A stretch of DNA of 25,480 nucleotides from a virus: positions 1 to 25,480 of the IMG/VR virus record IMGVR_UViG_3300021962_000589; one strand, given 5' to 3'. Position numbers and translations under genes: made by a program. This document shows, one piece after another, positions 1-25,480 of this stretch. The first letter of the stretch is position 1, and every line of letters starts with the position of its first letter. The notes under the pieces are model-generated. The model was given only the letters and a program-made list of their open reading frames with translations, was not told the DNA's origin and searched no databases.

Positions 1-40
1 TAAGCGGGAGAAGCGAGTGCAAGTCTCGAGGAGGGCTCCA
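1..40 (+). tRNA. 3' part of a tRNA cut by the window edge (anticodon ends in T; Arg-TCT or Thr most similar)
   Basis: Seen: bases 1-12 look like the end of an anticodon arm (TAAGCGGG) and a short variable loop. Bases 13-29 fold as a T arm with a G-C closing pair at 17/25, a seven-base loop TGCAAGT and one mismatch at the base of the stem (13/29). Bases 30-36 would be the 3' acceptor strand, 37 the discriminator and 38-40 an encoded CCA. The anticodon loop end T-A-A followed by GCGG recalls tRNA-Arg(TCT) and tRNA-Thr, but the first two anticodon bases lie outside the window. Odd: the second T-loop base is G instead of the near-universal T, and the discriminator is T. It could be a degenerate or pseudo tRNA. 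The missing 5' half upstream would decide. Confidence 0.5.
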
Positions 41-44
41 GTTT

Positions 45-194
45 CTAAGATGCAAGTTCCTCCAGGGTTCTTTTCACCTGAGACACCCCTCCGCTCACTG
101 GGTGATACGGAATCTTGGAGGACTTAATGATCCCGTCATGGGAATGGGACAGGAACCCCACCATCCCTACGGCGTGATCCGCATTCTTGAGCAT
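45..194 (-). CDS. Possible 49-residue protein or gene remnant, leftward
   Basis: On the minus strand an ATG at 194 opens 49 codons ending at TAG (47-45). The product has a protein-like composition (…HSHDGIIKSSKIPYHPVSGG…) with regular use of AAG, CTG and GGG codons. No ribosome binding site precedes the ATG. The reading continues upstream in protein-like sequence (GYTLKS) only to an in-frame TAA six codons before the ATG, so it could be the end of a longer gene that lost its start. The plus strand is also open across this stretch to a TAA at 237-239, and a plus-strand GGAGGA at 117-122 precedes a 16-codon ORF at 127-177. Which reading, if any, is used cannot be settled here. I do not recognise the protein. 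Confidence 0.25.
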   Translation of the reverse strand: MLKNADHAVGMVGFLSHSHDGIIKSSKIPYHPVSGGVSQVKRTLEELAS

Positions 195-243
195 GGACTT
201 CAGGGTGTAGCCTTACTTAAAATATATTTGGATTACTAATACC

Positions 244-507
244 ATGCTTACGAAAACCCAACTTGAGCAATTCCTAAACCAGTACGAAGTCCTACGAGGA
301 ATCGAGGTGGCGTATGAGAGCGAAGTCAAGCAAGCGATTGCTCCTCATGTGGTAATGCTCACTGGCATGGTGAACATTAAAGGAACCCCACATCTGTTCG
401 AGACCGAACTGAACCTGGCTGAGTTCCACAACCGAGCCGACCTTGAGCTTCTCGGTAAGACAATCCTCAAAGCCTTTGATAAGGCTGGAGTTGAAACACT
501 AGGATAA
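244..507 (+). CDS. Small unknown protein at the head of the packaging genes
   Basis: 87 residues, mixed charge, no signal peptide or membrane segment. It looks like a compact alpha/beta protein: an N-terminal helix (TKTQLEQFLNQYEVLRGIEV), a central strand-rich part and a C-terminal helix. I do not recognise a family. It is the first rightward gene after the tRNA and ends 6 nt before the terminase small subunit, so a packaging or regulatory role is possible by position only. There is no Shine-Dalgarno sequence before the ATG. The preceding 35 nt are AT-rich, with a TATATT at 223-228 that could be a -10 element giving a very short leader, but no convincing -35 box is visible. Confidence 0.75.
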   Translation: MLTKTQLEQFLNQYEVLRGIEVAYESEVKQAIAPHVVMLTGMVNIKGTPHLFETELNLAEFHNRADLELLGKTILKAFDKAGVETLG

Positions 508-513
508 ATACAT

Positions 514-759
514 ATGGCAGCACGCAAACGAGCAATACGACACGACGACAACACACGAGCAAAGATCCAGGCAGCACAGTTGATTAATCGACTAACAGCA
601 CACGCTTGTGGCGAACTCGAGTTGTCCAGCACCCAGGTAAGAGCTATTGAGGTTCTCCTCCGTAAAACCCTTCCTGATCTATCTGATGTACGTATGGAAG
701 TGGACTCTGCTCCGATTACGTTCCAGCTTGATCTAGGAAAACCTAGCGAGCAAGAATAA
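514..759 (+). CDS. terS: Terminase small subunit-like DNA packaging protein
   Basis: 81 residues. The N-terminal half is basic and helical (RKRAIRHDDNTRAKIQAAQL), followed by a helix-turn-helix-like segment (ELSSTQVRAIEVLLRKTLPD, about residues 37-56) and a short acidic tail. From memory this pattern (RHDxxTRxKIQxxQLINRL…LSxTQxxAIxxLLRKxLPDLS) is typical of short proteins encoded immediately before TerL in many proteobacterial phages and prophages, where they are annotated as terminase small subunit or DNA packaging protein. Its role would be to recognise the concatemeric genome and hand it to TerL. It lies directly upstream of TerL: its TAA (757-759) is followed at once by the TerL start codon. 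The ribosome binding site is weak. Confidence 0.7.
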   Translation: MAARKRAIRHDDNTRAKIQAAQLINRLTAHACGELELSSTQVRAIEVLLRKTLPDLSDVRMEVDSAPITFQLDLGKPSEQE

Positions 760-2187
760 TTGGAAGTCATTAAATACAAACCCCCAGGCGCTAACGCAGC
801 CAAGTTCCATGGATCCGATGCTTTCGTTAGAGGGCTCATGGGACCGGTGGGTTCCGGGAAGTCTTCTTCATGTTGCGTGGAAATCGTAGCTAGAGCACTT
901 CGCCAGAAACCATCATCTGACGGCATCCGCCGTAGCCGTTGGTTAATCATTCGTAATACATATCCAGAGCTTAAGTCTACAACGATTAAGACCTGGGAAA
1001 CCTGGTTTCCATCAAACGTGGCGCCCATCAAATGGGATACGCCCATTACCTCGACTATGAAGATCGCTGATATTGGCGACGGTACGAGCATGGAACTCGA
1101 GGTGATGTTCATGGCGCTTGACCGTCCGACTGAGACAGGCAAGTTGCGTTCGTTGGAATTGACAGGAGCATGGATTAATGAAGCGTCAGAAATTGGTAAA
1201 GAAATCTTCGATATGGTCACGCAGCGTGTTGGCCGTTTCCCTAGTAAGTTGCAGGGTGGTCCATCCTGGTGCGGAATCATTTTGGATACCAACCCTTGCG
1301 ATGACGATCATTGGTATTACAAGCTAGCTGAAGAAGAGTGCCCGCCTGAGTGGGAGTTCTTCCGTCAACCAGGCGGTCTGTTTAAGGAGGGTGAGACATA
1401 TCAACCCAACCCTGACGCAGAAAACATCTTTAACCTACCTGGCGGATACCGCTATTATCTACAACAAGTCCCTTCTAAGCAAGAGGACTGGATTAACGTT
1501 TTCCTACTAGGCAACTATGGCTCAACTAAAGATGGAAAACCGGTATATCCAGAATATAACGACAAGGTTCACTGCCTGCCCAAGAACGTTGAAGCGGAGC
1601 GTGGACTACCTATTGTTCTCGGTTGGGACTTTGGTCTTACGCCTGCTTGTGTCGTCATGCAAGTCACGGCGAGAGGCAAAGTAATCATCCTCGATGAGGT
1701 GATCTCAGAGGACATGGGTATCCGGCAGTTTGCCAACGATGCCGTTAAACCTCTGTTAAACAACAAGTACCAAGGCTTCACAGTCTTCTCCGCAGGTGAC
1801 CCAGCTGGAAACATCAGGGCGCAAACGGATGAACGTACTTGCTTACAAGAATTACTAGAAGCCGGTATCTACACAGAGCCAGCTTCAACCAACGACTTTA
1901 TCCCTAGACGTGAGTCTGTCGCATTCTTCCTGACCAGGATGAGTGATGGCGAACCAGCGTTCTCGATCAACCCACGGTGCACAAACATCCGTAAGGGTCT
2001 GGCTGGTCGTTACAAGTATGAGCGCCTGAAGACTTCAGGCAATGCTCGCTACAAAGATAGACCCCTCAAGGACGGTTACTCACACATCCAGGATGCGTTG
2101 CAGTATGCGTGCTTAAAGGTGCGAAGCGGCTTAACTCCCTCAAGGGCTAGGCATGTAAACAAGAAATCGGCGAAGGGGTGGACTTAG
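760..2187 (+). CDS. terL: Terminase large subunit (ATPase-nuclease)
   Basis: 475 residues, normal for TerL. It pumps DNA into the prohead through the portal and cuts it at start and end. Seen: a Walker A loop GPVGSGKS at residues 28-35; a Walker B/catalytic segment TGAWINEASE at 135-144; and a C-terminal RNase H-like nuclease with its acidic positions at D290 (GWDFG), D347 (GDPAG) and D445 (HIQDALQY). All motor and nuclease residues look intact. The start is TTG at 760, directly after the stop of the small subunit; the first in-frame ATG lies inside the Walker A region (codon 27), so TTG is the only sensible start. Coupled, inefficient initiation would keep TerL low relative to its neighbour. 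The 3' end meets the inverted homing endonuclease gene tail to tail with a few bases of overlap. Confidence 0.96.
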   Translation: MEVIKYKPPGANAAKFHGSDAFVRGLMGPVGSGKSSSCCVEIVARALRQKPSSDGIRRSRWLIIRNTYPELKSTTIKTWETWFPSNVAPIKWDTPITSTMKIADIGDGTSMELEVMFMALDRPTETGKLRSLELTGAWINEASEIGKEIFDMVTQRVGRFPSKLQGGPSWCGIILDTNPCDDDHWYYKLAEEECPPEWEFFRQPGGLFKEGETYQPNPDAENIFNLPGGYRYYLQQVPSKQEDWINVFLLGNYGSTKDGKPVYPEYNDKVHCLPKNVEAERGLPIVLGWDFGLTPACVVMQVTARGKVIILDEVISEDMGIRQFANDAVKPLLNNKYQGFTVFSAGDPAGNIRAQTDERTCLQELLEAGIYTEPASTNDFIPRRESVAFFLTRMSDGEPAFSINPRCTNIRKGLAGRYKYERLKTSGNARYKDRPLKDGYSHIQDALQYACLKVRSGLTPSRARHVNKKSAKGWT

Positions 2188-2666
2188 CAGTTCCTGGCGT
2201 GATCGCCGTGATAGTGCTTGCGTGCCTCGCAAACTGCAACGTTCGCTTCTTCTGGAGTTTTGAACGTGCCCAAATGAATGTGTTTGCGGTGATGCATTAT
2301 GTAGCCATACCACTTGCCTGTGCGCTTGTTAAAGGACACTCCCTTAAAACCGGATGTGTTGTCCTTGCGCTTTTGGGCGTTGTAGTTGTTTTTGCACTTA
2401 TCGGTTTCCCGAAGGTTGTCGATCTTATTGTTGAGCTTGTTCCCATCAATATGATCAATGAACTTTGGTATGAGTCCGTGGTGCATTAGATATACAAGTT
2501 GGTGATTCCTGTATAGGCGCCCTTGCACCATTGTTTGCAGGTAGCCACGGGAAGCCAAAGTCCCGGCCTTAGTTCCTGCTGGTAGGTTATCGCAAGGCTT
2601 TACCCTCCAAAACAGGTTACCGTCTAAGTATTCAAATAGTTCTAGTGCAGTTTGTTGAGTAATCAT
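2184..2666 (-). CDS. HNH homing endonuclease with AP2 DNA-binding domain
   Basis: 160 residues from ATG 2666, on the strand opposite to all virion genes. HNH core at about residues 55-96: H55, then DHIDGNKLNNKIDNLR with H72, N80 and N84 in the expected order. AP2-like domain at about 106-157 (SGFKGVSFNKRTGKWYG … HLGTFKTPEEA), which usually gives DNA specificity in free-standing phage homing endonucleases. Both domains look complete, so the element is probably active. It sits exactly between terL and the portal gene and overlaps the terL stop by a few bases, as expected of an intergenic mobile gene. In-frame starts at 2675 and 2702 exist, but the -10 box at 2674-2679 overlaps the 2675 ATG, so 2666 is preferred. 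It contains no CTCGAG, unlike its surroundings. Confidence 0.93.
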   Translation of the reverse strand: MITQQTALELFEYLDGNLFWRVKPCDNLPAGTKAGTLASRGYLQTMVQGRLYRNHQLVYLMHHGLIPKFIDHIDGNKLNNKIDNLRETDKCKNNYNAQKRKDNTSGFKGVSFNKRTGKWYGYIMHHRKHIHLGTFKTPEEANVAVCEARKHYHGDHARNC

Positions 2667-2673
2667 ACTTAAC

Positions 2674-2702
2674 ATTATATATGCGCCTGGACTTAATTGC
2701 AA
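2674..2702 (-). promoter_or_regulatory. Sigma70-like promoter for the homing endonuclease
   Basis: On the minus strand TTGCAA (2702-2697) is followed after 17 nt by a perfect TATAAT (2679-2674). The predicted start, seven bases past the -10, falls at 2667-2666, the A of the ATG, so the message would be leaderless; no Shine-Dalgarno sequence precedes that ATG. The -35 box overlaps the AAGG ribosome binding site of the portal gene on the other strand. Prediction by consensus only. Confidence 0.5.
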
Positions 2703-2711
2703 GGTAGATTA

Positions 2712-4805
2712 ATGAGTTATTTGAACAACCAACCTCCTGTTGAAGCAGAGGTGTCTGAAGCTGGTACTCAAGAAGAGAACCTAGGCTTTGAGACCAACCT
2801 GGCTGCTTACGTGAAGCGATGCTGGGAGCAAGCTCGAGTTGCACGCAATGAAGTCACAGAGCGTCTATTGCGCTGTGAGCGTCAACGCCGTGGCGTGTAT
2901 GACCCAGAGAAAGCTGCCGACATTGCGAAGATGGGCGGCTCTGACATTTACATGATGCTTACAGACGTTAAGTGTCGTGCGGCAGAGTCATGGATCCGTG
3001 ACGTAATGTTGAACCAGCAGGAGCGTGTGTTCGAACTACAGCCAGCGAAGTCTCCGATGATGCCCGTTGAAATGAAGGGGGCGATCATCGACTTGGTGAG
3101 GACTGAAGCCGAGGAGTACATCTCTGAAGGCGGAGAGCTTCACCCTGAAACGTTCCGTGCCCGCATGGAAGAAGTGCATGAGAACATTACTCAGCGCCTT
3201 CGCCAGGAAGCACAGGACGCAGCTCGTCGTATGGGTGACAAGATCCAGGATCAGTTGAATGAAGGCAAGTTCTACCCAGAACTTAAGAACTTCATCACTG
3301 ACTTTGTGACGTTCCCTACGGCGATCATCAAGGGCCCAAACATCAAACGCCGTAAAGGTATGGTGTGGGGTCCTGAGTTTCAACCGATCGTTACCACCGA
3401 GTTCGTAAGAGAGATCGAGCGTGTCAGTCCTTATGACATCTTCCCATCCCCGAGCTCGACTGGTATCGATGACGGTTACATCATCCAAAGACACAGGTTG
3501 AGCCGTGGCTCCCTCGAGGCTTTGCGTGGTACCCCAGGCATCAATGAAGACGCCCTAACAACTATCATCGACCGCTACGGCAAGACTGGTTACAAGTCTT
3601 GGCAAGCTGGCGATACAGAGCGCCGTACCTTGGAAGGCAAGCCTTTCCGCACACCTATCAACGAAGACAGTATTGAAACCCTAGAATTCTGGGGATCAAT
3701 CAATGGTCAGTGGTTGCTTGAGTGGGGTATCGAGGGGGACATTAAGGAAGATAGAGAGTATGAAGTTACTCTATGGATGGTTGGGCAAACAGTTTTCAAA
3801 TGTATTCTCAATCCCGATCCGCTCGGTCGTAGACCGTATGACATCGCAAGCTGGGAAGAAGTCCCGCACTCCTTCTGGGGAGTAGCCCTTCCTGAGATCA
3901 TGCGTGATACGCAAACCATGTGTAACGCTGCAGCTCGTAGTTTGGCGAACAACATGGGTATCGCTTCTGGTCCCCAGGTTGAGGTCACAGTGGATCGCTT
4001 GCCTGATGGCGAAGATCTGACTGACATCTACCCATGGAAGATCTGGCAGGTAACCACAGACCGTACAGGCGGTGGTCAACCAGCGGTACGTTTCTTCCAG
4101 CCAAATATGAATGCGGACGTTCTTATGTCTGTGTTCCAACAGTTCGCTAAGCAAGCTGACGAAGTAACAGGCATTCCAAACTATGTGTATGGAAGTAGCT
4201 CTGTTAGTGGTGCAGGTCGCACAGCTAGTGGTTTATCGATGCTTATGGACAACGCAAGCAAAGGTATCAAGCAAGCTGTAGCAAACATTGATAAAATAGT
4301 AAGTGGTATTGTGCAAAGACTATATCTGCACAATATGATGTTCGATGAAGACATCTACATTAAAGGTGACTTCAAGGTTGTAGCTAAGGGTGCAATTGGT
4401 CTTATTCACAAAGAGACCTTACAAATGCGCCGCAATGAGTTCCTCATGGCTACAGCGAATCCGATTGACTCCCAGATTGTTGGACCAGAAGGCAGAGCGT
4501 ACTTGCTACGTGAGCTTGCTCGTGGTCTGCAGATGGATACAGAGAAGATCGTGCCGAACGCAGATTCTATTTCTGAACAGAAGATGCAAGCCATGGCTAT
4601 GCAGATGGCTCAGCAAATGCATGAGCAGATGATGCAGAAGCAGGCTCCAGCTCCACAAGCAGCACTACCGAATGGCGACCCAGCTGGCGGACAAATGGCT
4701 AACACGGTTGTTCCACAAGGAATGGCTGATGGTGGCGAGGTAAGCCAGGACGGTCCATTCACAAGAGCTTTGAAAGAAGAGCTCGCACGCAACGACACTC
4801 TATAA
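2712..4805 (+). CDS. Portal protein (large, podovirus type)
   Basis: 697 residues from ATG 2712, with AAGG at 2701-2704; an in-frame TTG at 2697 lies upstream but has no ribosome binding site. The portal forms the dodecameric ring at one capsid vertex through which TerL packages DNA and to which the adaptor and tail attach. Size and position after terL fit the large P22-like portals. The segment …ITQRLRQEAQDAARRMGDKIQ… and the long C-terminal part with TGIPNYVYGSSSVSGAGRTA, followed by alternating helices, match what I remember of podovirus portals. The last ~70 residues are Met/Gln-rich (MQAMAMQMAQQMHEQMMQKQ), then Pro/Ala-rich, and end with a MADGGEV motif also seen in other virion proteins here. 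The Met/Gln-rich helix could form a coiled-coil barrel inside the head. Confidence 0.88.
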   Translation: MSYLNNQPPVEAEVSEAGTQEENLGFETNLAAYVKRCWEQARVARNEVTERLLRCERQRRGVYDPEKAADIAKMGGSDIYMMLTDVKCRAAESWIRDVMLNQQERVFELQPAKSPMMPVEMKGAIIDLVRTEAEEYISEGGELHPETFRARMEEVHENITQRLRQEAQDAARRMGDKIQDQLNEGKFYPELKNFITDFVTFPTAIIKGPNIKRRKGMVWGPEFQPIVTTEFVREIERVSPYDIFPSPSSTGIDDGYIIQRHRLSRGSLEALRGTPGINEDALTTIIDRYGKTGYKSWQAGDTERRTLEGKPFRTPINEDSIETLEFWGSINGQWLLEWGIEGDIKEDREYEVTLWMVGQTVFKCILNPDPLGRRPYDIASWEEVPHSFWGVALPEIMRDTQTMCNAAARSLANNMGIASGPQVEVTVDRLPDGEDLTDIYPWKIWQVTTDRTGGGQPAVRFFQPNMNADVLMSVFQQFAKQADEVTGIPNYVYGSSSVSGAGRTASGLSMLMDNASKGIKQAVANIDKIVSGIVQRLYLHNMMFDEDIYIKGDFKVVAKGAIGLIHKETLQMRRNEFLMATANPIDSQIVGPEGRAYLLRELARGLQMDTEKIVPNADSISEQKMQAMAMQMAQQMHEQMMQKQAPAPQAALPNGDPAGGQMANTVVPQGMADGGEVSQDGPFTRALKEELARNDTL

Positions 4806-4817
4806 GGAAAAGAAATC

Positions 4818-5447
4818 ATGGGTTACAAACCAGAATGGCAAAACGGAAGCATGGCGAAAGCCGGTCAATCTAAACCAACATATGGTGTGAAGGACTGTGG
4901 CTCCCCGTTCCATGGCGCAAAGATGTACGCAGACGGCGGGATCCTCAAGGGTTATGCAAACGGCGGAATGCCTGAGCCTCTACGTGAGCCTACCGAGGCT
5001 GACCGTGGTGAACCAATGAGCGTGGCTGACATGCCTGAACTACGTGAGCCGACTGCGGCTGATCGTGGCGAGACTGCAGCTCCGAAGAATTTTGGTGCAG
5101 CATTTAAAGATGCCCGATCAAGTGGCGCAAAAGAATTTGAATTTCAAGGCAAGAAGTACACAACCCAGCTGAAGGAAGAAGTGAAGGCCGCTCCAAAGGC
5201 GTCTGTAAGAGATGACCGCAACGAGATGGATAAGCAGAGTGATGCAGCGGCATCTCGCAACTACCGTAATGAGATGGATAAGCAAAGCGACAATGCTTCT
5301 GCACCAGCTCCTGCAGCACCAAGGACTGGCGTTCGTTATGGACGCGGCGGTGTCGAAAAGAAAGAAACCGATACCAAGAAGTTCAGCCGCTTCAGCTCTG
5401 GCGGTAAATACGTTCCAAGCCAAGGCGTTGTTGTTGAAAAGAAATAA
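4818..5447 (+). CDS. Disordered virion-associated protein of unknown function
   Basis: 209 residues, hydrophilic and low in bulky hydrophobics, probably mostly disordered. It holds two internal near-repeats: LREPTEADRGEP / LREPTAADRGET (about residues 55-85) and RNEMDKQSDAA / RNEMDKQSDNA (about 134-160). Between them lies a folded-looking element, FGAAFKDARSSGAKEFEF-x-GKKYTT, of a kind I remember from many phage virion-region proteins of unknown role. The N-terminus carries a YADGGI motif shared with the portal and an internal protein. Start ATG 4818 has AAGGAAAAG just upstream. Placed between portal and scaffold, it may be a minor head protein or assembly partner; this rests on position only. 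Confidence 0.8.
   Translation: MGYKPEWQNGSMAKAGQSKPTYGVKDCGSPFHGAKMYADGGILKGYANGGMPEPLREPTEADRGEPMSVADMPELREPTAADRGETAAPKNFGAAFKDARSSGAKEFEFQGKKYTTQLKEEVKAAPKASVRDDRNEMDKQSDAAASRNYRNEMDKQSDNASAPAPAAPRTGVRYGRGGVEKKETDTKKFSRFSSGGKYVPSQGVVVEKK
5217..5294 (+). repeat. Direct repeat inside the virion-associated gene
   Basis: Two copies of about 27 bp (5217-5243 and 5268-5294) share GAGATGGATAAGCA and encode RNEMDKQSD twice. The differences (AAC/AAT, CAG/CAA, AGT/AGC) are synonymous, so the peptide is being kept while the DNA has diverged. Confidence 0.8.
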
Positions 5448-5677
5448 TGCTTAATCATCCCGACAAACGAATCCTCCAGGCACTGGCCGCCCTCGAGTCT
5501 GATACAGACTTCCAGGTGGTCAAGGACTGGTTGTATGCCTCTCTGAACCAGATGTATATCGACGGTTCATACGCCAAGGAAGACCATCACGCACGATGGT
5601 TCCAGGGCGCGCAACAGGTGTTATCTGACCTTCTATCCAAGGCAGAGCACGCAAGAGACGCAATCCGCAAGAATTAA
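5447..5677 (+). CDS. Small conserved-looking phage protein, unknown function
   Basis: 76 residues, predicted all-helical (ILQALAALESDTDFQVVKDW … LNQMY … ARWFQGAQQVLSDLLSKA), soluble, no cysteine. The pattern of two helices around a W-x-Q-G-A motif recalls small proteins encoded between portal and scaffold genes of many podoviruses; none has a role I can name. Its ATG overlaps the TAA of the previous gene (TAATG), so translation is probably coupled. The gene ends at the start of the hairpin-rich leader before the scaffold gene. Confidence 0.8.
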   Translation: MLNHPDKRILQALAALESDTDFQVVKDWLYASLNQMYIDGSYAKEDHHARWFQGAQQVLSDLLSKAEHARDAIRKN

Positions 5678-5718
5678 CCCATCCGGGTAAATACCCCAGC
5701 TGACGGGTTTCAGTCAGC
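5677..5718 (+). promoter_or_regulatory. Leader with competing hairpins before scaffold and capsid genes
   Basis: Four short segments alternate: ACCC 5677-5680, GGGT 5685-5688, ACCC 5693-5696, GGGT 5705-5708. GGGT at 5685 can pair with either the upstream or the downstream ACCC, and a separate 6-bp stem GCTGAC/GTCAGC (5699-5704 with 5713-5718) competes with the last GGGT. No T-run follows, so this is not a normal terminator. RNA processing, attenuation or message stabilisation before the abundantly needed capsid genes is possible. The remaining ~80 nt to 5798 hold a CTCGAG palindrome at 5755 and a ribosome binding site. Confidence 0.3.
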
Positions 5719-5798
5719 AATTAATGAAGACTAGATCAAGGATCGAGTGACTACCTCGAGGGCTCACTTCATCCATCTGGCTCATGGAGACATAAATT

Positions 5799-6719
5799 AT
5801 GGCAATGCCACGTGCAGTAGAAGAAGCAGCAAAGAGAGCCGAGGAGCTTCACGCTCAGTTGTACAACCAACCGAATACTGAAGATCCCGCAGCAACCGAC
5901 AACCAACCAGACCCTAGTCAAGCTCCAACTGACGACCAGGTTGATCAAACGCCCCAAGATCCACAAGATCAGAAGCCGCAAGATCCACCCAAGGAAGATC
6001 CGTGGGAACACAAGTACAAGGTAATGGAAGGCAAGTACCGGGCTGAAGTGCCACGTCTTGCTGCAGAAAACCGTGACCTACGTCAGAAATTCGACGCACT
6101 CACAGCAGAAATTGAGAGTTTAAAGAGCAAGGCAGCAACGCCAGCTCAATCACTCATCAGCCCAGAAGACAGAGAGAAGTACGGCGACGACCTTCTTGAT
6201 GTCATTAAACGAACAGCTCAAGAACAAACAGCTGCCAAAGACCAAGAGATTGCTGAACTTAAGCGCCGTCTAGATGGAGTCCACCAGGACACTGCCAAGA
6301 CAGCTGAAGTCACCTTCTACGACCGTCTAGGCGAATTAGTTCCTGACTGGGTAACGATTAATGCCGAAGACGGCTTCTTGAAATGGCTTGATGAATACGA
6401 TGAGTTCACCGGCAGAACACGCCAGGACCTACTCTCCGATGCTGAGAATGCTAGAGATGCCGTAAGAGTCGGACGGTTCTTCACTAAGTGGAAAGCCGAA
6501 CAAACCCAGTCCGTTGCAACAAGTCAACGAGCACTCGAATCCCAGGTAGTTCCTGACTCCAACAAGGTAGTCAAGGCGCCACAAGGGAAACGTTTCTTCA
6601 CACGAGCAGAGATCGCAGCGTTCTACGCAGCAGCTCGCAGAGGTGAGATGAGCTCAAAAGATATGGTTGCAATGGAAGCAGAAATTCATGCCGCAACGCT
6701 TGATGGTCGAGTTCGTTGA
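5799..6719 (+). CDS. Capsid scaffolding protein
   Basis: 306 residues. An Ala/Glu-rich N-terminal helix (1-22) is followed by a disordered Pro/Gln/Asp-rich linker (about 25-68, with many DPQDQKPQDP-type runs), a coiled coil (about 70-155: MEGKYRAEVPRLAAENRDLR, then IESLKSKA and QEIAELKRRLDG) and a C-terminal basic helical region (FFTRAEIAAFYAAARRGEMS). This charged, coiled-coil architecture, with position directly before the major capsid gene, is typical of scaffolding proteins. These fill the prohead, guide coat assembly and leave before or during packaging. The C-terminal helix is where scaffolds usually bind coat protein. Start ATG 5799 has GGAGA upstream. No protease motif is seen. Confidence 0.85.
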   Translation: MAMPRAVEEAAKRAEELHAQLYNQPNTEDPAATDNQPDPSQAPTDDQVDQTPQDPQDQKPQDPPKEDPWEHKYKVMEGKYRAEVPRLAAENRDLRQKFDALTAEIESLKSKAATPAQSLISPEDREKYGDDLLDVIKRTAQEQTAAKDQEIAELKRRLDGVHQDTAKTAEVTFYDRLGELVPDWVTINAEDGFLKWLDEYDEFTGRTRQDLLSDAENARDAVRVGRFFTKWKAEQTQSVATSQRALESQVVPDSNKVVKAPQGKRFFTRAEIAAFYAAARRGEMSSKDMVAMEAEIHAATLDGRVR

Positions 6720-6760
6720 CCTCGAGTATTAGCGGTACTCAATCATATTAGGAGATTCAA

Positions 6761-7723
6761 ATGGCAGTAGCTGTTTCTAGCGGTTATCCGCAATACTCCG
6801 CTTCTACAAGCGGTTCTAAATTCATCCCTGAGATCTGGTCAGGCAAGCTTCAAGTTAAGTTCTACAAATCTACAGTCTTGGCTGAGATCACGAACAACGA
6901 CTGGGAAGGCGAGATCAAAGGTTCTGGTGACAAGGTTCACATCCGTTCTATCCCAACAATCACAGTTCGTGATTACACAAAGGGCTTGAACCTAACAAAC
7001 GAAGTGCCTGAGAGCACACCAATCGAGTTGACGATCGACAAGGGAAAATACTTCTCTGTTGTTTGCGATGACGTTGATGAAGTTCAAGCAGACGTTCGTT
7101 TGATGGACATGTTCACTAACGACGCTTCTGAGCAAATGAAGATCGCAATCGACGGTAACGTTCTTCAAACAGCTTATGTTGATGCAGCTGCAGCTAACAA
7201 AGGCACAACTGCCGGCGCTATCTCTGGCAACATCAACTTAGGTACAGCTAACAACGCACGTGCAGTTACATCTACAAACGTTCTTGATTTGATCCTTGAC
7301 GCTGGTCAGGTATTGGACGAGCAAAACGTTCCTGAAGATGGTCGCTGGATGGTTATCACTCCTTGGATCGCAGCTTTGATCAAGAAGTCTGAGTTGCGCC
7401 AAGCGTATTTGACTGGTGATGACACATCTCCTTTGCGTAACGGCAAGATCGGTATGATCGACCGTTTCACATTGTATGTATCTAACAACTTGAAGACTCA
7501 ATCTGACAATGCTGGTACAACTGGCACAACAGCTGATGACTTCAACGGTACATACCTAATGGCTGGTACACGTGATGCGATTTCTTTCGCTTCACAAATC
7601 ACTAACGTTGAGACACTACGTTCACAAAGCACATTCGGTAACATCGTTCGTGGCTTGAACGTTTACGGCTTTGAAGTAGTTAAACCAGAAGCTTTGGTTA
7701 CTGCTTACGTAAAACGTGGCTAA
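6761..7723 (+). CDS. Major capsid protein (HK97 fold, P22/N4-like type)
   Basis: 320 residues. It forms the icosahedral shell. The start FIPEIWSGKLQVKFYKSTVL followed by GDKVHIRSIPTITVRDYTKG, and the segment VPEDGRWMVITPWIAALIKK, are characteristic of the phage coat family found after scaffold genes. It is preceded by a strong AGGAG (6750-6754, six bases before ATG) and a small 5-bp hairpin at 6724-6740. Codon use is visibly restricted (CGT, AAC, GGT, GCT, TTG dominate) and fits very high expression. It contains no CTCGAG, in contrast to most flanking genes. The transcript ends in a strong terminator 14 bases after the stop codon. No cleaved N-terminal delta domain is evident. Confidence 0.93.
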   Translation: MAVAVSSGYPQYSASTSGSKFIPEIWSGKLQVKFYKSTVLAEITNNDWEGEIKGSGDKVHIRSIPTITVRDYTKGLNLTNEVPESTPIELTIDKGKYFSVVCDDVDEVQADVRLMDMFTNDASEQMKIAIDGNVLQTAYVDAAAANKGTTAGAISGNINLGTANNARAVTSTNVLDLILDAGQVLDEQNVPEDGRWMVITPWIAALIKKSELRQAYLTGDDTSPLRNGKIGMIDRFTLYVSNNLKTQSDNAGTTGTTADDFNGTYLMAGTRDAISFASQITNVETLRSQSTFGNIVRGLNVYGFEVVKPEALVTAYVKRG

Positions 7724-7736
7724 TCAGTAGTAATGG

Positions 7737-7770
7737 AAGGGGTGGGAGAAATCCCGCCCCTTTTCTTTTT
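7737..7770 (+). terminator. Intrinsic terminator after the major capsid gene
   Basis: An 11-bp stem, 7737-7747 with 7752-7762 (one G-T pair), is closed by a GAAA tetraloop at 7748-7751 and followed by TTTTCTTTTT. This is the best terminator in the window. It would trim the capsid message and lower readthrough into the connector genes, helping to keep coat protein in excess. Confidence 0.93.
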
Positions 7771-7784
7771 ATATAGGGTAATGA

Positions 7785-8036
7785 ATGAAACTTTTAAAAC
7801 AAAAAGGATCCGGTGAGATATACGTTTGGTCAAAAGAATTGGCTGCACGTGCTGACATGGAAGATTTTGTGAAAGAGGTTCCTGTTGAGAATGTTCAAGT
7901 AGAGCAAGCTGACCAGGAAACTAAACCTGTTGAGGTAGTGAATGAAGAAGAAACCAGTGTGGGATCAACCCAACCCGAAGAAGCAAAGCCAGAAGCTAAG
8001 CCCAAAAGCAAAAGCACAAGCAAAGGCAAACGCTAA
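7785..8036 (+). CDS. Small acidic-then-basic unknown protein
   Basis: 83 residues. The first ~30 look folded (MKLLKQKGSGEIYVWSKELA), the middle (about 31-65) is a Glu/Val-rich disordered segment and the end is Lys/Ser-rich (KSKSTSKGKR). I do not recognise a family. Short proteins with this kind of N-terminus often follow capsid genes in phages and may be head accessory proteins. The last 95 bp also encode a second protein in the +1 frame (7942-8100), which probably explains the Lys/Glu/Pro/Ser composition of this tail. The ribosome binding site is weak and an ATG in another frame at 7781 is followed by a quick stop. Confidence 0.7.
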   Translation: MKLLKQKGSGEIYVWSKELAARADMEDFVKEVPVENVQVEQADQETKPVEVVNEEETSVGSTQPEEAKPEAKPKSKSTSKGKR

Positions 8037-8100
8037 GGCGGCAGGCAGACCCTACCCGAACCTGGTTGACAACATGAACGCAGCCAAGAAGGGCAAGTGA
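7942..8100 (+). CDS. 52-residue basic protein, nested out of frame
   Basis: ATG 7942, 52 codons, TGA 8098-8100. It is in the +1 frame relative to the gene at 7785-8036 and overlaps its last 95 bp. A good ribosome binding site (GAGG 7932-7935) lies six bases before the ATG, inside the other gene. The product starts MKKKPVWDQPNPKK, continues with a Lys/Ala-rich helix and ends AAGRPYPNLVDNMNAAKKGK. I remember short phage proteins with the same layout (PVWD near the start, then KAxAKAxAKxAGRPYPNLVDN) encoded after capsid genes, which supports real coding; their function is unknown to me. Its stop codon overlaps the next ATG (TGATG), giving an unbroken coupled chain. The basic helix could bind DNA or RNA in the head. 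Confidence 0.75.
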   Translation: MKKKPVWDQPNPKKQSQKLSPKAKAQAKANAKAAGRPYPNLVDNMNAAKKGK

Positions 8101-8411
8101 TGAAGGCATCAAACGTCAAGAAGGAAGGCGGCAAGCTCGTCTATCGAGGCGAAGAATTTGCTGGCTTCAATAAACCAAAGAAAGACACCAGCGGCGGCAA
8201 GACCAAGAAGGTAGTGCTAGCCAAGAAAGGTGATGAAGTGAAGTTGATTCGTTACGGTCACAAAGACTACGAAGACTTCACGCAACACAAGGACCCCGAG
8301 CGTCGCAAGAACTATCTCAAGCGCTCTGGTGGTATCAAAGATAAAAGCGGGAATCTGACCAAGGATGACCCATTCAGTGCCAACTACTGGGCACGTAAGG
8401 ATTTGTGGTAA
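8100..8411 (+). CDS. Basic conserved-looking phage protein, unknown function
   Basis: 103 residues from ATG 8100, whose A is the last base of the preceding TGA. An in-frame GTG at 8097 is one codon earlier and less likely. Strongly basic. The C-terminal half (KKGDEVKLIRYGHKDYEDFT … ERRKNYLKRSGGIKDK … DPFSANYWARKDLW) matches a small phage protein type I remember with a V-x-L-I/V-R-F/Y-G start and a terminal FSANYWARK-x-LW, without known role. Position among head and connector genes suggests a minor capsid or DNA-binding protein. The C-terminal AAGGA at 8398-8402 also serves as ribosome binding site for the next gene. Confidence 0.8.
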   Translation: MKASNVKKEGGKLVYRGEEFAGFNKPKKDTSGGKTKKVVLAKKGDEVKLIRYGHKDYEDFTQHKDPERRKNYLKRSGGIKDKSGNLTKDDPFSANYWARKDLW

Positions 8412-8737
8412 TGGCAACTTTCCAAAACGTAATCGATAGCGCACGAGTAGATCTGCAGGATGCTGACAAGGTTCGCTATTCAGACGCACAACTACTCGAG
8501 TATGCAAACGATGGCGTTCAGGAGGGCTTTCGTTATCGCCCCGACTTCCTACTAGGGCAGTTTGGCGCAGCGGCCACTATCTATGTAGCTGGTAGCACGG
8601 TGCCGTTTCCTACGCAGTATCAGATGCTATTGAAGCACTATGTCATTGGTCGTGCGGAGTTGCGTGACGATGAGTACTCGCAAGACGGCAGAGCCGCAGT
8701 GCTCCTTGGTCGCTTTGAAAAGGAGCTTAAGAAGTGA
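8411..8737 (+). CDS. Head-tail adaptor protein (DUF6682-like)
   Basis: 108 residues from ATG 8411, which overlaps the previous stop (TAATG) and has AAGGA eight bases upstream. The N-terminal helix with ARVDLQDADKVRYSDAQLL, followed by YANDGVQEGFRYRPDFL, is the hallmark of the phage adaptor family I know as DUF6682. These proteins form the first ring below the portal. The rest (…VPFPTQYQMLLKHYVIGRAE…, then a C-terminal helix FEKELKK) fits the helical bundle expected of an adaptor. It overlaps the next gene by four bases (GTGA). Confidence 0.78.
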   Translation: MATFQNVIDSARVDLQDADKVRYSDAQLLEYANDGVQEGFRYRPDFLLGQFGAAATIYVAGSTVPFPTQYQMLLKHYVIGRAELRDDEYSQDGRAAVLLGRFEKELKK

Positions 8738-9384
8738 GCACAGCACACACAGAATTCCTCGACTACGTATTGCCTCACGTGCCAGGTTGCACGCCTGAGA
8801 TGGCTCTACTCGAGATCAAGAACACAATCATTGATTTCTGCGAGAAGAGCTTGATTCTCCAGGTTGACCACGATCCAGTGAACGCTATTGCCGGAATCAT
8901 GGATTACGACCTCGAGCCCCCAAAAGATTACCTTGTCACCAAGATCATGAAGGTCTGGTACAAGGGTCAAGAACTAGATGGCGAATCTCCTGACGAGATT
9001 AAGACTCCATCTGTATACAACCAGAACTCTGGCTACGTTGTTAATCGTGGCGACCCCAGGTTGTATCTCCAAAAAGACGCACGTAGCTTCTCGGTATACC
9101 CAATACCAGTAGAGACAGCTGCTCGTTCCCTAACCTTGCGTGTGGCACTGAAACCCACACGATCAGCACAAACCATTGACGATCTTATTTTCGAAGAATA
9201 TGCGGAGATCATTGGTCACGGTGCAATCACACGCTTGGCCCTATCCCCTGGCAAACCCTATACCGAGCCAAGACTAGCTGCAGCCCGCAACGGACTGTAT
9301 GTAGCGGGCTTGAACGTCGCTCGTGATCGAGCACAGAAGGGCTATGTCAGACAAAGCAAACACGTGAAGATGAGGCGGATCTGA
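8734..9384 (+). CDS. Tail connector / tubular protein A-like structural protein
   Basis: 216 residues, starting with GTG 8734 and AGGAG at 8721-8725. Mixed alpha/beta: an N-terminal helical part (TEFLDYVLPHVPGCTPEMAL … IKNTIIDFCEKS), a central strand-rich part with a YLVTKIMKVWYKGQELDGES segment and a helical C-terminus rich in Arg. The order adaptor, then a ~200-residue connector with an early ‘CP…ALxxIR/K…FCE’ pattern, is common in podoviruses, where the second protein sits at the head-tail interface, comparable in place to T7 gp11. I am fairly sure it is a head-tail or tail structural protein and less sure of the exact homology. It is coupled to the next gene through TGATG. Confidence 0.65.
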   Translation: MSTAHTEFLDYVLPHVPGCTPEMALLEIKNTIIDFCEKSLILQVDHDPVNAIAGIMDYDLEPPKDYLVTKIMKVWYKGQELDGESPDEIKTPSVYNQNSGYVVNRGDPRLYLQKDARSFSVYPIPVETAARSLTLRVALKPTRSAQTIDDLIFEEYAEIIGHGAITRLALSPGKPYTEPRLAAARNGLYVAGLNVARDRAQKGYVRQSKHVKMRRI

Positions 9385-9716
9385 TGGCTGAAAAGATTAA
9401 ATTAGTACAAGGCGACACAAGACCTGCGCTCATTGTTACGTTAACCGATGAGAACACTGGTAACCCAATTACATTGACTGGTGCCTCGGTAAGTTTGTTT
9501 TTCCGTGCGGTTGGTGGTTCAAGCGTGCTATCGACCTTGCCCGGCACAGTAACTGATGCGGCAAATGGTGTAGTGGCTTTCTATTGGGCATCTGTTCCAA
9601 CATCTTTGAATGTTGATGCTGGTGACTATGAGGGCGAGGTTCAAATAACTTTCTCTGACGGACAAATCCAAACTGTTTACGACCTACTAAAATTCAAGGT
9701 TAGAGAGGACTTCTGA
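9384..9716 (+). CDS. BppU N-terminal-like domain protein (tail/baseplate component)
   Basis: 110 residues, predicted all-beta. The pattern QGDTRPALIVTLTDENTGNP, then LTGASVSLFFRAVGG … GVVAFYW … DAGDYEGEVQITFSDGQIQT … LLKFKVRED resembles the immunoglobulin-like N-terminal domain of BppU/DUF2479-type baseplate proteins, which in other phages link receptor-binding proteins to the tail. Here it is a stand-alone domain gene, a form I remember from many podoviruses. It starts within the stop of the connector gene and ends within the start of the 18-residue-repeat protein, so it may work with that protein as a fibre or tail-spike attachment piece. Confidence 0.6.
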   Translation: MAEKIKLVQGDTRPALIVTLTDENTGNPITLTGASVSLFFRAVGGSSVLSTLPGTVTDAANGVVAFYWASVPTSLNVDAGDYEGEVQITFSDGQIQTVYDLLKFKVREDF

Positions 9717-10798
9717 TGAACCAGATACGTGCAAGCGTATCGGTCCTCGACATCCGTGTTGATCAAGTCTATGTCATCCCATTGGCGGCTGTCAGTTACA
9801 TACTGCTGAGAGCTGATGCGGACCTGGATCAAACAGGTCGATACCCATACGTTAGTGACTTTATTGCGGTACTGGATGTACCAGCCTTTGCAGTAATCAA
9901 GGCGTTAGCAGACTCTGCAAGCTTCTCTGATCAAGCCTCGTTTGAGGTTGAGAAGTCGCTAGAGGATTCGTTCTCGTTATCGGATAACTTTGTCTTCTTG
10001 ATCACATTCATCCGTGATTTTGCAGACAGCTTTTCAACATCTGATGCCAAGGTCGTTTCATACGCCAAGGCAGTAGCTGAGTCTGTTGTTGCTTCCGAAT
10101 CGGTTGGCAAAGACATTTCCAAAGCATTGGCAGACATTGCCTTGATGCGAGATGACGCAGACTTGTTCGATAGCTTTGCGTACACATTCTCAAAGGCAAC
10201 GGCTGAGATAGTTACTGCATCAGATGCACAAACCGTATCTGTTGCGAAAGCGGCGTCTGAGTCCGTTACGGTTTCGGAGAGCTCCACCAAAGACATTGGC
10301 AAGGGAGCCTCTGATACCCAAGCGGTGACTGATGCACAGTCGTTGGGTTATGCAAAGGCTTCTGAAGACACGGCAACTGCGGCAGATGTCTTTAACCGAG
10401 TAGTTTCTTATGTGCGAGACACAGCTGATTCACTCGCTGCATCTGACACGTTCTCGAGCAGCTATCAAAAGCCAGCGTCCGACACAACAACCGTATCCGA
10501 CTCCTCGAGTCTAGACATCGGTAAGGGTGCGGTTGATACCCAATTAATAGCTGACAGTCTTTCATTCAACCTGGCTCTCGCTTATGCGGACACAGCCAGC
10601 TTGACTGAGGTTGTTTCTATAGCGGCAGACAAACCATTTGCCGATACATCTACCGTTGTTGATGACGATAGCTTTGAATTCAATAAAGGGCTGGCGGATA
10701 CAACCAGTGCTACCGACTCGTTCTCATACGTGAAGGTAAGCGTTGAGTCGTTCCTGTTCAACGTCAAGACTCTTAACAGTGCGGTAATGAACGGGTAA
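9716..10798 (+). CDS. 18-residue repeat protein (structural, tail-associated)
   Basis: 360 residues. After an N-terminal domain (1-62: ASVSVLDIRVDQVYVIPLAA…) come about 15 tandem repeats of mostly exactly 18 residues, with approximate pattern xxA-D/E-[ST]-x-x-x-[ST]-D-x-x-S-x-x-x-x-K. Clear units are GASDTQAVTDAQSLGYAK and PASDTTTVSDSSSLDIGK. A fixed 18-residue period rich in Asp/Ser/Thr with one Lys per unit suggests a repetitive rod, such as a beta-solenoid or extended fibre. Similar ‘ADS-x-x-x-SDSF’ repeat proteins occur among virion genes of many aquatic phages by memory, with no role I can name. Ribosome binding site GAGAGGA lies before ATG 9716, which overlaps the previous stop. Repeat number could vary between relatives by slippage. 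Confidence 0.8.
   Translation: MNQIRASVSVLDIRVDQVYVIPLAAVSYILLRADADLDQTGRYPYVSDFIAVLDVPAFAVIKALADSASFSDQASFEVEKSLEDSFSLSDNFVFLITFIRDFADSFSTSDAKVVSYAKAVAESVVASESVGKDISKALADIALMRDDADLFDSFAYTFSKATAEIVTASDAQTVSVAKAASESVTVSESSTKDIGKGASDTQAVTDAQSLGYAKASEDTATAADVFNRVVSYVRDTADSLAASDTFSSSYQKPASDTTTVSDSSSLDIGKGAVDTQLIADSLSFNLALAYADTASLTEVVSIAADKPFADTSTVVDDDSFEFNKGLADTTSATDSFSYVKVSVESFLFNVKTLNSAVMNG
9902..10750 (+). repeat. About fifteen degenerate 54-bp coding repeats
   Basis: Codons about 63-344 of the gene are built from ~54-bp units encoding the 18-residue pattern. DNA identity between units is modest, so the array is old or under amino-acid level selection. Two CTCGAG palindromes (10453 and 10504) fall in neighbouring units 51 bp apart. 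Confidence 0.75.
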
Positions 10799-10827
10799 CA
10801 ACAAACTTATTTAACAAGGAGAAGTAA

Positions 10828-11268
10828 ATGTTTCAAGAAGAATTGAAGATGACAGGTGCTCTTAAGATTGAAGTTTTCAATCCTGACGGCTCCATTAAAG
10901 AAACACGTGACATCAAGAACTTGGTTGTCACAACAGGCAAAGGTTTTATTGCTAGCCGTATGGTTGGTACAGCAGCTGCCGTGATTAGTCACATGGCTGT
11001 TGGTACTGGTGCTACTGCTGCTGCAGCTGGCGACACAGCGCTAGGCTCAGAGTCAGCTCGAGTAGCCATCACATCTGGTACAGCTTCTGGTGTGGTTGCG
11101 ACTTACGTTGCCACGTTCCCAGCTGGTACAGGTACTGCAGCTCTAACAGAAGCCGGTCTATTGAACGCAGGTAGCGCAGGCACATTGCTATGCCGCACAG
11201 TGTTCTCTGTGATCAACAAGGGCGCTAACGACGCTATGACAGTTACTTGGACAGTAACAGTATCTTAA
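10828..11268 (+). CDS. Tail fibre-associated protein, unknown function
   Basis: 146 residues, Ala/Gly/Thr-rich and predicted beta-rich. The start LKIEVFNPDGSIKETRDIKN, followed by LVVTTGKGFIASRMVG and a central HMAVGTGATAAA segment, matches a protein type I remember from phage fibre regions (‘N-DG-x-V… NLVVTTGK-x-x-IA’). It may be a fibre shaft piece or a small decoration protein. Good ribosome binding site AAGGAG at 10816-10821 before ATG 10828. It sits between the repeat protein and the S74 fibre gene with its own translation signal, so it is not simply coupled. The exact role is not known to me. Confidence 0.75.
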   Translation: MFQEELKMTGALKIEVFNPDGSIKETRDIKNLVVTTGKGFIASRMVGTAAAVISHMAVGTGATAAAAGDTALGSESARVAITSGTASGVVATYVATFPAGTGTAALTEAGLLNAGSAGTLLCRTVFSVINKGANDAMTVTWTVTVS

Positions 11269-11286
11269 TTAATCTAGGAGCCGGAA

Positions 11287-12279
11287 ATGGCAGTTAAATT
11301 TTCTAATAACGCCTCGGCAACGCTGGCGTCTTCGATCAACAACTCAGTGACAACAATCGCTGTTACGTCTGGTCAGGGTGCGCTGTTTCCGTCTCTTGCT
11401 GCTGGCGAATTCTTCTTTGCGACCCTGGTTGATTCGAGTAACAACCTAGAAATCGTTAAGGTAACAGCTCGAGCTGCAGACTCCTTGACTGTGACACGTG
11501 CCCAAGATGGAACGTCAGCTCGTGCATACACAGCTGGTGACCGTCTTGAGTTGCGTCCTGTTGCTGCATCGTTCGATACGATGGCCCAGACAGATAAGGC
11601 TCAAACCTTCTCTGCTATTCAAACATTCAGTCAGACGATTGTCGGTAGCATCAACGGTAATGCAGCGACAGTAACCGACGGTGTTTACATAAGTGGCTCA
11701 CAAACAATCACGGGCGCCAAGACATTTAGTGGTGGCATCACATCTACTGGTGTGAGCTCATTAACCCTTAGATCTCCTGGTGACCTGGATACAACTGGCG
11801 CCATGTACGTGTCTTTCCAAGACTCTTCCACCGGATCAAGCGTAGAGCGTGGTTGGATTGGTTTTGGAGAGGCTAACGGCAACCTCGGAATGTCGAACGC
11901 CGTCTCCGGCAAACCAATTAAGTTTTACGTCTCTGGTGGCAACTACACCATGGACGCATCTGGAAACTTCACGGCTTCTGGCAACGTAACAGCCTACTCA
12001 GATGAGCGTCTCAAGAAAGATTGGGCGCCAGTTGGTGTTGACTTCGTAAGCAAGCTTGCACAAGTCAAGAGCGGCACCTACACACGCATCGACGGCGATC
12101 TTCGCCAGGCTGGTGTGTCAGCTCAAAGCCTACAAGAGGTTCTTCCTGAAACAGTTATGGAAGACATCGAAGGCACATTGTCTGTTGCTTACGGTAACGC
12201 CGCTTTAGTGTCAGCTGTTGAGTTAGCGAGAGAAGTTGTTGAACTTAAGAAGCGCTTAGAGGCATTGGAGGCTAAATAA
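11287..12279 (+). CDS. Tail fibre with C-terminal S74 intramolecular chaperone
   Basis: 330 residues. N-terminal domain (1-100) with TLASSINNSVTTIAVTSGQG … VTRAQDGTSARAYTAGDRLE, a module common at the start of phage fibres. Then a beta-rich shaft with TITGAKTFSGGI and a small head region (MYVSFQDSSTGSSVERGWIG). From about residue 230 to the end is the peptidase S74 chaperone domain: YSDERLKKD with Ser238-Asp239 at the usual self-cleavage site, then …AGVSAQSLQEVLPETV… and a C-terminal coiled coil (ELAREVVELKKRLEALEAK). The chaperone would trimerise the fibre and then cut itself off before Ser238, leaving ~237 residues in the virion. AGGAG at 11276-11280. The stop overlaps the start of the adhesin gene. 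Confidence 0.9.
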   Translation: MAVKFSNNASATLASSINNSVTTIAVTSGQGALFPSLAAGEFFFATLVDSSNNLEIVKVTARAADSLTVTRAQDGTSARAYTAGDRLELRPVAASFDTMAQTDKAQTFSAIQTFSQTIVGSINGNAATVTDGVYISGSQTITGAKTFSGGITSTGVSSLTLRSPGDLDTTGAMYVSFQDSSTGSSVERGWIGFGEANGNLGMSNAVSGKPIKFYVSGGNYTMDASGNFTASGNVTAYSDERLKKDWAPVGVDFVSKLAQVKSGTYTRIDGDLRQAGVSAQSLQEVLPETVMEDIEGTLSVAYGNAALVSAVELAREVVELKKRLEALEAK

Positions 12280-13169
12280 TGCCATTACCAAGTTCCGGAT
12301 CCATATCACTTAACGAAGTTAACGTAGAGCTTGGAGCGGCGGGCACGACAACTCGCTCTCTAAACGACTCTGCTGTTCGTACATTGTTTGGTGTAGCCAG
12401 CGGTGCGATCAGTATGAGTAACGGCTATGGCAAAGCAAACCGTGTCACAGTAAACATCACAATCTCGGCTAACACAGCCAACTACACGCTGAACACAGCG
12501 AAAGCAACTGGCTATTCTGCAGGTAGGACTGACGTCATCCTGACAATCAATAGCGGCGTAATCGTATCGTCTGGTTCCACAGGTACTGCAGCTTTCATCG
12601 TTGATACCTCATGGGCTGCTGGCGACACAGTTCGTATCAACAACAACGGAACAATCCTTGGTCGAGGTGGTAACGGTGGTGCTGGTGGATACGCTATACC
12701 TGGCGCTGGAACCGGTGGTGGATTAGCCCTATCGGTTCAACGTGCTACTTCTATCAATAATGCCAACCGTATATCAGGCGGCGGTGGTGGTGGTGGTGGC
12801 GGTTCTTACGGCCTTGCCAACGGCAATGATGCGTCTGGCGGCGGCGGTGGTGGCGGTATTGGAAATGGATCGAACGGCCTTGGCGGTTCTGGCGCAGGAC
12901 ACGGCACAGCTGGCACATTGACCGCAAATGGCACCGGCGGAGCTGGAGGCCAAAGATATGTCGCTGGCACTGAATCTTCCCCAGACTTTTATGTTTACGG
13001 TGGCAGTGGTGGCAATGGAGGTACTTACGGATCTGCCGGAGCAGCCGGTGGTGGCGGAACACACCCTTACACGGCACCCGGGAACGGTGGTGGCGCTGGA
13101 GCTGCGGTGTCTGGCAACGGCAACATCACATGGATCGCAACAGGTACACGTAACGGTGGTATAGCTTAA
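12279..13169 (+). CDS. Glycine-rich adhesin, probable receptor-binding protein
   Basis: 296 residues. The N-terminal ~60 (SSGSISLNEVNVELG … LNDSAVRTLFGV … ISMSNGYGK) form a module I remember from many phage receptor-binding proteins and probably anchor it to the fibre or tail. A beta-rich middle (about 60-127) follows. From about residue 128 to 290 the protein is dominated by glycine runs (GGNGGAGG, nine Gly around 167-175, seven around 187-193, GGSGGNGG) separated by short variable loops. This alternation is the pattern of a polyglycine-II helix sandwich as in T4-like gp38 adhesins, where the loops touch the receptor. TAATG coupling to the S74 fibre suggests the two act together. The next gene could be its assembly factor. 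Confidence 0.82.
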   Translation: MPLPSSGSISLNEVNVELGAAGTTTRSLNDSAVRTLFGVASGAISMSNGYGKANRVTVNITISANTANYTLNTAKATGYSAGRTDVILTINSGVIVSSGSTGTAAFIVDTSWAAGDTVRINNNGTILGRGGNGGAGGYAIPGAGTGGGLALSVQRATSINNANRISGGGGGGGGGSYGLANGNDASGGGGGGGIGNGSNGLGGSGAGHGTAGTLTANGTGGAGGQRYVAGTESSPDFYVYGGSGGNGGTYGSAGAAGGGGTHPYTAPGNGGGAGAAVSGNGNITWIATGTRNGGIA

Positions 13170-13183
13170 TATTAGGAGTAAAA

Positions 13184-13534
13184 ATGCAATACATTATTAG
13201 AAGCTTTGATACAGAGCACGGTCAAATCACAGTTGAATATGAGGGCAAGTGGGTTTATGCCGTCGATCTTCCGGTTGAGAATGGCGCCTTTCCAGTTGGG
13301 GAAAGACTTGAGGAAGTAATTCAGGGCATGGCGCCCACATGGTTGTCGGAAAGACAGGCTAGCCTAGCTAGTACACCAGAAAACACTGAAGCAATTCAAG
13401 CTTTAGTGCAGCCATTTCCTCCTCAAGATGCTATGCCATCGTTCTCGGATTCACTGAGCGAAACGGCAAATAATGCAGATATTGAATTTATCACACAAGT
13501 AGTTAATGAAGTTTTGGCATCAAAAGGTCTATAA
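13184..13534 (+). CDS. Unknown protein after the adhesin; possible fibre assembly factor
   Basis: 116 residues. The first ~55 look like a small beta fold (QYIIRSFDTEHGQITVEYEG … VYAVDLPVENGAFPVGERLE). The middle is a helix and linker (PTWLSERQASL…) and the end is acidic and helical (DIEFITQVVNEVLASKGL). Proteins of this size directly after adhesin genes are often fibre assembly chaperones, and the start resembles small proteins I have seen behind fibre genes, but I cannot name a family. It has its own AGGAG (13174-13178) and ends two bases before the PP-loop enzyme gene, so it heads a coupled three-gene set with the enzyme and the cupin. Confidence 0.75.
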   Translation: MQYIIRSFDTEHGQITVEYEGKWVYAVDLPVENGAFPVGERLEEVIQGMAPTWLSERQASLASTPENTEAIQALVQPFPPQDAMPSFSDSLSETANNADIEFITQVVNEVLASKGL

Positions 13535-13536
13535 CC

Positions 13537-14490
13537 ATGGAACAACAGTTCTACCATAACCCAGCCAAGATGATGCCGTACAACGAAGCCTTTGAGCAGG
13601 GTGGCCTATATGACCGCAATCAGATCGTTAATCCAACCAACGACATCAAGCTATTGACCCCCATTGGGGAGTTGGCGCAGGTAGGTAGCATCTATGACCT
13701 ATGTATGGAGAGAGCTAGTGCGCTTGCAAAACTCGTAGAAGGCACTGATAAGAAGTTGCATCTCTTCTGGTCGGGCGGCATAGATAGTACTGCTGTCTTA
13801 ATGAGCTTAAGGGAAGTAATGCCAGCTAATAAAATCGTGGTGCTACACACGCCTGAAAGTCTAGCGGAGTACCAGGGTTTCTTTGAACAGCATATTCAAG
13901 GCACATTCGAGACGTTTGAATTCTCGATGGGTACCGTGTGGAAGGCGGTTGAGTTTGCTTGCGCCAACGGCATCGTTGTTACTGGCGAAATTGGAGACCA
14001 GATCTACGGCAGCGTTCTATACCTGGATCGTGGCAAAGACTGGTTAATGCAGCCTTGGGAAAACTTTAACGCAGGGATTACTGCTGACGAGTCTTATCAT
14101 AGGTTTGTGCAAGCCTGCCCGCAAAAGATTACAACCACTGCCGAGTTTCTTTGGTGGGTTAACTACTCACTGAAGTACCAGCTAGTTCAATGCCGCATGT
14201 TGCTAGACAACACGGTTAGCGAGCTAAACAAGAACTTCTTTCACTTCTTCGATACCAAGGCATTTAACGACTATGCTGTATCGACACCAATGGAAGACAA
14301 GATGCCTGGCTACGTTATCGAGGCATACAAGAAGCCGCTAAGAGATGTGATCTACCAGCTTTCTAATGATGCTACCTACGCTTACACAAAGCCAAAAGTT
14401 AGATCGCTAGTTCCTGTGTACGGTCGCTTTACTCGTAACAAGGTTGCTTTTGCTATTGACACCAACTGGAAGCGCTACTACCTGGCCTAA
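13537..14490 (+). CDS. Asparagine-synthetase-like PP-loop ATPase without glutaminase domain
   Basis: 317 residues. Seen: pyrophosphate-loop motif SGGIDST at residues 79-85 after a hydrophobic strand (KLHLFW), and GEIGDQIYG at 150-158, which matches the GE-x-xDE-x-FGG loop of asparagine synthetase C-domains. A Lys pair at 265-266 (AYKKPLRDV) sits where that family has its catalytic Lys before LR. The known chemistry is activation of a carboxylate with ATP to an acyl-AMP, then attack by an amine or ammonia. The N-terminal glutamine-hydrolysing domain of AsnB is absent: there is no Cys2 and only ~78 residues precede the loop. Ammonia must therefore come free or from a partner, or the nucleophile is another amine. 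Substrate unknown. Two bases separate it from the previous gene and one base from the cupin gene, without a clear ribosome binding site, so translation is probably coupled. Confidence 0.8.
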   Translation: MEQQFYHNPAKMMPYNEAFEQGGLYDRNQIVNPTNDIKLLTPIGELAQVGSIYDLCMERASALAKLVEGTDKKLHLFWSGGIDSTAVLMSLREVMPANKIVVLHTPESLAEYQGFFEQHIQGTFETFEFSMGTVWKAVEFACANGIVVTGEIGDQIYGSVLYLDRGKDWLMQPWENFNAGITADESYHRFVQACPQKITTTAEFLWWVNYSLKYQLVQCRMLLDNTVSELNKNFFHFFDTKAFNDYAVSTPMEDKMPGYVIEAYKKPLRDVIYQLSNDATYAYTKPKVRSLVPVYGRFTRNKVAFAIDTNWKRYYLA

Positions 14491-14491
14491 T

Positions 14492-15088
14492 ATGAAAGTT
14501 ATTAACACAGTAGAGGTTCTTGATTCAACATCACAAGACTTGTACCAGTACCGATGCTTTGTTAAGTCACAGCCGGTACATACAGATAAACGATCAAGTT
14601 ACTGGTATGTGACTAACCGTGAGGTTGGTTGCTTTACTGGAGATGGGTCCGTCTTTAACGATTTTGAGGTATGCGTTGAGATCCTGGGTTACACCCCTGA
14701 GACTCGCACATCCTCTTACTCGAGGGGCACAGACCTACCGTATCTGAACGGCTGCAGTACCAAGCAATTGATACCGGCAACCAGGCAAGGTGACCCAACC
14801 TGGCAGATGCTGGTGATGTCACCCTGCACAACAGAGCAGAAGCACCACGTTCACTCTACCGCCAGGATCGTCTACGTAGCTGCTGGCAGCGGCAAATCAA
14901 TCGTGGGTATGCCTGAGTGCCAGGAGGAGTTCGATCTCAAGCCTGGGATGGTTCTGGTGCTTCCTAAGATGGAGCCGCATCACTTCACAGCTGGACGCAA
15001 TGGCCTGACTGTTATCCCGCTCCACATCTTCAGTAGTGGATCGAGTGAATTCAATCACCCGATGTTCAACGGCACGCACGTAGTTTAG
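14492..15088 (+). CDS. Cupin-domain protein paired with the PP-loop enzyme
   Basis: 198 residues from ATG 14492, one base after the previous stop. Open sequence in this frame reaches into that gene, but the upstream start at 14444 is not needed. C-terminal cupin barrel at about 105-190: motif 1 KHHVHSTARIVYVAAGSG with H119/H121, motif 2 PGMVLVLPKMEPHHFTAG with the third His. The Glu normally found four residues after the second His is Arg (HVHSTAR), so metal binding is by His only or altered. The N-terminal ~100 residues are beta-rich and not recognised; they may be a second, degenerate cupin. Cupins include isomerases, oxygenases and sugar- or amino-acid-binding proteins. With the adjacent ligase this one may bind or process the same small molecule or surface sugar. 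Terminator-like sequence follows. Confidence 0.72.
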   Translation: MKVINTVEVLDSTSQDLYQYRCFVKSQPVHTDKRSSYWYVTNREVGCFTGDGSVFNDFEVCVEILGYTPETRTSSYSRGTDLPYLNGCSTKQLIPATRQGDPTWQMLVMSPCTTEQKHHVHSTARIVYVAAGSGKSIVGMPECQEEFDLKPGMVLVLPKMEPHHFTAGRNGLTVIPLHIFSSGSSEFNHPMFNGTHVV

Positions 15089-15090
15089 TT

Positions 15091-15118
15091 GTAGGGTAAA
15101 CACCTACGTATTTTTATT
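15091..15118 (+). terminator. Probable intrinsic terminator after the cupin gene
   Basis: Stem GTAGG (15091-15095) / CCTAC (15103-15107) with a seven-base loop, followed by GTATTTTTATT. An alternative stem ACGTAG (15078-15083) / CTACGT (15104-15109) competes. The stem is short, so strength is uncertain; it marks the border between tail and lysis blocks. Confidence 0.5.
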
Positions 15119-15146
15119 GCACAAATTTATTAGTATCACTTATAAT
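15117..15146 (+). promoter_or_regulatory. Sigma70-like promoter for the lysis block
   Basis: TTGCAC at 15117-15122, 18-nt AT-rich spacer, perfect TATAAT at 15141-15146. The expected start is about 15153, only some five bases before the ATG at 15158, and no Shine-Dalgarno sequence is present, so the first message would be nearly leaderless. It follows a terminator-like hairpin directly, the usual layout of a new transcription unit. Confidence 0.6.
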
Positions 15147-15157
15147 CCGGATTAATT

Positions 15158-15346
15158 ATGTCAGATAAGCCATTACCACTAACAGACGAACAGATCGAAG
15201 ACCTGGTTGAAAGAGTCACCGAGCGGGTTATTGAGAACGTCTATATCTCCATCGGGCAATCGGTCGTGAAGAAGTTCTTCTGGATCGTTGGTCTTGGCGC
15301 CCTGTCCCTAGTGACATACCTAGCCGGTACAGGGAGTCTTAAATGA
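15158..15346 (+). CDS. Small single-pass membrane protein of the lysis block
   Basis: 62 residues. An acidic amphipathic helix (about 9-30, TDEQIEDLVERVTERVIENV) leads to basic residues (VVKK) and one hydrophobic segment (about 40-57, FFWIVGLGALSLVTYLAGTG). The N-terminus is expected inside, with no signal sequence cleavage. Similar small phage proteins with an N-terminal ‘LT-x-EQI…’ helix and a C-terminal TM are common before lysis genes by memory; they may be pinholin-, antiholin- or scaffold-like. It is the first gene after the promoter at 15117 and overlaps the next gene by four bases (ATGA). A second, three-TM holin lies 2 kb downstream, so this one could be a regulator of that holin. 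Confidence 0.8.
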   Translation: MSDKPLPLTDEQIEDLVERVTERVIENVYISIGQSVVKKFFWIVGLGALSLVTYLAGTGSLK

Positions 15347-15699
15347 ACGAACTCATGGCAGTTCTGTTTTTGAGCCGGGACATTGCACACAAGGCTCACC
15401 TAGCAACTGACAGCTACTCCCAGCATATTGCACTCGGCAGCTTCTATGACGAGATCGTTGATCTTGCAGACAGTTTGGCTGAGACCTACCAAGGTCGCAC
15501 TGGTGAAGTCCTAGACATTCCCATGATGGAAGATGAACCAGGTGGTGACATCGTTGCAGACCTCAAGAAGTACCAGGACTACATCGAGCAGAACCGCTAC
15601 AAAGCAGTAGCAAAAGAAGACACGCCGATTCAGAACATTATTGACGAGGTTGTATCGCTGTACTTAACGACCCGTTACAAGTTGACAAGATTGAAGTGA
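15343..15699 (+). CDS. Dps/ferritin-like small protein (DUF5856-like)
   Basis: 118 residues, predicted as a helical bundle. The first helix pair carries AHKAHLATDSYSQHIALGSF followed by YDEIVDLADSLAETYQGR, with His, Glu and Asp spaced as in Dps/ferritin-like bundles (H-x-x-H … H … YDEIVDLAD). Phage proteins with the pattern H-x-x-T-x-SYA-x-H-x-AL-x-x-FY-x-x-I-x-x-L-x-D are grouped, as I remember, in DUF5856 and related to starvation-inducible DNA-binding proteins. Iron or DNA binding is unproven. Its place between a membrane protein and a metallophosphoesterase does not explain its job. Start ATG 15343 overlaps the previous stop (ATGA). Confidence 0.6.
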   Translation: MNELMAVLFLSRDIAHKAHLATDSYSQHIALGSFYDEIVDLADSLAETYQGRTGEVLDIPMMEDEPGGDIVADLKKYQDYIEQNRYKAVAKEDTPIQNIIDEVVSLYLTTRYKLTRLK

Positions 15700-15706
15700 G
15701 GTTGAT

Positions 15707-15997
15707 GTGAGCGAGCCAATCATTGAAACAAAGACACCAGCACTAGTTTTAATTGAGTGGCTGGATGCCGAGCACGAGTTCGGTTGGCAAGAGGGAAATG
15801 AGATTGACGAGAATGAACCAGTCTTAACTTGCTTTACGGTAGGTTGGTTACTTAAGAAGACCAAGTTGCACGTCAAGGTTTGCCAAACGTTTTCACATAA
15901 CAACCACGCACAAACGTTGACGATCCCCAAGGGCATGATCGTAAACATGACAGTTTTACAACAACCAATGAAACGACATGAAACCAAGGGTAAATGA
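15707..15997 (+). CDS. Small conserved-looking phage protein, unknown function
   Basis: 96 residues, beginning with GTG 15707 and preceded by GAGG at 15697-15700; an ATG two bases earlier is followed at once by TGA. The N-terminal half ALVLIEWLDAEHEFGWQEGN looks like a strand-turn-strand unit with two Trp. The second half (LTCFTVGWLLKKTKLHVKVC … TIPKGMIVNMTVL) is beta-rich. The pattern resembles many small phage proteins with a W-x-D…GW start and a ‘TVGWL’ middle that suggest an SH3-like barrel. No function is known to me. The last 20 bases overlap the metallophosphoesterase gene. Confidence 0.75.
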   Translation: MSEPIIETKTPALVLIEWLDAEHEFGWQEGNEIDENEPVLTCFTVGWLLKKTKLHVKVCQTFSHNNHAQTLTIPKGMIVNMTVLQQPMKRHETKGK

Positions 15998-16919
15998 CGA
16001 CGAGTTTGTAAGTATATGGAAGCGATTGGGTAGCGCAGCTCTAGTAGCGAAAGAGCTTGATCTTGCCATTCGTAACGTTCACGCAAGACGTAAGCGCATT
16101 GAGAAGAGGCACGGATTAACCCTCAACTCCACCGACAAGCGCTCACCGACATTCCACCGCAAAGAACATGCACCTCGTGTTGACTGCGAGATGATGAACG
16201 GAACAATCGTGGTTGCGTCTGACGCACATTATTGGCCTGGTCAAATCAGTACAGCTCATAGAGCATTACTCTCAGTAATCAGAGAGCTGAAACCTGAGCT
16301 AACAGTCATGAACGGCGACCTATTTGATGGCGCCAAGATCTCGAGATTCCCGGCACAGCAGTGGATCAAGCTGCCAACCGTGAAGGAAGAAATCGAGGCT
16401 GTTTCCGAGCGCTTAGCTGAGATCAAGCAAGCAGTCGGAAGCGGGAAAACCTGGTGGACCCTCGGCAACCACGACATGCGCTTCGACGCAAAGCTAGCTG
16501 CAGTTGTTGGAGACTACGAGGGTATCAATGGATTCACACTAGGTGATCACTTCCCGGATTGGAAGATGAGCATCAGCCTGTTTGTGAACGGCAACCTGAT
16601 GATTAAACATCGCTGGCACAACGGCATCCACGCCACGTTTAACAACACAATGAAGTCTGGTGTATCGATGTGTACCGGTCACCTACACCGATTACAAGCA
16701 ACAATCTATAGCGATTACAACGGCGCACGCTGGGGTATCGACTGCGGAACGTTGGGTGAAACCGAAGGTGATCACATGCACTACGGTGAAGACTCACCAA
16801 TGAACCACTGTTCTGGCTTTGCAGTACTAACCATCGTTGATGGACAGCTATTGCACCCAGAGTTCTGTGCAGTGCTTGGTGATAAAGCCTACTTCAGAGG
16901 TAAAGAGGTGGTGTTGTGA
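15978..16919 (+). CDS. Calcineurin-like metallophosphoesterase with N-terminal helix-turn-helix
   Basis: 313 residues. Residues 1-50 form a helix-turn-helix-like domain (FVSIWKRLGSAALVAKELDL, then IRNVHARRKRIEKRHGLTL). Residues ~75-300 are a metallophosphoesterase with all usual metal ligands: D82 and H84 (SDAHYW), D114 (NGDLFDG), N164-H165-D166 (GNHD), a His in KHRWHNG and H235/H237 (GHLHR). This family hydrolyses phosphodiesters or phosphomonoesters, including DNA, RNA and nucleotides, with two metal ions. Fusion to a DNA-binding-type domain suggests a nucleic acid substrate or targeting. Phage genes with this same HTH-MPP order are familiar, often near lysis genes, without a settled role. 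It has no obvious ribosome binding site and overlaps the upstream gene by 20 bases and the next by four (GTGA). Confidence 0.88.
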   Translation: MKPRVNDDEFVSIWKRLGSAALVAKELDLAIRNVHARRKRIEKRHGLTLNSTDKRSPTFHRKEHAPRVDCEMMNGTIVVASDAHYWPGQISTAHRALLSVIRELKPELTVMNGDLFDGAKISRFPAQQWIKLPTVKEEIEAVSERLAEIKQAVGSGKTWWTLGNHDMRFDAKLAAVVGDYEGINGFTLGDHFPDWKMSISLFVNGNLMIKHRWHNGIHATFNNTMKSGVSMCTGHLHRLQATIYSDYNGARWGIDCGTLGETEGDHMHYGEDSPMNHCSGFAVLTIVDGQLLHPEFCAVLGDKAYFRGKEVVL

Positions 16920-17083
16920 TTAAAACTCTAGGTGATTACATCAAAGAGATTGAATACAAAGAGCATGAGTGTGTGTACTGCAAGTCCCGCTCATGCAACT
17001 GTGATGGCGAATGTAGTGCAACCGAAGACGATGAGTACGTAGGTTGTCCTTGTGTGGTAATTGGATCGGAGGAAAACAAATGA
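16916..17083 (+). CDS. 55-residue cysteine-rich protein, possible zinc binder
   Basis: GTG 16916 (overlapping the phosphoesterase stop as GTGA), 55 codons, TGA 17081-17083. After a basic/acidic helix (TLGDYIKEIEYKEHE) come seven cysteines in 31 residues: CVYC, CNC, C, then CPC. The CxxC and CxC spacing suggests a zinc knuckle or a metal-sulfur site; a disulfide-rich fold is less likely for a cytoplasmic protein. I do not recognise a family. GGAGG near its 3' end (17069-17073) is the ribosome binding site of the next gene, and the two overlap as ATGA. Regular coupling and codon use like the neighbours support it being real. Confidence 0.7.
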   Translation: MIKTLGDYIKEIEYKEHECVYCKSRSCNCDGECSATEDDEYVGCPCVVIGSEENK

Positions 17084-17211
17084 AACTACTAGACCTTATT
17101 AAATCGCTGTTCCGTAAGAAACAAACTCTTGCACCAGCTATGCCGAAGACACGTAAACCACGTGCCCCTCGTAAGACGGCTATCAAAGCACCAGCTAAGA
17201 AGAGCAAGTAA
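17080..17211 (+). CDS. 43-residue basic peptide before the holin
   Basis: ATG 17080 with GGAGG seven bases upstream, 43 codons, TAA 17209-17211 overlapping the holin ATG (TAATG). N-terminal amphipathic helix (MKLLDLIKSLFRKK), then a Lys/Arg/Pro/Ala-rich tail (KTRKPRAPRKTAIKAPAKK) like that of nucleic-acid-binding tails. There is no transmembrane segment and no lipobox, so it is not a spanin. The helix could lie on the membrane. No family recognised; the strong ribosome binding site and tight overlaps argue for a real gene that may set holin translation by coupling. Confidence 0.7.
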   Translation: MKLLDLIKSLFRKKQTLAPAMPKTRKPRAPRKTAIKAPAKKSK

Positions 17212-17675
17212 TGGAGTTCCTTGCCCTACTAGGCCCGCTGTTTGGTGGGCTTTTTCGTTTAGCGCCAGAAGTATTTAAGTTCTTTGATCGCAAGGATGAG
17301 CGTAAGCATGAGCTAGCTCTTACCCAACAACAGATTGAACTAGCCAAGGTACAAGGCAACTTCAAGATGCAAGAGATCGCCGGGCAGACAGACATTGCCC
17401 ACATCAATGCATTGATGGAAGTAGCCAAGGCTCAAGCACAGCCAACTGGTATCAAATGGGTGGATGCTTGGAACGCTTTGATGCGCCCCTTAATCACCAC
17501 TCAATGGGTCTTGATCCTGTACCCAGCAGTATTAGTTGCCACGTACATCCTGGCGGTTGACTCTGGTGTTCCAGCATTGCAAGCCTTGGTCAAAGTATTC
17601 GGTACTGAAGAGAAAGCTCTTTGTGGCGGTATCTTTACCTTCTGGTTCTTGGATCGGGTTATCAAGCAACGATGA
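17211..17675 (+). CDS. Holin, three-TM gene-transfer-agent type
   Basis: 154 residues. An N-terminal hydrophobic segment (FLALLGPLFGGLFRLAPEVF, 3-22) is followed by a long charged helix (DRKDERKHELALTQQQIELA … ALMEVAKAQAQ, 25-80), then two membrane segments (WVLILYPAVLVATYILAV, about 100-118, and ALCGGIFTFWFLDRV, about 136-150). This matches the family of 3-TM holins first described for gene transfer agent release. It would open the inner membrane for the endolysin encoded next. The start overlaps the previous stop (TAATG) and the 3' end overlaps the lysozyme start (ATGA), so holin and endolysin are translated together. A terminator-like hairpin lies inside codons 7-15. Confidence 0.85.
   Translation: MEFLALLGPLFGGLFRLAPEVFKFFDRKDERKHELALTQQQIELAKVQGNFKMQEIAGQTDIAHINALMEVAKAQAQPTGIKWVDAWNALMRPLITTQWVLILYPAVLVATYILAVDSGVPALQALVKVFGTEEKALCGGIFTFWFLDRVIKQR
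17231..17255 (+). terminator. Terminator-like hairpin inside the holin gene
   Basis: Stem GCCCGC (17233-17238) / GTGGGC (17245-17250), six pairs with one G-T, loop TGTTTG, followed directly by TTTTT at 17251-17255. A further A-G/T-T extension is possible at the base. The sequence is within holin codons 7-15. If used, it would cut off messages that are not being translated and lower holin/endolysin expression; ribosomes entering from the overlapping upstream gene would melt it. Confidence 0.5.
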
Positions 17676-18130
17676 ACCCTGCCCTAGAGATAACCTCCGA
17701 GTTATGCAAGAGGTTTGAGGGCTTCAGGTCAAAGCCTTATATCTGTCCAGCTGGCGTACCAACGATTGGATACGGTTCCACCTACTACCCAGACGGTAGG
17801 AAGGTAAGCCTCACAGATCCTCCGTTAAACGAGAAGCAGGCGACAGAGATGCTGATGCATGAGTTGCTTGCGACATTCGCCCCTGGCGTTTACCGGGCTT
17901 GTCCCACCCTATATACGGCTGACCCATACAAGGTGGCAGCTATCGTGGACTTTGCCTACAACCTCGGTGTTGGACGACTACAGGCTTCCACGTTGAAGCG
18001 AAAGATCAATGAACAAAACTGGGATGCTGCCTGCGATGAACTACGCAAGTGGGTTCTGGCTGGCGGGAAAAGACTTCCTGGACTTGTACTGAGGCGTGAA
18101 GCTGAGGTCGCATTAATGAAGAGAGAATAA
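17672..18130 (+). CDS. Endolysin, GH24 phage lysozyme
   Basis: 152 residues from ATG 17672, which overlaps the holin stop (ATGA); in-frame starts further upstream lie in the holin gene and are not needed. It cleaves the peptidoglycan MurNAc-GlcNAc bond. The catalytic block FEGFRSKPYICPAGVPTIGYG-like region (residues 15-34) gives E16, C25 and T31, i.e. the E-8aa-D/C-5aa-T triad with Cys in the middle position, a known variant. The second half has the usual AIVDFAYNLGVGRLQASTL and the final KRLPGLVLRREAE helix. The N-terminus has no signal or signal-anchor sequence, so export depends on the holin. Its stop overlaps the nozzle start (TAATG). No spanin gene follows. Confidence 0.93.
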   Translation: MNPALEITSELCKRFEGFRSKPYICPAGVPTIGYGSTYYPDGRKVSLTDPPLNEKQATEMLMHELLATFAPGVYRACPTLYTADPYKVAAIVDFAYNLGVGRLQASTLKRKINEQNWDAACDELRKWVLAGGKRLPGLVLRREAEVALMKRE

Positions 18131-19941
18131 TGGCCGGTTTAAAACTAATGACAACTGGTGGCTACGTACCACGTGTAGCGCCACACCTACTCCAGGACAA
18201 TGAAGCTCAAAAGGCTATCAACACCAAACTGTACTCAGGTGTATTGCGTGCCTGGAGAAAGCCGCTGCCTATTACGCCAGTCGTCAACGTTGCCGCTAGT
18301 ACAGAGACTATCTACAAAGGCTTGAAGTCTTCTGGTGACGACTTGTGGTTGGCTTGGAGCACAGATGTTGACGTTGTATCCAGCCCGCTTGAAAGCGCAT
18401 CTCCAATGATGGTCTTCTACACAGGAGACGGCGTACCAAAGAAAACCAATTCAGCCTTGGCTGGTTCTACATCCGGTGGGGCTCCCGCCAACTGGTACAA
18501 CATGGGTGTTCCGGCTCCAGCTGCAGCGCCTACGGTTGCTCGAGTTGGATCTGGTGCATCACCTGAGACACGCATCTACGTCTACACCTACATCAGCGCC
18601 TTCGGTGACGTGGAAGAAGAGAGTGCTCCAAGCCCAGTATCAGCTGAGGTTCTATGTGGATCTGGCGATACTGTGACAGTCAATGGATTCTCTACAGCCC
18701 CAACAACCAACTACAACATTACAAAGCGCAGGATCTATCGATCAGTCTCTGGCTCTGGTTCTACCCAGTTTCAGTTCGTGACTGAGATTCCTCTTGCAAC
18801 CACAAGCTTCAGCGACAACGTAGCTTCTGCAGGCTTGGGCGAGGTTCTAGAGACCCTTCAATGGGAAACCCCACCCGCAGGATTGCAAGGGCTTGTAGCC
18901 CTCCCTAACGGCTTCCTAGCTGGCTTCGCAGATGAGACCGTTTACTTCTCTGAGGTGAACCGTCCACACGCCTGGCCGTCTGCATACGCCCTATCAACCG
19001 GTCAGAAGATCGTTGGTCTTGGCGTATTCGGTCAATCCATAGCTGTGATGACCAAGGGTTACCCGCTGGTTATCTCTGGTATTTCGCCAGATTCCATGTC
19101 CAGTGAGAAGCTATCCATCCTCGAGCCATGCGTATCCAAGGGATCTATCACATCAGATGCATCCGGCGTGACCTATGCCAGCCCCAACGGATTGGTAGTC
19201 ATCGGTCCAGGACAGGCTAACGTCGTCACAAACAACATCTTGTTGCGTGAAGACTTCAACAAGTTTGCACCAGACACTATCCAGGCAAAGCACTATGCCG
19301 GGAAGTACTTCGGCTTCTTTACCGATGGTACAGGGCAGGTTGAAGAGGGAGCGTTCATCCTTGATCAAACCTTGTCAGCCACTCCGTTGAGCCTAACAAC
19401 CCTTCATACAAGGGCAGTGTTCGTTGATATTGATACCGCCGATATGTTCATGGTGGTCGATAACAAGATCTGCTTGTGGGAAGGTGATGAGAACAACACG
19501 CTTCCGTATGAGTGGATGTCTAAGAAGTTCGTATTCACCGCCCCAGCCAACCTTGGTGCTATAGAGGTAGATGCAGACTTTGCCAACATTGAGGATGGCG
19601 CAGCACTTCAAGCTCGTGTTGAAGCAATCATTGCTGCTAACCAGGTGCTTTGGGCAACAACCACAAATCTGCAATCCGTCTTTAATGCGCTAAAGCTTAA
19701 CCAGTACGAGCTCAATGGCTCAATCCTAGCTGGCATTCCAGCCCTGGTTGATGATCGCTACTTGCTCGTAGAAGTTTACTGTGATGGTCGTAAGGTTCAC
19801 TCTGCTCAATACACAACAAGCGGTGTGTATCGCATGCCATCCGGATTTAAGGGGCAGCGGTTCGAGGTTAAGCTTAACGGCAACATTGAACTTCGATACG
19901 TAAAGCTAGCGGAGACTGTTAAGGAGTTGAAGGCACTATGA
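18130..19941 (+). CDS. Tail nozzle / tubular protein B-like beta-propeller protein
   Basis: 603 residues, beta-rich throughout. A short N-terminal segment (GGYVPRVAPHLLQDNEAQKA) of the type that anchors nozzle proteins is followed by repeated blades. The central motif VYFSEVNRPHAWPSAYALST and GLGVFGQSIAVMTKGYPLVI is typical of podovirus nozzle proteins, in the place of T7 gp12 or P22 gp10. Residues ~145-235 resemble a fibronectin-like insertion (IYVYTYISAFGDVEEESAPS … KRRIYRSVSGSG). It would close the distal tail tube and keep DNA in until ejection. Unusually it is encoded after the lysis genes, not next to the adaptor. Start ATG overlaps the endolysin stop. Confidence 0.82.
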   Translation: MAGLKLMTTGGYVPRVAPHLLQDNEAQKAINTKLYSGVLRAWRKPLPITPVVNVAASTETIYKGLKSSGDDLWLAWSTDVDVVSSPLESASPMMVFYTGDGVPKKTNSALAGSTSGGAPANWYNMGVPAPAAAPTVARVGSGASPETRIYVYTYISAFGDVEEESAPSPVSAEVLCGSGDTVTVNGFSTAPTTNYNITKRRIYRSVSGSGSTQFQFVTEIPLATTSFSDNVASAGLGEVLETLQWETPPAGLQGLVALPNGFLAGFADETVYFSEVNRPHAWPSAYALSTGQKIVGLGVFGQSIAVMTKGYPLVISGISPDSMSSEKLSILEPCVSKGSITSDASGVTYASPNGLVVIGPGQANVVTNNILLREDFNKFAPDTIQAKHYAGKYFGFFTDGTGQVEEGAFILDQTLSATPLSLTTLHTRAVFVDIDTADMFMVVDNKICLWEGDENNTLPYEWMSKKFVFTAPANLGAIEVDADFANIEDGAALQARVEAIIAANQVLWATTTNLQSVFNALKLNQYELNGSILAGIPALVDDRYLLVEVYCDGRKVHSAQYTTSGVYRMPSGFKGQRFEVKLNGNIELRYVKLAETVKELKAL

Positions 19942-20129
19942 AGAAGCCATCAATCCCTGCCGTAAACATTCAAGACAGGCAAATCTCCGCACTACTTAAG
20001 CCAATGAAGGAAAACTTAGAAATCCTAACTGGACTACGAGGATCTTCCTTAACAAAACTAGATAGTAGTGCTACATTAAGCGAAGTAATTACTAAACTAA
20101 ATGAAGTGATTGATCGACTAAACGCTTAA
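19938..20129 (+). CDS. Small helical protein between nozzle and internal proteins
   Basis: 63 residues. The N-terminus is short and basic (KKPSIPAVNIQDRQ), followed by a helix (ISALLKPMKENLEILTGLRG) and a C-terminal heptad-like helix (LSEVITKLNEVIDRLNA), suggesting a coiled coil. The pattern ‘LKP-x-KEN-x-E-x-LTG-x-RG’ recalls short proteins encoded next to nozzle genes in other podoviruses; the role is unknown, possibly an oligomerisation or tail-plug piece. It overlaps the nozzle stop (ATGA) and the next gene (TAATG). Confidence 0.8.
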   Translation: MKKPSIPAVNIQDRQISALLKPMKENLEILTGLRGSSLTKLDSSATLSEVITKLNEVIDRLNA

Positions 20130-20545
20130 TGTCCCAGTTAATCCTGCAATGTGAACCCGTCTACGAGTTTGTAACGAAGTTTTTCCCGCTAGTTAGATCT
20201 GCGGGACAGCAGGGTATCGGTCTCGAAAAGGATGGTCGCCTAATCGCAGGTGTCATCTACGACGATTTCAACGGCTCCAATATCTGGATGCACGTTGCAG
20301 CAGAACCAGGAAAGCAGTGGCTGAATAGGCAATTCTTATTCGCCTGCTTTTCCTATCCATTTAATCAACTTAACTGCAAGCGGGTCTCCGGTTGGGTTGA
20401 AGCAAGTAACGCAGACGCTAGACGCTTTGACGAACACCTCGGTTTCCAGAAGGAGGCTGTGTTGACAAGCGCAGCTCGAGACGGCGGTGACGTCATTATC
20501 TATCGTATGTTTAAGGAAGAGTGTAAATATGTACACAAGAGATGA
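20129..20545 (+). CDS. GNAT-like protein next to ejection proteins
   Basis: 138 residues with the order of a small GNAT acetyltransferase: GIGLEKDGRLIAGVIYDDFN strands, a central WMHVAA strand, a helix (WLNRQFLFACFSYPFNQLN), VSGWVEASNADARRFDEHLG and a C-terminal strand (GGDVIIYRM). The R/Q-x-x-G-x-G/A acetyl-CoA loop is not clear, so activity is uncertain. Proteins like this recur at this place in podovirus genomes. T7 gp13, a small internal-virion protein of similar length, is also GNAT-like as I remember. It may be a catalytically dead assembly factor for ejection proteins or an enzyme acting on them. It overlaps the next gene by 17 bases. Confidence 0.7.
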   Translation: MSQLILQCEPVYEFVTKFFPLVRSAGQQGIGLEKDGRLIAGVIYDDFNGSNIWMHVAAEPGKQWLNRQFLFACFSYPFNQLNCKRVSGWVEASNADARRFDEHLGFQKEAVLTSAARDGGDVIIYRMFKEECKYVHKR

Positions 20546-21710
20546 GTTCGGCGGGTATATGTACCCAGACAATGCTTTCCAACCGGAAGGTGGCAAGCGA
20601 GGTCCATTCAATCGAAGCATGAAGCTTTGGGGTGGTGGCGGTAAGGGTGGTGGTGCACCCGATCCTAATCCAGGAATGCTTGCTTCAGCGGAGGCCGCTA
20701 AAACAGTAGCCGCATCCAACGAACGAATTGCCACAGAAAGCTTGAATTTCTACAAGCAACAGTACGAAGAATTGAAGCCTTTGTTCAATCAGATTACTGC
20801 CAGCCAGCTCGAGACAGATGCTGCAACACGTAAGCAAGGTCAAGAGTATTACGACTTCTACAAGAACACATTCAGACCTGTAGAAGAGAAGCTTGTGAAA
20901 GATGCGCAGGACTACAACACAGAAGCCAAGCGTGAACAGCTGGCTAGCACCGCAGCGGCTGACGTTGGTCAGGCATTTGGTATGGCTCGTGGTCAACAGA
21001 ATAGACAGTTAGCAGCAGCTGGCTTGCGCCCAGACTCAAACAGATTCGCCGCTCTTAACAACAACCTATTAGTTCAAGAGGCTCTAGCCAAGGCTGGATC
21101 ACAAAACAAAGCACGTACTGACGCAGAGAACCTTGGTTACGCCCGTATTCAAGACGCAGTTTCTCTAGGCAAAGGTCTTCCTGGCAATTCAACCACATCA
21201 TATGGCGTGTCATTGAACGCAGGTAACTCTGCTGGTCAGAACGCTAATGCATCGTATGCCGCCATGAACCAGGGCTACAACACGGCTATCAACGCCAACA
21301 ACGCCGCATCCAACGCTTATGGCACAGCAGGCAACATCTATGGTCAAGAGTTCAGTGGTCGTATGCAGGGCTACAACGCACAACAACAAGCAGCTGGTGG
21401 CTTTGCTAAGGGACTTGGTAGCTTGATTGGTACCGGCTTGAGCATGAGCACGGGAGCTGGTGGTGCATCAGTTGGTGCAAAGCTACTTGGCTTCGCTGAC
21501 GGTGGTCCTCTAGAGAAGAAGGGCGCTATACGTGGTCCTGGCGGTCCAGTGGACGACAAGATCCCAGCCATGCTTTCTAACGGCGAATACGTTCTTCCTG
21601 CCGACACAGTTAAGAAGATTGGTAAAGACAAGCTAGACAAGGTTGTGAAGGAAACACATACGCCAGCTGAAATCCAGCGTAAGCGTAAAGCTCTTAAGGG
21701 GAAGAAATAA
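20529..21710 (+). CDS. Internal virion / ejection protein 1
   Basis: 393 residues from ATG 20529, with AAGGA just upstream at 20513-20517; earlier in-frame starts lie inside the GNAT gene. The N-terminus (TRDEFGGYMYPDNAFQPEGG) and a Gly-rich turn precede a long helical Ala/Gln-rich body (NERIATESLNFYKQQYEELK … ATRKQGQEYYDFYKNTF…). A Gly/Ala-rich hydrophobic stretch (GGFAKGLGSLIGTGLSMSTG, near 295-315) leads to a C-terminal FADGGP and the motif GPVDDKIPAMLSNGEYVLPA. The last motif is frequent in phage internal and tape-like proteins. Likely carried in the head and ejected to help form the transperiplasmic channel, by analogy with T7 gp14/gp15. Confidence 0.75.
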   Translation: MYTRDEFGGYMYPDNAFQPEGGKRGPFNRSMKLWGGGGKGGGAPDPNPGMLASAEAAKTVAASNERIATESLNFYKQQYEELKPLFNQITASQLETDAATRKQGQEYYDFYKNTFRPVEEKLVKDAQDYNTEAKREQLASTAAADVGQAFGMARGQQNRQLAAAGLRPDSNRFAALNNNLLVQEALAKAGSQNKARTDAENLGYARIQDAVSLGKGLPGNSTTSYGVSLNAGNSAGQNANASYAAMNQGYNTAINANNAASNAYGTAGNIYGQEFSGRMQGYNAQQQAAGGFAKGLGSLIGTGLSMSTGAGGASVGAKLLGFADGGPLEKKGAIRGPGGPVDDKIPAMLSNGEYVLPADTVKKIGKDKLDKVVKETHTPAEIQRKRKALKGKK

Positions 21711-22816
21711 TGGCTATTGGATTGGGTGCGTTCGGCGGATTCGCTGAAGGACTGACTGAGGGATACAGAGGCGGCACAGCATTGCGTCTGTCTGAACAAA
21801 AAGATGCTCGTGAAGCTGAGGCATTTAAGTTGCAGCAAGAGAACGCCAAGCTAGATCTCGATGCAAAGAAGCGTGATGCCGAGTATCAGCAAGAGCTTAA
21901 AGATCGTATGGCCTCCCTACAGAGCGAGCTCAAAGGTGGCGTCATCGGTGGTGAAGCCGAAGATGAATTCGGTACGGCTATCGGCAAGGTTCAATACGGA
22001 TCTGCAGGCGAGGCTGAGAAAGCAATGAAATCACAAGGTCTTCGCTTTAAAGAAGGCACTGTCATTGAGAAGCCAGCAATGGATGCAATTGATTTCCAGT
22101 TGCGTGCAGCTGATACGTTGAAGGAAGTTGCTGCCAAGTACGGCAAAGTGGATCTCAAAATGCTTAAGGAGTCTCGTGACTTCGGTCGCCAGATTCAGTC
22201 TGAAGGCGCTATCGATGCGATGAAATACTTCATGACCAATCCGAGTGACCAGGATGGCGCAAAGAAGATTTTCAATAAGAACGGCAAGGTAAAACTTGGC
22301 GATGACGTACAACTCGGTATGAAGGACGGCATGTTTGGTCCTACTGTATTTGGTTACAAGCTTGGACCCAAGGGCGAGAAGATCGAAGTGTTCGATGGCT
22401 TCCGAGACATCATCCTTCCCTCAATGAGTCCTGAAGCTTACGCATCAACAATGGCTAGCTTTAAGGGAACTGAAGTTAAAGAGAAGGGCGAGAACGTTCG
22501 TCTTGGTGCGAAGTTGGCTAGTGATGAAGTCATTGCTGCTGGCAAGAACAAGATTGAAACCGCCAAGCTCAATCAAGAGTCAACCAAAGCATTGAACGAT
22601 GTGATGAAGAATCGATTCTCCGGCATCTTCCGCAACCCAATCGATAACGCAGAAGCGGCTAGACAGAAAACAATCGAGGGAGCAATTGGTCAACGAGCCG
22701 AGCAGTACATGGCGACCGGCAAAGTGGGCGTGCAAGAGGCTGTCAATCGTGCACAAGCCGACGTGTTCCGTGACTTCAAGGTTGATATTTCTGAACTAGC
22801 ACCTAAGAAAAAGTAA
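21710..22816 (+). CDS. Internal virion / ejection protein 2
   Basis: 368 residues, mainly helical and charged. The N-terminus GLGAFGGFAEGLTEGYRGGT is Gly-rich with a weak amphipathic helix and leads into a coiled coil (about 25-75: KDAREAEAFKLQQENAKLDL …). Then come mixed helical domains with a central FGPTVFGYKLGPKGEKIEVF segment and a last helical part (NRFSGIFRNPIDNAEAARQK). The start ‘G-AF-x-GFA-x-G’ followed by a coiled coil is common in middle-sized proteins of podovirus ejection modules. Position between ejection protein 1 and the giant protein, with TAATG coupling, supports an internal virion role. No enzyme motif seen. Confidence 0.72.
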   Translation: MAIGLGAFGGFAEGLTEGYRGGTALRLSEQKDAREAEAFKLQQENAKLDLDAKKRDAEYQQELKDRMASLQSELKGGVIGGEAEDEFGTAIGKVQYGSAGEAEKAMKSQGLRFKEGTVIEKPAMDAIDFQLRAADTLKEVAAKYGKVDLKMLKESRDFGRQIQSEGAIDAMKYFMTNPSDQDGAKKIFNKNGKVKLGDDVQLGMKDGMFGPTVFGYKLGPKGEKIEVFDGFRDIILPSMSPEAYASTMASFKGTEVKEKGENVRLGAKLASDEVIAAGKNKIETAKLNQESTKALNDVMKNRFSGIFRNPIDNAEAARQKTIEGAIGQRAEQYMATGKVGVQEAVNRAQADVFRDFKVDISELAPKKK

Positions 22817-22819
22817 ATA

Positions 22820-25480
22820 ATGGCTGACATCTACAAAACTTCAATTGAAGCGGGCCGAGAAGCTCGCAGCAGAGGACAAACTGGCGAACCTCCTGGTGGT
22901 GACGCTTCACTTGGAGTGATGGCAGATCAGATCAGCGACGGGATGAATATCCGTGGATCTTCTGCGGCAGCCCCCAGAGCAACGGCGATTGCTCCTCCCA
23001 CTACAACCAGAAGTGCGCCTGTTGATACGACAGAAGACATCCTGGCTGCAATCTCGGCTCAACCGACTCGTGATCCAGCGGAGATGGAAGCTGAAGCTCA
23101 GGCTCTAGCTGCGCCAGCTGAACCAGGAATCATTGACTCTGCAGCCAAGGGTCTCAAGTCCGTTAAGGTTACCTGGGACTTCCTAGCAAACAAGCTAGAG
23201 AACTTCGTTACTGGTGACGGCAGTACTACAGCGCCGATCCTTCAGAAGAGCGTTGAAGAATACAAAGCAATGGCATCAGACCCACGCATCCAAGAGATGA
23301 TTCAGTTGGGTAACGATGCTCCTGGCTACTACGAAGCTGGCAAAGCAATGCTTAGCTACGCCGCTCGTAACCCAGGCTTGATCGCCAACTTCCTAGCAGA
23401 GCAGGGTGCAGCCGTTGTTGCATCTCTACCTGTTGGTGGCGTGGCTGGTCGTGTCGCTGGTGCAGCAGTAACCCGCACAGCTCTTAGCCAAGGTGTTAAG
23501 CAAGCTACTGTTATGGGCGCTACTGGTGCCGGTATCAACTCATCTGCCGTTGTATTGGGATCTCTCGGTACCAACTACGCAGAAGGTCTAGATAAATTCA
23601 AGGGTGACACAAACGCAGCTGCCGATTACGCAGCCACCAAGACTCTTGCCGAAGTTCCAGCCAACGCTGTTGCCGGTATGTTCTTGGGCGTTAACCCTTT
23701 CAGCCGCTTTGCCGCCAAGTCTCCGACCGCAGCAACTGCCGGTAACGTAGGCTTCCAGACATCCGTTCAGGGTGCTGGCGGTGGTCTAGGTGCAGTTCAA
23801 GCTGCCCAGTCCGTAGGCGAAGAAGCCGGTAAAGGCGAGATCCTTGCCGAGATCTTTGGTGAAGGTGTACTTGCACCTATCGATATGTACCAAGGTCGCC
23901 GTGAAGCCAAGCGTGGTCTCACTCCTCCTCCTCCTCCTGCAGCAACTCCTGCAGCGACAACAACCCCAACTCCAGTTACACCAGCCCCAGGCGGCATTGT
24001 CCAAGATCAGGACTTTTCTCGTTTGTCAGCTGATGAATTCCAATCTGCCATTGAGAGCCCAGCATTTATGGCCGCTATGTACAGCCGTGCTGATGCGGGT
24101 ACTCGAGCCAAACTCCAAGCAGCCAACCCTAACCTAGACCTTGCCGCTCTTTCTCAAGACGCCAATCTAGTAATGGATGGCATGAAGATGGCGGACAACG
24201 GCACTGGTCCTGAGTTCGTTTCAATGTTCAACCAGGCTATCGCTGACATCAAAGAGAGTGCACAAGCACCAGCTCCAAAGGCTGCAACACCAGCGACAGA
24301 CGCCCCATTTGATGGTGGCACTCCGGTTGGTCAAGGTCCAAACGATTTCATCCCAGCTCGTGAGAAGTTGCGTATGGCTCAGGAGTTGGCGCAAGAAGGT
24401 CAGATGCTTGCCGCTGGCGAGACGATCACCAAAGAACAAGCCGATGCAATCAAAGCACAGAAGGCTGACCCTACAGTTAAACAACCTACTGGTGAAGAAG
24501 ACACGCCTGTTGCTGCTCAGCCTAGCCCTCTAGCCCGCCTATCCCAGGTAGAGCAAGAGATTAGAACTACGCCAGAGCAAGTCCAGGACGGTGAGCAAAT
24601 CACAGTTGCCTGGGTAAATACAGGTGAGACCAACCCACAGGTTAAGACTGGCACAGTCAAATCCAAAGGCGACATGAAGTGGGTTGAATGGGAAGAGGGC
24701 ACACTGCCAAATGGCAAGCCAACCAAGCAACGCATCTTCCTCACCGAAGACTCTAGCGCTGTTATTAACCCAACAGCCCAGGACGTTGAGGCTCTTAAAA
24801 CTCAAGCTGAAGAACAACAGGCTGCGAGAGCGAAGCCCAAGCAACAGCAAGTGGCACCAGCTCAGCTATCACAAGCGGAGCAGAACCTTGCGTCTCAGCG
24901 TGAGGCGGAGAGAATTGATGATGAGAAAAGATTTGGTGAGCCAACCCTTGCTGACGCTATTAACAATAACAAACCAGTTTACTTCGACTCTCGCACAACG
25001 AGCGGTGTAACAACTTACTACGCCAAGGGTATCGGAAGTATCGAGGGCAAGTATCAAGTTCAACTTGATTTAACACCAGAGGAAGTTCGTGCTGCCAAGA
25101 TAGCTGAGGGAGATATATCTCTGGCAGAGAATATGGAAGAGCGAGAGGCTGCAAGACAGGCGCTTAACGATGCTCTTCTGCCGGCGGCTAAACGCAGATT
25201 ACAAAAAACCTCTAGCAACGTAGCAACAACAGCAACACCAACAAACAAAGTAGAGGCAACCCCTGAAGCCCAGGCTCAACCTCGCTTTGGTTTGCCTAGC
25301 ACTATCAGTGTTGACGATAAAGTATATGTAGTTGAGATTGGTCCTACAGGTAAGAAGCGTGGCGACAATAGTCCTGTCCATGCATTCGTATCTCACAAGG
25401 GCAAGGTCATCAAGATCGACGCCCAATCAATCATTGATCAGTTTGACTCTGAGCCTTGGACTACACCGAAGGTAGAGGGC
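22820..25480 (+). CDS. Giant internal virion / ejection protein (5' part, runs off the window)
   Basis: ATG 22820, open through the last base: 887 codons without a stop. The N-terminal ~100 residues are Pro/Ala-rich with helical islands (EDILAAISAQPTRDP). A domain at about 105-185 (KGLKSVKVTWDFLANKLENF … NDAPGYYEAGKAML) leads to a Gly/Ala-rich hydrophobic region (about 187-255: LIANFLAEQGAAVVASLPVG …) that could insert into membranes. A Pro5 linker (about 370) and several disordered Ala/Pro/Gln-rich linkers alternate with small folded modules, e.g. ITVAWVNTGETNPQVKTGTV near 595 and ISVDDKVYVVEIGPTGKKRG near 830. Large proteins of this build at the end of podovirus structural clusters are ejected first and often carry a lytic transglycosylase or other enzymes further on; none is visible in this part. 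Confidence 0.8.
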   Translation, partial: MADIYKTSIEAGREARSRGQTGEPPGGDASLGVMADQISDGMNIRGSSAAAPRATAIAPPTTTRSAPVDTTEDILAAISAQPTRDPAEMEAEAQALAAPAEPGIIDSAAKGLKSVKVTWDFLANKLENFVTGDGSTTAPILQKSVEEYKAMASDPRIQEMIQLGNDAPGYYEAGKAMLSYAARNPGLIANFLAEQGAAVVASLPVGGVAGRVAGAAVTRTALSQGVKQATVMGATGAGINSSAVVLGSLGTNYAEGLDKFKGDTNAAADYAATKTLAEVPANAVAGMFLGVNPFSRFAAKSPTAATAGNVGFQTSVQGAGGGLGAVQAAQSVGEEAGKGEILAEIFGEGVLAPIDMYQGRREAKRGLTPPPPPAATPAATTTPTPVTPAPGGIVQDQDFSRLSADEFQSAIESPAFMAAMYSRADAGTRAKLQAANPNLDLAALSQDANLVMDGMKMADNGTGPEFVSMFNQAIADIKESAQAPAPKAATPATDAPFDGGTPVGQGPNDFIPAREKLRMAQELAQEGQMLAAGETITKEQADAIKAQKADPTVKQPTGEEDTPVAAQPSPLARLSQVEQEIRTTPEQVQDGEQITVAWVNTGETNPQVKTGTVKSKGDMKWVEWEEGTLPNGKPTKQRIFLTEDSSAVINPTAQDVEALKTQAEEQQAARAKPKQQQVAPAQLSQAEQNLASQREAERIDDEKRFGEPTLADAINNNKPVYFDSRTTSGVTTYYAKGIGSIEGKYQVQLDLTPEEVRAAKIAEGDISLAENMEEREAARQALNDALLPAAKRRLQKTSSNVATTATPTNKVEATPEAQAQPRFGLPSTISVDDKVYVVEIGPTGKKRGDNSPVHAFVSHKGKVIKIDAQSIIDQFDSEPWTTPKVEG

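Follow-up and report, generated by a model that had tools for sequence, protein, structure and literature searches.

A putative two-enzyme decoration module travelling with a phage receptor-binding domain

Enzymes of the asparagine synthetase (AsnB) C-domain family (PF00733), the beta-lactam and carbapenam synthetases and TsnB9 have the PP-loop SGGxDS motif, the GExxD motif and the C-domain in common with the phage ligase described here, which differs from them in having neither an N-terminal glutaminase nor a remnant Ntn domain. The asparagine-synthetase-like enzymes of RiPP pathways, including lasso cyclases, TsrC and ScdTA (C-terminal amidation) and the nitrile synthetase PesC, are a precedent for adenylation of peptide carboxylates alongside oxidative enzymes, however, their substrates are short precursor peptides of bacterial clusters, and the portion of that paper drawn on here describes neither a cupin partner nor a virion target (PMC13060819). 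Gp38-type adhesin/chaperone pairs, such as gp38 of S16/PP01 (PMC12892980) and gp24/gp25 of cyanophage Pam3 (PMC9608196), have a small partner gene right after the gene of a glycine-rich adhesin, an arrangement shared by the locus studied here (12279-13534), but the excerpts of these two papers used for the comparison report no linked enzyme pair such as ours. In cyanophages, a cluster with a cupin-like enzyme has been proposed to serve secondary metabolite synthesis or capsule decoration (PMC7824862). No paper on a ligase-cupin pair or its context was found in the open-access literature searched; the parts are of known kinds, while their combination, spread and co-transfer with a receptor-binding domain are, as far as tested, new.

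The window, meaning the whole 25.5-kb virus record that was analysed, carries an SU10-type portal match and a terminase, together with a weak capsid match, a weak holin match and a lysozyme match. An earlier note, made from the letters of this DNA, had read three genes in it (Table 1) as a single cassette placed between adhesin and lysis genes. The gaps of two bases (116-aa gene to ligase) and one base (ligase to cupin) are present as it described. A ribosome binding site of its own is clearly missing only for the cupin, which starts at the ATG at 14492 rather than at the TTG of the longer reading frame at 14444; the ligase, which the note had also taken to have none, is preceded by a partial AAAAGG (13522-13527), nine bases 5' of its ATG. 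The adhesin does adjoin the three genes, but the lysis genes begin 2.1 kb downstream and are separated from the cupin by DUF5856 and metallophosphoesterase genes. The module is on the adhesin's strand and closely packed behind it, which suggests that it is expressed late. A reading of the module as an anti-phage defence system was ruled out, as none of the PADLOC models matched.

Table 1. Features of the locus and its surroundings (positions in the window)
Feature	Position	Strand	Evidence and remarks
HNH endonuclease with AP2 domain	2184-2702	-	HNH_3 1.8e-11; between terminase and portal genes
360-aa protein of diverged Asp/Ser/Ala-rich repeats	9716-10798		no Pfam match
Tail fibre with C-terminal S74 chaperone domain	11287-12279	+	Pfam Peptidase_S74 6.2e-9; phrog_25788 tail fiber 7.8e-55
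Gp38-type glycine-rich tail-tip adhesin	12279-13169	+	Pfam GP38 7.8e-11; phrog_2056 'tail fiber protein; host specificity' 2.4e-15
116-aa gene	13184-13534	+	adhesin-partner gene, possibly a tail-fibre assembly chaperone (putative role)
PP-loop ligase, AsnB-C-domain-like, 317 aa	13537-14490	+	profile, fold, alignments
Cupin, 198 aa	14492-15088	+	Pfam Cupin_2 5.4e-7; alignment; AF2 model
Terminator-like hairpin with T-rich tail	15090-15108	+	directly 3' of the cupin stop; weak; regional number of such sites not above chance
Sigma-70-like promoter match TGCACA-17-TATAAT	15118-15146	+	3' of the module; 10/12 matches; weak; such sites in the region below chance expectation
Holin-like gene	starts 17211
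Lysozyme gene	starts 17621

The proposed cassette was retained only in part, with the ligase and cupin forming a two-enzyme module and the 116-aa gene assigned to the adhesin as its partner. All relatives found of this gene for which upstream sequence was available follow a glycine-rich adhesin, even at loci with neither enzyme, and a part of the gene in the chemistry was rejected on that account. Where the note had proposed a check for joint recurrence of the three genes beside adhesins in other phages, the enzyme pair recurs there at part of the loci and the 116-aa gene follows the adhesin regardless of the enzymes. Its position, and the example of the Pam3 gp24/gp25 pair (PMC9608196), suggest that it is possibly a Tfa-like adhesin chaperone. 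Searches of Pfam, PHROG and the PDB with the 116-aa protein gave no convincing match, known Tfa proteins and solved chaperones included.

Both PP-loop protein motifs picked out from the letters, SGGIDST (residues 79-85) and GEIGDQIYG (150-158), are present in the ligase, and alignments of its family show S79, G80, G81, D83, G150, D154, K265 and K285 to be invariant (24 invariant columns, with only 17 phage sequences aligned). The lysine pair originally placed at 265-266 needed correction, in that K265 is invariant and K266 varies, the second invariant lysine being K285; K265 and K285 were matched to AsnB lysines by eye, a correspondence that hhalign did not resolve. As a single sequence the ligase scored 17.4 bits (E 0.0038) against Pfam Asn_synthase, under the curated cut-off of 21, and a single-sequence PDB search with it returned no match. 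Comparison of the ligase family profile with an AsnB set (hhalign), however, gave a match at 96% (E 3.1e-9) with SGGxDS and GExxDE aligned, the ligase GEIGDQ (150-155) falling on the AsnB GEGSDE as the second motif, GExxD(E/Q). Since the single-sequence score stays below the cut-off and the profile-profile match is strong, the ligase is, on this comparison, a distant relative of Asn_synthase (PF00733) and not a filed Pfam member. The best Foldseek matches of its AF2 model (pLDDT 79, pTM 0.83) were asparagine, beta-lactam and carbapenam synthetases and the hydroxyamidotransferase TsnB9, at 10-15% identity; profile and structure comparison agree with the AsnB-C-domain class first assigned. The protein starts about 70 residues before the PP-loop, leaving no room for an Ntn domain, and neither sequence searches nor AF2/Foldseek detected an Ntn or N-terminal Cys glutaminase domain in the ligase, so that its description as glutaminase-less stands. 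Membership of this family predicts that the ligase adenylates a carboxylate, and it may go on to form an amide.

It is highly improbable that the ligase instead has one of the known PP-loop roles (tRNA thiolation, TilS, QueC, NAD/GMP synthesis or sulfur transfer) and that the cupin lies beside it by coincidence. Short local PP-loop matches to LarE and to GMP and NAD synthetases, and the MnmA annotation carried by ligase copies of Pseudomonas phage Cygsa01, would be in keeping with such a role, but the best fold and profile matches are asparagine and beta-lactam synthetases, GExxD motif included, and ligase and cupin co-occur far above chance (see below). The fold is of the AsnB-C type and not that of a tRNA or nucleotide PP-loop enzyme; with the motifs, it largely rules out tRNA, nucleotide and sulfur roles.

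The cupin reached 29.7 bits with the Cupin_2 profile (cut-off 27.2) and was modelled by AF2 at pLDDT 88.7, with a bicupin-type fold by Foldseek. Its nearest folds in the Cupin superfamily are DUF861/ureidoglycine aminohydrolase, BacB, KduI and salicylate dioxygenase, which have a bicupin-like beta-barrel and the pattern of a His metal site in common with it, but the window cupin has Arg for the motif-1 Glu, a C-terminal signature of its own (EFNHPMFNGTH) and no close solved relative. Five histidines (H118, H119, H121, H163 and H164) are invariant in 37 phage and bacterial sequences, in line with the histidines first noted. The absence of the motif-1 Glu was also confirmed, the sequence reading HHxHSTxR with R125, invariant in 37 sequences, in its place, and a conserved Glu (E115) stands just before the His cluster. 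Not every cupin retains motif 1, HxH(x)3-4E. Altogether 35 residues do not vary in this alignment of 37 sequences, making the cupin more constrained than the ligase, and this conservation across phages and bacteria suggests that the cupin performs one fixed small-molecule chemistry.

Scanning viral sequences with the cupin as the only seed yielded 59 loci. All viral cupins found, including a few at loci that first came via the ligase scan, were clustered at 90% identity, and a ligase was present within 1.5 kb of 38 of the resulting 46 non-redundant cupins, in 30 cases within 150 bases. Among the eight cupins with no nearby ligase, five stand beside other PP-loop genes, mostly in a ParB/PAPS-reductase-like triad, one represents a jumbo-phage group in which ligase and cupin are unlinked within one genome (L042/L043), and for two no ligase was found. 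The 36 usable pairs comprise three gene arrangements (25 ligase-first, 8 cupin-first and 3 on opposite strands), thus adjacency survives rearrangement. Distance matrices of the two proteins are correlated (r 0.33, against a largest value of 0.18 in 5000 permutations), to which shared phage ancestry can contribute. The dedicated coupling of two proteins proposed in the earlier note is upheld by these counts and correlated distances, and the two genes stand next to each other in numerous phages that are not related. With this and the AsnB-C-type fold, neither of the two outcomes that the note had named as refuting its reading has come about. The pair is not obligatory, since each enzyme is also found without the other, as in Cygsa01, where ligases are present and the cupin is absent. 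The ligase-seeded scan turned up ligase relatives at no fewer than 444 viral loci, and a cupin lies near 31 of 75 ligase clusters (loci from the ligase scan onward, a set biased towards window-like ligases). We regard the enzyme classes and their linkage as well supported, and infer the substrate, reaction and target. At five loci (L021, L050, L051, L078 and L079) the cupin family occurs beside a ParB / PAPS-reductase-like / ParB set with another partner PP-loop protein (names assigned by eye), several of these loci also being near terminase genes.

DNA similarity between the window and a second phage contig (L001, 8.6 kb, beginning at its adhesin) is restricted to 12448-15088, from within the adhesin gene, past the docking part, to the cupin stop codon. 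The receptor-binding part of the adhesin (12448-13169) is inside this block and the N-terminal docking part outside it, the adhesin N-termini of the two phages being unrelated. Within the block, protein identity is 73-77%, compared with 27-40% for the lysis genes, the only other proteins in common. This alignment points to transfer of module and receptor-binding domain between phages as a single unit. What follows the adhesin also varies between two further loci (L004 and L172) whose genes downstream of this slot are 75-90% identical, one holding ligase and cupin there and the other a 170-aa gene and a putative 2OG oxygenase (Pfam E 0.0024, below cut-off). A glycine-rich Gp38-like adhesin lies just 5' of the module in the window, L001, L004, L053 and others, and in Cygsa01 two ligase paralogues stand directly behind a glycine-rich adhesin. 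Overall, such an adhesin lies no more than 1.5 kb from the ligase at 16 of 79 ligase loci (null 6.4 +/- 2.0, maximum 13 in 400 draws); at 61 of the 79 a strict composition test found none within 3 kb, and some ligase-cupin pairs adjoin capsid, terminase or neck genes. The association of module and adhesin is real but partial, and the link of the enzyme pair to the adhesin, first suggested by gene order, is borne out by the shared block, the enrichment and the slot exchange.

We tentatively favour, at somewhat less than even probability, a role of ligase and cupin in decorating the virion, most likely its adhesin, as a two-enzyme module that would travel with the receptor-binding domain. The PP-loop ligase would adenylate a carboxylate with ATP, like asparagine, beta-lactam and peptide-amidating synthetases, and form an amide, drawing on ammonia or an amine as co-substrate, as the lack of a glutaminase domain suggests. 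The cupin, as a putative metal enzyme, would make or alter a small building block for activation or attachment. The likeliest target would be the glycine-rich adhesin of the tail tip, whose gene lies a short way 5' of the ligase, and the receptor-binding surface of the virion would then bear a non-standard chemical group. A broader reading, which we hold possible with still more reserve, is that receptor-binding domains and their own modification enzymes form mobile cassettes. Host recognition at the tail tip would then depend on chemical groups that are not genetically coded; an AsnB-like ligase and a cupin would install them, and oxygenase cassettes could take the place of this pair behind the adhesin. 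The adhesin C-termini, considered as the amidation target, gave no discrimination, as their pattern is the same in phages with and without the ligase (among the adhesin ends listed).

Two bacterial relatives of the cupin (L025 and L033) lie in what looks like a flagellin-glycan island, where genes for a DegT aminotransferase, an AMP-ligase, a PglD-like protein and a sulfotransferase adjoin flagellins. This setting, and the glycosyltransferase-looking neighbours at some phage loci, fit a serious rival to virion decoration, in which ligase and cupin act on a host envelope component such as a sugar acid, amidating or decorating it at a late stage of infection, and are linked to the adhesin via the same receptor. 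This might, for instance, release progeny from debris or prevent re-adsorption. Co-transfer with the receptor-binding domain fits equally. We consider this rather unlikely, as the cupin comes right after late structural genes on the same strand, which is late for receptor masking, the window module has no glycosyltransferase, and AsnB-type uronamide enzymes usually retain their glutaminase domain.

Other bacterial relatives of the cupin are found near an AMP-ligase/methyltransferase fusion (L027, Xenorhabdus), adjoining a TauD-aminotransferase protein (L029), near methyltransferase and AsnB-like genes (L030, L032 and L035) or near a methyltransferase and a ligase of the window-ligase family (L024); the ligase is absent from most of the cellular cupin genomes tested. 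Occurrence of the cellular cupin in clusters with AMP-ligase, dioxygenase, MaoC and ATP-grasp genes, as in Xenorhabdus, is what would be expected if ligase and cupin made a free metabolite (a cofactor, an inhibitor or a host-competition compound) and the fibre region merely accepted cargo. Tandem phage ligases (up to five per set), desaturase (Pfam), oxygenase-like or GNAT-like (by eye) neighbours of some phage ligases and the precedent of the cyanophage cluster with a cupin-like enzyme (PMC7824862) also agree with this second serious rival, but enrichment beside glycine-rich adhesins and a block boundary within the adhesin gene are unexpected for unlinked cargo, and we judge it unlikely.

A wide cellular distribution of the cupin was rejected, as one of 399 Pseudomonadota genomes carried it, that one being the centre genome itself. 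Among isolated-phage records, the cupin was found in none and the ligase in one.

If adhesins are modified by neighbouring enzymes, predictions of host range based on their sequence alone would overlook some of the chemistry of recognition, and adhesins purified after recombinant production could be without the native binding surface. The ligases, a large phage family that is apparently unannotated, would obtain a testable function for the first time, and the rare cupin family would be assigned a partner.

Several other loci of the ligase family were distinctive in their own right. A family of 205-245-aa proteins is encoded directly 5' of phage PP-loop ligases at L005, L006, L047, L109, L124, L134, L146, L153 and others, and a second family occupies the same position at L100, L126, L135 and L138; tandem partner-ligase duplications occur, and the representatives tested had no Pfam match. 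Tail-fibre islands at L082-L089 possess a fatty-acid-desaturase-like gene by the ligase, with GNAT-like/oxygenase-like neighbours and no cupin at the locus. The two Cygsa01 (L003) ligase paralogues (7941-8849 and 9134-10090) are annotated as the tRNA thiouridylase MnmA, which looks wrong on family membership. Enlarged ligases of 560-580 aa with an N-terminal extension were observed at L053-L074, L117 and L139, many of them behind one or two glycine-rich adhesins.
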